Shown one piece after another: positions 1-64,000 of a stretch of DNA of 64,000 nucleotides. The stretch is from NCBI GenBank assembly GCA_020350425.1, contig CP070716.1:2430967-2494966 (forward strand). The letters run 5' to 3'. Source of the stretch: Gemmatimonadota bacterium (lineage in GTDB: Bacteria; Gemmatimonadota; Gemmatimonadetes; Gemmatimonadales; GWC2-71-9). Numbering within the stretch: the first letter of the stretch is position 1; each line of letters begins with the position of its first letter. The position numbers and the translations under genes were made by a program. The notes beneath the pieces were generated by a model. It was not told the DNA's origin and made no database searches. It saw only the letters and a list, made by a program, of their open reading frames with translations.

Positions 1-381
1 CTGGAGGTCGGCGCCCAGCGAGAGCCCGAGCGGGATCGTCACCGTGAGCAGCAACGCCATGCAGCCGAACAGTAGCGCCCCCAGGTACTTCCCCAGGACC
101 AGCTCGACCTCGGTGATGGGCTGTGCCAGCACCACCTCCAGGGTCCCCGACCGGGCATCCTCCGACAGCGTGCGCATGGTGACCGCGGGCGCGAAGAAGA
201 GGAGGATCCAGGGCAGCAGCCCCAGCATCGGCCGCAGCGTAGCCAGGTTCTGCAGGTAGGCCGTACGGAAGAAGAGGAAGTTGTTGAACCCCAGGAAGAC
301 GACCAGCAGGATGTACCCCGTGGGGTGATCGAACAGGAACCGCAGCTCGCGGCGGGCGAGAGTCCACACCGGCTTCATCAT
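1..381 (-). CDS. ABC-2 type transporter permease, N-terminal part (cut by window edge)
   Basis: The first 127 residues of a membrane permease are visible; the rest lies beyond the left edge. The protein starts MMKPVWTLARREL, has a hydrophobic segment after HPTGY and a second around residues 50-65. It also carries the loop TLSEDARSGTLEVVL, typical of GldF/NosY-like ABC-2 permeases, in which a cytoplasmic amphipathic stretch follows the first membrane spans. The ATG forms an ATGA overlap with the stop of the upstream ATPase gene, so the two are translationally coupled and likely form one exporter. The substrate cannot be told; in related systems these permeases serve export or gliding-type transport. 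Confidence 0.85.
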   Translation of the reverse strand, partial: MMKPVWTLARRELRFLFDHPTGYILLVVFLGFNNFLFFRTAYLQNLATLRPMLGLLPWILLFFAPAVTMRTLSEDARSGTLEVVLAQPITEVELVLGKYLGALLFGCMALLLTVTIPLGLSLGADLQ

Positions 382-1319
382 TCGCCCGCCCCTCCCGTGA
401 GCTGCCGGAATAGCTCCTCGAGGCTGCGCGTCTCCTGGTGCAGCTCGTAGAGCGTCCAGCCGCGCTCCCGGGCCTGTGCGAACACGTCGGGCCGTACGTC
501 CCGGGAGCCGTCGGTGGTGAGGGTGACCGCCACCCGGTCGCCGCCCCGCGGGTGTGGCCCCTCCACGCTCAGCACGCCGGGCACACTTCCGAGGGCCGCG
601 GCCACCCCCTCGCCCAGGACCTCGACGTGGACCTGTACCGCGCCCTCGGCCTGCGCCGTGAGCTGCTCGACCGGGCCGTCGGCGGCGAGGCGGCCCCGAT
701 GAATGACCAGGATCCGGCTGCAGGTATGGCGCACCTCGGGGAGCACGTGGGTGGAGAGCATGACCGTGCGCTCGCGGCCCAGCTCGTTGATCAGGCGGCG
801 GATCTCGACCCGCTGATTCGGGTCCAGCCCCTCGGTGGGCTCGTCCAGCACCAGGAGATCGGGCCGGTGCAGGATCGCCTGGGCCAGCCCGACCCGCTGG
901 CGGTAGCCCTTGGAGAGCTCGCCGATCGGGCGGTAGTAGACCTCCCCGATCCCCGTGCGGGCGATCGCCTCCTCCAACGCCCGCCGGCCGTCCGGGCCGG
1001 TCAGCCCCCGCAGACGCGCGACGAAATCGAGGTACTCGGCCACCGCCATCTCGTCGTACAGCGGATTGCTCTCGGGCAGGTACCCGATGCGGCGCTTCGC
1101 CTCCCTGCCGGCCTCCGCCAGGGGCACGCCGTCGAATCGGATCTCGCCCTCGTCGGGCTCGTAGAACTGGGTGATCAGACGCATCGTGGTGGACTTCCCG
1201 GCCCCGTTGGGGCCGAGGAACCCCACCACCTCCCCGCGATCGACCGCAAAGCTCGCGGAGTCCACGGCGGTCACGCCGTTGAAGCGCTTGGTGACGTTGG
1301 TGAGGCTAAGCAGCGGCAT
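378..1319 (-). CDS. ABC transporter ATP-binding protein (GldA/CcmA-like)
   Basis: This 313-aa ATPase powers the ABC-2 permease encoded just downstream. Visible motifs are Walker A GPNGAGKST, signature LSKGYRQRVGLAQ, Walker B LLVLDEPTEGLDP and the switch-histidine region MLSTHV. After the ATPase core, about 80 C-terminal residues resemble the accessory domain of GldA-type exporter ATPases. I chose the ATG that gives MPLLSLTNVTKRF; a frame-compatible start eight codons upstream adds no conserved sequence. It is divergent from the membrane protein operon at 1466, and the promoters of both should lie in the 146-bp gap. Confidence 0.93.
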   Translation of the reverse strand: MPLLSLTNVTKRFNGVTAVDSASFAVDRGEVVGFLGPNGAGKSTTMRLITQFYEPDEGEIRFDGVPLAEAGREAKRRIGYLPESNPLYDEMAVAEYLDFVARLRGLTGPDGRRALEEAIARTGIGEVYYRPIGELSKGYRQRVGLAQAILHRPDLLVLDEPTEGLDPNQRVEIRRLINELGRERTVMLSTHVLPEVRHTCSRILVIHRGRLAADGPVEQLTAQAEGAVQVHVEVLGEGVAAALGSVPGVLSVEGPHPRGGDRVAVTLTTDGSRDVRPDVFAQARERGWTLYELHQETRSLEELFRQLTGGAGE

Positions 1320-1412
1320 TGGGTCGGGCAGCATTCTAACCACAGCCTGCCGGGGCGTTCAACCCCGACCCCCGTCAAGCGGGCGAATCTCTTGCGTCTC
1401 ATGCCCGGAAAC

Positions 1413-1426
1413 GTACTTTAAAGTAC
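1413..1426. promoter_or_regulatory. Perfect 14-bp palindrome, candidate operator
   Basis: GTACTTTAAAGTAC reads the same on both strands and lies 40 bp before the rightward operon at 1466. A related half-site AAAGTCCTTTA follows at 1427-1437. A candidate promoter TTGCGT (1392-1397), 16-bp spacer, TACTTT (1414-1419) would place the palindrome over the -10 element. The winged-helix regulator encoded in the same operon is the natural candidate to bind it, which would mean autoregulation. The palindrome is seen directly; binding is inference. Confidence 0.55.
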
Positions 1427-1465
1427 AAAGTCCTTTACCCATTCCGGCATCTCGGGGGAGGAGCC

Positions 1466-2047
1466 GTGTCCATTCCCACGCACGAGGACCAGCGGGACGC
1501 GAAGGAGACGCTGGCGTTCATCCGGCGCACCATGGAGTCGGCGTCGACGTACACCGCCGTCTCCGGTTGGGGGCTGGTCGCGGTCGGCACCGTCGGGCTG
1601 GTGGCGGCGTGGCTGGCCTGGAGCGGCAATCTGGGAGCCGACCTGCGCATCTGGATCCCCGCCGCTCTCCTCTCGGTCCCCATCGCGACCGCCTTCAACG
1701 TCACGAAGGCACGGCGGCTCGAGGTACCCATCTGGACCGGAGCGATCCGCAAGGTGGTCTGGGTCATGGCACCCACCCTCGTGGCGGGGGGACTGCTCAC
1801 CATCGCGCTGGCGGAACAGGGAACGACCGGCCTGCTGCCGGGCACCTGGCTCGCGCTGTATGGAGCCGGGGTGACCGCGGGCGGGACGATCTCCGTCCGG
1901 GCGATCCGGGGGATGGGGGTCCTCTTCCTGATCCTGGGGGCGGTGGCGCTGCTCCGGCCCGAGTGGGGGCTTCCCCTGCTGGCTCTCGGGTTCGGCGGCC
2001 TGCACGTGGCCATCGGACTCGACATTGTGCTGCGGCATGGCGGATAG
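1466..2047 (+). CDS. Hypothetical integral membrane protein
   Basis: This 193-aa protein has a charged N-terminus (residues 1-30) and then five or six hydrophobic segments, including VAVGTVGLVAAWLAW, WIPAALLSVPIATAF and GVLFLILGAVALL. No catalytic motif is visible. The start ATG follows GGGGGAGGAGCCGTG, a workable ribosome binding site. Its end overlaps the start of the winged-helix regulator by 11 nt, so the two are co-translated. Membrane protein plus small regulator pairs of this type are common in high-GC soil bacteria, and the regulator may control the membrane protein. Function unknown. Confidence 0.8.
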   Translation: MSIPTHEDQRDAKETLAFIRRTMESASTYTAVSGWGLVAVGTVGLVAAWLAWSGNLGADLRIWIPAALLSVPIATAFNVTKARRLEVPIWTGAIRKVVWVMAPTLVAGGLLTIALAEQGTTGLLPGTWLALYGAGVTAGGTISVRAIRGMGVLFLILGAVALLRPEWGLPLLALGFGGLHVAIGLDIVLRHGG

Positions 2048-2360
2048 CACGACCACCGAGACGCTCGACCGGCTGATCCACGAGCGCATCCGCCTCGGGA
2101 TCGTGTCGGCGCTCGCGGCGGAGGAGCGCATGAGCTTCGCCGACCTGAAGCAGGTGCTGCGCACCAGCGACGGGAACTTGAGCGTCCACGCCCGCAAGCT
2201 GGAGGAGGCCGGTTACATCAAGGTGTCCAAGGGATTCGAGGACCGGAAGCCGAAGACCGAGTACCGCCTCACCACGAAGGGGCGGCGGGCGCTCGAGACG
2301 TACCTGGCGCAGATGGAGGCCATCTTGAGCGAAGCACGCGACGCGCTGGAGCGAACATGA
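2037..2360 (+). CDS. Winged-helix transcriptional regulator (HTH_34/MarR-like)
   Basis: This 107-aa protein is essentially one winged-helix DNA-binding domain. It shows the recognition region SFADLKQVLRTSDGNLSVH, followed by the wing segment EEAGYIKVSKGFEDRKPKTEY and a C-terminal helix. The pattern LTTKGRRAL is typical of small dimeric regulators of the HTH_34/ArsR-MarR fold class. There is no ligand-binding domain. It is encoded between the membrane protein and uppS, overlapping both (11 nt and 4 nt). The likely target is the palindrome at 1413-1426. Confidence 0.88.
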   Translation: MADSTTTETLDRLIHERIRLGIVSALAAEERMSFADLKQVLRTSDGNLSVHARKLEEAGYIKVSKGFEDRKPKTEYRLTTKGRRALETYLAQMEAILSEARDALERT

Positions 2361-3088
2361 ACGGCATGCACGTCGGGATCATCATGGACGGCAACGGACG
2401 GTGGGCACGGGGTCAGGGGAAGCCCCGCTGGCGCGGCCACCTGGCCGGGGTCGACAGCCTGCGGGACGTGGTGCGGGGCGCGCCGGACCTCGGCGTCACC
2501 ACGCTCACGGTCTACGCGTTCTCGGCCGACAACTGGAAGCGACCCCCGACCGAGGTGGGGAGGCTGTTCTGGCTGCTGCGCGAGTACTGCCTGCGCGAGC
2601 GCGCCGAGCTGCTGGAGAACGGAGTGCGGGTCACGCACATCGGCCGCCGCGACCGCATTCCGCGGTCCGCGCTGCGCCAGCTGGAGGAGACGGAGCACGC
2701 CACCGCTCGGGGCCGACGACTCCACTTGCGCCTGGCCATCGACTACAGCGCCCGCTGGGCCATCGCCGAAGCCACCCACGCCCTGGCGCGCAAGGTGAAG
2801 CGCGGCCAGCTCGATCCCAACGCAATCACGCCGGATCTGCTGCACCGCCGGATCTGCGGCAACGTGCCGGAGCCCGATTTCATTATCCGCACCGCCGGAG
2901 AGCAGCGCCTGTCCGACTTCCTGCTGTGGGAGCTCGCCTATGCGGAGCTCTACTTCACGCCGTTGCTGTGGCCCGATTTCCGCCGCGGCGACCTGGCCGT
3001 GGCGCTCTCCGAGTATCGCCAGCGGGAGCGCCGCTTCGGGGCGGTGCCCGCGGAGCGGGCTGCGAAGCCCGAGGCGGCTGCCAGCTGA
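2357..3088 (+). CDS. uppS: Isoprenyl transferase (cis-prenyltransferase, undecaprenyl diphosphate synthase family)
   Basis: The enzyme adds isopentenyl diphosphate units in cis to an allylic diphosphate, making the lipid carrier for wall synthesis. At the N-terminus HVGIIMDGNGRWA carries the catalytic Asp (residue 11). Further on are the FSADNWKRP loop and the C-terminal RTAGEQRLSDFLLW and FTPLLWPDF motifs that bind the homoallylic substrate. At 243 aa it is a normal length. The start overlaps the regulator stop (ATGA). The usual downstream cdsA/dxr partners are absent, so this may be a second, specialised cis-prenyltransferase rather than the housekeeping copy. Confidence 0.93.
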   Translation: MNGMHVGIIMDGNGRWARGQGKPRWRGHLAGVDSLRDVVRGAPDLGVTTLTVYAFSADNWKRPPTEVGRLFWLLREYCLRERAELLENGVRVTHIGRRDRIPRSALRQLEETEHATARGRRLHLRLAIDYSARWAIAEATHALARKVKRGQLDPNAITPDLLHRRICGNVPEPDFIIRTAGEQRLSDFLLWELAYAELYFTPLLWPDFRRGDLAVALSEYRQRERRFGAVPAERAAKPEAAAS

Positions 3089-3097
3089 CGTCCGCCT

Positions 3098-3113
3098 TGC
3101 CCCTGCGGGGGCA
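3098..3113 (+). terminator. Weak hairpin after uppS
   Basis: A 6-bp GC stem TGCCCC/GGGGCA with a four-base loop lies 10 bp after the uppS stop. It is followed by a short mixed T stretch (ATCTTTCT). It could be a weak intrinsic terminator for the 1466-3088 operon. Confidence 0.35.
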
Positions 3114-3215
3114 GACCCCGATCTTTCTCCGACCATTCGAATCGTGATTGGTCTCACGGCCCCCCCGGACGGGGCGTGATAGCGTGGAAAACCCGTTGAG
3201 TGAGGTTCGCAAGGC

Positions 3216-3683
3216 TTGAGGCTCTCTGGCACCCGACTCGCAACTGCGACGGCGCTCCTCGCGGCCGCAGCCGCTTGGGCGGCCCCGGTCGAGGCACAGC
3301 TGGCGGCGCGCAGTCCGGGTGGCGCCAACGCGCTGCAAGCCCCCGTGGCACCGGCGCTGCTCGTCGAGGCCCGGAATGCCGGAGCCACCGTGTCCCGGCC
3401 CGCCTTTCTGCCTGAGGTGCGCCAGGACTGGAGCGTGCGACCCGCCGCCGTGAATCGACCAGCCATCCACAACGGGTTTGAGCTACCCGACCTCTCGGCT
3501 GAGCTGCGCTACCGTGCCAGCGGGATGCCCGCACCGGTGACGCTGGCGCGGCAGCTCCCGCTGGCGTTCGGCGTGGATGACGTGCTGGACAGCTTCAGCG
3601 ACCGGCGCGCCCTGCAGCAGGTCTTTCCAGGGCTCAAGAGCGCGAGCCGCGTGTTCCGGCTCGGGGGCAGCATTCGGTTCTAG
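3216..3683 (+). CDS. Exported hypothetical protein
   Basis: This 155-aa protein starts with TTG and has a clear signal peptide: MRLSGTR, then an alanine-rich hydrophobic core, with a likely cleavage after PVEAQ near residue 28. The mature part has no recognisable domain; it ends in VFRLGGSIRF, a hydrophobic/aromatic C-terminus of the sort seen in outer-membrane proteins. Only one strand of this 127-bp-flanked stretch gives a sensible protein, which supports it as a gene, but the TTG start lowers certainty. It converges with the membrane protein at 3770. Confidence 0.6.
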   Translation: MRLSGTRLATATALLAAAAAWAAPVEAQLAARSPGGANALQAPVAPALLVEARNAGATVSRPAFLPEVRQDWSVRPAAVNRPAIHNGFELPDLSAELRYRASGMPAPVTLARQLPLAFGVDDVLDSFSDRRALQQVFPGLKSASRVFRLGGSIRF

Positions 3684-3769
3684 GCGCGGCAATCGATCGT
3701 CAGCACAACCATCCCGCCCACGACCGCACCCGCCCACAGCCTCCCGCCACGCCCTGCGTCGGGGTCGCC

Positions 3770-4339
3770 TTACGCCACCACGTCGGCGAGTGGCCGCGGG
3801 GCAATCCTCCACGCCAGAACCAGCCCGACGATCACCCAGGTCACTACGCCATTCGCCGCCAGCAGAAAGACGTAGCCCGGCGGGTACAGCTCCTGGCCCC
3901 ACATCGGGAGGTACGCCGCCAGCGCAAGGAAGGCGCCGAACAGCGCGACCACGAACACGCGCGCGCCGTAGCCGGGACGCGCGGTGCCGCACAGGACCAT
4001 GAGGAGCCAGGCCGGGACAATCGGCGCAAGCAGCAGCGCGAGGTCCGACACGACGAATTGCGCGAGTCCGCCGGCGCCCTCGGGCAGCGCGTGCACCCGG
4101 AAGATCGGGCCCTCCGCATACCGCTCCAGGAAGAGGGAGTCGTGGGGGAACTTGCCGGGAACGAGGTAGACCCCGGTTTGCGTGAGATTCTCGTCGAGCG
4201 CGGCGAGGACCAGTTCTTCGTTCGGAGCCTCCATGTTCCCCATCCGGTCGCGCAGGGGAAGGAGGCTTCCCACGACCGCGGTCCACACAATCGCTGCGAC
4301 ACCTCCCAGCAGTCCGGCCCAAAGCACTCGCGGATTCAT
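3770..4339 (-). CDS. Hypothetical membrane protein
   Basis: This 189-aa protein has an N-terminal membrane segment (VLWAGLLGGVAAIVWTAVVG) and then an external loop of about 70 residues. Three more spans follow near residues 98-115, 127-145 and 155-175. The loop contains ENLTQTGVYLVPG and a PEG-rich stretch, with no catalytic motif that I recognise. It lies 50 bp downstream of the S9 peptidase gene on the same strand and may share its transcript. Function unknown. Confidence 0.78.
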   Translation of the reverse strand: MNPRVLWAGLLGGVAAIVWTAVVGSLLPLRDRMGNMEAPNEELVLAALDENLTQTGVYLVPGKFPHDSLFLERYAEGPIFRVHALPEGAGGLAQFVVSDLALLLAPIVPAWLLMVLCGTARPGYGARVFVVALFGAFLALAAYLPMWGQELYPPGYVFLLAANGVVTWVIVGLVLAWRIAPRPLADVVA

Positions 4340-4389
4340 TCGGCCCTCCTTGTCTCAGCGCCCCGGTCCTGCAGGCCGCCGGTTCGCCG

Positions 4390-7218
4390 TCACGGCACGG
4401 GCTGCTCCTCAACCAGCTCCAGCCCCAGCGTCCGTGCCTTGTCAACAGCCGAGATGCCCTCTGCCAGCCACACGGGAGGCGGCGCGCCCCTGAGGTAGTG
4501 GTCGAAGTACTGCTGCATCCTGATGTTCCAGTCCCGCTTCTCGGCAAAGTCCGTGGGCCAGTGCAGCTCGCCGGTGTAGTTGACCAGCCAGGCCGGCTTG
4601 TCCAGGCGCCGCAGTGCCATGAACATCTCGACCCCCTGGGTCCACGGCACCGCGTGGTCGCGATCGTTGTGCATCATGAGCAACGGGGTCTCGATCTTGT
4701 CGGCCCAGAACAGGGGGGAGTTCTCGATGTAGCGCTGCGGCGCGTCCCACAGGGTGGCCCCGATGCGCGATTGGGTCCGCTCGTACTGGAACATCCGGCT
4801 CATCCCCGAGCCGTAGCGGATCCCCCCGTAGGCGCTCGTCATGTTGGCCACGGGTGCCCCGCCGGCGGCCGCCTTGAAGAGGTCCGTGCGGGTGACGATG
4901 TAGGCAATCTGGTACCCGGCCCAGCTGTGCCCCTGGATGCCGATGTTCGCCTCGTCGATGAACCCCTGCTCGACCAGCTTGAGCGTACCCGGCACGATGC
5001 TGTGGAGCGCACTTTCCCCGGGGTAGCCGATACGATACCGCACGTCTGGCATGAACACCACGTACCCACGGCTCGCGTAGAACGTGGGCCGGATGACCGA
5101 GCGGTGGGGGACTGGCGCGTGGTACGAGTGCAGGTTGTCCGAGTCGCGCTCGTAGAATTGCACGATCAGCGGATACTTCCTGCTCGGATCGAAATTCTCG
5201 GGTCGGTACACCAGTCCCTGAAGCGGCACCCCCGATCCCGAGGTCCACTCCACGAGCTCCACCGTAGCCCAGGTGTACTGCGACTGCTGCGGGTTGGCGT
5301 CGGTCACCTGTCGCGCCGCGGCGAACTCGAGATCGCTCACCCACAGATTGGGAAACTCGGCGACCGACTCGCGGCTGAACACGACCACATCGGCATCCTT
5401 CGCTTTCCGGAGCCCCCCGAACGCGCGATCCATGTAGACGAGGCGTTCAGGCGCGGCGTCGGCAGTCAGTCGCTCGCGGTAGAACCCCGCCGCCTTGGTG
5501 CGGTAGTGGAACGCCGATAGCAGCAGCGGCGCGTCCGGATCGATGGCCTCGTCGTCGGGCTCGAGCCGCACGGAGCGGAACCGCAGGTTCTCGCGGCGTC
5601 CCACGCCGTCGGTGACGTTGCGCGGCGCGGCGCGGCCCGTAGGGTCGGTTGCCCACACGTCGTGGCGGTCGTACACCAGGAACCACTTCTCGTCGTCCGT
5701 CCACCCCGCGCTCCCATAGGGAAACCTCGGCGCCGGATGGTCGTCGTCCTCGTCGAACAGCGGATGGGGAATGCCCGCGGTGAGCTTCACCGTGCGATCC
5801 CGTCCCGTGTGGCGCGCGTACCAGGCGTCGTCGTGGTGGTCGTACCAGACCGCGTACGTGCCGTTGGGCGAGAGTCTCACATTCGCCTGGGTCTTCCGCA
5901 GGAGCAGCTCCCGCTGGCCGGAGCGGGCATCCACGAGGTAGACATCTTCGTACGAGGGCCAGTCCCACGAGACCAACACGCGGTAGGGCAGGTCGGACGA
6001 CCCGATGGCGACGTCCGCGTCGCCCTTTGCACCCAGCGCGATGGTCGGCATGTCGTCGGTCGCGAGCTGCACGATGCGGTTTCGCCGCAGATCCGCCACC
6101 GCCGTATAGCTCCGCTTCCGCTCGTCGTCGAGCTGTTCCTGCTGCATCGACTGGAGATACGGATCCCGCCAGTGCCAGATATCGACGTCGACCTTCTCTT
6201 CTTCGAGCAGCGTGTCTTTGGGAGCGGGCTCGGGTCGCGGTGCCGTCCCGAAGAAGAGGCGGCGGCCATTCGGCGAGAACGACAGCGCGCCGTGCTCGCT
6301 CACCCACCAGCCGGCGGGGATCCCCACCGTGCCTTCGGCGCCGAGGAGTCGCGCCATGTCGTCTCCCTCACGCCAGTGGTACAGCGCGTAGCCCGGTTGA
6401 TCCGCGTCGGGATCGTCGCGGTTCGTGAGGAACGCGAGCTGTCGCCCATCCTCGTCGAAGGTGAGGGAGCGGTACGAGCCGCGGCCCAAGCTCACCTGAC
6501 GCGCCGTACCCGCCTCGAGCGCTACCACCCACACGCCGTCACCCTCCCCGTCGCGCGTCGAGGTCACGTACGCCAACCGGCCCCCGTCTTCGCTGAAGGC
6601 GTAATCCTTGACGAACTCGAAGCGCCGCTCGTCGCCGCTGGTGAGATCGCGCAGCACCAGCGTCGTGCCCACCTCGCTCGGCTTCTTGTGCTTCGTCTCC
6701 TCCTCTTGTCCCTCGCCGCCCGATGCCTCGGCTGCTGCGGTGTCCTCCGGCTCCCGCTCCAGCAGGTAGGCGAGCCACACGGCCTGCTCCTCGGGCAGCC
6801 GGAACGACCTCACCCGCGCGATGCGCTCGATCACGCCGGTCGCGAGATTGACCAGGGCGAGGGAATCCTTCGGGAGGTCGTCTCCCTGCTTCTTGGCCCG
6901 CCTGGCCTCCCGCATCAGCGTCAGCTCCGGCTTGATCAACGCCACGACGAAGTTGGCGTCGGCCGAGAACCGCGCACCGGCGCCGCGCGGCAGCGAGTGC
7001 TCCGTACCGGCATCGAGAGCGCGCACCATCAGCGTGGCGTCGCCGTCCTGCAGCGTGAGGGAGTACAGCAGCCAGCGCCCATCGTGGGACAGGGTCTCGT
7101 CGTCGATTCCCATCCACACGTCGTAGGCGGAGTGATCGAGGGGCTGCTTGGCGGTCTGCTGGGCGCGGGCCAAGCCGGCGAGGAGCGTGAGCGCGGCGAG
7201 CGAGATGACGAGGCGCAT
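4390..7218 (-). CDS. Exported S9 family prolyl oligopeptidase-type peptidase
   Basis: This is a 942-aa secreted serine peptidase. A signal peptide (MRLVISLAALTLLAGLARAQ) leads into a long beta-propeller region of about residues 30-680 with repeated WD-like blades. The C-terminal alpha/beta hydrolase domain carries the nucleophile in GIQGHSWAGYQ (S765), the Asp in NDRDHAVP (D854) and the His in GELHWPTD (H886). The order Ser-Asp-His fits clan SC, family S9. I start at the ATG before the signal peptide; the open frame runs far upstream, but that part overlaps the divergent M23 gene and has no coding character. It probably degrades peptides outside the cytoplasm. Confidence 0.95.
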   Translation of the reverse strand: MRLVISLAALTLLAGLARAQQTAKQPLDHSAYDVWMGIDDETLSHDGRWLLYSLTLQDGDATLMVRALDAGTEHSLPRGAGARFSADANFVVALIKPELTLMREARRAKKQGDDLPKDSLALVNLATGVIERIARVRSFRLPEEQAVWLAYLLEREPEDTAAAEASGGEGQEEETKHKKPSEVGTTLVLRDLTSGDERRFEFVKDYAFSEDGGRLAYVTSTRDGEGDGVWVVALEAGTARQVSLGRGSYRSLTFDEDGRQLAFLTNRDDPDADQPGYALYHWREGDDMARLLGAEGTVGIPAGWWVSEHGALSFSPNGRRLFFGTAPRPEPAPKDTLLEEEKVDVDIWHWRDPYLQSMQQEQLDDERKRSYTAVADLRRNRIVQLATDDMPTIALGAKGDADVAIGSSDLPYRVLVSWDWPSYEDVYLVDARSGQRELLLRKTQANVRLSPNGTYAVWYDHHDDAWYARHTGRDRTVKLTAGIPHPLFDEDDDHPAPRFPYGSAGWTDDEKWFLVYDRHDVWATDPTGRAAPRNVTDGVGRRENLRFRSVRLEPDDEAIDPDAPLLLSAFHYRTKAAGFYRERLTADAAPERLVYMDRAFGGLRKAKDADVVVFSRESVAEFPNLWVSDLEFAAARQVTDANPQQSQYTWATVELVEWTSGSGVPLQGLVYRPENFDPSRKYPLIVQFYERDSDNLHSYHAPVPHRSVIRPTFYASRGYVVFMPDVRYRIGYPGESALHSIVPGTLKLVEQGFIDEANIGIQGHSWAGYQIAYIVTRTDLFKAAAGGAPVANMTSAYGGIRYGSGMSRMFQYERTQSRIGATLWDAPQRYIENSPLFWADKIETPLLMMHNDRDHAVPWTQGVEMFMALRRLDKPAWLVNYTGELHWPTDFAEKRDWNIRMQQYFDHYLRGAPPPVWLAEGISAVDKARTLGLELVEEQPVP

Positions 7219-7317
7219 GAGATCTCCAGGGCATAACGTGGGCTGTGGGAGGCCGCTGCGCGGGTGCCGCAAGCTAGGTCGGAGGCCACGCCGCCTCAAC
7301 CTCGCTATCTTTGGCGC

Positions 7318-8259
7318 ATGCTGATTCCCACCCTGACCGCCGTCGTAGCGATGATGGCGATGGCAATGCCCGGAGGATCGCCTGCGGGCCAGACTCCCGG
7401 GACGGACGTGTGGTGGTACCCCGAGCAGCCGCGGCAGGGGATCCTGCTGCGCCTCGTAGTCACGCCGGATACGGCGCGGACCTCCGGGACCGCCGAAGCG
7501 GTAGTGGAGGGATCTCTCGCCGGGCAGGCGCTCCACTTCGAGCCCCTGGCCGACGGACGGTACCAAGCCGTGGCAGCGGTGCCCGTGAGCGCTCGCGAGA
7601 CCATCCCGTTCCCGCTCACCATCACCTACGCGGAGGGAGAGCCCGAGCACCATTTCGTTCGCATCCCCGTGGCACGGGCGGCGTTCCCAATGGAGCGGCT
7701 GCGCGTGGCGCGCCAGTTCGTCGAGGAGCCTGACTCGGCGCTGCGCGTTCGGATCGAGGCTGAGCGCGAGGCCACGCGAGAGGTCCACCGTCGCTCCCTC
7801 GGCACGCCGCGCCTCTGGCAGGGCGATTTCGCCCGGCCCGCCGTGGGCCCCATCACGAGTGCCTTCGGCACGGAGCGGGTGTTCAATGGGGACGTCCAGA
7901 GCCGACACTGGGGAGTGGACCTCGATGGCGAGCAAGGGGACCCGGTGGTAGCCGCGAACCGAGGAGTGGTCGCCCTCGTGGGCGACTTCTACTACAGCGG
8001 CAACGTGGTGTACGTCGACCACGGCGAGGGCCTGGTGACCGCCTACCTGCACATGAGCGAAGTGCTCGTCGCGCGGGGCGATACCGTCGAGACCGGTCAG
8101 CCGGTCGGCAAGATCGGCGCCACCGGCCGGGTGACGGGACCACACCTGCACTGGCTCACGCGCTTCGGCCGGGTGTCGGTCGATCCCATGAGCGTTCTGG
8201 AGCTGGACCTGTCGATGTTCGGCGCCCCGGCGCACCCCGACACCACCGTGGCGCCGTAG
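7318..8259 (+). CDS. Exported M23 family metallopeptidase
   Basis: A 313-aa protein with an N-terminal hydrophobic signal (MLIPTLTAVVAMMAMAM), a beta-rich region of about 110 residues, then an M23 (LytM-type) domain. Metal ligands are visible in HWGVDLDGEQGDPV and in GPHLHW, and the GxVxxxGxxxxYGN-like run is present as GVVALVGDFYYSGN. These are the features of a catalytically competent Gly-Gly endopeptidase fold that cuts peptidoglycan cross-links. The start ATG was chosen because the signal begins there. It is divergent from the S9 peptidase with 99 bp between starts. Confidence 0.93.
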   Translation: MLIPTLTAVVAMMAMAMPGGSPAGQTPGTDVWWYPEQPRQGILLRLVVTPDTARTSGTAEAVVEGSLAGQALHFEPLADGRYQAVAAVPVSARETIPFPLTITYAEGEPEHHFVRIPVARAAFPMERLRVARQFVEEPDSALRVRIEAEREATREVHRRSLGTPRLWQGDFARPAVGPITSAFGTERVFNGDVQSRHWGVDLDGEQGDPVVAANRGVVALVGDFYYSGNVVYVDHGEGLVTAYLHMSEVLVARGDTVETGQPVGKIGATGRVTGPHLHWLTRFGRVSVDPMSVLELDLSMFGAPAHPDTTVAP

Positions 8260-8323
8260 GCCGTGCGATCCGGGCCGCAAGAATCGGGTTGAGACCGGTC
8301 ACCGGAAGCTCCAGTTTGGCTCC

Positions 8324-9193
8324 ATGACGCATCCAGAGCGCGACAGCGAGCGGATCACGCGGGCGATCGAGTACCTCGAGGAGCACTTCCGCGGCCAACC
8401 CTCCCTGGAGGAAGTGGCCGCCGCGGTCGGGCTCAGCCCCTACCACTTCCAGCGACTGTTCAGGCGCTGGGCGGGGGTGAGTCCCAAGCGATTCCTGCAG
8501 TTTCTCACGATCGAGCATGCCAAGACGGCGCTCGCCGAGGGGCAGAGCGTGCTGGCGGCGGCGTACGAGGCGGGACTCTCGGGGCCTGGACGGCTGCACG
8601 ACCTGTTCGTCGCGGTGGAGGCGGTGACCCCGGGCGAGTTCAAGGGGGGTGGCGCAGGACTCGCGATCCGCTACGGATTCCATCCCACGCCGTTCGGCGA
8701 GTGTCTCCTCGCCGCGACCGAGCGGGGCGTCTGCCGACTCGCCTTCGCGACGCCGGCCGAGCGACCCGAGGTCCTCGCCGAGCTACGGCGACGCTGGCGC
8801 GGGGCGGACCTGCTGCACGATCAGCGCGCGACCAGGTCGGTGGTGGAGCGCATCTTCGAACGGCACGGCGCTCCACCCAGGCCGCTCACCCTCACCCTCC
8901 AGGGCACCAACTTCCAGCTCAAGGTGTGGGAGGCGTTGCTCCGCATTCCCGCGGGTACGCTCGTGTCCTACGGCGACATCGCCCGGAGCATCGGGCATCC
9001 CGACGCCCACCGCGCGGTCGGCGCCGCAGTGGGACAGAACCCCGTCGCGTATCTGATTCCGTGTCACCGGGTGATCCGCAGCTCGGGTGCGTTCGGCGAC
9101 TACCGTTGGGGCGGTGCGCGGAAGAAGGCGATGGTGGCGTGGGAGGCCTCGCGGCGCGCGCGGACCGAGGCCCCCGCGCTGCGCGCGGGCTAG
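8324..9193 (+). CDS. AraC-type HTH fused to methylated-DNA-protein-cysteine methyltransferase (Ada-like)
   Basis: A 289-aa repair protein. Residues about 8-108 are an AraC-family double HTH (GLSPYHFQRLFRRWAGVSP), residues 115-200 a ribonuclease-like spacer, and residues 200-285 the O6-alkylguanine transferase domain with IPCHRVIRSSG, where C247 accepts the alkyl group. The N-terminal zinc domain of E. coli Ada, which takes methyl groups from phosphotriesters and converts Ada to an activator, is missing. How it senses damage is therefore unclear, and it may be mainly a repair enzyme. The last three bases overlap the convergent FAH gene. Confidence 0.93.
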   Translation: MTHPERDSERITRAIEYLEEHFRGQPSLEEVAAAVGLSPYHFQRLFRRWAGVSPKRFLQFLTIEHAKTALAEGQSVLAAAYEAGLSGPGRLHDLFVAVEAVTPGEFKGGGAGLAIRYGFHPTPFGECLLAATERGVCRLAFATPAERPEVLAELRRRWRGADLLHDQRATRSVVERIFERHGAPPRPLTLTLQGTNFQLKVWEALLRIPAGTLVSYGDIARSIGHPDAHRAVGAAVGQNPVAYLIPCHRVIRSSGAFGDYRWGGARKKAMVAWEASRRARTEAPALRAG

Positions 9194-9807
9194 GCCTCGA
9201 CGGGATTCCGCAGCACCCCGACCCCTGGGATCTCCACCTCGACTTCATCGCCGGCCCCGAGCGGCCCCACGCCGGCAGGCGTGCCCGTGGCGATCAGGTC
9301 GCCCGGCTCCAGCGTCATGATACGGGAGATGTAGGCCACCAGTGTCGGGATGTCGAACGCCATGTCCGCCACGCGTCCGCGCTGGCGTTCCAAGCCGTTC
9401 ACGCGGCAGGCGACCTCGAGCTCCGGCAGCGGGGGCAGGTCGGCGAGGGGCACCACACGCGGCCCCACGGGGCAGAACGTGTCGAACCCCTTGGCCCGGG
9501 TCCACTGGCCGTCGGCCTTCTGGAGATCGCGCGCGGTCACGTCGTTCACGCACGTGATACCCGCCAGGGCGGCGACGACCTCTTCGGGCCGCGCGAACCG
9601 CACGGGGGCGCCGATCACCACCCCGATCTCGCCCTCGTGTTCGACACGCTGGGAGTCGGGCGGCAACACGATGGCATCTCCGTCGCCGATCACGGCGGAC
9701 GGGGGCTTGAGAAACAGCAGCGGCCGCTCTGGCACGACGTTGCCGAGTTCCCTGGCGTGCTCCACGTAGTTGCGGCCCACACAGACGATCTTGCCGGGAC
9801 GTCGCAT
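9190..9807 (-). CDS. Fumarylacetoacetate hydrolase family protein
   Basis: A 205-aa protein of the FAH fold, usually acylpyruvate or 2-oxo-hept-3-ene-dioate type hydrolase or isomerase. It begins KIVCVGRNYVEHARELG. It contains HEGEIGVVIG, the usual E-x-E metal-binding region, then VNDVTARDLQ and KGFDTFCPVGPRV, and ends with the common GDLIATGTPAGVG. The length matches the single-domain YcgM/FAHD1 group. The ATG chosen begins the conserved N-terminus. Its substrate is unknown; FAHD1-like enzymes act as oxaloacetate decarboxylases or acylpyruvases. Confidence 0.95.
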   Translation of the reverse strand: MRRPGKIVCVGRNYVEHARELGNVVPERPLLFLKPPSAVIGDGDAIVLPPDSQRVEHEGEIGVVIGAPVRFARPEEVVAALAGITCVNDVTARDLQKADGQWTRAKGFDTFCPVGPRVVPLADLPPLPELEVACRVNGLERQRGRVADMAFDIPTLVAYISRIMTLEPGDLIATGTPAGVGPLGAGDEVEVEIPGVGVLRNPVEA

Positions 9808-9824
9808 CGCGTCTCCCTTCTCAC

Positions 9825-10523
9825 CTACCGGACCGCTGCGCCGGCCATCTCGGTCACGACCGGCTCCAGCACCGCCCACACGTTCTCGGCGATGATCTCC
9901 TGCCCTTCCGCCGTCGGATGGATCCCGTCGGCCTGATTGAGCTCCGGTACGCCGCCCACCCCGTCGAGCAGGAACGGTATCAGCTCCGCATCGTACGCCT
10001 CCGCCAGCTCGACGAACACCCGGCGGAACGCACGCGTGTAGACACGACCAAGGTTCGGGGGCGCCTCCATCCCGGCAATCACGATGCGCGCGTCGGGATG
10101 GGCGGCATGCGTCCGCTCGATAATCTCGCGCAGGTTGGAGCGCATCTGATCGATCTCGAGCCCGCGCAGGCCGTCATTCGCCCCGAGCTCCAACACCAGC
10201 ACGCCGACCGGCTCCCGCAACAGCCAATCGATGCGGCGCAGCCCGCCCGCCGAGGTCTCCCCACTCACCCCCGCGTTCACCGCACGGAACGGCAACCCCT
10301 CCTGCTCGAGACGACGTTGAATCAGGGCGGGATAGGCCTCTTCGGTCTCCAGCCCGAGCCCGGCCGTCAGACTCGTTCCCAGGAAGAGCACGACGGCCTG
10401 CTCGGCCGGCGGGGCCGCGGCCGAACGTGAGCGATCGCCAGCGGCGGCACCCCGCTCCTCCGAGGAGGAGCCACACGCGGTCACCGCCACACCGAGAACC
10501 ACGAGCAGTATCTTTCGAGCCAT
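9825..10523 (-). CDS. SGNH/GDSL hydrolase lipoprotein (TesA-like arylesterase)
   Basis: A 232-aa lipoprotein: the signal ends in a lipobox GVAVTAC (C17), followed by a Ser/Gly/Ala-rich linker. The SGNH core shows FLGTSLTAGLG with the catalytic Ser (GTSL rather than GDSL), the Gly in VNAGVSGETS, the Asn in LELGANDGLRG, and the Asp-His pair in ADGIHPTAEGQ. This matches the TesA/arylesterase group. The ATG shares bases with the start of the divergent ABC ATPase gene (CATG), and tesA-ybbA-ybbP occurs in the same arrangement in E. coli. It probably hydrolyses esters or lysophospholipids at the envelope. Confidence 0.92.
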   Translation of the reverse strand: MARKILLVVLGVAVTACGSSSEERGAAAGDRSRSAAAPPAEQAVVLFLGTSLTAGLGLETEEAYPALIQRRLEQEGLPFRAVNAGVSGETSAGGLRRIDWLLREPVGVLVLELGANDGLRGLEIDQMRSNLREIIERTHAAHPDARIVIAGMEAPPNLGRVYTRAFRRVFVELAEAYDAELIPFLLDGVGGVPELNQADGIHPTAEGQEIIAENVWAVLEPVVTEMAGAAVR

Positions 10524-11202
10524 GATGATCATCGCCGAGCACCTCGAACAAACATACATGAGTGGGGGCCGTCCCCTCACGGTCCTCAAGGACGTTAACC
10601 TCAGTGTCGACCCGCAGGGCTTCGTCGCGATCGTGGGACCGTCGGGCAGCGGCAAGACCACGCTCCTCGGTCTGCTGGCCGGGCTCGACCGGCCCAGCGC
10701 CGGCCGGGTAGAGCTCGACGGCGAGGACCTCGGCCCCCTGAACGAGGACCAGCGGGCGCGCCTCCGCTCGGAGAAGGTGGGATTCGTCTTTCAGACCTTC
10801 CAGCTCATTCCCACGCTCACGGCGCTCGAGAACGTGCTCGTGCCGGTGGAGCTGCGCCCTGGGGGCGTCGGAGACGGGGGGGCCGAGGCGGAAGAGCGTG
10901 CTCGCGATCTCCTGGCCCGTGTCGGCCTCGCTGAGCGCACCCACCACTACCCGGTGCAGCTCTCCGGGGGCGAGCAACAGCGCGTGGCCCTGGCCCGCGC
11001 CTTCGCCAATCAGCCGAAGATCCTCTTCGCGGACGAGCCCACCGGGAACCTCGACACCGAGACTGGGAAGGCCGTGGCCGACCTCCTCGTCGCGCTGAAT
11101 ACCGAGACCGAGACGACGCTGGTGCTGGTGACGCACGACCAGGAGCTGGCGGCGCGCGCGCACCGCATCGTGCGGCTGGCGGGCGGGACCGTCGTCCCGT
11201 GA
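10522..11202 (+). CDS. ABC transporter ATP-binding protein, YbbA/LolD-like
   Basis: A 226-aa ATPase of the MacB/LolD class: Walker A IVGPSGSGKTTLLG, Q-loop VFQTFQLIPTLTALENV, signature LSGGEQQRVALARAF, Walker B ILFADEPTGNLD and the H-loop LVTHD. It overlaps the downstream 853-aa permease by 4 nt, so the pair makes one transporter. Starts are possible at either of two consecutive ATGs (10522 or 10525); the second would avoid the overlap with the tesA-like start. YbbAP-type complexes act in outer envelope lipid or acyl-chain handling, though their substrate is unsettled. Confidence 0.94.
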   Translation: MMIIAEHLEQTYMSGGRPLTVLKDVNLSVDPQGFVAIVGPSGSGKTTLLGLLAGLDRPSAGRVELDGEDLGPLNEDQRARLRSEKVGFVFQTFQLIPTLTALENVLVPVELRPGGVGDGGAEAEERARDLLARVGLAERTHHYPVQLSGGEQQRVALARAFANQPKILFADEPTGNLDTETGKAVADLLVALNTETETTLVLVTHDQELAARAHRIVRLAGGTVVP

Positions 11203-13760
11203 ACCTCCCATTCGTCCTGCGGATGGCCCTGCGGGAGAGCCGGGCCGCGTGGCGCCGCATCGCGCTCTACACCGGCGCCATCACGCTCGGCGTCGCCGCG
11301 CTCGTGGCCATCAACTCGTTCCGGGCCGACGTGATCGCGGGGGTGCACGCCGAGGCGCGCGTCCTGCTCGGTGCAGACCTGGAGCTGTTCAGCCGGCAGC
11401 CGTTCCCGGCCGAGGTCCAGGGGGCACTCGACTCGGCGGCGCAGGCGGGCACGGAGATCTCGTACGCCACCAACTTCGCCTCGATGGCGCTGGCGCCGCG
11501 CACCGGGGCCACCCGGCTCGTGAACGTGCGGGCAATGGTCGGTGGCTATCCCTATTACGGGAGAATCGAGACCGATCCGCCGACAGCGTGGTCGGAGCTG
11601 GCTACGGGGCGGCACGCGCTGGTCGACCCCGGGGTGCTGGTCTACCTCGATGCGCAGGTGGGAGACACCCTGCGCATCGGGCAGGCGGCGTTCGTGATCA
11701 TCGGGGTGGTCACCAAGGTGCCCGGCGACGTGGGCCTGCGCACGGCGATCGGGCCCAGCGTCTACATCCCGCGCACGTACGTGGACGAGACGGGGCTCAT
11801 TCAGTTCGGCAGCCTCGTCCGGTACCTGGCGTACCTCCGGATTCCCAACGGCACCGAGCTCGAGGCGTTCCTCGACAGCTGGGGCGAGCGGATGCGGGAA
11901 TTGCGCGTCGGCTACGACACGGTGGAGGAACGTGAAGAGGAGTGGGCGGAATCGCTCGACGCGCTGGCCCGCTTCCTCGGCCTCGTTGGATTGATCGCCC
12001 TGCTGCTGGGCGGTATCGGGGTGGCGAGCGCGGTGCACGTGTTCGTGAAGCGCCGCCTCGACACCGTGGCCGTACTGCGTTGCCTCGGCGCCTCACAACG
12101 CACGGTGTTCTCCGTCTACCTGGCCCAGGCGGCGCTCATGGGAGCGCTCGGCTCGCTGGCCGGCGTCGCGCTGGGCGTGGTCGTGCAGTGGAGCCTGCCC
12201 GGCGTACTGGCCGACTTTCTCCCGCTCGACGTCTCGCCGATGCTGCACGCGGGCCCCGTGCTCGCGGGGCTCGGCATCGGGATCTGGGTGGCGGTGCTGT
12301 TCGGACTGCTGCCACTGCTCACCGTGCGCGACGTGGCGCCGCTGCGGGCATTGCGTCGCGCGTACGATACGCCTCCCGCCAAACGGGATCCCGCGCGCCT
12401 GCTGACCTACGCCGCCCTCGCGCTCACCGCGCTCGGACTGAGCATCACGCAGGCACCGGTCCTCGCGGCGGGTCTCGCCTTCGCGGTGGCGATCGCCGTC
12501 ACGACGGGCGCTCTGTGGCTGGTGGCCAAGGGCCTCACCCGTGCTACGCGGCGCTACTTCCCCCGGCGCGCGCCCTACGTGGTGCGGCAGGGCGTGGCCA
12601 ACCTCTTTCGCCCGCACAACCAGACCGTGTCGGTGATCCTCACGGTGGGATTCGGCCTGTTTCTCTTGGGAAGCCTGCACGTCGTGCAGCGCAACCTGCT
12701 CGACCAGTTCGCCTTCGATGTGCGTCCCGACCGGCCGAATCTCGTGATCTTCGACATCCAGCAGGACCAGCGGGAGGGCGTCGAGGCCCTCCTGCGTGAG
12801 CGGGGGCTGGGCACGCCGGAATTCACTCCCATCGTGCCGGCCCGCGTCGCGGCGCTCAACGACCGCCCCGTGAGCGAGATCCTCGCCGACACGACCGGGC
12901 CGGGTCCCAGCCGGTGGGCGCTCAGACGGGAGTACCGCAACACCTATCGTGACACCCTGGTCTCATCCGAGGAGCTCATCGCGGGCGCATGGTGGGACGG
13001 ACCCCGTCTCGAGGCGGCCCCCGGCGAGGCGGCACCGCTGCCGCGCATCTCCCTCGAGCGGGACGTGGCCGACGAGCTGCAGGTGGAGGTGGGCGACCGG
13101 ATCACCTGGGACGTGCAGGGCGTGCGGCTGGAGACCGAGATCGCCAGCCTCCGACGGGTGGATTGGGCCAGGTTCGAGCCCAACTTCTTCGCGGTCTTCG
13201 AGCCGGGGGTGCTCGAGAGCGCACCGCAGATCTTCGTGACGCTGAGTCGCGTCGAGGGCGATACCCCCCGGGCCGAGATCCAGCGCGATCTGGTGCGGCG
13301 CTACCCGAACGTGTCGGCGCTCGATCTCTCGCTGGTGCAGCAGACGATCGACACCATTCTGGGCAGCGTGGCCGTCGCGGTGCGGTTCATGGCGCTGTTC
13401 TCGATCGCGAGCGGGATGGTCGTGCTGATCGGCGCGATCGGCACCTCACGCTACCAGCGACTGCGCGAGAGCGTGCTGCTCAAGACGATCGGCGCCCGCA
13501 CGCAGCAGGTCACGCGGATTCTCGCCACCGAGTACCTGGCGCTCGGCGCGCTCGCCGCGCTGACCGGCCTGCTGCTCGCGGCCGTGGCCGGCTGGGCGCT
13601 CGTCACCTTCTTCTTCGAGATGTCGTTCCGACTTCCGGTCCTGCCACTGCTGGTGTTGGGACTCGGCACTGTCATCGTCACGATCGTGGTCGGACTGCTG
13701 TCGAGCCGCGACGTGATGCGGCGCGCCCCGCTGGCGGTGATGCGGGAGATCACGGAGTAG
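11199..13760 (+). CDS. ABC transporter permease, YbbP/FtsX-like
   Basis: An 853-aa permease with two FtsX-type units. An N-terminal span (IALYTGAITLGVAALVAI) is followed by a large periplasmic domain of about 220 residues, then spans near 260-420 and more around 440-500. A second periplasmic domain and three C-terminal spans (VRFMALFSIASGMVVLIGAIG, YLALGALAALTGLLLAAVAG, LPLLVLGLGTVIVTIVVGLL) complete it. The topology and length match YbbP, whose gene neighbours in E. coli are tesA and ybbA exactly as here. The complex probably extracts or moves a lipid-linked substrate. Its end converges with the coiled-coil gene. Confidence 0.93.
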   Translation: MNLPFVLRMALRESRAAWRRIALYTGAITLGVAALVAINSFRADVIAGVHAEARVLLGADLELFSRQPFPAEVQGALDSAAQAGTEISYATNFASMALAPRTGATRLVNVRAMVGGYPYYGRIETDPPTAWSELATGRHALVDPGVLVYLDAQVGDTLRIGQAAFVIIGVVTKVPGDVGLRTAIGPSVYIPRTYVDETGLIQFGSLVRYLAYLRIPNGTELEAFLDSWGERMRELRVGYDTVEEREEEWAESLDALARFLGLVGLIALLLGGIGVASAVHVFVKRRLDTVAVLRCLGASQRTVFSVYLAQAALMGALGSLAGVALGVVVQWSLPGVLADFLPLDVSPMLHAGPVLAGLGIGIWVAVLFGLLPLLTVRDVAPLRALRRAYDTPPAKRDPARLLTYAALALTALGLSITQAPVLAAGLAFAVAIAVTTGALWLVAKGLTRATRRYFPRRAPYVVRQGVANLFRPHNQTVSVILTVGFGLFLLGSLHVVQRNLLDQFAFDVRPDRPNLVIFDIQQDQREGVEALLRERGLGTPEFTPIVPARVAALNDRPVSEILADTTGPGPSRWALRREYRNTYRDTLVSSEELIAGAWWDGPRLEAAPGEAAPLPRISLERDVADELQVEVGDRITWDVQGVRLETEIASLRRVDWARFEPNFFAVFEPGVLESAPQIFVTLSRVEGDTPRAEIQRDLVRRYPNVSALDLSLVQQTIDTILGSVAVAVRFMALFSIASGMVVLIGAIGTSRYQRLRESVLLKTIGARTQQVTRILATEYLALGALAALTGLLLAAVAGWALVTFFFEMSFRLPVLPLLVLGLGTVIVTIVVGLLSSRDVMRRAPLAVMREITE

Positions 13761-13810
13761 CGAGCGGGAACGCGGCAGGGGAGCGCAGTCGCGAGACGTG
13801 GTGCGCGGCT

Positions 13811-13849
13811 GCGGCCCTGTGGCAGCGGAACAGGGGTCGGCAGGGCCGC
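13811..13849. terminator. Hairpin between convergent genes
   Basis: GCGGCCCTG (13811-13819) pairs perfectly with CAGGGCCGC (13841-13849) across a 21-nt loop. It lies between the convergent ybbP-like and coiled-coil genes and could end transcription from both sides. No T tract follows, so it may act with Rho. Confidence 0.4.
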
Positions 13850-13877
13850 CGTGCCACCCGAGCGAGCATGCCGGCGC

Positions 13878-16718
13878 CTACCCCGCCTCTTCCCTCCTGA
13901 GCTCGACCACCGCCTCGTGAATGCGCGATGCCAACTCCCGCTCCTCGCGCAACGACTCGATGATCGCTTCCGCCTCCTTCGTCTGGTACGTGAGCTGATT
14001 CGCCTTCTCGATGGCGTGATCCACAACCGTCTTCTGCCCCCGCAGCGTCTCGAGGCTCGAGCGGACGTCGCCCAGCAGCGTATCGAGCTTGGCGAGCCGC
14101 TCCTCGGCCTGCGTGATGCGGGCCCAGCGTTCGTCGACCGCGGCTGAGAGGTCGTCCACCTGCCGCGAGCGCTCCAGCACGCTCTGCAGCGCGGCGCGCG
14201 TGTCTTCCACCTCCTGCCGGGCAGCCGTCACCCCACGTACGTGGGCGACGGTCTGTTCGGCGGTCTCGAAGATCGCGCGGAGCTCCCGGCGCACGGCGTC
14301 GATGCTCTCCTGCCGCGACGCCAGCGCATTCATGCCGGCCAGCGCGTCCCGTTCCATCTGCTCCAGCTGCGCGATCTTCTCCTCGAACTGGGTCACCCGC
14401 TTGTCGGCAAACCGCAGGGCGCCCGCCCGCGATTCGAGTTGCTCGGCGAGGTCGCTCACGCGTTCCGCCTGCGACTGCGCCGCCGCCAGCGCATTGCCCA
14501 GCTTCTTGCTCTCGTCTTCGAGGGCTTGCGCGGCACTGGCGGCCTCCTGCCGTAGCGCCGACGCCCGCTCGAGCTGAGCCGCCGCCTGCTCGAGCGCCCG
14601 CTCCCGTTCCTCGATCTGCCGACCCACGCGGTCCACCCGCTCGCCGAGCGCCTCCAGCTCCGCCGCCCGCGCCGCGGCATCGTCGACCCCGATCTGGAGG
14701 TCTCCCATCCGCTGCTCGGCTCCCTGCAGCTGGCCTACCACCGTATCCATGCGCGTTTCGAGCTGTCCCACTTCCTTCTCTCGCCCGGCGACCGACTCGA
14801 AGCGGCGGTCAGCATCGTCCAGCCGCTGGCGGAGGGCGCCGGCACGGGCTTCCAGATCCGCAAAGGCGCTGCGCCGCTCCTCGAGCGAGGCCATGCGCGT
14901 ATCAAGCTCATTGCTCAAAGTGCCGAGGCCCTCGAGGCGCCCCTCGAGCTGGGCCACGAACGCCTCGCGATGCTGCAGGTGCTCGACCTTCTGAAGGGCG
15001 TCGCTCGCCAGCACGCGCACCCGCTCCACGGCCTGCGCCGCCGCGTCGAGCTCGGTCACCTTGTGGCGCAGTTCCTGCGCCCGCTGGTCCGCTTCGGCCA
15101 GCCATTGGCGTCCCTCCACCTGGGCGGCGAGCCCCTGCTCCAGCTCGCTGCGCGCGGCCCGAAGTCGTGCAGTCGCGTCGCGCACCGCTTCGCCGGAGGA
15201 TCTCAGCTCCGCGACCTCCCGGCCCAGCTCGGCCAAGGCCGGCTGGGAGGCTTCGAGCCGGCCGATGCGCTCCGCCACCTCCCGCCCCGTGGCCTCGATC
15301 CGCTGCAGGGCGTCGGCCACCGTGCGGGCGCGCTCGCCGTGCTCCTCCACCCGGCTGACTTCGGCAACCAGCGTCGTGAGGCGTGCCGCCAGCTCGTCCG
15401 ACTTGGAGTGTGCCTGCGCGATCGCCTGACCCGCCTGTTCCATCTGCTGGAAGCGCGACTCGAGTTCGGTGAGCGCCGTGCGCAGCTCGGCCACCTGCCG
15501 GCTCGTCGCGTCGAGTCCCTGACGGTCGAGTTGGAGCCGGTCCACGCCCTCGCGCACATCCGCCTTCAGCGACGCCATCTGGGAGGCGAGCTGCACCGCT
15601 TCCCTGCGGGCCGCGGCATCCTGCGCCTTCGTTTCTTCGATGCGCCGGGTGGTGCGCTCGACGAGCTGCTCCAGATCGGCGAGGCTGCTCTGCGTCTTCT
15701 TGATGAGCTTCGAGTCTTGCTGGAGCTTCTTGAGGCGGGAGTCCAGATCCCACACCAGGTCGTCCAGTCGCGCCGCCTGCGCCGCCGCCCGGTCGACCAC
15801 CTCCCGCTGACTCTCCAGCGTGCGCGTCTTGTGCAGCACGTGATCGGAGAGGGTGCTCAACGCCTGGAGCTGCTCCTCGGTGCGCGTGGTGCGCTTCTCC
15901 AGCTTCGCGACCTCGGCGAGGCCAGCCTCCATCGTCGCCAGGCGCGCCTCGGCTCCATCCACCTCCTGCTTCAGCCGCGTCGCGGCCTCCCGAGCCTGCT
16001 CGAAGCCGGCCTGCACATCCCCCTGGTCGCGGCGCATTGCCTCCAGCGCCTCGCGGGTCACGGTGACGTCGTGATGGTAGTTGAGAAACCGCTCGCGCAC
16101 CTCGTCCGCCTTCGCCGCGAGCTCCGCAATTGCGCCCGACGGACCACTCAGCTGTGCCAGCTCCTCCTGGAGCCGGGTCGCCTCCTGGAGCGACGCGCGA
16201 ACGCTATCGGCCACGGCCGACACGTCCGACAGATTCTCCGCCACCTCCCGCACGCCCTGGGCAGCCTGCGCACGGGCCCGCTCCACCTCACCAATCGCGC
16301 CGTCCAGCTGCTGCAGGCGCCCGGCCAGCTCACCGACGCTCGCGGCCTGCGTCCGGGCCGCGTCGACACGCTGGAGCACCTCCGTGAGCTGCCGCTCCAC
16401 CTCCGCGGTCTGCTTGGCCTGGCGCTCGGCCACCTCGGCAAGTTGCCGCTCCACGGCCGCGGTCTGCTCGGCCTGACGTTCCGCCGCGGCGGCGAGCCGC
16501 CGCTCGACCTCCGCCGCGTGCTCCGCCTGGCGCTCCGCCGCCGCGGCCATCTGCTGGTCGGCCGAGGCCGACTGTTGCGCCGCGGCCTGCGCCCGCTCCA
16601 GCACCCCCTCCAGCGCCGCGCGTTCCTCCTGGAGGCGCTCCAGCAGCTGCTGCAAGACCTCAGGAAGCTCCTCGAGGGTCGGTTCCGGTTTCGGCTGCTT
16701 CTTGAACAGGGCTGCCAT
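13878..16718 (-). CDS. Very long coiled-coil protein of unknown function
   Basis: A 946-aa protein that is almost entirely alpha-helical coiled coil, rich in Glu, Gln, Arg and Ala. Heptad runs extend from about residue 20 to 930, with repeats such as AEVERRLAAAAERQAEQ early on. Only the first 15 residues (MAALFKKQPKPEP) differ, and there is no P-loop, membrane span or signal. It resembles the rod of SMC/myosin-like proteins without heads. I chose the ATG; a TTG 21 codons upstream would add a proline-rich stretch. It is divergent from the GroES-like gene and could be a cytoskeletal scaffold; that is inference. Confidence 0.88.
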   Translation of the reverse strand: MAALFKKQPKPEPTLEELPEVLQQLLERLQEERAALEGVLERAQAAAQQSASADQQMAAAAERQAEHAAEVERRLAAAAERQAEQTAAVERQLAEVAERQAKQTAEVERQLTEVLQRVDAARTQAASVGELAGRLQQLDGAIGEVERARAQAAQGVREVAENLSDVSAVADSVRASLQEATRLQEELAQLSGPSGAIAELAAKADEVRERFLNYHHDVTVTREALEAMRRDQGDVQAGFEQAREAATRLKQEVDGAEARLATMEAGLAEVAKLEKRTTRTEEQLQALSTLSDHVLHKTRTLESQREVVDRAAAQAARLDDLVWDLDSRLKKLQQDSKLIKKTQSSLADLEQLVERTTRRIEETKAQDAAARREAVQLASQMASLKADVREGVDRLQLDRQGLDATSRQVAELRTALTELESRFQQMEQAGQAIAQAHSKSDELAARLTTLVAEVSRVEEHGERARTVADALQRIEATGREVAERIGRLEASQPALAELGREVAELRSSGEAVRDATARLRAARSELEQGLAAQVEGRQWLAEADQRAQELRHKVTELDAAAQAVERVRVLASDALQKVEHLQHREAFVAQLEGRLEGLGTLSNELDTRMASLEERRSAFADLEARAGALRQRLDDADRRFESVAGREKEVGQLETRMDTVVGQLQGAEQRMGDLQIGVDDAAARAAELEALGERVDRVGRQIEERERALEQAAAQLERASALRQEAASAAQALEDESKKLGNALAAAQSQAERVSDLAEQLESRAGALRFADKRVTQFEEKIAQLEQMERDALAGMNALASRQESIDAVRRELRAIFETAEQTVAHVRGVTAARQEVEDTRAALQSVLERSRQVDDLSAAVDERWARITQAEERLAKLDTLLGDVRSSLETLRGQKTVVDHAIEKANQLTYQTKEAEAIIESLREERELASRIHEAVVELRREEAG

Positions 16719-16832
16719 GGGGCCGTCCGTGTCGGAAGGTGGGTGTCTGGGAATCTTCGGGTCGGGGACGGAGATGGTCAATAGAGGAGCGCCCCCTGGC
16801 GGGCTTCCATCGCGGCCCTTTGATTTCAGGGT

Positions 16833-17225
16833 ATGGCCGACCCGCTCAAGAAGCTCGTCGTGGTGGGGGACCGCGTGCTGATCGCGCCCGAGGAGGGCGA
16901 GGAGCGCACCAACGTGGGCCTCTACCTGCCACCGACGGCGATCGACCGCCAGGCGGTGCAGAGCGGTCGGATCGTTGCGACCGGGCCGGGCACACCCCTC
17001 TCCGCGCCAACGGAACTCGATGACGAACCGTGGAAGGAGGTCGCCGGGGGGGAGCCGCGCTACGTGCCGATGCAGGCACGGGTGGGCGATTTCGCGCTGT
17101 TCTTCCGCAAGGCGGCCGTGGAGATCACGTTCGAGGACAAGCGATACCTCGTCGTGCCGCAGGCCGCCATCCTGGTGCTGGTGCGCTCGGAGAACCTCCC
17201 GAAGGATCTGCTGGACGAGCTCTAG
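16833..17225 (+). CDS. GroES-like co-chaperone
   Basis: A 130-aa protein with the chaperonin-10 fold. The N-terminus LVVVGDRVLIAPEEGEERTN matches the canonical GroES opening. The mobile-loop region is TNVGLYLPPTAIDRQAVQSG, and the end has the GroES-like dome and closing strands (VGDFALFFRKAAVEIT, YLVVPQAAILVLV). It is about 30 residues longer than GroES (roughly 97 aa), with an insert near residues 55-80 and a C-terminal tail. No groEL is adjacent, so it is probably a solitary paralogue rather than the main co-chaperone. It is divergent from the coiled-coil gene. Confidence 0.85.
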   Translation: MADPLKKLVVVGDRVLIAPEEGEERTNVGLYLPPTAIDRQAVQSGRIVATGPGTPLSAPTELDDEPWKEVAGGEPRYVPMQARVGDFALFFRKAAVEITFEDKRYLVVPQAAILVLVRSENLPKDLLDEL

Positions 17226-17241
17226 GCATCTCCCCCTCCCC

Positions 17242-17658
17242 GTGCCGTCGCTGATCTTCCTCTGCGTGGCGAATTCCGCCCGGAGCCAAATGGCCGAGGG
17301 ACTGGCACGCGCCCATGCGCCCGACGGGTGGCGTATCTACAGCGCCGGCTCCCGGCCAGGCCGGGTCAGCTCCCGCGCCGTCCGGGTGATGCAGGAGGTC
17401 GGCATCGACATCAGCCGGCACCGCTCCAAGGGCATGGACGACGTCCCCCTTGCCGATGCCGACGTGGTCATCAGGCTGTGCGCCGAGGAAGAGTGCCCGG
17501 TAGCGTCCACCGCGGGACGCCGCCTCGATTGGGTCCTCCCCGATCCCGCAGCGCCGGCCTCGGGCGATGCGCAGGAACTGACCAGGTTCCGGCAGGTGCG
17601 CGACATGATCGCGGAGCGGCTCCAGGCATTCTGGGAGGAGGAGCTGGCCATCTCGTGA
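17242..17658 (+). CDS. Low-molecular-weight phosphatase family, arsenate reductase (ArsC)-like
   Basis: A 138-aa protein with the P-loop CVANSARS (C8 to R14, CX5R). It also has C80 and C85 in RLCAEEECPV and the general-acid loop LPDPAAP. The pattern of a catalytic N-terminal Cys plus a second Cys pair before the DP loop is that of thioredoxin-coupled arsenate reductases, rather than plain tyrosine phosphatases. In many ArsC proteins the pair is spaced CX6C; here it is CX4C. It starts with GTG 16 nt after the GroES-like gene and overlaps the next gene (GTGA). There is no arsR or efflux gene nearby, so a phosphatase role remains possible. Confidence 0.85.
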   Translation: MPSLIFLCVANSARSQMAEGLARAHAPDGWRIYSAGSRPGRVSSRAVRVMQEVGIDISRHRSKGMDDVPLADADVVIRLCAEEECPVASTAGRRLDWVLPDPAAPASGDAQELTRFRQVRDMIAERLQAFWEEELAIS

Positions 17659-17897
17659 CCGGCTCCGTCGGCCTCGTCGTCGTGCTCCTCGTGGTGGCGG
17701 CGGCCCTGACCTGGATCTTCGTCGGCCCCGGTCGCTCGCGCCACCGCGAGCCCCCGCGGGCTGCGGGCGACGGGTCCGTGGACGCCGAGGAGCTGGCGGC
17801 GGCGGAAGAGGAGGTGCGCGACGTGGATGCCCTGGCCTCACCCGAAGACGCTGCGGAGGAGCTGCCCGACTGGGGACCGGGGGCGCCCCGACCGTAG
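17655..17897 (+). CDS. Small membrane-anchored hypothetical protein
   Basis: An 80-aa protein: one N-terminal membrane span (VGLVVVLLVVAAALTWIFVG), then a basic turn (SRHREPPRA), then an acidic tail rich in Glu and Ala that ends LPDWGPGAPRP. GTG start in a GTGA overlap with the ArsC-like gene, which supports translation. It converges on the thymidine phosphorylase gene with one base between stops. No family recognised. Confidence 0.65.
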   Translation: MTGSVGLVVVLLVVAAALTWIFVGPGRSRHREPPRAAGDGSVDAEELAAAEEEVRDVDALASPEDAAEELPDWGPGAPRP

Positions 17898-17898
17898 C

Positions 17899-19248
17899 CT
17901 AGCCCAGCTTCTCCACCGACGTGGCGGTCACGCGGTGCGACACGAGGGGGAGCGGCTCGGGGCCGTCCCCATCCCCGACACGGATCGCCTCGTCCAGGGC
18001 AGCCCGGCCCGCAGCCGCGCCGCGCTCGTCCCGAGCATAGACCGTCGCCACCGGCTCGCCACGCCGCACCAGATCGCCCGGCTTCACCGTAATCACGAAC
18101 CCCACCGACGGATCCACGTCATCGTCGACCTCGTGACGCGCACCCCCCAGCGCAGCGACCGCCTCCCCGATACGCCGCGGCTCGATGCGCCACACAGTGC
18201 CGGCCCGCGGAGCCTCGTACACGCGGGCCAGGGGAGCCTGCGGCAGCACGGCGGGGTCGTCGACGACGGCGGGATTGCCGCCCTGCGCGGCCACCAGGGC
18301 GCGGAACCTGTCGGCGGCTCGGCCCGACGCGATCGCCTCTTCCAGTGTGGTGCGTGCCTCCCGGCGCGAGCGCGCCGTGCCCGCCAGCACCAGCATCTCG
18401 ACACCGAGGGCGTACGTCACCTCCATCAGGTCGGCGGGCCCCTCACCCCGCAGCGCCGCCATCGCTTCCTCGGTCTCGAGCGCATTGCCGCAGGCGTGCC
18501 CGAGCGGCCGATCCATTGCGGTAATCAACGCGACCGTGGGACAGCCGCGCTCCTCGCCGAGCCGGATCATCGTTTGCGCCAGCTCCATGTCCTGCTCCAG
18601 CTCGGGGAGAAACGCCCCGCTGCCGCACTTGATGTCGAGCACCAGCCCGCTGAGGTCCTCGGCCAGTTTTTTCGACATGATGCTGGCGGCGATGAGCGGA
18701 ATGGCATCCACGGTCCCGGTGGCATCGCGCAGGGCGTACAGCTTGCGGTCGGCCGGGGCGATCTCCTCGGTCTGGCCAAGCATTGCGACGCCGATCGCCT
18801 CGACCTGCCTGCGGGCCTCATCCAGGGAGAGGTTCACCCGGAAGCCGGGAATGGCTTCGAGCTTGTCGAGCGTGCCGCCCGTATGGACCAGCCCGCGTCC
18901 CGAGACCATGGGAACCGATACGCCGACACTCGCCACCAGCGGCGCCAACACCAGGGACACCTTGTCGCCCACCCCGCCGGTCGAGTGCTTGTCCACCCGC
19001 GGCGGGACGCCCGGCCCGAAGGCGAGACTCGATCCCGACGCGCTCATGGCGTCGGTCAGCGCGCCGAGCTCGGCCTCCTCCAGCCCCTTGAGCAGGACCG
19101 CCATGAGCAGCGCCGCCATCTGGTAGTCGGGGACCTCACCGGCCGCGTACGCGCTGATCAAGCGGGACCACTCGGCCCTGGTCAGCGCTTTCCCGTCACG
19201 CTTGCGCTGGATCAGCGGCCGCACGAAGATATCACCCTCGTTGCTCAT
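17899..19248 (-). CDS. deoA: Thymidine phosphorylase
   Basis: This 449-aa enzyme cleaves thymidine or deoxyuridine with phosphate into base and deoxyribose 1-phosphate for salvage. The family motif VDKHSTGGVGDKVSLV spans residues 85-100, followed by MVSGRGLVHTGGTLDKLE and the substrate region ALRDATGTVDAIPLIAASIMSKKLA. A C-terminal alpha/beta domain (about 345-440) completes the pyrimidine-nucleoside phosphorylase fold. The length and the KHSTGGVGD loop fit the bacterial DeoA/Pdp group. Pdp versus DeoA specificity cannot be settled by eye. A thymidine kinase gene sits 25 kb away. Confidence 0.95.
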   Translation of the reverse strand: MSNEGDIFVRPLIQRKRDGKALTRAEWSRLISAYAAGEVPDYQMAALLMAVLLKGLEEAELGALTDAMSASGSSLAFGPGVPPRVDKHSTGGVGDKVSLVLAPLVASVGVSVPMVSGRGLVHTGGTLDKLEAIPGFRVNLSLDEARRQVEAIGVAMLGQTEEIAPADRKLYALRDATGTVDAIPLIAASIMSKKLAEDLSGLVLDIKCGSGAFLPELEQDMELAQTMIRLGEERGCPTVALITAMDRPLGHACGNALETEEAMAALRGEGPADLMEVTYALGVEMLVLAGTARSRREARTTLEEAIASGRAADRFRALVAAQGGNPAVVDDPAVLPQAPLARVYEAPRAGTVWRIEPRRIGEAVAALGGARHEVDDDVDPSVGFVITVKPGDLVRRGEPVATVYARDERGAAAGRAALDEAIRVGDGDGPEPLPLVSHRVTATSVEKLG

Positions 19249-19272
19249 GGCCCCTCACGGCGGAGTCCTGGC

Positions 19273-20052
19273 ATGCGTTCACTCTTCATCACGCTCCTGG
19301 CGGCGAGCACCATCGCGGTACCCGCCACGGCGCAAACCTATGCCGAGCTGATCGCTCGCGGCGACAGCCTGATCGACGCGCTCGTCCCCACGGCGGCCCG
19401 GGAAGCCTATCGCGCGGCGCTACAGCTGGATTCCACCAGGGCCGAGGCGATGCACACGTTCGCCCGGGCCCAGGGTGACGTGGCACAGCAGGTCCCCGAC
19501 AGCCGGGCGGGGGACCGGGACGATCTCTACGCGGAGGCGTGGTCGTGGGCCACCCGCGCCGTCCAGGCCGACTCATCCGATGCCGAGGGATGGTTCCAGC
19601 AGTCGGTGTCCCTCGGTCGCCTGTCCCGCACCAAGGGCGGCAAGGAGCGGGTGCGCTACGCGCGGCAGATCTACGATGCGGCGGCGCGAGCGGTCGAACT
19701 CGATCCGATTCATGATGGCGCCCACCACGTGCTGGGCGCCTGGCATGCGGAGATCGAGCGGCTCCCCGGCGTCTCGAAGTTCTTCGCGCGCGCCCTGTTC
19801 GGCGCCGACTTCATGGGTCGGGCCAGCTGGGACTCCGCACTGGTACACCTGGAGCGCGCCGTCGAGCTCAAGCCGAGCTACCTGTACCATCACCTCGAGC
19901 TCGCGCAAGTCTTGATCGACCTGGAGCGCTACCCGGAGGCGCGGGAACACCTCGAGATGGTGCTGGCGCTCCAGCCAACCAGCGATGTGTCGGATCCCAC
20001 GTACCAGCAGGAAGCGGCCGAGCTACTCGAGGAGATCCGCGAGCGATCCTGA
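19273..20052 (+). CDS. Exported tetratricopeptide-repeat protein
   Basis: A 259-aa protein with a signal peptide (MRSLFITLLAASTIAVPATAQ) and TPR-like helix pairs across residues 25-245. Clear repeat signatures are AYRAALQLDSTRAEA, AARAVELDPIHDGAHHVLG and LERAVELKPSYLYHHLELAQVLIDLERYPEA. The third and fourth repeats resemble those of mitochondrial RMD-type proteins (regulator of microtubule dynamics family), which also carry a PGVSKF-like insert. It is a likely periplasmic scaffold. It is divergent from deoA with 24 bp between starts. Confidence 0.85.
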   Translation: MRSLFITLLAASTIAVPATAQTYAELIARGDSLIDALVPTAAREAYRAALQLDSTRAEAMHTFARAQGDVAQQVPDSRAGDRDDLYAEAWSWATRAVQADSSDAEGWFQQSVSLGRLSRTKGGKERVRYARQIYDAAARAVELDPIHDGAHHVLGAWHAEIERLPGVSKFFARALFGADFMGRASWDSALVHLERAVELKPSYLYHHLELAQVLIDLERYPEAREHLEMVLALQPTSDVSDPTYQQEAAELLEEIRERS

Positions 20053-20074
20053 GCCCGGCCGGGCTCGTGCCCGA

Positions 20075-20404
20075 TCAGCTGGTGCGGGGCCGCAGCCGGC
20101 GCTGCAGCTTGCGCCGGTGGCGGCGCAGCTCGCGCTCCGCATCGTCCCGCCAATCCTCCAGCTGCTCCTTCGCCTCGTCACCCGCATCGCGCAACCTGGT
20201 GCGGATACGACGCCGCGTCACGTCGCCCCGCTCGGGGGCCACGAGCAGGGCGACACCGGCCCCGATCAGGGCGCCGAACACCAACCCGCCCAAGAACCCG
20301 ACGATTCCGCTGGCGCTGTCGGCCTCGTAGACCTCGACCTCGTCCTGCTCCTCTTCGGGCTCCTGCTCCTCCTCGATGATCTCCCGCTCTTTATCGCGTG
20401 CCAT
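20075..20404 (-). CDS. YtxH domain membrane-associated protein
   Basis: A 109-aa protein: an acidic N-terminus of about 30 residues rich in Glu, one glycine-rich membrane span GIVGFLGGLVFGALIGAGVALLVAPERG, then a basic helical tail (RRRIRTRLRDAGDEAKEQLEDW). The Gly-rich span followed by APxxG is the mark of the YtxH (gas-vesicle/stress-like) family. The ATG overlaps the peptidase stop by one base (TGATG). Function unknown; relatives are often stress-induced. Confidence 0.85.
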   Translation of the reverse strand: MARDKEREIIEEEQEPEEEQDEVEVYEADSASGIVGFLGGLVFGALIGAGVALLVAPERGDVTRRRIRTRLRDAGDEAKEQLEDWRDDAERELRRHRRKLQRRLRPRTS

Positions 20405-21750
20405 CAACGACTCCCGGTTGCCTGTGGTTGGACGGCCGATTGTATCAGCCGCTCGATGTCTTCCGTGGTGCGGGGCACCCCGGCGGAGAGCACCTCCGCC
20501 CCGTGCTCCGTGACGAGAATGTCGTCCTCAATCCGCACCCCGAGGTTTTCGTCGCTCAGGTAGATCCCCGGCTCGATGGTCAACACCATCCCAGGCTCGA
20601 GCGGCATGCGGTAGTCTCCCACGTCGTGCACCCGCATGCCCAGCCAGTGACTCAGCCCATGCACAAAGTGCCGGGTGCAGCTCTGCGGACCACAGAGCGC
20701 CCCGCTGTGCTCGCTCATGTACTGGCGGGCCAACCGTTCGAGGTCGCCGACCGTCATCCCCGGCTTCACCGCCTTGATCACCGCCTGCTGCGTGCCCAGC
20801 ACCAGATCGTAGATCGCCTTCTGCCGCTCCGTGAAGCGGCCGGTCACCGGGATGGTCCTCGACACGTCGGCGGTGTACTGGCCGTATTCGGCCCCGACAT
20901 CCATCACCACGAGGTCGCCGGCCTCCATCTGCCGCCGATTGACGTCGTAGTGGAGGATCACGCTGTTCGGTCCGCTCCCCACGATCGAGGGGAAGCCGAG
21001 CCGATCGGCCCCCCGGTCCCGGAAGGTGTACTCGATAACCGCCTCGAGCTGGCGCTCGTACATCCCGGGTCGAACGGCCCGCATGGCCGCCATCACGGCC
21101 TCGGTCGTGATATCGACGGCCGTGCGCAGGGCCGTGAGCCCCAGCGCATCCTTCACGACCCGCAGGCTGTCCATGAGCGGCACCACGTTGCGGACGTCCC
21201 GGCCCGATGTCATCCAGCGGCGGACCCGCTCGTTGTCGGTGGTCCCCGCATACATCACGGTGTAGAGCGGGGCCGCCGACCGCATCGTGGCGACCATCAC
21301 GGCCCGGTCGAGACTGTCCAGGTCCAGCGGCGCCACCCGCTCGATGCCCGTGAGCCGCTCGGCATCCGGCCCGGGCCCCAGCTGGAGCCCGGTCCACCGC
21401 ACCGCATGGGGGTTGGTCGGCGGCAGGTAGAGCGTGGCCGACTGCGTCGCACCGCCCACCGCCACCATGAGGAGCCACGCCTCGGGAGTCTCCACCCCGG
21501 TGAGGTAGAAGAAGTAGTCGTCCTGCCGGAAGTCGCCGTCCTGCAGGACGTGCGCCTCCATGTCGCGCCGGGCTGCGGCGGGCACGAGCACGATGCCGTC
21601 CCCGACCCGCTCGCTGAGCCGGGCGCGACGCTCCCGGTACGCCTCCACGTCCACGGGGCGCCCAGCTCCGGGCAATTGGGCCACGGGCTCCGGCAACTGG
21701 GCCAGCGCGGGGCTGGCCAGCAGGCAGGTCAAGGCCAAGAGGTGCCGCAC
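20404..21750 (-). CDS. Exported M24 family Xaa-Pro aminopeptidase
   Basis: A 448-aa protein starting at GTG after the site AAAGGACG, with a signal peptide (MRHLLALTCLLASPALAQ). The N-terminal domain holds DGIVLVPAAA. The C-terminal pita-bread domain carries the five metal ligands: Asp in DVGAEYGQYTADVSRT, His in HFVHGLSHWLGM, Glu in EPGMVLTIEPGIY and Glu in VRIEDDILVT. The family cuts after an N-terminal residue followed by proline. The signal indicates an extracytoplasmic location, unlike E. coli PepP. Open frame further upstream is excluded since it runs into the divergent GAF gene's leader. Confidence 0.95.
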   Translation of the reverse strand: MRHLLALTCLLASPALAQLPEPVAQLPGAGRPVDVEAYRERRARLSERVGDGIVLVPAAARRDMEAHVLQDGDFRQDDYFFYLTGVETPEAWLLMVAVGGATQSATLYLPPTNPHAVRWTGLQLGPGPDAERLTGIERVAPLDLDSLDRAVMVATMRSAAPLYTVMYAGTTDNERVRRWMTSGRDVRNVVPLMDSLRVVKDALGLTALRTAVDITTEAVMAAMRAVRPGMYERQLEAVIEYTFRDRGADRLGFPSIVGSGPNSVILHYDVNRRQMEAGDLVVMDVGAEYGQYTADVSRTIPVTGRFTERQKAIYDLVLGTQQAVIKAVKPGMTVGDLERLARQYMSEHSGALCGPQSCTRHFVHGLSHWLGMRVHDVGDYRMPLEPGMVLTIEPGIYLSDENLGVRIEDDILVTEHGAEVLSAGVPRTTEDIERLIQSAVQPQATGSR

Positions 21751-21854
21751 AGTACGTCCTTTCTGCTGGATCGAGCGAGCCGAGTGGATTCTACTCCCTT
21801 GACTGTTCTCCGTCGAGGCCACAAAGATTGTGGGCGCCCACACACGGAGCCCCG

Positions 21855-22634
21855 ATGGCAGACGCAGAAGCAGGCGCCCAAACCGCTACGCCCCAACAGC
21901 TTCAGGCCCGCATCCGCGAGCTTGAGCACGAGCGTAAGCACCTGCTGGCGGTGATCGAGATTCTGGAGGAGATCACCGGTTCACTGCACATCGTCGATAT
22001 CCTGCAGGGTATTACCCGCAAGCTGGGCGAGACGTTCGGGCTCGACCGCTGCTCGATCTACCTGGCCGAGCAGGGCGAGCGCACCGCCCGCCTCGTCGCA
22101 TCGTACGAGGATCCCTCGATTCGCAACTACGTCGTGGACCTGGACCGTTACCCCGAGGTGCGGCAGGCCCTCGAATCGGGCGAGACCGTGTTCATTCCCG
22201 ACGCACAGGGGCACCCCGACCTCAAGCACGTCCACGGACTGCTCGAGTCACGTCGGGTCAAGGCCATCACGGTGGTTCCCATCTCGTGGAGGGGCGCGTC
22301 GGTGGGCGCCATCTTCCTGCGCACCTTCCGCGACGGCCCCGGCTTCTCGGACACCGACGTCCGATTCGTCCAGGTGATCGCCAGCCTGGTCGCCAAGGCC
22401 CTGCGCAACGCTCACCGCTACGAGCAGCTGCTCAAGCAGGCCGACCACCCCGAAGCGGGCCGGCGGGAAGACCTGCGACGCGCGGTGCTCGTGAGCTTCC
22501 TCGCGCGCCTGTTCGACACCTACGGAGGCCACGACGACGCCGAGCGACTCCTCTCGCGGGCCGCGGGCGACGAGCTCGATCGTCTGGTGGATATCGCCAT
22601 GGCAGTGTTCTCCGAGGAGGCAAAGAGCTCGTGA
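21855..22634 (+). CDS. GAF domain protein
   Basis: A 259-aa soluble protein: N-terminal helix (LQARIRELEHERKHLLAVIEILEEI), then a GAF domain of about residues 45-190 (DILQGITRKLGETFGLDRCSIYL through VIPISWRGASVGAIFLRTF), then a helical tail. GAF domains bind small ligands, haem or cyclic nucleotides. There is no output domain, so it probably signals through a partner. The GAF protein is followed 62 nt later by a V4R-domain protein. A weak promoter TTGACT (21799-21804), 18 bp, AAAGAT lies upstream. Confidence 0.88.
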   Translation: MADAEAGAQTATPQQLQARIRELEHERKHLLAVIEILEEITGSLHIVDILQGITRKLGETFGLDRCSIYLAEQGERTARLVASYEDPSIRNYVVDLDRYPEVRQALESGETVFIPDAQGHPDLKHVHGLLESRRVKAITVVPISWRGASVGAIFLRTFRDGPGFSDTDVRFVQVIASLVAKALRNAHRYEQLLKQADHPEAGRREDLRRAVLVSFLARLFDTYGGHDDAERLLSRAAGDELDRLVDIAMAVFSEEAKSS

Positions 22635-22696
22635 TGCTCTTGCGCGGCCTCACCTGGCCATCCTAAGTTGCGACGACCTCAACCAGCCTAACGACG

Positions 22697-23251
22697 ATGA
22701 CGCCAGCGCCGTACCAAAGCGGGGTCGTCGGCATCGGTGCCAGAGCCCTGCACACGACGCGTAGGGCGCTCATCGACGACCTCGGCGAGGCCGGCGAAGC
22801 CCGTCTCCAGGAGATCGGCTACGCCGCCGGCGAAGAGGTGTACCATTCCTTCTGCGAATGGCTGCGCCAGGCCGCCGGCGTGTCGGACCCCGGCGAGCTG
22901 GATGCCGATGCGCTGGGCGAGGTCTTGTCGGGGTTCTTCAATCTGTTGGGCTGGGGCTCGCTCTCCCTGGAACGGGTCGGACGTTCCGGCCTCGAGATCA
23001 CGTCCGAGAACTGGGCCGAAGCCGACCCGGCGAACCAGGCGGAGTTCCCGACCTGCTACTTCACCACCGGCATGCTGGCCAGCTTTCTCACCTGCCTCGC
23101 CGGCGGCAACGCGTTCGCCATCATGGAGCTGGAGTGCCGGTCCCTGGGGGATACTGGCTGCAGGTTTCTGGCGGGGTCGCCCGAGACACTGGAGGCCGTG
23201 TACGAGGCACTGAGCGAGGAACGCGACTACCGGACGATCCTCGAAGCCTAG
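22697..23251 (+). CDS. V4R (4-vinyl reductase) domain protein
   Basis: A 184-aa single-domain protein. The V4R signature is visible in EVYHSFCEWLRQ, LFNLLGWGSLSLE, the Cys-rich finish AFAIMELECRSLGDTGCRFLAGSP and the final helix. V4R domains are predicted small-molecule binding modules seen in XylR/DmpR sensors, BchJ and TRAPP proteins; they need no catalysis. Here it stands alone next to a GAF protein, so the two may form a sensory pair. It overlaps the convergent phosphoribosyltransferase stop by 4 bases. Confidence 0.85.
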   Translation: MTPAPYQSGVVGIGARALHTTRRALIDDLGEAGEARLQEIGYAAGEEVYHSFCEWLRQAAGVSDPGELDADALGEVLSGFFNLLGWGSLSLERVGRSGLEITSENWAEADPANQAEFPTCYFTTGMLASFLTCLAGGNAFAIMELECRSLGDTGCRFLAGSPETLEAVYEALSEERDYRTILEA

Positions 23252-23778
23252 CGGTCTTCTTCTTCCAACTCCTCGAGCTTCGCCGCATAGTCGGGACGCA
23301 TCGTCAGCTTCCCGTCGATGATCACCTCCCGATCCCACGGGAGGATGATGAAGCTCTCGCTCGCCAGTGCGTGGTAGTCGGGTCGGTAGGGCCCCGTCTT
23401 GAACGACACGGCCGTCCGCACCTCGGCGGGGTGATGTTGCCGCACCGCGGCCAGGGCCACCTTGAGCGTGTCTCCGGAGTCGCAGGTCTCGTCCACGATG
23501 AGGACGCGGCGGCCCCGGACCTCGGGCGGTGGGCCGGTCACGAGGGTCGGACGGCGCGCCGCCTGGCGTCGGGTGATCGACATGGCCGCGAAGTCACGCT
23601 GGAGGATGGACGCGACGACGGCCCCCGGCAACACACCCGCCTTGGCAATTCCCAGGATCAGATCCGGCTCGTAGTCGTGCGCGATGCGCAGCGCCAGGGC
23701 TCGGCACAACTCGCCGAAGAACGTCCAGTCGATCTCGAGGACGTCGCGGGAATCCTCAGAAAACATCGCGTCGTGCAT
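23248..23778 (-). CDS. Phosphoribosyltransferase family protein
   Basis: A 176-aa type I phosphoribosyltransferase: the PRPP motif VLIVDETCDSGDTLKVAL sits after the flexible loop, and the early GIAKAGVLPGAVVAS matches the pyrophosphate loop. The DE-TCDSGDT form fits the xanthine-guanine/hypoxanthine group or the ComFC-like class. A C-terminal Trp (LPWDREV) is seen in gpt-like enzymes, which bind the purine there. It could be a Gpt-like purine salvage enzyme. The start ATG precedes conserved sequence only after about 15 residues, so an internal start is possible. Confidence 0.85.
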   Translation of the reverse strand: MHDAMFSEDSRDVLEIDWTFFGELCRALALRIAHDYEPDLILGIAKAGVLPGAVVASILQRDFAAMSITRRQAARRPTLVTGPPPEVRGRRVLIVDETCDSGDTLKVALAAVRQHHPAEVRTAVSFKTGPYRPDYHALASESFIILPWDREVIIDGKLTMRPDYAAKLEELEEEDR

Positions 23779-23852
23779 GGACTTGGGATACTAGCGCGGC
23801 CGCCCCAACGCGTCTAGGCGTCTCCTCCCGGGGGCGTTATCTTCACGCTCGC

Positions 23853-24281
23853 ATGGGTTTCTGGAAACGTCTCTTCGGGCGCCGTGATGCGGCCCTCAAG
23901 CCTCAACGGCTCGACTATCTGAACGAGGCCCTGGCGTTGGAGCGGCAGGGGGATTACGATGCCGCCCTCACGTCCTACCGCCTGGCGCTACGCGACCACC
24001 CGACCGACGCCCGCGTCCTCCAGAACATGGCGATCGCGTACACCAAGACCAACCGACTCGATGAGGCGATCCGTCACTACCGCCGCGCGCTCGAGGTGGA
24101 CAGCGAGCTGCCGGGAGCCCACTACGGCCTCGGCTTCCTGCTCATGCGCCTCGGCGAGGTCGATGCCGCTGCCGGGCACCTGCGGATCTTCCTCCAGCGT
24201 CCCCCACGCGGGGCGGATGCCGACCGGTGGGTCGAGCACGCGCGGCAGGCGCTGGCGGAGCTGCAGCAGGAGGCTCCGTGA
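23853..24281 (+). CDS. Small TPR protein
   Basis: A 142-aa cytoplasmic protein with three TPR units between residues 20 and 130: NEALALERQGDYDAALTSYRLAL, AIAYTKTNRLDEAIRHYRRALEVD and GLGFLLMRLGEVDAAAGHL. The N-terminus (MGFWKRLFGRRDAA) is basic and aromatic and may associate with membrane. Its stop overlaps the lipoprotein gene at 24278 (GTGA), so they form an operon. No partner is evident. Confidence 0.85.
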   Translation: MGFWKRLFGRRDAALKPQRLDYLNEALALERQGDYDAALTSYRLALRDHPTDARVLQNMAIAYTKTNRLDEAIRHYRRALEVDSELPGAHYGLGFLLMRLGEVDAAAGHLRIFLQRPPRGADADRWVEHARQALAELQQEAP

Positions 24282-25018
24282 GACGCGCGCTGGCCCTCGT
24301 CGCGTTCTCGCTCGCCTGCAGCAACCTCGCGGGCGGCGACCTCGGGAGAATCATCGCGATCGAGATCGTCGGCTCGACCGAGCCGACGCTCGAAGAGGGT
24401 GACAGCGTTCAGCTCAGGGCTCGCGCGGTGGACGCCCGAGGCGACACCGTGCCCAGCGCCGTCATCGTCTGGGCCGTCGTGGACACCGGCGATGTGGGAT
24501 TCACGCTCGATCCCGCCACGGGCTTGGTCGTGGGATCCAACCCCGGAACCGGCCGGGTCATCGCCCGAATCGACGACCTTCGCTCGGGCGAGCTGGAGAT
24601 CACCGTGACACCCGCGCCCGACAGCATCGCCGCGAGATCGGAGCTGCACCTCACGGTGGAGGCCAGCGCCACCGCGTCGCCGGCCCTGGAGGTCGACGTC
24701 CTCGACGGCACGACGCAGCCGGGCAGCCACCTCGCGCTTCCCGAGAAGGCGGTGCATTTTCTCGTGGTCGAGCCGCCACCCGGGAGCCTCCAGGCGCAGC
24801 GCATCCATTTGGCAACCGTCGACGCGGTCCCCAGCGCCGACCCCTTGCGGCTGGAGTCGTTGAGCGATGCACAAGGTGTGGCGAGTGCCGTGATCCTACG
24901 GGTGAGCGGCACGACACAACCGGACTCTGTTGTGATCCACGCCGTCGCGCAGACGGCCGTGGGCGACACGGTAGCGGGATCACCGGTGCGGTTCGTCATC
25001 TTCTTCGAGAACGACTGA
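24278..25018 (+). CDS. Lipoprotein with Ig-like (BIG2-type) domain
   Basis: A 246-aa protein. A GTG start gives a lipobox ALVAFSLAC (C14). After it, residues 25-110 form a bacterial Ig-like unit with the motif EIVGSTEPTLEEGDSVQLRARAVDARGD, in which the early EGDSVQL and the later TGLVVGSNPGTGRVIA are typical of BIG2 domains. The second half is beta-rich and unrecognised. It follows the TPR protein in an overlapping operon. A surface adhesion or scaffold role is possible; no enzyme motif is present. Confidence 0.82.
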   Translation: MRRALALVAFSLACSNLAGGDLGRIIAIEIVGSTEPTLEEGDSVQLRARAVDARGDTVPSAVIVWAVVDTGDVGFTLDPATGLVVGSNPGTGRVIARIDDLRSGELEITVTPAPDSIAARSELHLTVEASATASPALEVDVLDGTTQPGSHLALPEKAVHFLVVEPPPGSLQAQRIHLATVDAVPSADPLRLESLSDAQGVASAVILRVSGTTQPDSVVIHAVAQTAVGDTVAGSPVRFVIFFEND

Positions 25019-25047
25019 GACCTGAACGCAGGAACCGGAGGAGTACA

Positions 25048-26847
25048 GTGAACACCCCCGACACCCTCACCCAACTCTTCTTCAATGCCGTAGACCGCTT
25101 CAGTACCAAGCAGGCTGCGCTGCGCTACAAGGAGGGTGACGGCTGGAAGGACATCACCCACCAGGAGTTCGCTCGCCGCGTGAAGCACGCGGCGATCGGG
25201 CTCATGGAACTGGGCCTTCGGCCCGAGGAACGCGTCGCCATCCTGTCGGAGAACCGACCTGAATGGGCGATTGCCGACTACGCCTGCCTGACCGCCCGTT
25301 GCGCCGACGTTCCGGTCTATCCCACGCTCCCCGCACCGCAGGCCGCGTACGTCCTGGCCGACTCGGGGGCGCGGGCGGTTTTCGTCGAGAACGCGGCCCA
25401 GTACGACAAGGTCGCTGCGATCCGGAGCGAGGTCCCCGCGCTCGAGCACGTCATCGTGTTCGACATCGAAGAGGGCATGGAAGGACCGGGGCTAATCAGC
25501 TTTCAGGAGCTGCTCCAGCGCGGGGCGGGGGCCGAGCAGAGGTACCCCACCTATCGTGAGGATGCGCTGGCCGTCGACAAGGACGATCTCGCGACCCTGA
25601 TCTACACCTCGGGTACAACGGGACCACCCAAAGGCGTCATGCTGACGCATTACAACCTCTGCTCGAACGTCTTGGCGGCGCTCAAGGTGCTGTTCATCGG
25701 CCCAGAGGACTCCTGTCTGTCGTTCCTTCCGCTGTCCCACAGTTTCGAGCGGATGGCGGGGCACTACGTGATGTTCCACTGCGGCACGACCATCAACTAC
25801 GCAGAGAGCATCGAACAGGTCCCGGCCAATCTGCTGGAGGTCAAGCCGACGGTGGTGCTGTCGGTGCCGCGCCTGTTCGAGAAGATCTACGCGAGGGTGC
25901 TGGAGAACGCGATGGGGGGCGGAGCGCTGAAGCGACGCATCTTCTTCTGGGCGAGGCGCAACGCGGAGTTCTGGGCCGACCTGCGGCAGGCGGAGCTGCC
26001 CGTCCCTGCCTGGCTCGAGTTCAAGCGGAAGATCGGCGACAAGCTCGTCTTCTCGAAGCTGCGGGCACGCACCGGCGGCCGAATTCGGTTCTTCGTCTCC
26101 GGCGGCGCGCCGCTGAGCCCCGAGATCGCAAAGTTCTTCTACTCGGCGGGCATCACCATCGTCGAGGGATACGGTCTGACCGAGACGTCGCCCGTCCTGG
26201 CGGCCAACCCACTCGACAAGGTTCGGATCGGCACGGTCGGACCGCCGATTCCCGGGGTCGAAGTCAAGATCGCCGCTGACGGCGAGATCATTGCCCGCGG
26301 CCCCAACATTATGAGGGGCTATTACAACAAGCCGGCAGACACACAGGAAGCCATCGACAGCGACGGCTGGTTTCACACCGGCGACATCGGTGAGTTCGAT
26401 GACCACGGCTACCTCAGAATCACCGATCGGAAGAAGGACCTCATCGTCACGGCCGGCGGCAAGAAAGTGGCGCCTCAGCCGATCGAGAACATGATCAAGA
26501 CCAATCAGTTCGTGCTGAATGCGGTGATGGTGGGAGACAAGCGCAGGTTCCCGGCACTGCTGATCGTGCCCGACGTCGAGGCGCTGAAGCGATGGGCGGC
26601 CGAGCGCAGCCTCACCTTCACGTCCACGAGCGAGCTGCTCGGGCAGGCTGACGTCGTCGCGAAGGTCGAGCGCGAGGTCATGGGCAGCCTGCGCGACCTC
26701 GCAAGCTTCGAGATGCCGAAGAAGAGCGCGCTCCTGGAGGAGGACTTCACGATCGAAAGGGGCGAACTGACGCCAAAGCTCTCGGTGAAGCGGCGCGTGG
26801 TGGAGGAGCGCTACCGGGACAAGATCGAGGCGCTCTACGCCGAGTAG
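25048..26847 (+). CDS. Long-chain acyl-CoA synthetase (AMP-forming)
   Basis: A 599-aa adenylate-forming enzyme that activates fatty acids to acyl-CoA through an acyl-AMP. The P-loop YTSGTTGPPKGVMLTH starts at Y186; SFERMAGHY and GYGLTETSPVL (A5-type) are present, and the hinge DRKKDLIVTAGGKKVAP follows. It matches the FACL/AMP-binding group with the FadD15-like layout (an extra loop after the SxSHxFER motif). The start follows GGAACCGGAGGAG. A hairpin terminator follows it. Confidence 0.97.
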   Translation: MNTPDTLTQLFFNAVDRFSTKQAALRYKEGDGWKDITHQEFARRVKHAAIGLMELGLRPEERVAILSENRPEWAIADYACLTARCADVPVYPTLPAPQAAYVLADSGARAVFVENAAQYDKVAAIRSEVPALEHVIVFDIEEGMEGPGLISFQELLQRGAGAEQRYPTYREDALAVDKDDLATLIYTSGTTGPPKGVMLTHYNLCSNVLAALKVLFIGPEDSCLSFLPLSHSFERMAGHYVMFHCGTTINYAESIEQVPANLLEVKPTVVLSVPRLFEKIYARVLENAMGGGALKRRIFFWARRNAEFWADLRQAELPVPAWLEFKRKIGDKLVFSKLRARTGGRIRFFVSGGAPLSPEIAKFFYSAGITIVEGYGLTETSPVLAANPLDKVRIGTVGPPIPGVEVKIAADGEIIARGPNIMRGYYNKPADTQEAIDSDGWFHTGDIGEFDDHGYLRITDRKKDLIVTAGGKKVAPQPIENMIKTNQFVLNAVMVGDKRRFPALLIVPDVEALKRWAAERSLTFTSTSELLGQADVVAKVEREVMGSLRDLASFEMPKKSALLEEDFTIERGELTPKLSVKRRVVEERYRDKIEALYAE

Positions 26848-26857
26848 CGCGGCCCGC

Positions 26858-26886
26858 GGCGGGGGTTCTCCTCGAGGGCCCCCGCC
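26858..26886. terminator. Hairpin between convergent genes
   Basis: GGCGGGGG (26858-26865) pairs with CCCCCGCC (26879-26886) over a 13-nt loop, just after the acyl-CoA synthetase stop and before the convergent Trm112-like gene. No T tract; a possible two-way terminator. Confidence 0.4.
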
Positions 26887-26900
26887 TCCCCTCGCCGTCG

Positions 26901-27509
26901 CTACGGTCTGGCCCCCACCCACATTCCGTCACCCTTGGCAAGCTGCTCCACGCCTGGTGTGACCACGTCCTCACGGAAGACCACGAGCCGCAATCCCGGC
27001 AGCAGGAGCCGCGCCGCCTCACCGAGCCAGGGCTCGAGCGCGCACTCGCGACTCACGACGCAGCCGCGGGCCATTGCCGACTGGAGGGGGATTCGGTCGG
27101 CGGCCGTGAGCAGGCTGAGCGCACCGGACGGCGCCACGTCGGACGGCGCGTTGACACCCACGAAGTGCACACCCTCGATGTCCCGAGCCAACGCGTCGAC
27201 GTGCCGAGCCACGGAACCGAGCAACACCACGTACCCGCCGGGACCCGCGAGGGCGAGCAACGGCGGCACAGCGGAGACGTTCGCCGGCGCCAGGCGCTGC
27301 CCGGCTTCGCCCCGGCCAGCGGGCGCGCCGCCGGGCGGATCGAACCGCACCACGCCGCCCACGATCGGGAAGTCCCGCCCGCATTCCGGACAGGCGACGG
27401 AACCGCGCACGATGCGCCGCCCTTCCATGCGATCGGGCAGCACCACGCAATAGCTGCGTTCCCCGTGTCGTGCGGGGCAGCGCAGGAACTCCGCTAGCTC
27501 GATGAACAT
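26901..27509 (-). CDS. Trm112-like zinc-ribbon protein with Rossmann-like C-terminal region
   Basis: A 202-aa protein. Residues 9-60 look like a Trm112/UPF0434-type zinc ribbon: FLRCPARHGE followed by a second pair in CPECGRDFPIVGGVVRF. The remaining 140 residues have Rossmann-like alternation (GGYVVLLGSV, VHFVGVNAP, LRLVVFREDVV) reminiscent of a class I methyltransferase, but the SAM motif GxGxG is degenerate (LLGSVA). Trm112-type ribbons usually partner methyltransferases. The protein may be a fused ribbon plus an inactive methyltransferase. The function is unknown. It is 50 nt downstream of the SDR gene. Confidence 0.68.
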   Translation of the reverse strand: MFIELAEFLRCPARHGERSYCVVLPDRMEGRRIVRGSVACPECGRDFPIVGGVVRFDPPGGAPAGRGEAGQRLAPANVSAVPPLLALAGPGGYVVLLGSVARHVDALARDIEGVHFVGVNAPSDVAPSGALSLLTAADRIPLQSAMARGCVVSRECALEPWLGEAARLLLPGLRLVVFREDVVTPGVEQLAKGDGMWVGARP

Positions 27510-27559
27510 GAGGACTCGACTCGTCGGCACCCCGGTCCGGCACGGACGCGAGAAGCGGC

Positions 27560-28258
27560 TCACCCGACCGGCATCACCCGAATCCACTCCACGTTGACAT
27601 GGGCCGGCCGGGTCACGGCGAAGAGTACCGCCTCGGCGACGTCGCGCGGCAGCAGCATCTGCTTGCGGTTGGGCACGTCACTGCGCTCTTCCGGATCGAG
27701 CGTGTCCCACAGCTTCGTGTCGGTCGCACCCGGGGAGATGAGCGTCGTGCGGATCCCGCTCCCCCGCAACTCCTCTACCATCACCTCATGGAGGCCGCGT
27801 ACCCCGTACTTGCTCGCGCCGTAGGCGGCGTTCCCCGCATAGGGACGATGGTCCACGACACTGCCGATGGTCACGACGTGCGCGGCACCGTTGTGCGGGA
27901 GATGAGGCAACAGCTCGCGCAGCACGAGGAAGGGACCGAACAGGTTGACGTTGACCTGTTCGGCGAACTCCTCTTGGGTCGTGTCGGCCAACGGCTTGAG
28001 CAGGAAGGCGCCGGCGTTGTTCACCACGATGTGGGGAACACCAAACGCGGTCGTGACCAGTTCCACCGCGCGGTGCACGTCCGCCTCGCGCGTCACATCG
28101 CATCGCACCTCGTATCGCGTGTCGGTGCGGCCGTCGTGCAAGGTGCGGGCGAGGCACGCCACCCTCGCACCGGCCTCTTCCAGCAGATCGGCGGTCACCC
28201 GACCGATGCCGCGGCTCGCACCAGTCACGACCGCGACCTTCCCAGTCAGCGGGCTCAC
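27560..28258 (-). CDS. Short-chain dehydrogenase/reductase (SDR) family oxidoreductase
   Basis: A 232-aa classical SDR. The cofactor motif TGASRGIG spans residues 12-19, with NNAG later; the catalytic triad is S133, Y146 and K150 (YGASKYG). A basic residue (R37) after the second strand suggests NADPH preference. The GTG start overlaps the folE stop (GTGA), and a TTG three codons upstream is possible. Location in a folE operon suggests a pteridine role, such as dihydropteridine or sepiapterin-type reduction, but the sequence alone cannot show it. Confidence 0.92.
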
Positions 28259-28899
28259 TCGAGCCAATTGCCCCCGTGCGCGAGGCGCAGGAACTCGTCC
28301 CGTGTGGTACCGTCGAGGAAGTTGCCGCGGAGCGCGCTGGTGACCGTCTTGGAGTTCTGCTTCTCGACGCCCCGCATCATCATGCAGAGGTGATACGCTT
28401 CGATCACGACGCCCACCCCGTGTGGCCGCAAGACACGCATCAAGGCGTCCGCGACCTGATCGGTGAGACGCTCCTGCACCTGCAGTCGCCGGGCGTACAC
28501 GTCCACGATCCGGGGGATCTTGGATAACCCGATGATCCTACCGTTCGGCAGGTACGCGACGTGGGCCTTGCCGAAGAACGGCAGCATGTGATGCTCGCAC
28601 ATCGAGTAAATCTCGATGTCGCGCACCAGTACCATGCTCTCGTGCTCTTCCTCGAACACCGCGCCGCGCACGAGCTCGTCGACCGATTCTCCGTAGCCCC
28701 GAGTCAGCCAGCGGAGCGACGACTCCACCCGGGCTGGGGTGCGCACGAGCCCCTCCCGCTCCGGGTCCTCGCCCAGGAACTCCAGCATGCGGTGCACCAG
28801 CTGCTGCATGCTCAGTTCCCTGGCGGCACTCGGGATCGGCACGACCTTCGATTCTCCGCCCGCTGGGTCGCTCTGCGCAGACGACTTCTGCTTGCCCAC
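28255..28899 (-). CDS. folE: GTP cyclohydrolase I
   Basis: This 214-aa enzyme converts GTP to 7,8-dihydroneopterin triphosphate, the first step of tetrahydrofolate synthesis. The zinc ligands are C101, H104 and C172 ([11 protein letters not shown] and YHLCMMMRG). The core is the usual RxxRTPxRV ([13 protein letters not shown]) to PKIPRIV-like [23 protein letters not shown]. The GTG start follows the site AGGAGAGACCC, which fixes the N-terminus; the open frame further up is not needed. It overlaps the SDR gene by four bases. Confidence 0.97.
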
Positions 28900-29066
28900 G
28901 GGTCTCTCCTGGCTCGAGGTGGCGGTGCCGCCGCCAGTTCCGCCCACAACAGGCAAACGGGCGGAGGCGCCGGACAATCTAGTCGGTCATGGGCCGGGGG
29001 CGAGCCGACAGCACGGCCGGCCCGAAGCGACGTGACACCTCACTCACCACGCAGACGTGCAAAAAC

Positions 29067-29213
29067 GGGAACGAAGAGCATTATTGAAGCCCGATTCCAC
29101 AAGAACCGCACCCGCGCCACGGCGTCTGCCTTCCCCTCGGGGGCGTGCCATCGGCCGCAGCAAATGGGCGCGTGGTCGAGCTTGTTGGCTCAATAATACA
29201 GCTCTTCGCTCCC
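29067..29213. repeat. Inverted repeat pair, ~27 nt arms, 94 nt apart
   Basis: The left arm (29067-29092) contains GGGAACGAAGAGC then ATTATTGA and GCCC. The reverse complement of the right arm (29187-29213) contains GGGAGCGAAGAGC, then TGT, ATTATTGA and GCC. So the arms match over about 24 bases with one substitution, a 3-base insert and one indel. They point outwards, one towards folE and one towards the 29284 gene. They may be shared control elements or ends of a short non-autonomous element. Confidence 0.6.
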
Positions 29214-29226
29214 GCGATTGCGAATC

Positions 29227-29232
29227 TATAAT
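29227..29232 (+). promoter_or_regulatory. Candidate -10 box (TATAAT)
   Basis: A perfect TATAAT lies 51 nt before the 49-aa membrane protein gene. No good -35 is at 16-18 bp (CTTCGC at 29204-29209), so an activator or alternative sigma factor might be needed. The right arm of the inverted repeat covers the -35 position. Confidence 0.4.
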
Positions 29233-29283
29233 AGAGGGGGGTTCAGGAAGCGTCAAGAAACATACTCCGGGATCGAGGTCGGA

Positions 29284-29433
29284 ATGAATCTGGAACTCGG
29301 CATGGCACTGTTGCTGCTGATCGTGTGGGTAGTGCTCGCCTTCGTGGCGGCCATTCCCAGCGGGTGGGTGCACGTCCCCCTCGCGCTGGGGTGTGTACTT
29401 GCAGCCAGGGGAATCGTGAGGGGGAAGCGCTGA
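29284..29433 (+). CDS. Small membrane protein (lmo0937/DUF5670-like)
   Basis: A 49-aa protein with two hydrophobic segments, ALLLLIVWVVLAFVA and WVHVPLALGCVLAARGI, separated by a short turn with AAIPSGW, and a basic tail VRGKR. It matches the layout of the lmo0937/DUF5670 two-span proteins. The ATG at 29284 was chosen as the first in-frame start with a preceding GGTCGGA; a GTG/ATG further upstream would add unlikely sequence. It is one of few genes in the window with a clear TATAAT upstream. Confidence 0.75.
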   Translation: MNLELGMALLLLIVWVVLAFVAAIPSGWVHVPLALGCVLAARGIVRGKR

Positions 29434-29437
29434 AACC

Positions 29438-30406
29438 TTAAATCTCCCAGTTCGAGAACACGACCACACCGGCCGGCGGCCGTGCCTCCGGGAATTGGTC
29501 CAGCGTCATCCTCAGATCGGTCCAGCGCACGCGATACCCCCGCGTGAGCAGCGCCCGGTAGGCCCGCGAATAGGCTGTCTGGCATCGGATGGCCACGCGC
29601 CGGACGCGCTCACCTGCCGCGCAGGCCTCCAGCACCACGAGCAGCCGGACAAACGCCTCATCCGAATCGGCGAACAACTTCAGTACCCGCAGCTCCTCCG
29701 GCCGGCGCCCCTCGGCCAGCGGAGCGGAATGCCACAGGGCGAATCCCGCAACATCATCGTCTCCGTCGATCACCACCGTATCGCCGATCCCGAGCTCCGC
29801 CGTCAACTCGATCTCTCGACTGAAATCGTAGCCCGCGGCGGCGCGGTCGAGGCGCTTGGCGCAACGCCCGACCAGCGCCCGGCGCCCGTCGGCCGGGAGC
29901 GAGCCGAGACGATGGAACTCGCCTCCGACTCGGCGGCGGGACGCCTCTCCCGTCATGGTCACGGTGAGCATCCCCGGCACGAAGCCGAGGCGCCCGTAGA
30001 ACCCGATGTTCTCCACCGTGCGCGGCATCGTTTCGAGGCCGAGCGTGGTGACGCCGCGCTCGCGCAGCCACGCCGTGGCGGTCTCGACGATCACCCGCCC
30101 CGCACCCAACCCCTGGCGGTCGGTGCGCACGGCAAGTGGCCCCATCCATCCCTCGGTGCCGGAGCGGTGAGCGACGTTGAACGCCACGACTTCATCGTGA
30201 TCGTCGCACCACAGCATGGCCCCCGGTCCGGCGTCACTGATCGCGTACCGCCAGATGTCCCGATGGAGCCTGGGTACCCGCACGCCCACCAGCCCGTCGC
30301 GCCGGTACCGATCGGTGAAGGCCTCCGAGAACACCTGGTTCAGAGCGTCCACGTCATCGACGGTGGCCGCCCGCGGACCTACCAGCAGTCGTTCAGGCCG
30401 CAACAT
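29438..30406 (-). CDS. GNAT family N-acetyltransferase, two-domain
   Basis: A 322-aa acetyltransferase. An N-terminal GNAT domain (about residues 10-140) carries the acetyl-CoA loop RQGLGAGRVIVETA and the common NIGFYGRLGF helix-strand pair. A second half of about 150 residues looks like a degenerate GNAT-like or ligand domain. The ATG overlaps the end of the SbcC-like gene by 14 nt, so it is the last gene of the operon. The substrate cannot be told. The N-terminal region reads HRDIWRYAISDAGPGAML, unlike rimI types. Confidence 0.85.
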   Translation of the reverse strand: MLRPERLLVGPRAATVDDVDALNQVFSEAFTDRYRRDGLVGVRVPRLHRDIWRYAISDAGPGAMLWCDDHDEVVAFNVAHRSGTEGWMGPLAVRTDRQGLGAGRVIVETATAWLRERGVTTLGLETMPRTVENIGFYGRLGFVPGMLTVTMTGEASRRRVGGEFHRLGSLPADGRRALVGRCAKRLDRAAAGYDFSREIELTAELGIGDTVVIDGDDDVAGFALWHSAPLAEGRRPEELRVLKLFADSDEAFVRLLVVLEACAAGERVRRVAIRCQTAYSRAYRALLTRGYRVRWTDLRMTLDQFPEARPPAGVVVFSNWEI

Positions 30407-32822
30407 GCTCACCGTCGAACGTCAGTTGGTCTTCGCTCACCGTGGCTGCTCCCCGTTGCTCGTCGAGCTCCACACGCAATACGCGATCCACCCCGTCGCG
30501 GACCGATTCAATGTGCGTGATGAGCACCACCTGCGGGAACCGGTCGGCCAATCCCCGCAGCAGGCGCACGACGCTGTGGCGTCGGTGCTCGTCGAGGCTC
30601 CCGAAGATCTCGTCGAGCACCAGCAACGATAGCGGCTGGCCGGCTCGCTCCGCGACCATCTGGCTGATCGCGAGACGCAGAACCAGATGCGTGAGATCCT
30701 CCTCACCGCCTGAGATCACGGGCTTCGCCACGCCGTCTTCCACCACCAATACCTGGTACTGCTCATCGAGCTCCAGCTCGCCGTACCGTCCGTCCGTGAG
30801 ACCCACCAGGAACTCGGATGCGCGCTCTGCGAGCTCCGGCCGCATCGCCGTGTTCAGCTCGAGCCGCAGGTCGTGCAGCGCGCGATCGAGTTCGTCGTGC
30901 AGCGTGATCTCACGCTCGAGCTCGCCGATCCGCACCGCGCGCTCCTCTCGCTCGCGAATGCGACGCTCCGCACCCTCCAGGGCCGCGCGCGCCGCCTTCC
31001 AGTCGCCCTGCACCGAGGCGAGCTGCAGCTCCGCGTCGCGCAGCGCCGCCTCGGTCTCTTCATACCGCTGCCGCGCCTCGGCATACGCGGCCTCGTCATA
31101 TCCGAGGTCGGCAAGTGCCTCCGCTAGTTGGCCCACCAGCGTTTCGCGCTCCGACAAGGCACGTTCCGCCGCCTCCGCCTCCGACACGAGCCGCTCTGCG
31201 CGGGCCGCCTTCGTATCGAGCTGAGTGGCCAGCTGCACCGTGGGCTCCAGCTCGCGCAGCCGCTCACGCACCGCGTCATGCCGCACAGCGTCGTACGCGT
31301 CGGGTAGCTCAGCCACCTCCCGTTCCAGCTCCGCCTTGCGCCGCTCGAGCCGCTCGAGCTCCGTATCGAGTTCCGCCCCGTCCCGCATGCGGTCTTCACA
31401 ACGCGCCACCTCCTGCACCGCCTGCTCCACGCTCTCGGCCGCGCGCTCGGTCCGCTCCTCCGTCTCACGCACCGCGGCGGGCGGATCCTTCAGCTGATCG
31501 ATGCGCTGGCGGAAGAACTTCCCCTTGACCTCGATCTCCTCCATCTGTCGGTCGAGCGTGCCCAGCACGTCCTGATACACCTCACCGAGCGGACGTCTGC
31601 AAATGGGGCACTCACCGTCCTCTCCAGCCTCCAGCACGCTGTGCCGGTGGCGCTGGTGATCGAGGTACTGGTCCCGCAAGTTGGCCCGCTTGGTCTCGGC
31701 GTCCTGTCGGTCTCGCACCCAGGTCGTGCGGATCTTCTCTTGTTCCGACTCGGCGCTCTCGAGCTCGCGTCGTGCTGCCTCGAGCGCCTCCTGTGCGCGC
31801 TTCAGCGCCTGCGGGACGTCCCCCATCCGCCCTCGGCGCTCGCGCGCCCGCTCCACCTGCTCTCCGAGCTCACGCAACTGGCCCGCCAGGGAGCGTCGCG
31901 TCCCCGCGCTGCGGGCTTCATGCTCCAGTCGCTCCAGTTCGTCCTTGAGCGGTGGCACTTCCTGCAGCGGCTCCTGGAGCGCATCGAGCCGTGCGCGTGC
32001 TGCCAGGGCTTCGGCCAGCTCCTTGTCCAAACGGTCGAACTCGCGGCGCGCCTCGGCGACGTCGCGCTCCGCCATCCGCCGTTCCCCATCGAGGGCCAGT
32101 GCCGACTCCCGCAGCTCGACCATGCGGGTCCACACCGGCCCTTCCCGGTCGAGCCCCGCGACGGCGGCAGCGCGCGCCTCCTCTCCCTGCGTAACCGCCG
32201 CCTGCGCTTCGGCGGCGCGCCGCTCAGCCTCTGCCCGCTCCTCCTCGAGAGCCGCCGCGTCCGCGAGTCCCCGCTCCAGTCCGGTGAGCTCACCCCGCAG
32301 TCCCGAACGCGCATCCCGCAGTCGATCCTGCGCGAGCCGCAACTTCTCGTACCCCAGCACGCGTGACAGGAATCGGGCCCGATCCGTGGGCCCCATGGCG
32401 GACATGACCGCGAGCTCTTTCTGGCCAGTGAAGTAGGTGTTGAAGAACTCGTCCCGGGTCATGCCGAGCAGCCGCTCGACCCGCGCGCTCACCTCCTGCT
32501 GACTGTTGGCGATGGGATCGTCGTGGCGGTCCTGAAAGAGCTCGGCACCGTAGAGGCCACGTGCCACACGGAACTGGTGCGCGCCCAGCGAGAACTCCAC
32601 CTCGACCCGCACCGAGGAGCGCGCCGCCGCTCGGTTCCACCGAAGGGTGTCGCGGCTACCCCGGGCTGCCGGGTTGCCGTAGAAAGCCCACGCGATCGCC
32701 TCGAGCAACGTGGTCTTCCCCGACCCGTTCGGACCGATGATGGCGGTGATGCCGGGCCCGAACACGATGTCGGTGTCAGCGTGCTGCCGGAAGTTCAGCA
32801 GCTTCAGGCGGTGCAGCTGCAT
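30393..32822 (-). CDS. SbcC/Rad50-like ATPase with zinc hook
   Basis: An 809-aa SMC-related ATPase of the Mre11-Rad50 nuclease complex. The N-terminal lobe has Walker A IIGPNGSGKTTLLEA (residues 29-43) after FRQHADTDIVFGPG. A coiled coil runs from about 160 to 700 and is split by the zinc hook CPICRRPLG at residues 405-413, exactly mid-protein, which dimerises the rods. The C-terminal lobe has signature SGGEEDLTHLVLRLA and Walker B LSLLVLDEIFGSLDE. It is shorter than E. coli SbcC (about 1050 aa), nearer archaeal Rad50 in size. Directly downstream of SbcD (start one base after its stop). Confidence 0.95.
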   Translation of the reverse strand: MQLHRLKLLNFRQHADTDIVFGPGITAIIGPNGSGKTTLLEAIAWAFYGNPAARGSRDTLRWNRAAARSSVRVEVEFSLGAHQFRVARGLYGAELFQDRHDDPIANSQQEVSARVERLLGMTRDEFFNTYFTGQKELAVMSAMGPTDRARFLSRVLGYEKLRLAQDRLRDARSGLRGELTGLERGLADAAALEEERAEAERRAAEAQAAVTQGEEARAAAVAGLDREGPVWTRMVELRESALALDGERRMAERDVAEARREFDRLDKELAEALAARARLDALQEPLQEVPPLKDELERLEHEARSAGTRRSLAGQLRELGEQVERARERRGRMGDVPQALKRAQEALEAARRELESAESEQEKIRTTWVRDRQDAETKRANLRDQYLDHQRHRHSVLEAGEDGECPICRRPLGEVYQDVLGTLDRQMEEIEVKGKFFRQRIDQLKDPPAAVRETEERTERAAESVEQAVQEVARCEDRMRDGAELDTELERLERRKAELEREVAELPDAYDAVRHDAVRERLRELEPTVQLATQLDTKAARAERLVSEAEAAERALSERETLVGQLAEALADLGYDEAAYAEARQRYEETEAALRDAELQLASVQGDWKAARAALEGAERRIREREERAVRIGELEREITLHDELDRALHDLRLELNTAMRPELAERASEFLVGLTDGRYGELELDEQYQVLVVEDGVAKPVISGGEEDLTHLVLRLAISQMVAERAGQPLSLLVLDEIFGSLDEHRRHSVVRLLRGLADRFPQVVLITHIESVRDGVDRVLRVELDEQRGAATVSEDQLTFDGEHVAA

Positions 32823-34010
32823 CTATTCCTCGCGCAGCGCCTGCTCGACCTCGTGCATGTAACGCTCTCCCAGCGTCACCAGCCGGTCGCGGTTGACGTC
32901 GGCGTCGATCGGGCGCCGACGCAGATAGTCTGCGAGCAGCTCGCTCAGCGTCTGGCGCTGCCCCGGAGCGCCCACCCCCACCGCACGCTGCTCCTGGGGA
33001 CGTCTCAGGTCGAGGTGATAATGCAGCGCGCGGGCCTTGAGGTCGCGAATGCGCGCATGATCGAGATCGCGGGCCAGGGGCCGCGGCACATCGTATACCA
33101 CCTGCCGCACAATCTGGTCGTCAATGCCGCCAGCGACGTCGTCCACCCGCGCAACGATCGCGGCGTCGATCTCCGCAGGACTCAACCCCGCGGCGTGAAT
33201 GGGTGAGAGGTCGACCACGGCGCGCGCGAGGGGAATGCTTCGAAACTCCACCTTCGCCCTCTCGGCCAGATCGACCAGCAGCCACCCCTTCTGCCGTTCC
33301 CGCCCTTCCCGCTTCTCGTCACGGAGCTCGCCCCACGGATTGGTGCTCACGTATTCCAGGGCACCGCAGTACCAAGCGTTCTCACGCACCTGGTGCGCCA
33401 CGTGGTAGTGTCCCAGAGCCACGTAGTCCCATCCGTCCGCGTTGAGCTCGTCGGGCTCGAACACCGCGCCACCGTACTCGACGGCCCCTGCATCACGCGG
33501 CAGCACCCCCGCGACCTCCCCGTGGGTCACTGCCACTCGGAAGCGCGTCCCGCGCGGCGGGGCGAGCGTGGGGCGGGGATCGTACATCCACGCACTGTGC
33601 GGCACGCACGTGACGCTCAGGTCGAGCTCCTCGAACACGAGATCGCGCGGCTCCTCGGCCACCACGCGCACGCCCGGCACGGCCTCGAACAACCGCAGAA
33701 TGGTGCCGGTCTCTATGGAGCGCGGGGTGTCGTGATTGCCGGCGACGATCACGACGGGCACCGATGGCAGCGCCTCGCGCAAGCGCCGGAATTGTCCGAA
33801 CGAGTGGAGGATGGCCGCGTTCGTCGGACGCACGGAGTTGAACAGGTCACCCGCAATCAGGATGATATCCGGCGCGGTTTCGATCAGGTCGTCGACGGTG
33901 CGGCGGAACGCACCCGCCACGTCGGCTTCTCGCTGGTTGATCCCCTGGGAGGTGAGACGGTGATACTGCCGGAAGCCGAGATGGACGTCTGCGAGGTGGG
34001 CGAGCTTCAC
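32823..34010 (-). CDS. SbcD/Mre11-like DNA exonuclease
   Basis: This 395-aa calcineurin-type nuclease pairs with the Rad50-like protein to process double-strand ends. Motifs in order are LADVHLG (D8, H10), IAGDLFNSVRPTN, VAGNHDTP and VTHGEVAG, then DYVALGHYH (metal-binding His pair). A C-terminal capping and Rad50-binding region of about 140 residues follows. Its stop is followed immediately by the SbcC start. It lies downstream of two exported paralogues and a HerA-like ATPase in the same operon. Confidence 0.95.
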   Translation of the reverse strand: MKLAHLADVHLGFRQYHRLTSQGINQREADVAGAFRRTVDDLIETAPDIILIAGDLFNSVRPTNAAILHSFGQFRRLREALPSVPVVIVAGNHDTPRSIETGTILRLFEAVPGVRVVAEEPRDLVFEELDLSVTCVPHSAWMYDPRPTLAPPRGTRFRVAVTHGEVAGVLPRDAGAVEYGGAVFEPDELNADGWDYVALGHYHVAHQVRENAWYCGALEYVSTNPWGELRDEKREGRERQKGWLLVDLAERAKVEFRSIPLARAVVDLSPIHAAGLSPAEIDAAIVARVDDVAGGIDDQIVRQVVYDVPRPLARDLDHARIRDLKARALHYHLDLRRPQEQRAVGVGAPGQRQTLSELLADYLRRRPIDADVNRDRLVTLGERYMHEVEQALREE

Positions 34011-34011
34011 G

Positions 34012-34848
34012 CTAGGGGAGCACCGATTGTCGCACAGTGGTCTCGAGGCTGAGTCGGCCTCGCTCGGGCACGCTGACCACCACCTGCAGCCGCACCGCTG
34101 CGGCGACCCAACCCCGCCATCCCGTCGACCAGACGAGCGTGCCCATCGTCGCTCCGGCGAACTGATGGGTGCTCCCGTCCTCCCGCCTGAGAGTGGTGGG
34201 TGTGAGGGCTCCGCTGTAGCGGATGTACGCCAACGTGTCCTGGTCGCGGGCGGTCAGCGAATCGAGCCTGAAGTCCATCTCCATCCCCAAGAGCGCCGAC
34301 GGCGCCTCCACCGGGGCGTGCCCGACAAGCTCTCCGAGCTGGAACTCGAGCCGCGAGCTCCAGTACTGCCCCTGACGGAGCCAGCCACCCGGGAGCTCCA
34401 TCCCCGGCGCCCCGGTCAGCAAGTGCAAGAGCATCCCCGAGCCGGGGCGATCACCGCCGGCGGTCGCTTCCACCACTCGCATGCGCGAGTCCAGGCTCAC
34501 TTGGAGCCACAGGCTGTCGAGCGCGGTCACCTCGTACTCGCGCCACGACTCGTCACCCTCCCGCATGCGTGCGCGAAGCGAGTCGTACGCCAGGTGCACG
34601 ATCAGCGCTCCATCCGGACCGGGCAGCGCCACCTCCGTGACCCCCCCCAGGTCGGCCGCTTCCCGCGCCGGCCCCGCAGCCTCACCCGCCGCCCCGACAC
34701 CGGTGATGCGTGTGTGGGACTGGAACACGCGGTGCACCTTTACGCCGGCGACGGGGTGATACCGCAGCAACAGGCTGTCTTGTGCGGCGAGCCCAAGCGG
34801 GAAGGCCGTGAATGTCGCCAGCGCGACGAGGACGGGGCGCAGCATCAT
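34012..34848 (-). CDS. Exported hypothetical protein, paralogue of the gene upstream
   Basis: A 278-aa protein with a signal peptide (MMLRPVLVALATFTAFPLGLAAQ). The mature part begins DSLLLRYHPVAGVKVHRVF and has a beta-rich body with LDSLWLQVSLDSRMRVVEA. Near the end are a WSTGWRGWVAAAVRLQ segment and the ending LETTVRQSVLP. It has the same layout as the protein encoded immediately upstream (ATGA overlap): both start with LLR-x-H/Y-P after the signal and end with a WSTGW run. It lies one base before sbcD. Why a DNA-repair operon carries exported proteins is unknown. Confidence 0.75.
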   Translation of the reverse strand: MMLRPVLVALATFTAFPLGLAAQDSLLLRYHPVAGVKVHRVFQSHTRITGVGAAGEAAGPAREAADLGGVTEVALPGPDGALIVHLAYDSLRARMREGDESWREYEVTALDSLWLQVSLDSRMRVVEATAGGDRPGSGMLLHLLTGAPGMELPGGWLRQGQYWSSRLEFQLGELVGHAPVEAPSALLGMEMDFRLDSLTARDQDTLAYIRYSGALTPTTLRREDGSTHQFAGATMGTLVWSTGWRGWVAAAVRLQVVVSVPERGRLSLETTVRQSVLP

Positions 34849-35759
34849 GGACGCACCTGGAAGCGAGTGGAGTGGTCCATGCTCAGGGTGACTTCCACGA
34901 TCGTCTGCTCCATCTCCTCCGAGCGCTCCATGGTGAGCGTCGAACGGGTCCGCAGCGCGCCCGATACGAAGGCGTTCCACCCGGTCGACCAGATGAAGCT
35001 TCCGCCAAACGCTCCCGTGATTCCCACGAGCGACGCGCTCATTGCCTCGCCCTCGGCAGCAGCCTCGGGAAGAAAGCTCCCCTGGACCCGGAGATACGCG
35101 AGCGTGTCCGTGGGACGCGCGACCACGCTGTCGAGCGTGATCGTGGACCGGGCCAGCACTTCCGGCTCTACCGGCATGCCCTCCAGCACTCCCTCACCCT
35201 CGAGCCCCAGCGGACGCGTCAACGCGACCACAATGTCGGCAGCCCAGGTGTCGCCTTCGGCCACCGGACCCTCCGGCAGGGAGAACTCCAGCCCCGACGC
35301 GAAGGCGCGGTAGTGCTGCAGCTCGCGATTCGTGAGCGAATCACCCTCCAGCACCTCGACATCGGTGACACGCAACCGGTCGTCCACGACGACCCGGGCA
35401 GTGGAGCTGCGCGCTCGCTCGTCGCCGAGATCGCGCCACGGCCCGCCTGGCACGCGCGACCGCGCCCGGGTCGAGTCGTGCGAGATCCGCAGCACCGAGC
35501 TGGTGATGCGCGTCCCAACCACGCTGGTGGTGTAGCTGTGCAAGGTGGTGGCCTCGACGGTGATGCTGTCGAGGGCCGGCACGCCAGGCGCGCCCTCGCG
35601 AATCGTGCTCGTCACCTCCGACCACCAGAGCGTGTGAAGCCTCGTGCGCGGCTGCGGCTGGTGCCGCAACAAAATCGACTGCTGGGCGGAGACGGCCTGG
35701 GGCAGCCCCATGAGGGCGACACACGCCAGGGCGCCGAGCAAGGTCGTCCTACGTCGCAT
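34845..35759 (-). CDS. Exported hypothetical protein, paralogue of the gene downstream
   Basis: A 304-aa protein with a signal peptide (MRRRTTLLGALACVALMGLPQAVSA), mature start QQSILLRHQPQPRTRLHTLWW, and a beta-rich body including VVDDRLRVTDVEVLEG and FALPEGPVAEGDTWA-like strands. The WSTGWNAFVSGALRTRS segment and VEVTLSMD end resemble those of its neighbour at 34012. Duplication in tandem is thus likely. It begins 11 nt inside the 3' end of the herA-like gene. No catalytic residues are evident. Confidence 0.75.
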   Translation of the reverse strand: MRRRTTLLGALACVALMGLPQAVSAQQSILLRHQPQPRTRLHTLWWSEVTSTIREGAPGVPALDSITVEATTLHSYTTSVVGTRITSSVLRISHDSTRARSRVPGGPWRDLGDERARSSTARVVVDDRLRVTDVEVLEGDSLTNRELQHYRAFASGLEFSLPEGPVAEGDTWAADIVVALTRPLGLEGEGVLEGMPVEPEVLARSTITLDSVVARPTDTLAYLRVQGSFLPEAAAEGEAMSASLVGITGAFGGSFIWSTGWNAFVSGALRTRSTLTMERSEEMEQTIVEVTLSMDHSTRFQVRP

Positions 35760-37695
35760 AGGGATCCTCCACCTGTCTGAGTGGTATGGTCGCACTACTA
35801 CCTTCCCGGCGCACCTGCTCCCGTGCCACGGTCCTCCCGAGGTTCGCCGTGAAGAACCCCACGACATCGTCGGGTCGGGCACGCTTGGTGGCGAGGAGCG
35901 CGCGCCGGACGTCCTCCTCCCGCCGCCCCGCCATGGAGTCCTTGATCCGTGCCGGGGACACGCGCCGATCGAGCGCCGCCAGCTGCCGCACGACGGCCTC
36001 CTCGAACGGCACATCGGCTGCCGGCGGATAACGCCTCACGCCGGCGGGCCCGCTCATCACCGCCGGCCTCGGGAATCGCACGAACACCGGCTGCGTGAAG
36101 TGCGGGTGCCGCACCATGAGCTCCCCTTTTGGAAGCGTGGCCAGCTTGATCTTGGTCGCCGGCGACAGCACCTGATACCCGGGCGTCGCGAGCTCGTCCA
36201 TGTCCATCCGGCCGAAGACCATGGTGCCCGCATTGCCCACGATCCGGCGGTGCACCTGCGAACGGAACTGCTGGGCCGCAAACAGCACCAAACCGAGATA
36301 GCGTCCCCGTTCCGAGATGTCCAGCAGCATCTTGCGAACGTAGGTGTCGGGGCCGTCGGCCGGCGCGTACTTGTTGAGCTCGTCCACGAACACGACCACG
36401 TGCTCCACGCCCAGGTCACCCCGCTCGAGATGCTCCCGCAACATGGAGACAACCCGGGTGAACACCAGATCCTGCCCGAGCTGGTCCATGCCCGACACAT
36501 CCAATACATACACCGCGCGGTCCTCGAACGCTCCAAACGGGAGATCGTTCACCGAGCCGTCGTCGGTCACGAGCCCCCTGCAGCGGGTGGAGATGTTGAT
36601 GAGGCGGTTCCGCACCTTGCGAATCGTAGCGATGTGATGCGTGCGCCAGACGTCGCTCCGGCCGGCCTGCTCCAGCCCATCGAAGATGCTGCGGAACAGT
36701 CGCTCCAGGTCAGCGAAGGAGCGCACACGGTGCGTGCCACCCCAGTCGTCCCTGAACTCCTTCTCCACCACGCGATCCGCCAGGAAATCGAGGAACGCGT
36801 CGGCCTTCGCGTCGATGTCGTCGCGATTGAGCAGCACCTCGTGGTAGTTGAGGACCTCGCGCAGTCCCCAAACCAGGGGTTGTACCGACCCTACCAGTTC
36901 GGCGTGTGAGCGCAGCGTATTGAGATTCACGCCGTCCGGCTTGAACGGGGCGAAGTACTGCACCCCGTCGAAGGGCCGTGGCTCGATCTCGAGCGCCGCG
37001 TACAGTTCCCGGTCGGCCTCCGTCAGCTCACCGGGCTGATCGAGGAAGCACAGGTCCGGCCCCTTCACGTTGAAGCACACGGCCGCCACGGAACCCTTGT
37101 GGCTCGGCAGCCGCTGGAAGATGCTCGCCAGCATGAACTCCACAGCGCTTGTCTTGGTGGCGAGGCCCGAGACGCCGCTGATGTTGAGGTGGGCCGATTC
37201 CGGGCCGAGTAGAAAATCCGCGTCCAGCGAGACCGGCGCCGTGAGCCCGCCAGCGCGGTACACGCCCACCGGGATTCCGGTGGGCTGCTCGCAACGCACG
37301 TACCCGTCCATGCGCAGCGCCATCTCCACGTCTGCCTGCGATGCCAGGCGCACCTCGGCCAGCGGCACAGGCTGCACCGGCTCCTCGGGCTCGTGACGCA
37401 GGACAGCGGCCGTCCACAGCCGGACCTCGGTGCGCCGGGTGGGCGCCGGCACCCCGGACGGATCACCCTCTGCCGCGACCACCTCGTGGAGCGGCGTCGC
37501 CAGATCGGAGTACGCCCGGCCATCCACCACCACCGCATACACCCGGCGGCCGCTGTCCGCGTCCACCCGCACGATGGCCCCGATCCCGAGGGTCGTATCG
37601 GTGGCGGTCCAGAAGTGGAACTGGTGCGGACCCGCCGGGAGCGCCTCGGTCGCGACCACCCGTCCGATCGTCTCGCCGTTCCCTCCGCGAATCAC
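35749..37695 (-). CDS. herA: HerA-like hexameric ATPase (HAS-barrel + DUF87)
   Basis: A 648-aa FtsK/HerA-family ATPase that in archaea drives DNA through the NurA nuclease. Residues 8-115 form a HAS-barrel-like region; residues 165-550 the ATPase. The Walker A position reads NISGVSGLATKTS (about 171-183): the invariant Gly before Lys is Thr, as I recall for some bacterial DUF87 proteins. Walker B is HVVVFVDELNKYAP (D438, E439), and a later LVLFAAQQFRSQVHRRI sensor run is present. The GTG start follows AGGAGGCTG and overlaps the NurA-like stop (GTGA). Other COG0433 ATPases are possible, but the neighbours favour HerA. Confidence 0.88.
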   Translation of the reverse strand: MIRGGNGETIGRVVATEALPAGPHQFHFWTATDTTLGIGAIVRVDADSGRRVYAVVVDGRAYSDLATPLHEVVAAEGDPSGVPAPTRRTEVRLWTAAVLRHEPEEPVQPVPLAEVRLASQADVEMALRMDGYVRCEQPTGIPVGVYRAGGLTAPVSLDADFLLGPESAHLNISGVSGLATKTSAVEFMLASIFQRLPSHKGSVAAVCFNVKGPDLCFLDQPGELTEADRELYAALEIEPRPFDGVQYFAPFKPDGVNLNTLRSHAELVGSVQPLVWGLREVLNYHEVLLNRDDIDAKADAFLDFLADRVVEKEFRDDWGGTHRVRSFADLERLFRSIFDGLEQAGRSDVWRTHHIATIRKVRNRLINISTRCRGLVTDDGSVNDLPFGAFEDRAVYVLDVSGMDQLGQDLVFTRVVSMLREHLERGDLGVEHVVVFVDELNKYAPADGPDTYVRKMLLDISERGRYLGLVLFAAQQFRSQVHRRIVGNAGTMVFGRMDMDELATPGYQVLSPATKIKLATLPKGELMVRHPHFTQPVFVRFPRPAVMSGPAGVRRYPPAADVPFEEAVVRQLAALDRRVSPARIKDSMAGRREEDVRRALLATKRARPDDVVGFFTANLGRTVAREQVRREGSSATIPLRQVEDPYAT

Positions 37696-38645
37696 CACCA
37701 GCCTCCTACCTGTGCGCGCAAGAACGTCTCCACCTGCCGAATGGGATAGAGTAAGCGATCCCAGCGACCGTCCGGCGCGCTGAGTGGGGCGCGTTCCGCC
37801 AGCAGCCATCGGCTCACCGCCGTGGCCTCGGCCAACGCGGCGTCGGTCGCGGGACGCTCGATCCGCACCAGGCCGTGCAGGAGATCCCGGTCCTCCCACG
37901 ACCAGAGTCGAAGATACCACGTGTAAACGGAGCCGCGCCCCCCCACGCGGCGGGCGAACACGCTGCTGCGGTGCCCCTCCGGCAGCGTCACGGCAACCTC
38001 GAGGTCCGGGCCGTCGAGGAACTGCGTCTCGTGGCTCTTGATCAGGCCGAGCACCCGCGGAGCACTGCCCAGGAGGTGCGTCAGGCCCCCCAGCCCGCCG
38101 TCGACGACCAGCCAGCTGTCGGGCTCGGAGCGGAGCAGCGCCGTCGCGACGGCAACCTCGAGCTCCTCGCGCCGCCGCTCCACTGCTCTCGCCGCGAGCT
38201 GCACGTCCACGACGGGATGCGCACGCTCTCCCGCCTCGCAGTCGAGCAAGGGGATCCCGGTGTCGGCCAACGCCTGCCGCTGGCCGGGGCTGATCCGCTC
38301 CAAGGGGACAACAATCATCTCCTCGGCCTCGTGCTCGGCCAGCCGGAGTCGGTCTCCCTCGCGGCGCAGGGCGGCGGCCGCGACGTAGCCCCGCACCACC
38401 GGCACGAGCCCGAAGCGACCTTCCACGGCGTAGCGCTGGATACCGTCGAGGAATGCCGTCTGCTCGGGCGGGGGCGCCGGACCGCCCACGTCGATGGACC
38501 GAATCGCATCCCCTTCGACGTGGCTTGCCGAGCCGAACGGGGAGGCGACCGGCGGCGGAACGTGCGTGAGGGGCGAGCCGGCCCGCGTCGTCCCCCCGGC
38601 CTGGCGGAGGGCCCGGTGCAGGCGGTGGCGGACGGAATTGCTCAG
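37692..38645 (-). CDS. nurA: NurA-like nuclease, start uncertain (candidate CTG)
   Basis: A NurA-family 5'-3' nuclease candidate that pairs with HerA. The clearly coded part from the GTG at 38489 (265 aa) starts VGGPAPPPEQTAFLDGIQRY and includes DSWLVVDGGLG and VLGLIKSHETQFL, consistent with the NurA fold (Asp-containing VDG/FLDG and K-S-H motifs). The frame stays open upstream without ATG, GTG or TTG; it reads NSVRHRLHRALRQAGG and later DAIRSIDVGG, where the Asp may be catalytic. The only sensible start is CTG at 38643-38645 after GGGAGGAG (317 aa). A one-base frameshift or sequencing error is the alternative. Confidence 0.7.
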   Translation of the reverse strand: MSNSVRHRLHRALRQAGGTTRAGSPLTHVPPPVASPFGSASHVEGDAIRSIDVGGPAPPPEQTAFLDGIQRYAVEGRFGLVPVVRGYVAAAALRREGDRLRLAEHEAEEMIVVPLERISPGQRQALADTGIPLLDCEAGERAHPVVDVQLAARAVERRREELEVAVATALLRSEPDSWLVVDGGLGGLTHLLGSAPRVLGLIKSHETQFLDGPDLEVAVTLPEGHRSSVFARRVGGRGSVYTWYLRLWSWEDRDLLHGLVRIERPATDAALAEATAVSRWLLAERAPLSAPDGRWDRLLYPIRQVETFLRAQVGGWW

Positions 38646-38685
38646 GGCGACGGTGGCTCCTCCCGAGCTCGCCCAGCGAGCCGCT

Positions 38686-39210
38686 TCACCGGGTGCCCTC
38701 GCTCTCAGGGAACGGCGGCACGTCGAGAAGCCAGAACCCGGCGAGGTCGCCGTTCTGGTCGAACTCCACCATCAGGTGATCGGCCAGCGCCACGCACTCC
38801 CGGCCGCGGCCGGTCCCCACCCGGAGATGCACCACCGACTCATCCGGGCTCCGCTCCACGCCGAGCGGGAGATCCACCTCCACCACGGCGATCCCCGGCT
38901 GCGACGGACGCGAGGGAACGACGAGCCGCCCCTGCTCGCCCGGCTGCGGCGGGGTGAGTCCCTCCACCGTATTGGCCGGCGGCCACACGACGATCTCGAG
39001 CGCGCGCAACACCCCGCCCTGAAAATCCAGCGTAATCACCGCGCCCTTGGCGTCCTCCAGCTCGATGGATCCCGTCAGCCCGCGCGCCGGCTTCGCCCCT
39101 TGCAGGACGCCCGAGAGAATCTCGGTCTCGGCATCCCACTGGAACTCGACGCGCGGCAGCTCGCCGACGATCGGCTCGATCTGCGCTCCGTAGCCCCGTA
39201 CGCCCTTCAC
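38686..39210 (-). CDS. Hypothetical protein with two similar beta-rich halves
   Basis: A 174-aa soluble protein with no signal. It contains two stretches of similar shape: ARGLTGSIELEDAKGAVITL to GGVLRALEIVVWP (residues 42-78), and RECVALADHLMVEFDQNGDLAGFWLLDVP (residues 136-164). The latter half resembles DUF2283-type repeats (D-x-N/D-G-x-L-x-G-hydrophobic). GTG start in a GTGA overlap with the aminotransferase stop. It is immediately upstream of the NurA-like gene in the operon, so a role with the repair module or the aminotransferase cannot be excluded. Confidence 0.7.
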   Translation of the reverse strand: MKGVRGYGAQIEPIVGELPRVEFQWDAETEILSGVLQGAKPARGLTGSIELEDAKGAVITLDFQGGVLRALEIVVWPPANTVEGLTPPQPGEQGRLVVPSRPSQPGIAVVEVDLPLGVERSPDESVVHLRVGTGRGRECVALADHLMVEFDQNGDLAGFWLLDVPPFPESEGTR

Positions 39211-40418
39211 ATCTCCTCCTTGGTCTCCACCGACCGCACGAAGTCCGTGATGCGTTTTAGCGCCTTGCGCAGCAACTTCTCGGAGGCGGCGTACGACAGG
39301 CGCACCCAGCGCCCATCCCCGAACGCCTCGCCCGGCACGAGCGCCACTCCTTGCTGCGCCAGCAGGCGCTCGCAGAACGCGGCGGCGCTCGCCAGCTTCC
39401 CGTCAAAGTACCCATCCACCCGAAAGAAGAGGTAGAACGCCCCAAGCGGCTCGACGAACTCCACGCCGGGGTGCTCCTTGCGGATGTGTGACACCACCAG
39501 ATCGCGCCTCGAGCGGAACGTCTCCACCATCCGGTGGACGTCCTCCTCCACGCGCTCATCGGCCAGGGCCGCCGCCGCTGCCCACTGCGCCGGCTGCGAC
39601 GCCCCGCTGGTGACATGGGTCTGCAAGGCAGCCATCGCCTTGGCAACCTGCGGCGGCGCGACAGCGATCCCAATGCGCCACCCCGTCATGGCGTAGGCTT
39701 TCCCCACACCGGTCACCACCACGACCCGCTCCAGCAGTTCGTCGGGGAGGTCGTGCACCGACGGCGCGGGGCCGGAGCCGAAGTGGATGCGGCGGTACAT
39801 CTCGTCCGAGATGACCCACAGCCGGCGCTCCGTGGCCCACTCGAGCAACGCCCGGAGCTCTGCCCGCGTGTACACCGCGCCGGTGGGGTTCACCGGCGAG
39901 CACAGGATCAGACCAGCCGCCCGGGCGTCGGCCGCGCGCTCCAACTGGTCCACGCCCACCTTCAAACTCCACTGCGGATCGCCCGGCACGAGCACCGGCT
40001 GCGCGCGCGCCAAGTGCACGAGCTGCGGGTAGGAGACCCAGGCAGGCGCCGGAATCAACACCGTGTCGCCGCCCTCGAACAGTGTGAAGCACGCGTTGAA
40101 CAGCGCCTGCCGCGCCCCGGTGGACACCACGACGTGGTCGGCGTTGATCGGCCGACCGCCCGAGAGCAACGAAAGATGGCGCGCGGCAGCCGCCCGCAGC
40201 TCCAGGATCCCGGCGTTGGGCGGATAGCGGGTCTTGCCCTGCTGGATCGCCTTGATGCCGGCTTCGGCGGGGATGCGCGGCGTCGCGAAGTCGGGCTCCC
40301 CCACCGAGAGGTCGATTACGTCCTCGCCGGCTGCCTGCCGGCGCAACGCTTCCTCCTTGATAGCGACGGTACGGGAGGCCTCGAGCTGGGCCACGTTGCG
40401 CGAGCGCCTGAACGCCAT
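39207..40418 (-). CDS. Class I/II pyridoxal-phosphate aminotransferase (aspartate aminotransferase-like)
   Basis: A 403-aa PLP enzyme. It begins MAFRRSRNVAQLEASRTVAIKE, a typical opening. Motifs are DLSVGEPDFATP, then STGARQALFN, CSPVNPTGAVYT, SDEMYRRIHFG (Asp that pairs with the PLP nitrogen), and GVGKAYAMTGWRIG with the Schiff-base Lys. This is the AspC/1-beta group that includes aspartate and prephenate aminotransferases; GVGKAY replaces the usual GFSKxY. The ATG overlaps the upstream peptidase stop by one base (TGATG). The frame is open for 1.2 kb upstream, but that is the other strand-shifted reading of the P1 peptidase and not part of the gene. Confidence 0.95.
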   Translation of the reverse strand: MAFRRSRNVAQLEASRTVAIKEEALRRQAAGEDVIDLSVGEPDFATPRIPAEAGIKAIQQGKTRYPPNAGILELRAAAARHLSLLSGGRPINADHVVVSTGARQALFNACFTLFEGGDTVLIPAPAWVSYPQLVHLARAQPVLVPGDPQWSLKVGVDQLERAADARAAGLILCSPVNPTGAVYTRAELRALLEWATERRLWVISDEMYRRIHFGSGPAPSVHDLPDELLERVVVVTGVGKAYAMTGWRIGIAVAPPQVAKAMAALQTHVTSGASQPAQWAAAAALADERVEEDVHRMVETFRSRRDLVVSHIRKEHPGVEFVEPLGAFYLFFRVDGYFDGKLASAAAFCERLLAQQGVALVPGEAFGDGRWVRLSYAASEKLLRKALKRITDFVRSVETKEEM

Positions 40419-41557
40419 CAGCGCACGACCCCGTGGCGCCTGAGGATCTCGAGCGTGACGGTCAGCGGGAGCGCTTCGGCGGTGCCGCGATGGCCCGCGA
40501 CGGTCGTGGCCAGGAACAGGGAGTTGTAGATCGCCTCTTCGGTCGCCTCGGCTACCGCCTGGAACAGGGGGCTCACCTCGTCGTTGACCAGCGGCGGCGT
40601 GGCGGCGAGCTCGGCAACCCTCACGGTGCTGAAGGCGATGACATAGTCGCCCGACCCGTTGGTCATCGCGGACCCCGTTCGCGCCAGTCCCGACAGCGCC
40701 CGCCGCGCCAACCGCTCCAGGTTGCGGTGGTCGAGCGGGGCGTCCGTGGCGACCACGATCATGATGGAGCCGTCGGCAGGATCCTCGACCGAGCCGGGGC
40801 CTTCCAGCCGCCCCCTCAGGTAGTGGCGGCCCAATTCCACGCCCACCGGCGCGCCCGCGATCGAGAGCACGCCACCGAAGTTGCTCTGCACCAGCACGCC
40901 GACCGTCCATCCTCCAAGATCGGCCGGGAGGCGGCGGCTGGCAGTGCCGATCCCTCCCTTCCAGCCGAACGCTCTCGTGCCCCGCCCCGCACCCACGCTC
41001 CCCTGGTCGACCGGCCCGGTCCTGGCGGCGTCGATCGCCCGCAGCACATGCCCCTCTGTGATGGGACGGAGCCGGATGTGATTGAGGTAGCCGTCGTTCG
41101 TCTCGCCCACCACAGCGTTGGCCGAGCGAACGTCCTCGTTGCCGGGGAGCGCGAGGAGATAGGTGAGCACCGCATCGGCCGCGCGCGGCACGCACAACGT
41201 GCACGTGAGCACGACCGGGCTTTCGAGTTCGCCCAACTCCTGTACCTGGGTGAACCCCACGAGCTTGCCGTACCCATTCCCCACCACCACGGCCGCCGGC
41301 ACTCGCTCCCGAAACACGTTGCCGCCATGTGGCAGCACGACGGTCACACCCGTATTGATGGAATCCCCGTCGGTGACGGTCACCTGTCCGACGCGCACCC
41401 CCTCCACGTCCGTGACGGCGTTGAGGGAACCGGTCGGGAGCACACCGACCACGATCCCCAACTCCCGCGCGGAACGCCGTTCCTGCGCCTGCGATGGCCC
41501 GCTCAGGGCCATCGCGCCGGCGACCGTCAGCATTAGCGTCAGACGATTGGCAGCCAT
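40418..41557 (-). CDS. P1 family peptidase (DmpA/L-aminopeptidase-D-esterase), exported
   Basis: A 379-aa Ntn-like peptidase with a signal peptide (MAANRLTLMLTVAGAMALSGPSQAQ). In order: VTDVEGVRVGQVTV, GGNVFRERVPAAVVVGNGYGKLVGFTQ, DVRSANAVVGETNDGY, then VGAGRGTRAFGWKGGIG and the VQSNFGG segment, which contains the Asn and Ser used in self-cleavage in DmpA-type enzymes. The protein is self-processed into two chains in the family. It is the first gene of the long leftward operon. Confidence 0.93.
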   Translation of the reverse strand: MAANRLTLMLTVAGAMALSGPSQAQERRSARELGIVVGVLPTGSLNAVTDVEGVRVGQVTVTDGDSINTGVTVVLPHGGNVFRERVPAAVVVGNGYGKLVGFTQVQELGELESPVVLTCTLCVPRAADAVLTYLLALPGNEDVRSANAVVGETNDGYLNHIRLRPITEGHVLRAIDAARTGPVDQGSVGAGRGTRAFGWKGGIGTASRRLPADLGGWTVGVLVQSNFGGVLSIAGAPVGVELGRHYLRGRLEGPGSVEDPADGSIMIVVATDAPLDHRNLERLARRALSGLARTGSAMTNGSGDYVIAFSTVRVAELAATPPLVNDEVSPLFQAVAEATEEAIYNSLFLATTVAGHRGTAEALPLTVTLEILRRHGVVR

Positions 41558-41574
41558 ACCGTGCCTCCTGGGCC

Positions 41575-41603
41575 AAGCTTCGCCCACCCACTCTCCGTGT
41601 CAA
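41575..41603 (-). promoter_or_regulatory. Candidate promoter of the P1 peptidase-NurA-HerA-SbcDC operon
   Basis: On the minus strand a perfect -35 TTGACA (41603-41598) is followed by 17 bp and AAGCTT (41580-41575) as a -10. The peptidase ATG lies 17 nt downstream with a GGAGG ribosome site between. It is the only strong -35 near the first gene of the ten-gene operon. Confidence 0.5.
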
Positions 41604-41716
41604 CGGACCGCATACCAATCGTCGTAGGCCTCACGCCTCCAACGGCTCGGCGGTTGGGGGGATCTCGGCAGTCCATCCACGGGCGGCGCGGCTCGCCGGC
41701 CGGAGGGTGCGCTCGC

Positions 41717-41745
41717 TTGCCCGGCGCTTCAGCGCAAACTACCAT
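41717..41745 (+). promoter_or_regulatory. Candidate promoter of the degenerate-helicase gene
   Basis: TTGCCC (41717-41722), 17 bp, TACCAT (41740-41745) lies 30 bp before the GTG at 41776. The spacer contains a short GCGCTTCAGCGC inverted repeat. Sequence only; untested. Confidence 0.35.
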
Positions 41746-41775
41746 CATGTGTCTCTTTGACAATCGAGGGATCCC

Positions 41776-43101
41776 GTGTCCTGGACCTATGCGCCGACGT
41801 TCGACGCCGGCCACCGTGCCGCGCTGGCCGGTGGGAAGAACCTGATCTACGTCTGCCCGCCCACGGGGTGGGCCGTCGTCCCGCTGCTGCAACGGCTCGC
41901 AGAGACACCGGAACCCGGCCTCGGCACCCTCCTCCTTGCCTCCGAGCCGAGCGACGCGGTCGAGCTGGCCGCGCTAGCCGCCACGATCGAGACACTCCGG
42001 CCCGTCCACGCAGTGTCCGGGCTTGCCCGAGCCGGCCGACTCCTCAAGTCCGGGGCGGTTCGGACCCTCGTGACCACCCCAGCCGACGCCCTGCAGCTCG
42101 TGAGCCGCGCGCTGCTCAAGCTGGAAGGGCTTCCCCGCGTGGGCGTGCTCTGGCCGGAAACCCACTTCGCGCTCGGGGCGGCGTCCACGATCGACACGGT
42201 GCTCGCGGAGTGCGGCGGCGCCCAGCGCCTCGTAGTCACCGCGGACGAGGCTCCCCTGGCCGACTTCCTGGAGCGGCATGCGCGGCGGGCGCCGGTGGTG
42301 GGAGCCGGCCGGCTCCCCGCTGAGCCGGGGGGCCGAGTGCGCTACGCGGTGGTGGACCCCCAGCGCCTGGCTTGGGCGGTGCGGGCCGCCCTGGACGTGC
42401 TCAACCCGGCCTCCGCCCTGTTGTGGGATCCCACCCCGGCCGCCGGGCACCGCTGGGCCGAATACGACGCCGATCCGTCGGTCCGGGTGGACGCCCATCC
42501 CGGCAACGAGCCGGTGGAGTGGGCCATCGCCACCGAGCTCCCTTCAGCCGACGCCTTGACCGCGCTGCACGAGGCCGCACGGAACGTGCTGGTCCTCGCG
42601 CGGCCCGCGCAGCTAGCCTATCTCGAGCGGCTCACCCGATCGTGCGACGTGCTGCGGCTGCCCTCCGAGGCCGACCGGGCCCGGGATCGCGCCAGTTCGG
42701 TGCGAGCCGAGCTCCGCGACCGCATCGAGGGCGGGGAGCTCCTGGGCGGCCTGGCCACGCTCGCGCCCCTGTTTGACGAGTACGACCCCGCGCTGGTCGC
42801 GGCGGCAGCGCTCCGGGTGGGCGAGCCCGCGACCCCGGTCCGACAGGCCACCGAGGAGATTCCCACGTGGGCCCACGTACACGTGAATGCCGGCCGCCGT
42901 GACCGGATTCGCCCCGGTGACGTGGTCGGGGCCCTGCTCAACGCCGTGGGAATCCCCAAGGACGCCGTCGGGCGGGTGGACGTGCGGGACAGCTTTTCCC
43001 TGGTCGAGGTACGCTCAGAGGTGGCGGCGCAGGTGCTGCGGGAGCTCAGCGGCCTGACGCTGCGCGGCCGCAGCGTGACCGCGCGAATAGACAAGAGGTA
43101 A
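41776..43101 (+). CDS. Degenerate helicase-like protein with C-terminal DbpA-type RNA-binding domain
   Basis: A 441-aa protein. The first ~330 residues have the two-RecA layout of a DEAD-box protein: VTTPADALQLV resembles motif Ib and LPRVGVLWPETHF sits where DEAD should be, and TADEAP follows as the SAT-like position. But the Walker A site has only CPPTGWAVV, with no GKT, so ATP use is unlikely. The last 80 residues (THVHVNAGRRDRIRPGDVVGAL, VGRVDVRDSFSLVEV) match the DbpA RNA-binding domain that recognises 23S rRNA hairpin 92. It may be a catalytically dead ribosome-binding factor. GTG start after GAGGG. Confidence 0.75.
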   Translation: MSWTYAPTFDAGHRAALAGGKNLIYVCPPTGWAVVPLLQRLAETPEPGLGTLLLASEPSDAVELAALAATIETLRPVHAVSGLARAGRLLKSGAVRTLVTTPADALQLVSRALLKLEGLPRVGVLWPETHFALGAASTIDTVLAECGGAQRLVVTADEAPLADFLERHARRAPVVGAGRLPAEPGGRVRYAVVDPQRLAWAVRAALDVLNPASALLWDPTPAAGHRWAEYDADPSVRVDAHPGNEPVEWAIATELPSADALTALHEAARNVLVLARPAQLAYLERLTRSCDVLRLPSEADRARDRASSVRAELRDRIEGGELLGGLATLAPLFDEYDPALVAAAALRVGEPATPVRQATEEIPTWAHVHVNAGRRDRIRPGDVVGALLNAVGIPKDAVGRVDVRDSFSLVEVRSEVAAQVLRELSGLTLRGRSVTARIDKR

Positions 43102-43152
43102 GGCGGCGACCGACGGGCGCGCGGGGATGTCCGCCGGGCCGTACAACGCACC

Positions 43153-43183
43153 CGGGCCGGGCAGCTCTCGGCGACCCGGCCCG
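43153..43183. terminator. Hairpin between convergent genes
   Basis: CGGGCCGGG (43153-43161) pairs with CCCGGCCCG (43175-43183) over 13 nt, between the DbpA-domain gene and the convergent HU gene. No T tract. Possible two-way terminator. Confidence 0.4.
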
Positions 43184-43207
43184 CGTCACTCCTCACTCGC
43201 TAGGGCG

Positions 43208-43492
43208 CTACTTGTTGACGGCGTCCTTGAGACCCTGCCCCGCCTTGAAGGCCGGGACTGTCGCGGCCGCGATCTGGATCGTGCCGCCGGTGCGCGGATC
43301 GCGCCCTGTGCGGGCAGCCCGCTTGCGCGCTACGAACGAGCCGAAGCCGGTGATTTGGACCTTGCTGCCGGACCGCAGCTCCTTCGCGATGAGGCCGTCC
43401 TCGCCGAATATGGCCTCCACGGCGCGTCCCGCGTCCGCCTTCGACAGTCCGGTCTGCGACGAGAGGGCGTCGATTAGCTCGGTCTTGTTCAC
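43208..43492 (-). CDS. HU family DNA-binding protein
   Basis: A 94-aa histone-like protein that bends and coats DNA as a dimer. It starts with GTG (VNKTELIDAL) after the strong site GGGAGGATAGGG. The family signature FGSFVARKRAARTGRDPRTG, with the arm and Pro residue, spans about residues 47-66 and the tail is VPAFKAGQGLKDAVNK. Length and motifs match HU rather than IHF. A promoter is placed at 43572-43600. Confidence 0.96.
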   Translation of the reverse strand: MNKTELIDALSSQTGLSKADAGRAVEAIFGEDGLIAKELRSGSKVQITGFGSFVARKRAARTGRDPRTGGTIQIAAATVPAFKAGQGLKDAVNK

Positions 43493-43571
43493 CCCTATCC
43501 TCCCTGTGGATAGAATTGAAGGTAGGTACGAGTGGCGCGACGGGGCCGATCCGTCCGGCGCCATTGCCACT

Positions 43572-43600
43572 AAGTAAGACGTGGCACCGGATGTTGGCAA
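43572..43600 (-). promoter_or_regulatory. Candidate HU promoter
   Basis: Minus strand TTGCCA (43600-43595), 17-bp spacer, TTACTT (43577-43572), 80 nt before the HU start. A TGCCAC/GTGGCA inverted repeat (43565-43586) overlaps the -10 and may be an operator. Confidence 0.45.
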
Positions 43601-43661
43601 GCGCCTTGCCTGCCAGCGTCCGGCGGGATAGGCTCTCGACCAGCCTTCGAAGGGGCGGCTC

Positions 43662-44267
<606 letters not shown>

Positions 44268-44291
44268 CAGCGGCCCGAACCGGAACGCCCC

Positions 44292-45470
44292 ATGCTCAAC
44301 ATCGGCCTCACAGGGAACATCGGCGCGGGGAAGAGCACCGTGGCCCGCTGGTTACGCGAGTGGGGCGCGACGCTGATCGACTCCGACGAGCTGGTGCGAG
44401 AGGTCCAGCTCCCCGGATCGGCCACGCTGCGCGCGATCGCGCAGCGGTTCGGATCCGACATCCTGAAACCCGACGGCTCGCTCGATCGTGACGTGCTGCG
44501 GGCCCGGGCCATGCGCGATGCGCAGAGCCTCAACGCCCTGAACGAGATCGTGCACCCCGCCGTCCAGCAGCTGCGTACCGAGCGGGCACGCCTGGCGGCC
44601 GAGCGCGGCGATTGCGTGCTGGTCAACGACATTCCGCTGCTCTTCGAGGTTCTCGATCCCGGCGACTTCGACGTCGTCGTCCTGGTGGACGCGCCGGAGG
44701 CACTGCGGCGCGAGCGGATCGAGCGGGAGCGGGGCCTCTCCCCGGAGGTTGCCGAGCGCATGATCGCCGCGCAGCTCCCCGCCGCGGAGAAGCGCGCCCG
44801 CAGCGGCATCGTGCTCGACAACGACGGCGCGTTGGAGGAGCTCGAGGCCGCCACGCACGCCGCGTGGCGCACGATCCGACAGCGTGCCGCCGCCAAGCTC
44901 CTCGACGGTCCGGGGGTGTTCCTGGCCGTGGCGACCGACCAGCGGGAGGCCGTGCGCGCTTTCGGTGGGACGATGGCCCGCTACGCCGATGCCGGCGCGG
45001 AGACGTGGCTGGCGTGCATCGCACCGGGCGCCTCCGAGCAGGGGGCCGAGGCCCTCGGCCTCCACGGCACCCTCCTCCTCCGGGCCCCCGGCCAGGACGC
45101 CGGTGACGAGCCCGCCGTCACCGCTGCGGTGGAGCGCGTGATCCGCCAGCGTCGCCCCGACGTGACCGTCACCATCGGGCCAGGCGACGGCACGCAGGCG
45201 ACGCTCTACCACACGGCCCGCAGTGCGTGGAGCGCAGCCGGCTCACCCGGCATGCTCTTCTGCAGCACGCCTTCCCGTGCGGGTCCCTCGATCCACGCGC
45301 AGCTCGACGTGCGTCCGTGGCGAGACGTGCGAGCGGCTGCGCTCGACGCCCTCGGCGCGGCCGAGGATGCCGCCACAACGCCCCTCGTCGAGCGCGAAGT
45401 GTTCACGGCCGCCGTGCCACCGAAGCAGCTGCTCGTGGACCTGTTTCACGCCGTGGATCGAGCCGGTTGA
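44292..45470 (+). CDS. coaE: Dephospho-CoA kinase fused to a degenerate PIG-L/LmbE-like domain
   Basis: A 392-aa fusion. Residues 1-203 are CoaE, which makes coenzyme A from dephospho-CoA: P-loop GLTGNIGAGKST (6-16), DSDELVREV (31), and VNDIPLLFE and ERGLSPEVAERMIAAQ. Residues 207-392 resemble a PIG-L deacetylase: VFLAVATDQREAVRAFGGTM aligns with the VAPHPDDEALGCGGT start, and RPDVTVTIGPGDGTQATLYH sits at the second metal site. The HPDD metal residues are replaced (ATDQRE), so it cannot bind zinc the usual way. The role of the extra domain is unknown, perhaps substrate recognition or oligomerisation. Confidence 0.85.
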   Translation: MLNIGLTGNIGAGKSTVARWLREWGATLIDSDELVREVQLPGSATLRAIAQRFGSDILKPDGSLDRDVLRARAMRDAQSLNALNEIVHPAVQQLRTERARLAAERGDCVLVNDIPLLFEVLDPGDFDVVVLVDAPEALRRERIERERGLSPEVAERMIAAQLPAAEKRARSGIVLDNDGALEELEAATHAAWRTIRQRAAAKLLDGPGVFLAVATDQREAVRAFGGTMARYADAGAETWLACIAPGASEQGAEALGLHGTLLLRAPGQDAGDEPAVTAAVERVIRQRRPDVTVTIGPGDGTQATLYHTARSAWSAAGSPGMLFCSTPSRAGPSIHAQLDVRPWRDVRAAALDALGAAEDAATTPLVEREVFTAAVPPKQLLVDLFHAVDRAG

Positions 45471-45530
45471 CATGCCGAGGACGGTCGGATAACCTACGCC
45501 TCGCCACTCCTATCCATCGGCGGAATTGCC

Positions 45531-45920
45531 ATGTCCGACGTACCCGAGAACCTGCATTACAGCGAAGAGCACGAATACGTGAAGCCGGCCGACGACGAGG
45601 CCACGTACCTGATCGGCATCACCGATTACGCCCAGGGCGAGCTCGGTGACGTGGTGTTCGTGGAGCTGCCGGACGTCGGCGCCAAGTTCGGCCAGATGGA
45701 TGTGTTCGGCACGATCGAGGCGGTGAAGGCTGTCTCCGAGTTGTTTAGTCCGGTTGGCGGCGAAGTCGTGGAGGTCAACGAGGCCATCGAGGGCGACCCC
45801 GGATTGGTGAACCGCGACCCGTACGGAGATGGCTGGATGATCAAGATGCGCATCGGCAACCCCGGGGAGCTGAGCCGACTTCTCTCGGCGACCGATTACA
45901 AGCAGCACATCGGAGAGTAG
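45531..45920 (+). CDS. gcvH: Glycine cleavage system H protein
   Basis: A 129-aa carrier. The lipoylated Lys is K66 in GTIEAVKAVSELFSP, with the earlier GITDYAQGELGDVVFVELP. It moves the aminomethyl group between P, T and L proteins. It lies 85 nt before gcvP and upstream of a lipoate ligase, the module that loads and uses the lipoyl group. The start ATG is clear. Confidence 0.98.
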   Translation: MSDVPENLHYSEEHEYVKPADDEATYLIGITDYAQGELGDVVFVELPDVGAKFGQMDVFGTIEAVKAVSELFSPVGGEVVEVNEAIEGDPGLVNRDPYGDGWMIKMRIGNPGELSRLLSATDYKQHIGE

Positions 45921-45958
45921 CCGGGCGGGGCGCCGGTACAGCGGATCGTTCAACGACA

Positions 45959-45982
45959 CGCCCTGGGACCCCCCGGGGCGTT
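45959..45982 (+). terminator. Hairpin between gcvH and gcvP
   Basis: A 10-bp stem pairs ACGCCCTGGG (45959-45968) with CCCGGGGCGT (45973-45982), with one T-G pair, loop ACCC, and TTTG following. It could attenuate transcription into gcvP or mark an RNA processing point. Confidence 0.5.
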
Positions 45983-46005
45983 TGCACGCATAGGGTTGTG
46001 ACACC

Positions 46006-48900
46006 ATGAAGAACTTCAAGACGCTCGACACGAATCCGGACCACTTCGTCCGGCGCCATATCGGCCCCCGTCCTCACGACGTCGAAGCCATGCTCGCCAC
46101 GGTGGGCGTGGACTCGCTGGATTCGCTGGTGGATGCCGCGGTGCCCGAGAACATTCGCCTGACCCGGGCGCTCGACCTTCCCGGCGGCGCAAGCGAGCAC
46201 GAGGTGCTGCGGGCGCTGCGCGCGATCGCCTCGCAGAACGAGGTCTTCCGCTCCTATATCGGCATGGGCTACGCCAACTGCGTGGTTCCGTCGGTGATTC
46301 AACGCAACATCCTGGAGAACCCCGGCTGGTACACCGCCTACACCCCGTACCAGGCCGAGATCTCGCAGGGGCGGCTCGAGGCGTTGCTGAACTACCAGAC
46401 GATGATCAATGACCTCACGGGCCTGGAGATCGCCAACGCCTCGCTGCTCGACGAGGGAACGGCCGCCGCCGAGGCCATGACGATGTGTCTCGGCCTCGCC
46501 AAGGGTGACGGCACGCCCACCTTCCTCGTGGACGGGGGGTGCCACCCCCAGACCATCGCCGTGGTGCAAACGCGGGCGGCAGCCCGGGGTATCGACGTCG
46601 TCGTCGGCAACGCGCACGAGTTCCGCTACGACGGACACGTCATCGGCATCCTGCTCCAGTACCCGACCACGTTTGGCCACATTGACGATTACCGCGCCGT
46701 CGTCGAGCGGGCACACGAAGCGGGCGCGCTCGTAACCGTTGCGGCCGACATCCTGGCGCTCTGCCTCCTCACCCCGCCGGGCGAGTGGGGGGCCGATATC
46801 GTCGTGGGGAACACGCAGCGGTTCGGCGTCCCCCTGGGATACGGCGGCCCGCACGCCGCCTACTTCGCCACCAAGGAGCGGTACAAGCGCAACGCGCCCG
46901 GGCGCATCATCGGCATCAGCAAGGACTCGAAGGGACGCCGCGCGCTGCGCATGGCGCTGCAGACGCGCGAGCAGCACATCCGGCGGGAGAAGGCGACGAG
47001 CAACATCTGCACGGCCCAGGTCCTGCTGGCGGTGATGGCGGGAATGTTCGGCGTCTATCACGGACCGGAGGGAGTCCGACGGATCGCCGAGCGCGTGCAC
47101 CGGCACACCCGGGTGCTGGCAGAGGCGCTTCGGAAGCTCGGCCACATTCTCGTGCACGACGCGTACTTCGATACGCTCACCGTCGAGTTGAAGCCGGCGC
47201 AGGTGAAGAAGGTACACGCGGCGGCGAAGCAACACCGCATCAACCTGCGGCCGATCTCCGAGACGCGGATCGGCGTCACGCTCGACGAGGCAACGGCGCT
47301 CGAGGACGTGGCCGAGCTCGTGCAGGTGTTCAGCCTCGGGAAGGCGGGCGGCGAGGTGGCCACCCTGGTCGACACGGTGCCGCAGGTGATCCCCGACGCG
47401 TTTGTGCGGACGTCACCGTACCTGACACACCCGATCTTCAGTCGCTACCACTCCGAGACCGAGATGATGCGGTATTTGAAGCGGCTCGAGGATCGCGACC
47501 TCGCACTCAATTCGGCGATGATCCCGCTCGGCTCCTGCACCATGAAGCTGAACGCGGCCACGGAGATGGCCGCCGTGAGCTGGCCCGAGTTCAACGGTCT
47601 GCACCCGTTCGCCCCGCGCGAGCAGGCGGCGGGCTACACGCAACTCTTCGAGAGCCTCGAGGCCAAGCTCGCGGAGATCACCGGGTTCGCCGCCATCTCG
47701 CTGCAGCCGAACGCGGGCGCGCAGGGCGAGTTCGCCGGACTCCTAGTGATCCGTGCGTACCACAACGCCCGTGGCGAGGGCCACCGGACAGTCTGCCTCA
47801 TCCCCAAGTCGGCGCACGGCACCAATCCGGCCAGCGCCATCATGGCGGGCATGGACGTGGTCGTCGTGACCACCGACGAGGGCGGCAACGTCGACATGGG
47901 TGATTTCAGAGCCAAGGCCGAGGCCCACCGTGACAAGCTCGGCGCGCTGATGATCACGTATCCCTCCACGCACGGCGTGTTCGAGACCACGATTCGCGAG
48001 ATGTGCGAGATCATGCACGCGAACGGCGGGCAAGTGTATCTGGACGGCGCGAACCTGAACGCCCTCGTGGGGATCTCCCGCCCCGGGGACATCGGTGCCG
48101 ACGTGTGCCACCTCAACCTGCACAAGACCTTCTGCATTCCGCACGGCGGGGGCGGGCCCGGTATGGGACCGATCGGCGTGGCGGAGCATCTGGTGCCGCA
48201 CCTGCCGGACCATCCGGTCGTGCCGCTCGGCGTCGCGCACTCCTGCGGGACGGTGTCAGCCGCACCCTGGGGGAGCTCCTCGATCTTGCCGATCTCGTGG
48301 GCGTATTTGGCGCTCATGGGACCCGACGGCCTGACCGAGGCGACCCAGATGGCGATCCTCAACGCGAACTACATCGCGCGGCGGCTCGCCGGACACTACG
48401 ACCTGCTCTACTCCGGTCGCAACGGGCTGATCGCACACGAGTGCATCATCGACACGCGTCCGTTCAAGCAGTCGGCCGGTGTGGACGTGACAGACATCGC
48501 GACGCGGCTGATGGACTACGGCTTCCACGCACCAACCGTCTCCTTCCCGGTGCCGGGCACGATGATGGTGGAGCCCACGGAGAGCGAGTCCAAGGAAGAG
48601 TTGGACCGCTTCTGCGACGCGATGATCGCCATTCGCCGCGAGATCGACGACATCGCGGAGGGCCGCGCGGATCGCGAGAACAACGTGCTGCGAAACGCGC
48701 CCCACACGCAGGAGGACGTGATCGCCGACGAGTGGCACCATCCCTACTCGCGCGAGTTGGCTGCCTTCCCGAGCCCGCAGACGCGGGAGCACAAGGTGTG
48801 GCCGCCGGTGGGGCGCGCCGACGCTGCCTACGGCGACCGGCACCTCATCTGCACCTGCCTGCCCATCGAGGACTACGAGACGGTCGGCGCGGGGGCATGA
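46006..48900 (+). CDS. gcvP: Glycine dehydrogenase (decarboxylating), P protein
   Basis: A 964-aa homodimeric-type P protein that decarboxylates glycine and gives the aminomethyl group to the H protein. It contains both halves in one chain; the PLP Lys K707 is in [17 protein letters not shown]. It begins with [16 protein letters not shown]-like sequence and the usual [21 protein letters not shown]. The full length (about 950 aa) matches the one-chain form seen in E. coli, not the split P1/P2 form. No gcvT is nearby. Confidence 0.98.
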
Positions 48901-49655
48901 CGACGTGGCACCTCATCGTTGAGGCGACGGGCTGCCCCGGCGCCGAGAACATGGGGATCGACGCCGCGCTCCTCCGAGAGGCACGGAGGGACGCGGCGTT
49001 TCTGCGTCTGTACCGCTGGTCTCCGCCCTGTCTCTCCTTCGGCCGCAACGAGCCGGCGCGCACGCGTTACGATCTCGCGACCATTGAGCGCCTGGGACTC
49101 GACGTCGTGCGCCGCCCCACGGGAGGGCGGGCCGTGTGGCACGAGCACGAGGTCACGTACACCGTGGCCGGGCCCGCAACTATGTTCGGTTCGCTCAAGG
49201 AGACGTACATTAGGGTTCACACGCTGCTCGCAGCAGCGCTCGGAAGGCTCGGCGTGCCAGTCGAGCTGGCGCAGCGTCCCAGCGGACGCGTCCTCGGACC
49301 CGGGAGCGGCGCCTGCTTCGCGGCGCCCGTCGGCGGCGAGATCGTGGCCGAGGGCCTCAAGTTGGTGGGCAGCGCTCAGATACGAGAGCGGGGCGGATTC
49401 CTGCAGCACGGCTCGATCCTGCTGGAGGACGGCCAGAATCTCGTGACGCGCGTGACGCGAGGCGCGGTCGCCGCGCCGGCAGCGACCTCACTGCGTCGGC
49501 TCCTCGGGCGCCGCGTGCTGTTCGAGGAAGTGACCGAAGCGGTCGCCGCCGAGGCACGCGCCACCTGGGCCGGGTCCTGGCGGGAGGTCAAGGTGGGATG
49601 CACCACCGAGGACATCGCGCACTTCGCCGATCCGGAATGGACGTGGCGACGGTGA
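48897..49655 (+). CDS. lplA: Lipoate-protein ligase A family protein (LplA-like)
   Basis: A 252-aa biotin/lipoate ligase-fold protein. The lipoate-binding [12 protein letters not shown] lies at 72-83, and the catalytic Lys K155 lies in [13 protein letters not shown]. It overlaps gcvP by 4 bases (ATGA), so it is made together with the glycine cleavage proteins. It could be a ligase that uses free lipoate, or an octanoyl/lipoyl transferase of the LipM/LipL type; the short C-terminus after the catalytic domain favours an amidotransferase-like use. Cannot be settled by eye. Confidence 0.9.
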
Positions 49656-49696
49656 GCCGCCGCGCATGAGATGACCACACGGGAGCAACCGACGAG

Positions 49697-51352
49697 ATGA
49701 GACCACGGACCGCTGCAAGAATCGGGGTGGGTGTGCTGATCCTCGCCGTCACCGCGTCCTGCGCGCCGGAGGCGACGTGTCCCGGCGACTGGTGCGGCAC
49801 GGCGGTGGTCGTCTCCGCCGCGGAAGCCGACGTGCTGCTGCCTGTGGCGTCGACCATGGATATCGGCATTGCACTCGGCGACTTCCTCTTCCTTCGGCTC
49901 GCCGACATCGGTCCCGACCTGAACCTGGTGGATCCCGCCACGTTCGTGCCCCAATTGGCCCAGTCGTGGAGTATGGAGGACCCGCGCACGATCGTCTTCA
50001 CGCTCCATCCGGACGCGCGGTGGCACGACGGCACACCGGTGACCGCCGGGGACGTCGTGTTCACGTTCGATGTGTATCGGGACACGCTCGTGGGCTCGGC
50101 CGCGATGCCCAGGCTGCTCAGCATCGACGCGGTGGAGGCGCGCGATCCCCACACCGTCGCGTTCCGGTTCCGGCGGCAGTACGCCGAGATGTTCTTCGAC
50201 GCGGTGTACCACATGCGGATCCTGCCGCAGCACCTCCTGGACACGGTGCCGCGCGCCGCACTGGGAGCGCACCCGTTCGGCCGTCAGCCGATCGGGAGCG
50301 GACCCTATCGCTTCGTGCGCTGGAACGCCGGGCAGTCGATCGAGCTGGCCGGCGACTCGACGTTCTTCCTGGGGCGGCCGGGGATCCCGCGCATCATCTG
50401 GAGGTTCAGCGCCGACGTCGGAACCGCCGCCGCGCAGTTCCTGGCCGGCGAGGCCGACGTGGTGAACTACCTGCCGCCCGAGATGCTGCCGCGCGTCGAG
50501 GAGGACGACGACTTGCGCGCCGTCCCCTGGACCCCGTCCACCTTCTACTCGTACCTCCAGTTCAACTTCCGCGACCCCGAGGACCCCGAGCGACCGCACC
50601 CGTTGTTCGGCAGTCGCGCCGTGCGCGAGGCGATCGCCATGGCCGTGAACCGGCCGGAGGTCGTCCGCGCCGTGTACGGCGAGCAGGGGATCGTGGCCAA
50701 GGGCCCGATCGCACCGGCGCACTACATCTGGGATGAGCAGTACGACCAGGTACCGTTCGACACGGCCCGCGCCCGCGCGCAGCTCGCCGCGGCCGGGTGG
50801 CGCGATCGCGACGGTGACGGCGTGCTCGACCGCGACGGGGCGCCGCTCGAATTCGACATCGTCTTTCCCACCAGCAGCGCCGCGCGCCGCCGTCAGGCGG
50901 AGATCATCCAGGAGCAGCTGCGGCGGGTCGGCATCACGATGAACCTCAGTGGCCTCGACTTCGGGGCCTACGCCGAGCGGGGGCGGGCGCACCGGTTCGA
51001 CATCTATTTCGGATCCTATGGTGGCGACTTCAGCCCCTCGACGATCCCCGAGGTATGGACCACGGGAGCGCTCAACAACTACGGCTCGTACAGCAACCCG
51101 GCGTTCGACCGCGTCGTGCGGCAGGCGCTGGATGCCCCCGACGTGGCGACCGCCCGGGCACGCTGGGTCGAAGCCGTGAACCTGCTCAATCGGGACGTGC
51201 CGGCCGTGTGGACCACCGCATCGCCGCCGAGCGCCGGGGTGCACGCACGGTTCGAGAACGCCTCCATTCGCAGCGACAACTTCGTGGCGACGCTGCCGCA
51301 GTGGTACGTGCCGGCGTCCAGGCTGATCGATCGCGATCGCTACACGCCCTAG
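49697..51352 (+). CDS. Peptide ABC transporter substrate-binding lipoprotein (SBP_bac_5)
   Basis: A 551-aa binding protein with a lipobox ILAVTASC (C22) and the family core: LAQSWSMEDPRTIVFTLHPDARWHDGTPVTAGDVVFTF, and GSGPYRFVRW. The length and these motifs fit DppA/OppA-type proteins. It is the first of five genes that form a complete importer. Two C residues in the mature part (ATCPGDWCG) follow the anchor. Substrate is probably di- or oligopeptides by homology. Confidence 0.95.
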   Translation: MRPRTAARIGVGVLILAVTASCAPEATCPGDWCGTAVVVSAAEADVLLPVASTMDIGIALGDFLFLRLADIGPDLNLVDPATFVPQLAQSWSMEDPRTIVFTLHPDARWHDGTPVTAGDVVFTFDVYRDTLVGSAAMPRLLSIDAVEARDPHTVAFRFRRQYAEMFFDAVYHMRILPQHLLDTVPRAALGAHPFGRQPIGSGPYRFVRWNAGQSIELAGDSTFFLGRPGIPRIIWRFSADVGTAAAQFLAGEADVVNYLPPEMLPRVEEDDDLRAVPWTPSTFYSYLQFNFRDPEDPERPHPLFGSRAVREAIAMAVNRPEVVRAVYGEQGIVAKGPIAPAHYIWDEQYDQVPFDTARARAQLAAAGWRDRDGDGVLDRDGAPLEFDIVFPTSSAARRRQAEIIQEQLRRVGITMNLSGLDFGAYAERGRAHRFDIYFGSYGGDFSPSTIPEVWTTGALNNYGSYSNPAFDRVVRQALDAPDVATARARWVEAVNLLNRDVPAVWTTASPPSAGVHARFENASIRSDNFVATLPQWYVPASRLIDRDRYTP

Positions 51353-51392
51353 CACGCTCCGGTTCTTCGCGATCCGGCTGGCGCACGCCGCC

Positions 51393-52328
51393 GTGATCGT
51401 GTTCCTGGTCGCCACCCTGACCTTCGTGCTGCTGCAGGTGGCGCCGGGGGACCCACTCACGCGCGCCAGCGAGATCACGCTCGTCCCGCAGCAGGTCCTC
51501 GAGCAACAGCGCCGGAACTTCGGGCTCGACCGGCCGGTCCACGTGCAGTACGCCCGCTATCTCGCAAACGTCGCGCGCGGCGACTTCGGCTACTCGTTCC
51601 GCGAGCACCGGCCGGCGGCGGCGGCGATCGCCGAGCGGATCCCCAACACCCTGCTCCTGGCCGCAGCGGCCCTGGTCATCACCTTCGCCCTGGGCATCCT
51701 GATCGGCGCCCTGCAGGCCACACGCCGGGGTTCCGCCGCGGACGAGCTGCTGTCGCTCACGTCGCTGACGCTGTACTCCATGCCGGTATTCTGGCTGGGG
51801 GTGATGCTGCTGCTGCTCTTCGGAGTGACGCTCGGCTGGTTCCCGGCTGGGGGTGTGGTCGATGACGCCATCTATCCCTACCTCTCGCCCCTGGGCAGGC
51901 TCGGGAACCGGTTGCACCACCTGATCCTGCCGGCCGTCACGCTCGGAGCGGTGGGCGCCGCCGCCACGGCCCGGTACCAGCGGGCCGCCATGCTCGACGT
52001 GGTGGGCCAGGACTTCGTTCGCACCGCGCGCGCCAAGGGCCTGCGGGAACGGGCGGTGTTCTTCCGCCATGCCCTGCGGAATGCGCTGCTGCCCGTGATC
52101 ACCCTCTTCGGCCTCTTCTTCCCGCTGCTGCTCTCGGGCTCCGTGCTGGTGGAGACCGTGTTCGCCTGGCCGGGCATCGGCAAGCTGGCCGTGGATGCGA
52201 TCCATGGACGCGACTACGCCGTGGTGACGGCCGTCGCGATCATCGCGGCGATCATGGTGGTGGTGGGCAACCTGCTCGCCGACCTGCTCTATCGGCTGGC
52301 GGACCCCCGCACGCGGGAGGCGCAGTGA
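51393..52328 (+). CDS. Peptide ABC transporter permease, DppB-like
   Basis: A 311-aa permease as written from the GTG at 51393, with spans and the EAA-like loop RTARAKGLRERAVFFRHALRNALLPV. The family N-terminus normally includes one more charged helix before the first span; the in-frame sequence upstream reads LRFFAIRLAHAA, exactly this helix, but has no ATG, GTG or TTG after the stop at 51324. The real start may be a rare codon such as ACG or CTG near 51354-51378. It is otherwise a typical DppB. Confidence 0.92.
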   Translation: MIVFLVATLTFVLLQVAPGDPLTRASEITLVPQQVLEQQRRNFGLDRPVHVQYARYLANVARGDFGYSFREHRPAAAAIAERIPNTLLLAAAALVITFALGILIGALQATRRGSAADELLSLTSLTLYSMPVFWLGVMLLLLFGVTLGWFPAGGVVDDAIYPYLSPLGRLGNRLHHLILPAVTLGAVGAAATARYQRAAMLDVVGQDFVRTARAKGLRERAVFFRHALRNALLPVITLFGLFFPLLLSGSVLVETVFAWPGIGKLAVDAIHGRDYAVVTAVAIIAAIMVVVGNLLADLLYRLADPRTREAQ

Positions 52329-53161
52329 CGCGGCTGCTTCGCGGGCTCTGGTTGGAGCGTCAGGCGCGTTGGGGCCTGGTGCTGGTCGCGGCCCTGTGTG
52401 GCCTGGCTGTCCTGGCGCCGTGGATCGCGCCGTACGACCCCGCGGCCCAGCTCGATCTGGCACAGGGTCAGTACCTCGCGCCTTCCACCCTGCACCCGTT
52501 CGGCACCGACTTCTACAGCCGTGATCTGTTGAGCCGCGTGCTGTACGGGGCGCGCATCTCGCTCAGCATCGCGTTTCTCTCGGTGCTGGTCTCGATCACG
52601 GTGGGGACGGCCGTCGGAATGACCGCCGGGCTGGCCGGGGGCGCCGTGGACAGGTTGTTGATGCGGGGCGTGGACGCCGCCCTCGCCGTGCCGCGCGTGT
52701 TCCTTTTGCTCGTCGTGGTCGCGCTGTGGGAGGGCGTAAGCGTCACCGGCCTGATTGTCGTCCTCGGGCTCACCAGCTGGTTCGGCACCAGCCGCATCGT
52801 CAGGGCCGAAGTCTTGAGCCTCAGGCAGCGCACCTACATCACCGCGGCACGCGCCCTCGGCGTCGGGCCGCGTCGGCTTGCGCTGCGGCACCTCTTGCCC
52901 AACCTGGCCGCTCCGGTCATCGTCGCGGCGACTCTCGGCATCGGACAGATCATCTTGATTGAGGCGAGCCTGTCCTACCTGGGCGTAGGGGTGCCACCCC
53001 CGACCCCATCGTGGGGATCGATCATCCAGGAAGGCCAACAGGCACTGGCCGTGGCCCCGTGGGTCGCCACCTTCCCCGGCCTCGCGATCGTGGCGACCGT
53101 GATCGGCTTCAGCCTCCTCGGTGACGGCCTGCGCGACACCCTCGACCCCACGACGCGATGA
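52325..53161 (+). CDS. Peptide ABC transporter permease, DppC-like
   Basis: A 278-aa permease with the N-terminal WIAPYDPAAQLDLAQGQYLAPS, FGTDFYSRDLLSRVLYGARIS, and the EAA loop REVLSLRQRTYITAARALG-like run (AEVLSLRQRTYITAARALG) that contacts the ATPases. It starts GTG in a GTGA overlap with the DppB-like gene. Six spans are expected. It pairs with the upstream permease. Confidence 0.95.
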   Translation: MTRLLRGLWLERQARWGLVLVAALCGLAVLAPWIAPYDPAAQLDLAQGQYLAPSTLHPFGTDFYSRDLLSRVLYGARISLSIAFLSVLVSITVGTAVGMTAGLAGGAVDRLLMRGVDAALAVPRVFLLLVVVALWEGVSVTGLIVVLGLTSWFGTSRIVRAEVLSLRQRTYITAARALGVGPRRLALRHLLPNLAAPVIVAATLGIGQIILIEASLSYLGVGVPPPTPSWGSIIQEGQQALAVAPWVATFPGLAIVATVIGFSLLGDGLRDTLDPTTR

Positions 53162-54147
53162 AGCCGCTGCTCCGGGTGCGCGGCCTGCGCACGAGCTTCA
53201 AGACCGGCAGGACGGTGGCGCGCGCGGTGGACGACGTGTCGTTCGATCTCCTCCCTGGTGAGACCCTGGGCATCGTGGGCGAGTCGGGCAGCGGCAAGAC
53301 CGTGACCGCCCTCTCCCTGTTACGGCTGATCCAGACGCCGCCGGGACACATCGCCGAGGAGAGCGTGGTCGAGTACAACGGCGTCAATCTCCTCGAACTC
53401 CCGGCCAAGGAGCTGCGTCGCGTACGCGGCGCCGAGATTTCGATGGTCTTCCAGGAGCCCACGACGAGCCTCAACCCCGTGCTCACCGTCGGCTCGCAGA
53501 TCGCCGAGACCCTGCGGGCCCACCGGGTGATCAGCCGCCGCAGCGCGGCGGCACGGACCATCGGACTGTTGCGCCGCGTCGGCATTCCCGAGCCTGAGAT
53601 CCGCACGCGGCACTACCCGCATCAGATGAGCGGCGGCATGCAGCAGCGCGTCATGATCGCCATGGCGCTGGCCTGCGAGCCCAAGATCCTCATCGCCGAC
53701 GAGCCGACCACGGCCCTCGACGTGACGATCCAGGCCCAGATCCTGGAGCTGCTCGCCGACCTCAAGCGGCAGCTCGGCATGGCGATGCTCCTGATTACGC
53801 ACGATCTGGGCGTGGTTGCCGGAATCGCCGATCGCGTCGCGGTGATGTACGGCGGGCAGATCGTCGAGGAGGGACCGACGGCGGCGCTCTTTACCAACCC
53901 GGCGCACCCGTACACCGAGGCGCTGTTGCGGGCCGCACCGCGACTCGACGCCCCCACGGCCCGACTGCCGGTCATCCCGGGCGCCGTTCCGCCCGCTACG
54001 CGCTGGCCTACGGGATGCCGCTTCCACCCGCGCTGCCGCCACGCCTGGGAGCGTTGTACCGCCGAGCCGCCGCCACCGCTGGCCACGCCCACCGAGCAGC
54101 GCGCTCGTTGCTGGCTGGTGGACGAGCCCGTGCGGAGGAAGCCGTGA
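53158..54147 (+). CDS. Peptide ABC transporter ATPase, DppD-like
   Basis: A 329-aa ATPase: Walker A VGESGSGKTVTALS, signature QMSGGMQQRVMIAMAL, Walker B ILIADEPTTALDV, and H-loop LLITHDLGVVAGI. After the ATPase comes the oligopeptide C-terminal domain with CRFHPRCRHAWERC, the Cys cluster that binds an iron-sulphur centre in DppD relatives. ATG start overlapping the previous gene (ATGA). Confidence 0.96.
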   Translation: MKPLLRVRGLRTSFKTGRTVARAVDDVSFDLLPGETLGIVGESGSGKTVTALSLLRLIQTPPGHIAEESVVEYNGVNLLELPAKELRRVRGAEISMVFQEPTTSLNPVLTVGSQIAETLRAHRVISRRSAAARTIGLLRRVGIPEPEIRTRHYPHQMSGGMQQRVMIAMALACEPKILIADEPTTALDVTIQAQILELLADLKRQLGMAMLLITHDLGVVAGIADRVAVMYGGQIVEEGPTAALFTNPAHPYTEALLRAAPRLDAPTARLPVIPGAVPPATRWPTGCRFHPRCRHAWERCTAEPPPPLATPTEQRARCWLVDEPVRRKP

Positions 54148-55136
54148 CGGCCGCACCGCTGGTCGAGGTCGAGCACCTCGTCGTCGAGTTCCGCTCCGGG
54201 GGCGGCCTCCTCCAACCGGCGCACACCGTGCGCGCGGTAGACGGCGTGAGTTTCAGCGTGGGCCGCGGTGAAACGCTCGGGCTCGTGGGTGAAAGCGGGA
54301 GCGGCAAGACCACCCTGGGGCGTGCCATCCTGCGGCTGCTCCCGGCTACCGCCGGAGCCGTGCGCTTCGACGGCATGGACGTGTTCCGGCTCGATCCGCC
54401 CGCCCTGCGGGCGCTTCGCCGGCAGATACAACTCGTGTTCCAGGACCCGTACGGCTCCCTCAACCCGCGCATGACCGTGGGTGCCGCCGTGCGGGAACCG
54501 ATCACGGTGCATCGGCTCGCGCGTGGCGTCGAGGCGGACGCGCGCGTCGCGGCGCTGTTCAAGGAGGTCGGGCTCGACGCCAGCTTCCTCTCGGCGTATC
54601 CCCACGAGCTGTCGGGAGGGCAGCGGCAGCGTGTGGGGATCGCGAGAGCGCTGTCCGTCGGGCCGGAGTTCCTCGTCCTGGACGAGCCCGTGTCGGCACT
54701 CGATGTCTCCGTGCAGGCCCAAGTCCTGAACCTGCTCGCCGACCTGCGCGACCGGCACGGCCTCACGTACCTCTTCATCGCGCACGACCTCGCCGTGGTG
54801 CGGCATCTCGCGACCCGTGTGGCCGTGATGTACCTCGGCAAGCTGGTCGAGCTCGCACCGGCCCAGACGCTGTACGCCGACCCGCTGCACCCCTACACCG
54901 CATCGCTCCTGGCCGCGGTGCGGGCGCCCGAGCCGACCCCCAAGGGCAAGTCGATGGTCGTCGTCGGAGAGGCAGCCGCCGCAGCCAGGCCGCCGCGCGG
55001 GTGCCTGTTCGAGCCACGCTGCCCGCACCCTAGGAAGGACGACCGGTGTCGCACGGAGACCCCGGCGTGGCACAAGGTCGAGCCGGGACGCTGGGCAGCG
55101 TGTCACTACATCGAGGAGCCGTTGCGGCCGGAGTGA
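54144..55136 (+). CDS. Peptide ABC transporter ATPase, DppF-like
   Basis: A 330-aa ATPase starting at GTG (GTGA overlap), with VGESGSGKTTLGRAIL, ELSGGQRQRVGIARAL, FLVLDEPVSALDVSV and the C-terminal CLFEPRCPHPRKDDRC cluster. It pairs with the DppD-like ATPase to energise the importer. The open frame runs 129 nt further up inside dppD, but that part is a shadow of the other frame. Confidence 0.95.
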   Translation: MTAAPLVEVEHLVVEFRSGGGLLQPAHTVRAVDGVSFSVGRGETLGLVGESGSGKTTLGRAILRLLPATAGAVRFDGMDVFRLDPPALRALRRQIQLVFQDPYGSLNPRMTVGAAVREPITVHRLARGVEADARVAALFKEVGLDASFLSAYPHELSGGQRQRVGIARALSVGPEFLVLDEPVSALDVSVQAQVLNLLADLRDRHGLTYLFIAHDLAVVRHLATRVAVMYLGKLVELAPAQTLYADPLHPYTASLLAAVRAPEPTPKGKSMVVVGEAAAAARPPRGCLFEPRCPHPRKDDRCRTETPAWHKVEPGRWAACHYIEEPLRPE

Positions 55137-55194
55137 CCCCGCCGCATCTTACCGCCACTTTGCCGGCCAACCATCACCGCCCCGTGGAGATCGC

Positions 55195-56700
55195 ATGACC
55201 TTCCTTCTGGCCGTCGTTCTCGCCTACCCCCTGGTCCTCATCGGGATCAGCCTGTGGCGCTCGCGCAAGGTGAAGAGCCACGCGGACTTCATGGTGGCGG
55301 GCCGGTCCGTCCCGGTGATCCTGCTGGTAGGCACGCTCGTCTGCACGTGGATCGGTTCCGGGTCGCTGTTCGGCGGCGCAGGACTCGCCTACCGCACGGG
55401 GATCGCGGAGCTGTGGTTCTCCTTCGGGGCGTGGGTCGGGCTCGTCGTGGCCTACTTCATCGCCGGCCGGGTGCGGCGCATCGCGGAGTACACCGTGCCC
55501 GATCTGCTGGAGAAGCGGTACAACGCGGCGGCCCGCATCCTCGGCACGCTGGCCATCATTCTGGCCTACGTCACGATCGCGGCATATCAGTTCCGCGGCG
55601 GCGGCTGGATCCTCTCCATCGTGAGCGACGGCGCGATCAGCCCCACGACCGGCATGTACATCACGGCCGCCACCATCGTGATCTTCACGATGCTGGCGGG
55701 CATGGTCTCGATCGTCACGGTGGACATCTTCAACGGCATCATCATCACGCTGGGAATCCTGTTCACGCTGCCGTACATGGTGTTCAAGGTGGGAGGCGTC
55801 GGCGAGGTGCTGGCGCGGCTCCCGGAGAACTTCACCGCGCCGCTCGGGGGCCACAACCTGCTGTGGGTCATGGGCGTCTCGCTCCCCACGTTCCTCCTGC
55901 TCCTCGGCGAGAGCGGGATGTACCAGAAGTTCTTCTCGGCCAAGGACGCCAATGCCGCGCGCCGGGCCGTGATCGGAATGGTGCTCGGGGTCGTGGTGAT
56001 CGAGACCACGCTGGCGCTCGTCGCCATCGTGGGCCGCGCCGCGTACCCAGATCTCATGGCGCAGACGTCCATCGTGGGCCGGGCGGCCTCCGAGACGATC
56101 ATCCTCTACATCGCCCGGCATGGGCTGCCGCTGCTGGGCGGAGCGATTCTCCTGGCGGCGGGCGTCGCCATCGTGCTCTCCACCGGAAACACGTTTCTGC
56201 TCGTGCCATCCACCAATACGAGCCGCGACCTCTACGAGCGGTTCGTGAACCCCGAGGCGACGGATAGGCAGAAGCTCACGGTGCAGCGCGCGTCCATCAT
56301 GGCGTTCGGGATCATCGGCATCTTCCTGCTCACGCAGTTCCAGACCGTGCTCTCGATGGCGCTCTACGCCTACTCGCTCGTCGGGGCGAGCCTCACCCCG
56401 GCCCTCCTGGCGGCCTTCCTGTGGAAGCGGGTGACGCCGCAGGGCGGCGTCGCGTGCATCGCGGGCGGTATGGGCACGATCATGGCCATCGGCGTGCTGA
56501 GTCGAGTGGGCGTGAGCTTCACCGCGACGATCGCGGGTACCGAGTTCGACTTCGCCTCCAGCGAATACATCGTGATTCCCGGCGTCCTGCTCTCCATCGG
56601 GCTGCTCGTCGTCGTGAGCCTCCTGACGAAGCCGTCGCCGGAGGAGCAATGGCGGCCGTTCTTCACGGCGGAGGAGGCGGACTCCGGCACCGCGGCGTAG
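55195..56700 (+). CDS. Sodium:solute symporter family protein (SSS)
   Basis: A 501-aa membrane transporter with about 13 spans. Family signs: FMVAGRSVPVILLVGTLVCTWIG after the first span, GGAGLAYRTGIAELWF, the conserved RFRGGGW-like AYQFRGGGWIL, and STGNTFLLVPSTNTSRDLYERF. It takes up an organic solute with sodium; the solute (proline, acetate, pantothenate or sugar) cannot be told. It follows the peptide importer by 58 nt and may share a transcript. Its ATG follows GTGGAGATC. Confidence 0.95.
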   Translation: MTFLLAVVLAYPLVLIGISLWRSRKVKSHADFMVAGRSVPVILLVGTLVCTWIGSGSLFGGAGLAYRTGIAELWFSFGAWVGLVVAYFIAGRVRRIAEYTVPDLLEKRYNAAARILGTLAIILAYVTIAAYQFRGGGWILSIVSDGAISPTTGMYITAATIVIFTMLAGMVSIVTVDIFNGIIITLGILFTLPYMVFKVGGVGEVLARLPENFTAPLGGHNLLWVMGVSLPTFLLLLGESGMYQKFFSAKDANAARRAVIGMVLGVVVIETTLALVAIVGRAAYPDLMAQTSIVGRAASETIILYIARHGLPLLGGAILLAAGVAIVLSTGNTFLLVPSTNTSRDLYERFVNPEATDRQKLTVQRASIMAFGIIGIFLLTQFQTVLSMALYAYSLVGASLTPALLAAFLWKRVTPQGGVACIAGGMGTIMAIGVLSRVGVSFTATIAGTEFDFASSEYIVIPGVLLSIGLLVVVSLLTKPSPEEQWRPFFTAEEADSGTAA

Positions 56701-56725
56701 CGACAACGCCGGGATCGGGCATGCG

Positions 56726-56753
56726 AAAGGCGGCGGATCCCTCCGCCGCCTTC
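56726..56753 (+). terminator. Intrinsic terminator after the symporter gene
   Basis: A 9-bp perfect stem GGCGGCGGA (56729-56737) with TCCGCCGCC (56742-56750), loop TCCC, flanked by AAA on the left and TT on the right, with more T shortly after. It lies between the symporter and the convergent gene at 56792 and can serve both. Confidence 0.7.
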
Positions 56754-56791
56754 TCGCTTTCAACCTCTTGAGCGGCGCGGTCGCCGCCGCG

Positions 56792-57190
56792 TCACTCGAA
56801 CAGCTCCGGCTGATTCTCCCCCGCCTCGCTCTCCACCTTGATCAGACCCTTCAGCCGCCGCGTCCACGCGTGCACGTCGAAGCGCGCCTCGGTCGCGAGC
56901 ATCCGTCGCAGTACGTCGGGTACATCCTCCAGCGCATCGAGCAGGTCGCCCATGATCTCGCGCGCCTCCCGCATGCGGAACTGCTCCTCGCCGGCGAAGG
57001 CCATGTCCCGCAGGATCGCGCTCTCGCTGCGCGACGCCACGATGGGGTCGTCGAGCGTCGCCGTGTACACCTCCGTGCGGCGCCCCGGGCCGCGATCCTC
57101 CCCTTCGATGGGCCGCAATCCCACGATCGCGTCCGACCGCCAGTACTTCCCGTACCCCAGATAGACCATTCTGCCCGGTTTGATGTCCAC
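56792..57190 (-). CDS. Hypothetical protein, possible RemA/DUF370-like N-terminal domain
   Basis: A 132-aa soluble protein. Residues 1-65 read MDIKPGRMVYLGYGKYWRSDAIVGLRPIEG, then GRRTEVYTATLDDPIVASRSESAILRDM, which resembles RemA (DUF370): a hydrophobic-G-F/Y-G-N/K start, a GRRT-x-V strand, and a later D-x-I-x-S-x-x-x-x-x-I run. The second half is helical (EARFDVHAWTRRLKGLIKVES). In Bacillus, RemA is a DNA-binding regulator of matrix genes that forms rings. The similarity is visible by eye only, so the assignment is tentative. It lies 9 nt downstream of the PspA-like gene. Confidence 0.6.
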   Translation of the reverse strand: MDIKPGRMVYLGYGKYWRSDAIVGLRPIEGEDRGPGRRTEVYTATLDDPIVASRSESAILRDMAFAGEEQFRMREAREIMGDLLDALEDVPDVLRRMLATEARFDVHAWTRRLKGLIKVESEAGENQPELFE

Positions 57191-57199
57191 GGTGCGCCC

Positions 57200-57769
57200 C
57201 TAGCCTTTCCCCATCTTCTTCTTGAGCTCGGCGAGCTGCTCGTCCGCCTTGGCCTCACGCGCCGAGCGCTCCATCTCACGGCGCAGCCGCTCACCCTCCA
57301 CGTCGGTTTCGGGCCGAGAGATCCCCGCAGCCTCGAGGTCGCGCCACGCCGACTCGACCTTGCGCGCCGCCTCGGTCTCCGGCCGCTTGCGCTCCTGATC
57401 CACGAGTTGCGCCTTCATCTCCTCGTATTCCCGCTCCGCCAGCGCCAACTCGGCGCGCTGGGCCTCGAGCTTGTCCTGCAAAACGGCAACGCGCTCGCGG
57501 TGCTTCGCGGCGAAGCGCTCGGCCACTTCGACGGTCTGCTGATCCTGGATGCCCGCCGCCAGCCGTCCCCGGCGCTCGGCGTCGGCGAGCTCCTGACGCT
57601 CCCGATTGAGACGGGCCTCGGCGGTCACCACGCCCTCCCGCATCTTCCCGATCGACGTGCGCGCCTCGATGACGGCATCGCGCATCATACCGATCATGTC
57701 GCGCGGATCGGAATCGGGCGTCGCCGCGTCGAGCGCGGCATTGATGGCGGCGCGAAGGCGCTCGAACAC
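57200..57769 (-). CDS. PspA/IM30-like coiled-coil protein
   Basis: A 189-aa helical protein. The N-terminus MFERLRAAINAALDAATPDSDPRDMIGMMRDAV matches the PspA/Vipp1 opening, and a long coiled coil follows (residues 45-170), ending in LAELKKKMGKG. This family binds and remodels inner membrane under stress. It is shorter than PspA (about 222 aa). GTG start overlapping the FmdB stop (TAGTG), so the FmdB, PspA-like and 56792 genes form an operon. Confidence 0.85.
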   Translation of the reverse strand: MFERLRAAINAALDAATPDSDPRDMIGMMRDAVIEARTSIGKMREGVVTAEARLNRERQELADAERRGRLAAGIQDQQTVEVAERFAAKHRERVAVLQDKLEAQRAELALAEREYEEMKAQLVDQERKRPETEAARKVESAWRDLEAAGISRPETDVEGERLRREMERSAREAKADEQLAELKKKMGKG

Positions 57770-57933
57770 TACGTCTTCTTCGCCGTCTTCGCGTAGAACG
57801 AGGAGAGCATCTGCGTGATCTTCACCGACTTGCACTTGGGACAGGCGGGCCGCTTTCGACCGTGCTGCGAGATGGACTCCATCCGGGAGAATTGCTCCCC
57901 GCACTTCTCACAGCGGTATTCGTAGGTCGGCAT
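57769..57933 (-). CDS. FmdB family zinc-ribbon protein
   Basis: A 54-aa protein with the fold MPTYEYRCEKCGEQFSR and ACPKCKS: four cysteines in two CxxC pairs bind a zinc ion. FmdB/putative regulatory proteins of this type are small and of unknown function. It is the first gene of the operon with the PspA-like gene. Confidence 0.9.
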   Translation of the reverse strand: MPTYEYRCEKCGEQFSRMESISQHGRKRPACPKCKSVKITQMLSSFYAKTAKKT

Positions 57934-58075
57934 ACTCCACTCCTCTGTGGGTGAGAAATCGAGTACCCATCGGAAACGATAGAGCGGGGTCCAGAGGCGG
58001 TCAAGCGAGCGCGGCGGGGCGCCGCGCCGGGGCATGGACTGGCCAGGGAGTCCCGCTAGGCGTAGGATTCCAGGT

Positions 58076-58573
58076 ATGAGACGCGCCACTCCAGTCGTGC
58101 TGTGTGCGGTGATCGCCGCTGCCTGCAGCCCGCAAAGCTCCGAGAACTCCGCCTCCTGCGGCTTCGCCGCCATGGCGGGCGCCACCATGCTGCTCGAGCA
58201 GCTCCGTGGTGGCGGACGCTTCATCGAAACCGCGCCGGAAGGTTTTCAGGGAACCGTCCCCGCCCGGGTCGTCGGCTACGGCACGACTGCCGCGCTCGTG
58301 GCATACGGTCCCGACGGCGCCATGGTGGGGTATGAAGGCCCAGGGTTCCCCACCCTGCCCGGGTGGGGCCTGCTCATCGTGGAGGACTCGCTCGACACGT
58401 TCAAGGGCGTATTGATCTACGAAACGGAGCCCCCGACAGGCGCCCCGCTGCTCGGCGGGGTCGTGGGCGGGAACTACACCGTCCCGCTGTACGGCGCCCG
58501 GGTCACGTGGAGCGCCGTGAGCAGCGAGCGCTGCCCGATGTTCGCGCCCCTGGACACCGCGGATACGGGGTGA
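58076..58573 (+). CDS. Lipoprotein of unknown function
   Basis: A 165-aa protein with a lipobox CAVIAAAC (C17). The mature part has hydrophobic, glycine-rich beta strands (ALVAYGPDGAMVGYEG, WGLLIVEDSLD) and two extra cysteines. No family recognised. It is divergent from FmdB with 142 bp between, and convergent on the gene at 58637. Confidence 0.75.
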   Translation: MRRATPVVLCAVIAAACSPQSSENSASCGFAAMAGATMLLEQLRGGGRFIETAPEGFQGTVPARVVGYGTTAALVAYGPDGAMVGYEGPGFPTLPGWGLLIVEDSLDTFKGVLIYETEPPTGAPLLGGVVGGNYTVPLYGARVTWSAVSSERCPMFAPLDTADTG

Positions 58574-58636
58574 GGCGGCAGGGCGGCCGACGCAGTTCAG
58601 CCGGCGGCCGCGACGACCGCCCCGGTTCCTACCACC

Positions 58637-59356
58637 TTACTGCCCGAACTCGTCCGCCACCTGCCGCATGAGGCGCCCCGGCGTCGACACGTGGGGGAAC
58701 AGCATGCGGTCGGAGAGGCGGTTCAACGCGATGCGGATGGGCCGGAACGACGCCGCGGCGGCCTCGTAGATATCGCTCATGTCGAGCTCGCGGGCGACGC
58801 GGTGATCCGAGGCGAGCCGGTAGCCCTGTGCCCCCAGTTCCTCGTAGTACCGCAGCCCTGGCCCGCCGCGCCGCTCCTCGCGGGCCGTGATGTGATCGGG
58901 ATAGAGCCCGGCGAGCCACAGGCTCAGGTTGCCGAGGTGCGCCCGCAGCAGAAATCCGCGACGCCCGGACGCCGACGCCGCGTGCGCCACGATGTCGGTC
59001 AGGTAACGATAGATCTCGTCGTCGGCGTGGCTGATCCGGTACGCCCGGTCGCGCAACCCGAACTCCAGCACGAGCGCCCCCAGGTAATCGCTCAAGCGCT
59101 CGCTGCTGACTCCTACCCTGCGAAGCGCGTGCCGCACCACGACGTACACGAACAGCGCCGGCGACGGTTGCCCCAGCCGGGGTGCCTGGCGGAGCAGCAC
59201 GGGGAGGTCGGGCGCGTCGAGCAGCGCACCCAACCCGCGCTCCTGCGCGACCCGTGTGAGCTGCGCCTTGTGCCCGACGTCACCGCGAGCCAGCAATTCC
59301 GTGACAAGTTCTATGTCGGTCGCGGTAAACCGCTCACGCACGTTCGCGAGGATCAT
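58637..59356 (-). CDS. Conserved hypothetical protein
   Basis: A 239-aa soluble protein with no signal or membrane span. It starts at an ATG after the strong site GGAGGAGG. Notable runs are MILANVRERFTATDIELVTELLARGD, HALRRVGVSSERLSDYLGALVLEFG and the end LSDRMLFPHVSTPGRLMRQV; helical throughout. The start bases overlap the start of the divergent histidine kinase gene in a CATG, so the two likely belong to the same regulatory unit. Function unknown. Confidence 0.8.
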   Translation of the reverse strand: MILANVRERFTATDIELVTELLARGDVGHKAQLTRVAQERGLGALLDAPDLPVLLRQAPRLGQPSPALFVYVVVRHALRRVGVSSERLSDYLGALVLEFGLRDRAYRISHADDEIYRYLTDIVAHAASASGRRGFLLRAHLGNLSLWLAGLYPDHITAREERRGGPGLRYYEELGAQGYRLASDHRVARELDMSDIYEAAAASFRPIRIALNRLSDRMLFPHVSTPGRLMRQVADEFGQ

Positions 59357-61322
59357 GTCGCAACCTCCTCCTTCAGATAGCGCGGCGACATCAACCGTCA
59401 GTTCCCACACGCTCCAGGCACTGACGGCGCTCAGCCAGCACCTCGCCGGAGCACACGAGCCGACGTCCGCCGTGCAGCTGTTCGCGCGCTCGGTGCGGAC
59501 GATGCTGCGACCCGACGGACTCCTCGTCGTCCTCACGGATTCGGACACCCGAGTCGCCCTGGTGGCCCACAACTCTCAATATGCCAACCCACGGCCCGAT
59601 GATCCCCTCGTGCAGGTCATCAGCACCGAGGGCCCGCGAGTGCTACCCCACGTGACCCGACGGGCCCTCGAAGCCCTGGGTGTGTCGGTGGACTATCCAG
59701 TGCGATCGTGGGTGGGTGCGCCGATCATCGCGGTGGGCCGGACCCTCGGCGTGGTGTCCGCCATCGCCAACACCCCGGGGCAGTTCACCGAGGGACACGT
59801 CCACCTCCTGTCCGCCGCCAACGCGCAGCTGGGCATGGCGTTGGAGAATGCGCGCCTCCTGAAGCTGATCGCGGGCGGCAAGGGTGAGTGGGAGCAGACC
59901 GTGGACGCCATCGGCCAGGCGTTCTGCGTGGTGGCCCCCGACGGCACCATTCGCCGCGCCAACCGCGCCTTTAGCGTGATCGCGCACATCCCCGTCACGG
60001 CGGTGGCCGGGCGACCGTGGATCTCAGTGCTGCCCGAGGACTGGGCCGATCCGGTATCCCGCGCCCTGGCGGCGGCGGGCAATCACAGCCAGTACGAACT
60101 TCGATCGGGAGCGCGGGTCTTCACGGTGTCGGCCCTCGCGCTGGCCGAGCCCCGGGGCACGGCGGTCCTCGTGTTCGAGGACCAGTCCGCGAAGCGGCGC
60201 CTGCAGGACCAGCTGATCCAATCGGAGAAGATGTCCGCCATCGGACAGCTCATCGCCGGCGTGGCGCACGACCTCAACAATCCGCTGGCATCCGTCGTGG
60301 GATTCGCTGACTACCTGGTCGAGGAGGGGAATCCGCCCGACAGCATGCGCCATGCCCTGGAGGCCATCCGGCACGAGGCGGAACGGGCCGCGGCCATCGT
60401 ACGCAGTCTGCTCAACTTTGCCCGCAAGCAGGAGGGGAAGCGGCGGGCGCAGCCGATCGCGCCGATCCTCGAAGCCACGCTCACGCTGCTGCGCAACCAG
60501 CTGATGGCGTCGAAGGTCGAGGCCGAGCTCAAGGTGGATCCGGACCTCGCAGACGTCGACGTGGATGCCAACCAGATTCAGCAGGTCTTCGTGAATCTCA
60601 TCAACAACGCGGCGCAAACCATGAGGTCCTCGGGCATCGGAGAACGGGTGCTCATCCACGCCACCGGCTGGCTGGACGGCGTGGCCGTGACCGTGGCCGA
60701 CGACGGTCCGGGCGTGCCCCCGGAGGTCGCGGACCGCATCTTCGAGCCGTTCTTCACGACCAAGCCTGAAGGCGAGGGTACCGGGCTCGGGCTGTCCATC
60801 TGCCAGGGTATCGTCCGGGAACACGGTGGCCGGATCACATATGCGCCCGGCGCGGAGGGCGGCGCCGTCTTCCGCGTGGAGCTCCCGGCGGGCGTGCCGG
60901 CCCACATCACGCAGGAGACGGCCATCCCAGACACCGGGGAGCTGCGCATCTTGGTCGTCGACGACGAGCCGCACATCCTCCACTACATGCGGGCCACCCT
61001 CGAGGCCTGGGGTCACGCGGTGGAGGTCGCATCCGACGGCGCCACCGGCCTGGCGCGGGCCACCACCCAACCCTTCGACGTGGTCATTACCGACCTCCGC
61101 ATGCCCGACCCGGGAGGCCGCGAGCTGTTCGAGGCCCTGCACCGCGACCACCCCAGCGTCGCCGAGCGGGTGATCTTCGCCACAGGGGACACCGTGGGCG
61201 GGGACACGCTGGCGTTCCTGGAGAGCTCGGGGCGCCCCTACCTGCGCAAGCCCTTCACGCTCGCCGAGCTGCGGAGCGCGCTGGGGAAAGCCGTCGGGCC
61301 ATCGGACGACACACGCACCTGA
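59355..61322 (+). CDS. Hybrid sensor histidine kinase (GAF-PAS-HisKA-HATPase-REC)
   Basis: A 655-aa signalling protein without membrane spans. In order: GAF (about 35-170), PAS (about 185-290, with FCVVAPDGTIRRANRAF), HisKA with the phospho-His H305 in AGVAHDLNNPLASV, HATPase with NLINNAAQTM, DDGPGVP and GTGLGLSI, and a C-terminal receiver with LVVDDEPHIL and phospho-Asp D580 in ITDLRMPDPGG. This layout resembles NtrB-type soluble kinases with an attached receiver. No partner regulator is adjacent, so output may go to a distant protein. Confidence 0.95.
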   Translation: MSQPPPSDSAATSTVSSHTLQALTALSQHLAGAHEPTSAVQLFARSVRTMLRPDGLLVVLTDSDTRVALVAHNSQYANPRPDDPLVQVISTEGPRVLPHVTRRALEALGVSVDYPVRSWVGAPIIAVGRTLGVVSAIANTPGQFTEGHVHLLSAANAQLGMALENARLLKLIAGGKGEWEQTVDAIGQAFCVVAPDGTIRRANRAFSVIAHIPVTAVAGRPWISVLPEDWADPVSRALAAAGNHSQYELRSGARVFTVSALALAEPRGTAVLVFEDQSAKRRLQDQLIQSEKMSAIGQLIAGVAHDLNNPLASVVGFADYLVEEGNPPDSMRHALEAIRHEAERAAAIVRSLLNFARKQEGKRRAQPIAPILEATLTLLRNQLMASKVEAELKVDPDLADVDVDANQIQQVFVNLINNAAQTMRSSGIGERVLIHATGWLDGVAVTVADDGPGVPPEVADRIFEPFFTTKPEGEGTGLGLSICQGIVREHGGRITYAPGAEGGAVFRVELPAGVPAHITQETAIPDTGELRILVVDDEPHILHYMRATLEAWGHAVEVASDGATGLARATTQPFDVVITDLRMPDPGGRELFEALHRDHPSVAERVIFATGDTVGGDTLAFLESSGRPYLRKPFTLAELRSALGKAVGPSDDTRT

Positions 61323-61440
61323 GCCGGCCCGGGGTCCATCCCCGCCCTCCTTTGACTAGATTCACCAGCCGAACTTCGAGGCTCGACGGGAGTACAGTCC
61401 GGTAGACGGGAGACCGGTCAGCGAGCGAGGGCTGGGTACG

Positions 61441-62190
61441 ATGATCTACGTCTGTGTCGCAGCGCGAAACGACGCCTCCACGGTGGGGCTGCTGCTGTGG
61501 AAACTCCGCAAGGTCTTTGAGGAGTTCCCCCGGGAGTACCACATCCTGGTGGCCGATGATGCGTCGACCGACGGAACCGCCGAGCTGCTGGAGACCTACC
61601 AGCGTGCCCTGCCGATGACACTGCAGCGGCACCAGGAGCCGATTGGCCACGCGGCGAGCCTGGAGCGCCTCGCGCGGGATGCCCTGCGTCGCAGCGATCG
61701 GCCCAAGCGCGACTGCCTCGTGACCCTGCCCGCCGACTTCGCGGTGACGCCCGCCGCGATCCCGGAGTTGCTGAAGCGCTTCGAGTCCGGTGCGGACGTC
61801 GTGGTCGGTGAGATACCGCTCAGCCGCGAGGCCGTGGGAACCTGGCTGGTGCGCCGCTGCGCCCCCTGGTTGCTCAGGCCCGGACTCTCGCTGCCCGGGG
61901 TGCGCGACGTGACGTCCGGCGTGAGCGTGATCCGCTTGATCACCCTCCGAGGGTGCCTGCGCGACGAATCGGAGCGCTTCCTGCAGAGCGAGGGTGCCAG
62001 CGCGCACGCCGAGCTGGTGGCGCGGACTGCTGCCCGAGCCCGGCAGATCGCCGCGGTGCCCCTCGAAGTACAGGCCTCGCCGGTGCCCCCCAGGCGGCGG
62101 GCGAGCGCCCTCGCCGAGGTTCTCAGTTACTTCCGCGCCGGCCGGCAGCTCCGCATCCCGGCGCCCACCACAACGATCCAACGCGGCTGA
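61441..62190 (+). CDS. Glycosyltransferase family 2 protein
   Basis: A 249-aa GT-A fold enzyme. The nucleotide-sugar motif LVADDASTDGTAELL is near residue 40, followed by a second acidic site PADFAVTP. A short domain follows and the end is helical. The family makes polysaccharide, lipid or protein glycans, and the acceptor cannot be told. It lacks C-terminal membrane spans, unlike DPM1-type enzymes. It follows the kinase gene by 118 bp. Confidence 0.88.
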   Translation: MIYVCVAARNDASTVGLLLWKLRKVFEEFPREYHILVADDASTDGTAELLETYQRALPMTLQRHQEPIGHAASLERLARDALRRSDRPKRDCLVTLPADFAVTPAAIPELLKRFESGADVVVGEIPLSREAVGTWLVRRCAPWLLRPGLSLPGVRDVTSGVSVIRLITLRGCLRDESERFLQSEGASAHAELVARTAARARQIAAVPLEVQASPVPPRRRASALAEVLSYFRAGRQLRIPAPTTTIQRG

Positions 62191-62193
62191 AGC

Positions 62194-63000
62194 ATGATGC
62201 GACGAGCCTCGATTGTCGCCACCACGATCCTCGCCCTGAGCGCCGGCGGCCTACGCGCGCAGGTGCCCGACGACTCCGCCGCGGCGCCTACCGACTCGGC
62301 AGGTACCGTGGCTGCGCTGATTCCGGTCGGCGAGACGCTGCTGTACGACGCCCGGTTCGGCCTGCTCAATCTGGGACGGGGGCTGATGCACGTGGCGGGA
62401 ATCGACACGATTCGCGGGACTCCTGCGATGCACGTCGTGTTCGTGCTGGAGGGCGGGTCGTTCTTCTATCGCCTCAACGACCGGATGGATTCGTGGTTCG
62501 GGGTGGACGACTTCGCCTCACGGCGCTTCATCCAGGACTTCCACGAGGGAGGCTCGGAGCGGTACACCGCATACGAGATCTTCCCGGATTCGGGCTACTA
62601 CCTCGAGGCCGGAAAGGACAGTCTCTTTCCGACGTCGGCCGTGCCCCTGGACGACGCAGCCTTCTTCTACTTCGTGCGCACCGTGGAGCTCGAGGTGGGG
62701 AAGCGGTACGAATACGACAACTACTTCCGGCCGGACCGCAACCCGGTCGTGCTGGAGGTGCTGGGTCGGGACACCCTGGATCTTCCGGCCGGCCGGTTCC
62801 CCACGATCGTGGTCCAGCCCACCATCCAGGGACGAGGCATTCTGGAGGAGGCCAAGGAGCCGCGCATGTGGCTCACCGACGACGACCGGCGCCTCATGGT
62901 GCAGCTCAAGGTGAGGTTCGCCTCCATCGCCACGGTCACGCTGCGGTTGCGAGAGATCGCGGACGCGCTGCCGGAGGAGCTGGCCGAGCGGGAGCCCTAA
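62194..63000 (+). CDS. Exported DUF3108 domain protein
   Basis: A 268-aa protein with a signal peptide (MMRRASIVATTILALSAGGLRAQ). The mature region starts PVGETLLYDARFGLLNLGRGLMHV, the opening of the DUF3108 fold, and includes the WFGVDDFASRRFIQDFHEGG and LDLPAGRFPTIVVQPTIQGRG segments. The family is periplasmic and beta-rich, and of unknown function. It starts 3 nt after the glycosyltransferase and ends at a strong terminator. Confidence 0.88.
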   Translation: MMRRASIVATTILALSAGGLRAQVPDDSAAAPTDSAGTVAALIPVGETLLYDARFGLLNLGRGLMHVAGIDTIRGTPAMHVVFVLEGGSFFYRLNDRMDSWFGVDDFASRRFIQDFHEGGSERYTAYEIFPDSGYYLEAGKDSLFPTSAVPLDDAAFFYFVRTVELEVGKRYEYDNYFRPDRNPVVLEVLGRDTLDLPAGRFPTIVVQPTIQGRGILEEAKEPRMWLTDDDRRLMVQLKVRFASIATVTLRLREIADALPEELAEREP

Positions 63001-63025
63001 AAACGGGGCCCGAGGGGCCCCGTTT
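63001..63025 (+). terminator. Strong intrinsic terminator
   Basis: AAACGGGGCCC and GGGCCCCGTTT form an 11-bp stem with a GAG loop immediately after the DUF3108 stop. The A run on one side and T run on the other make it work for both the DUF3108 gene and the convergent small membrane gene. Confidence 0.85.
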
Positions 63026-63052
63026 CGGTATCTGGACGCGGGATCCGGTGGG

Positions 63053-63265
63053 CTACTTGGATTCGCCGCGGATCTTGTCCTTTACTCGGCGGGCCGTCTC
63101 GGGACTGATGATCTTGAGGATCAGGTAGAACACGAACCCCAGCGCCGCGAGCCAGAGCGCCACCCACAGCAGGCTCCAGGCGATGCTCAAGACCCCAAAC
63201 AGCAGCTTGAGCGCGATGATGCCGACGACGGCCAGCACGGCGTAGCCGACGAGCGCGCGTGCCAT
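63053..63265 (-). CDS. Small two-span membrane protein
   Basis: A 70-aa protein. MARALVGYAVLAVVGIIALKLLFGVLSI and SLLWVALWLAALGFVFYLILKII are two spans, and the basic tail TARRVKDKIRGESK should be cytoplasmic. The start ATG overlaps no gene, and the frame upstream is noncoding. No family identified. Confidence 0.7.
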   Translation of the reverse strand: MARALVGYAVLAVVGIIALKLLFGVLSIAWSLLWVALWLAALGFVFYLILKIISPETARRVKDKIRGESK

Positions 63266-63310
63266 GACTTGCCTCCACGGGTGAAAACGTCCACCGTACC
63301 CTACGCAATC

Positions 63311-64000
63311 ATGTCGAAACAGGTTTCGCACCCGGATATCCTCATCGTGGGGGGCGGGGTGATCGGCGCCGCCTGCGCCCGGGCGCTGGCCCGCCGGGAC
63401 GTCTCGGTCTCGGTGGTCGAGGCCGGGGACCGGCCGGGCTCCGCCACCCCGGCCGCCGCTGGCATGCTGGCGCCGTTCGCCGAGGCCCAGGCGGAGGACC
63501 CGTTGCTGGCGCTGTGCGTCGGGGCCCGGGACCTGTACGGCGACCTCGCCCCGGAGCTGCAAGAGGAGACCGGCATCGACATCCAGCTGCGGAGCGATGG
63601 CATCGTGCAGCTCGCCTTCACCGAGGAGGAGGCGAGCCGTCTCAAGAGTGCGATCGCGTGGCAGCGCCAGATCGGCTTCGCCACCGAGTGGCTCTCGCCG
63701 GACGAGGTGCGGGAGCGCGTGCCCGGGGTCGGCCCAGACATCCTCGGGGCGGCCCTGGCCCCGGAGGACGGCGGGCTCGTGCCGAACGCACTGCGGGAGG
63801 CGTGCCTGAGGAGCGCGGAGCTGCGGGGCGCGCAGGTGGTCAAGGGAGCGCTGGTGGAGGAGATCGTGGTCGAGGGCGGCAGGGTGCGCGGGGTACGCAC
63901 GGCCGACGGCCTGCACCAGGCGGGCGCCGTCGTACTCGCGGCGGGCTGCTGGTCGGGCGGCATCGCCGGGCTCCCGCGGGCGCTGCCCGTGGAGCCCTTC
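63311..64000 (+). CDS. FAD-dependent oxidoreductase, ThiO-like (cut by window edge)
   Basis: The first 230 residues of a DAO-family flavoprotein. After DILIVGGGVIGAACARALARR (the FAD motif) come GSATPAAAGMLAPFAEAQ, a glycine-oxidase-like loop, and SDGIVQLAF. This is the form seen in ThiO (glycine oxidase, thiazole synthesis) and related amino-acid oxidases. The ATG at 63311 starts the conserved sequence. The C-terminal substrate domain is outside the window. Confidence 0.85.
   Translation, partial: MSKQVSHPDILIVGGGVIGAACARALARRDVSVSVVEAGDRPGSATPAAAGMLAPFAEAQAEDPLLALCVGARDLYGDLAPELQEETGIDIQLRSDGIVQLAFTEEEASRLKSAIAWQRQIGFATEWLSPDEVRERVPGVGPDILGAALAPEDGGLVPNALREACLRSAELRGAQVVKGALVEEIVVEGGRVRGVRTADGLHQAGAVVLAAGCWSGGIAGLPRALPVEPF

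Follow-up and report, generated by a model that had tools for sequence, protein, structure and literature searches.

What does a protein do that joins the RNA-binding domain of a DEAD-box RNA helicase to a helicase core without its catalytic motifs? The question is raised by a gene at 41776–43101 (+ strand) of the analyzed window, a stretch of 64,000 nucleotides of contig CP070716.1 from a Gemmatimonadota bacterium. An earlier note, made from the letters of this DNA, had described its product as a catalytically dead, DEAD-box-like protein with an intact rRNA-binding tail, which could be a ribosome assembly or hibernation factor. Bacterial DEAD-box proteins have been studied as ATP-driven remodelers; our analysis points to a pseudohelicase that would act as an ATP-independent RNA-binding scaffold or chaperone, a reading to which we assign a probability of about 60%.

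The coordinates and frame of the gene are correct: it starts with GTG at 41776, stops at 43099–43101 and encodes 441 amino acids, and the start residue is common to its relatives (M at column 1 in 12 of 12 aligned rows). The protein consists of a complete RecA1 domain, a shortened RecA2 domain, helices resembling a dimerization domain and a DbpA-type RNA-binding domain (RBD). An HMM search confirmed the intact DbpA domain claimed by the earlier note: PF03880 matches residues 369–437 with an E-value of 1.4e-21 and 76.7 bits (cut-off 25.6), and the domain spans 42868–43095, in agreement with the predicted structure. Single-sequence searches with Pfam detected no family above cut-off in the first 350 residues, and Pfam and NCBIfam together matched only the RBD of the window protein. 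Since such searches are blind to the RecA part, this blank is not evidence against descent from DEAD-box proteins.

Profile comparisons revealed what one sequence could not. A profile of 61 dead members (A1) aligned with that of 22 active DeaD proteins (A2) with a probability of 100 and an E-value of 1e-40 over 455 columns, covering all domains and leaving a gap at the expected place of motifs IVa and V. Among solved structures, the A1 profile found CshA (1.3e-19), Hera (6e-18) and also the RecA domains of eIF4A. The structure predicted for the window protein (mean pLDDT 93.6, pTM 0.74) contains two RecA domains and the RBD, and its best Foldseek match is DbpA (7pli, E 8.8e-19). VIA-align superposed this model on CshA (5ivl) with a Z-score of 21.2 and an rmsd of 6.3 over 278 aligned residues, and RecA1 alone (model residues 3–176) on 6aib with a Z-score of 21.2 and an rmsd of 2.6 over 171 residues. 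Profiles and predicted fold thus bear out the DEAD-box likeness; the earlier note would have fallen with a fold lacking RecA domains, and superposition found both.

RecA1 (residues 3–176, 41782–42303) retains its whole fold and none of the ATP or RNA motifs, as seen in the predicted structure and the VIA-align superposition. According to profile-profile comparison, predicted structure and motif alignment, RecA2 (residues 177–294, 42304–42657) is shortened and devoid of motifs IVa, V and VI. The following helical segment (residues 298–350, 42667–42825) aligns in the profile-profile comparison with the DeaD dimerization domain of active relatives; the Pfam model of this domain, PF25399, matches 11 of the 61 relatives and not the window protein, in which the segment still aligns with the dimer region of A2.

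The motif alignment places the Walker A site (motif I) at 41848–41883, where the protein reads YVCPPTGWAVVP, with PPTGWAV at the P-loop, and motif II at 42154–42165, where residues 127–130 read PETH within WPETH. The missing Walker A Lys and the PETH in place of the DEAD box were both correctly noticed before, and the GKT and DEAD of a functional DEAD-box enzyme are absent from these sites. Judged by sequence, the window protein lacks the motifs on which a hairpin-92-stimulated ATPase or helicase depends. This loss extends throughout the family: all six motifs are found in 22 of 22 active DeaD proteins, and motifs Ia, V and VI each in none of the 123 distinct pseudohelicases. G.GK[ST] occurs anywhere in only four of the 123 (at the P-loop in L205 and L215, elsewhere in L056 and unplaced in L022), DEAD in three, of which only L226 has it at motif II, and SAT in one. 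In the 62 aligned members, GKT is found at the P-loop in two, DEAD at motif II in one and both together in none, and motifs V and VI are gone. In members from the order, the P-loop site reads PP or similar and motif II reads WPE or WxD; those in other orders keep P-loop remnants such as GPGSG.

Three members from outside the order deserve attention. L205 (genome G109) and L215 (G117), both of family f6, have an intact GSGKT P-loop without DEAD at motif II and without motifs V and VI, and L226 (G164) of family f7 kept DEAD at motif II and lost the P-loop Lys. Read from these sequences, the order of motif loss differed between lineages. As L205 and L215 keep GKT, some members may still bind nucleotide; both are possible ATP-binding, non-unwinding intermediates, and their intermediate appearance opens the sequence of motif losses to study. 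The RecA2 domain was trimmed as well: the stretch from motif IV to the dimer segment measures 126 residues in six active DeaD proteins of the alignment, compared with medians of 85 in 24 order members and 104 in 38 rows labelled N (ten of them again order members), so that the pseudohelicases are shorter here by about 20–40 residues.

All 62 pseudohelicases in a 93-row tree fall into a single clade (SH-aLRT 100). Its sister group consists of 13 active DeaD proteins (grouped with it at a support of 98), and the 18 other DEAD-box enzymes, L031 of the window genome among them, stand apart; the attachment point has to be taken with caution, as the tree comes from a quick search and the stem is long (0.84). 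The sister placement gains independent support from the shared RBD and dimer segment. The pseudohelicases have a single, old origin from the DeaD lineage.

A first search of 101 genomes from the window genome's own family and order gave matches in 98, from which 111 open frames were cut. Twenty-two of these are active DeaD-type genes with AATGTGKT and the others lack this motif; leaving aside three second copies and L112, 85 frames were counted. A profile of dead relatives (A4) brought up additional members, some from the order and some from further orders of its class, giving 123 distinct genes; L038, L117, L118 and L240, second copies of genes already taken, were dropped before counting. L112 (G096) was rejected as a pseudohelicase: its locus has a PF25399 match in a 621-aa frame and the RBD in a 397-aa frame, and it looks like the C-terminal frame of a frame-broken active DeaD gene.

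Conservation analysis showed the pseudohelicase in 99 of the 101 Gemmatimonadales genomes (60 of 61 in f1, to which the window genome belongs, 33 of 33 in its sister family f2 and 6 of 7 in f3), two f1 cases (G008 and G009) being contig-end fragments only. It was not found in two incomplete genomes, G056 (82%) and G074 (71%). Elsewhere in the class, a member was confirmed in 28 of 32 genomes, a biased share since these genomes were chosen partly for high scores and 20 loci are best-scoring places; no member was found in G112 (f7), G116 and G133 (f4) or G143 (f8). None was seen in the sister class f9, where the loci read in four genomes (L231–L234) are ordinary active DEAD-box genes and G103 gave no match. 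A pattern scan for close relatives yielded 38 loci, 37 of them titled Gemmatimonadetes, Gemmatimonadota or Gemmatimonadales and one 'Bacterium HR33'. The carriers are soil and sediment bacteria.

The dN/dS ratio over the whole protein lies between 0.07 and 0.28 in 13 pairs (from the 14 closest among 21 pairs that exceed 68% identity, after removal of L235/L240), rough values from a simple Nei-Gojobori calculation on GC-rich genomes. Mean pairwise identity is highest in the RBD (0.425), followed by the helices (0.39), RecA1 (0.324) and RecA2 (0.283), with seven rows (L112 and six without RBD) excluded from the averages. The family is under purifying selection, and the window protein is not one odd or decayed protein but belongs to an ancient, class-wide clade. 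With a helicase fold, lost motifs and maintenance by selection, its members are pseudohelicases in the sense of PMC9539457.

The gene is flanked by Peptidase S58 or other genes on one side and by HU, thymidine kinase, coaE, gcvH and gcvP on the other, an arrangement kept in much of f1 and partly in f2 and f3. In f1, the HU gene lies on the opposite strand between the pseudohelicase and thymidine kinase genes, so that we regard the conserved neighborhood as a sign of orthology rather than of shared function. These neighbors give no pointer to ribosomes, which counts against a ribosomal role.

Two other regions of the window were noted in passing. The dephospho-CoA kinase CoaE (44292–45470, + strand) has a C-terminal extension of about 200 aa with a weak match to PIG-L deacetylases (PF02585, E 2e-4, below cut-off), and the CoaE proteins encoded at the same place in relatives are long (330–440 aa) in many genomes and short (about 200 aa) in others. 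On the minus strand, 30393–38489 holds genes that we take to be SbcC/Rad50 and SbcD/Mre11, beside what are presumably a HerA-like ATPase (35749–37920) and a NurA-like protein (37692–38489), neither of which has a Pfam match; going by these names, this bacterium would possess an end-resection set of archaeal appearance. Two adjacent ORFs (34012–36014, − strand) beside the SbcD-like gene share a similar layout and secreted-looking starts and have no assigned family.

The closest rival to a general scaffold or chaperone is a special case of it, a strict ribosome-assembly factor whose RBD would bind hairpin 92 of nascent 23S rRNA and protect the peptidyl-transferase region or recruit another factor. 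It is hairpin 92 that draws DbpA itself to nascent ribosomes (PMC7973409), and among solved structures the RBD is nearer to DbpA than to DeaD/CsdA: the window protein alone found only E. coli DbpA and B. subtilis YxiN at E≤1, and among RBD-bearing chains the family profile scored 58.7 bits with DbpA (7bbb), 35.8 with YxiN (2g0c) and 30.7 with DeaD (5b88). The YxiN RBD binds guanine through an Ile-Gly-x-Ile element, as described in PMC3695512; this element corresponds to V398-G399-R400-V401 of the window protein, and G399 is invariant in A1. On the other hand, the uridine-contacting Lys427 of YxiN corresponds to Asn389 in an alignment read by eye, although E. coli DbpA likewise lacks a Lys there, and the RBD of Hera, of the same family, does not read the hairpin-92 loop but another RNA (PMC3695512). 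Hairpin 92 is therefore only a candidate target.

The 28 members from the class that lie outside the order, and every counted member of f1 and f3, have the RBD; it is absent from 16 of the 123 members, all in f2. These end instead in Arg/Gly/Pro/Asp-rich tails, in which the four residues make up a mean of 0.63, compared with 0.40 in the others. In one such protein, L097, the tail is predicted to be disordered (pLDDT about 40) and the RecA pair is still folded (CshA: Z-score 22.3, rmsd 6.3, 278 aligned). On a 41-row tree built without the columns concerned, the change from RBD to tail took at least four steps, two of which are forced by well-supported branches. Arg/Gly-rich disordered tails are generally known to bind RNA. 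Hairpin-92 binding cannot define a family that lost the RBD in these 16 members, and the loss counts against one fixed rRNA site; as the RBD was exchanged for an Arg/Gly-rich tail, selection seems, from the sequences at hand, to keep RNA contact rather than recognition of that hairpin. On balance we regard the strict assembly factor as rather unlikely, and favor the general scaffold or chaperone. We also considered whether the RBD was lost where an active RBD helicase is present, but the RBD was missing in 12 of the 25 f2 rows that have the active gene and in 4 of the 7 that do not (together 32 of the 33 f2 genomes, G086 being outside the tree), with too few independent pairs for a test, and the idea was dropped.

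The distribution of active RBD helicases bears on a further explanation, a regulatory or dominant-negative partner that would use the shared dimer domain to form a heterodimer with active DeaD. The alignment of the helical segment with this domain and the PF25399 matches in 11 of 61 members agree with it, as does f2, where two RBD genes are present in 14 of 33 genomes (the remainder being 3 with only the dead one, 12 with only the active one and 4 with neither). The window genome, by comparison, carries a single RBD in its whole contig, located in the pseudohelicase gene. Its seven DEAD matches, the best of which is L031, an ordinary 430-aa DEAD-box enzyme without RBD, include no active DbpA or DeaD, which agrees with the earlier interpretation. 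Throughout f1, an RBD was found in 60 of 61 genomes and a second one in only six, all active DeaD proteins with intact motifs; thus, 54 of the 60 f1 genomes with a pseudohelicase lack an active RBD helicase, and PF25399 revealed no further DeaD above cut-off there. In f3, 6 of 7 genomes have the dead RBD protein only, so that all six f3 genomes with a pseudohelicase are without a second RBD protein, and here too PF25399 revealed no further DeaD above cut-off. This census indicates that across most of f1 and f3 the pseudohelicase does its work with no active RBD helicase beside it, and rules out heterodimerization with DeaD as a general mechanism; overall we consider this explanation improbable.

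Still less probable is the ribosome hibernation factor suggested earlier. Its sole favorable point is that the RBD could bind ribosomal RNA; Pfam found no other domain, and hairpin 92 lies in the peptidyl-transferase centre, a region that lacks structure only up to the late stages of subunit maturation (PMC7973409). This proposal finds no support. A decaying pseudogene or assembly artefact, conceivable in a genome that is 75% complete by marker count though in one contig, has a negligible chance in view of open orthologues in nearly all genomes of the order, conserved synteny and the low dN/dS values.

We therefore return to the pseudohelicase as an RNA-binding scaffold or chaperone. Its descent from DeaD, the loss of catalytic and core RNA-contact motifs, the intact RBD, the single origin, the selection and the persistence without active DeaD are shown by computation. 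By homology we infer RNA binding, dimerization and ribosome association. In the proposed mechanism, a DeaD-type RNA helicase ancestor would have given up ATP binding, hydrolysis and RNA unwinding and kept its tandem RecA fold as a scaffold. Structured RNA would be bound via the RBD, or via the Arg/Gly-rich tail in one lineage, and the protein might dimerize through its helical segment; the dead RecA pair would then form a docking surface on which folding RNA is held or chaperoned, with no need for ATP. The weakest step is the substrate, by homology most likely precursor rRNA, perhaps the 23S peptidyl-transferase region visited by DbpA, and ribosome assembly is, again by homology, the most plausible setting. 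If the reading is true, the DeaD architecture has a selected ATP-free function, kept class-wide and, in f1, mostly without an active paralogue.

No description of this pseudohelicase family was found in the open-access literature, subscription journals being mostly outside the search. Pseudohelicases are known as a kind; as far as these searches go, the lineage, its breadth and the exchange of RBD for tail are new. Compared with DeaD/CsdA, Hera and DbpA, the family shares the fold and the order RecA1–RecA2–dimer segment–RBD and is the sister clade of active DeaD proteins from the same phylum; it differs from them in that motifs Ia, V and VI are found in 0 of 123 members, P-loop and DEAD box are lost in nearly all, and RecA2 is shortened. 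A bacterial pseudohelicase is reported in PriA of Deinococcus radiodurans, likewise a helicase-family member without helicase function, which, in contrast, is a DNA replication-restart protein and not a DEAD-box RNA helicase (PMC4504706).

The best parallel is Utp25/Def, an essential pseudohelicase of the eukaryotic SSU processome, compared here by its description in PMC9539457. Like the bacterial family, Utp25 has a DEAD-box-derived tandem RecA fold without working motifs that is conserved for a non-catalytic role, and growth is not visibly affected when its remaining motifs Ia and VI are mutated. It differs in being eukaryotic and in its N-terminal disordered extension, and the description mentions no DbpA RBD. 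Utp25 acts in ribosome assembly, a role only proposed for the bacterial protein. We tentatively entertain a class-wide counterpart of Utp25: an ATP-independent scaffold for ribosome assembly or RNA folding that arose once from DeaD, outlived its active paralogue in many lineages and exchanged its RBD for a disordered, RGG-like tail. If true, these proteins would allow the pseudohelicases of eukaryotic ribosome assembly to be modelled in bacteria.
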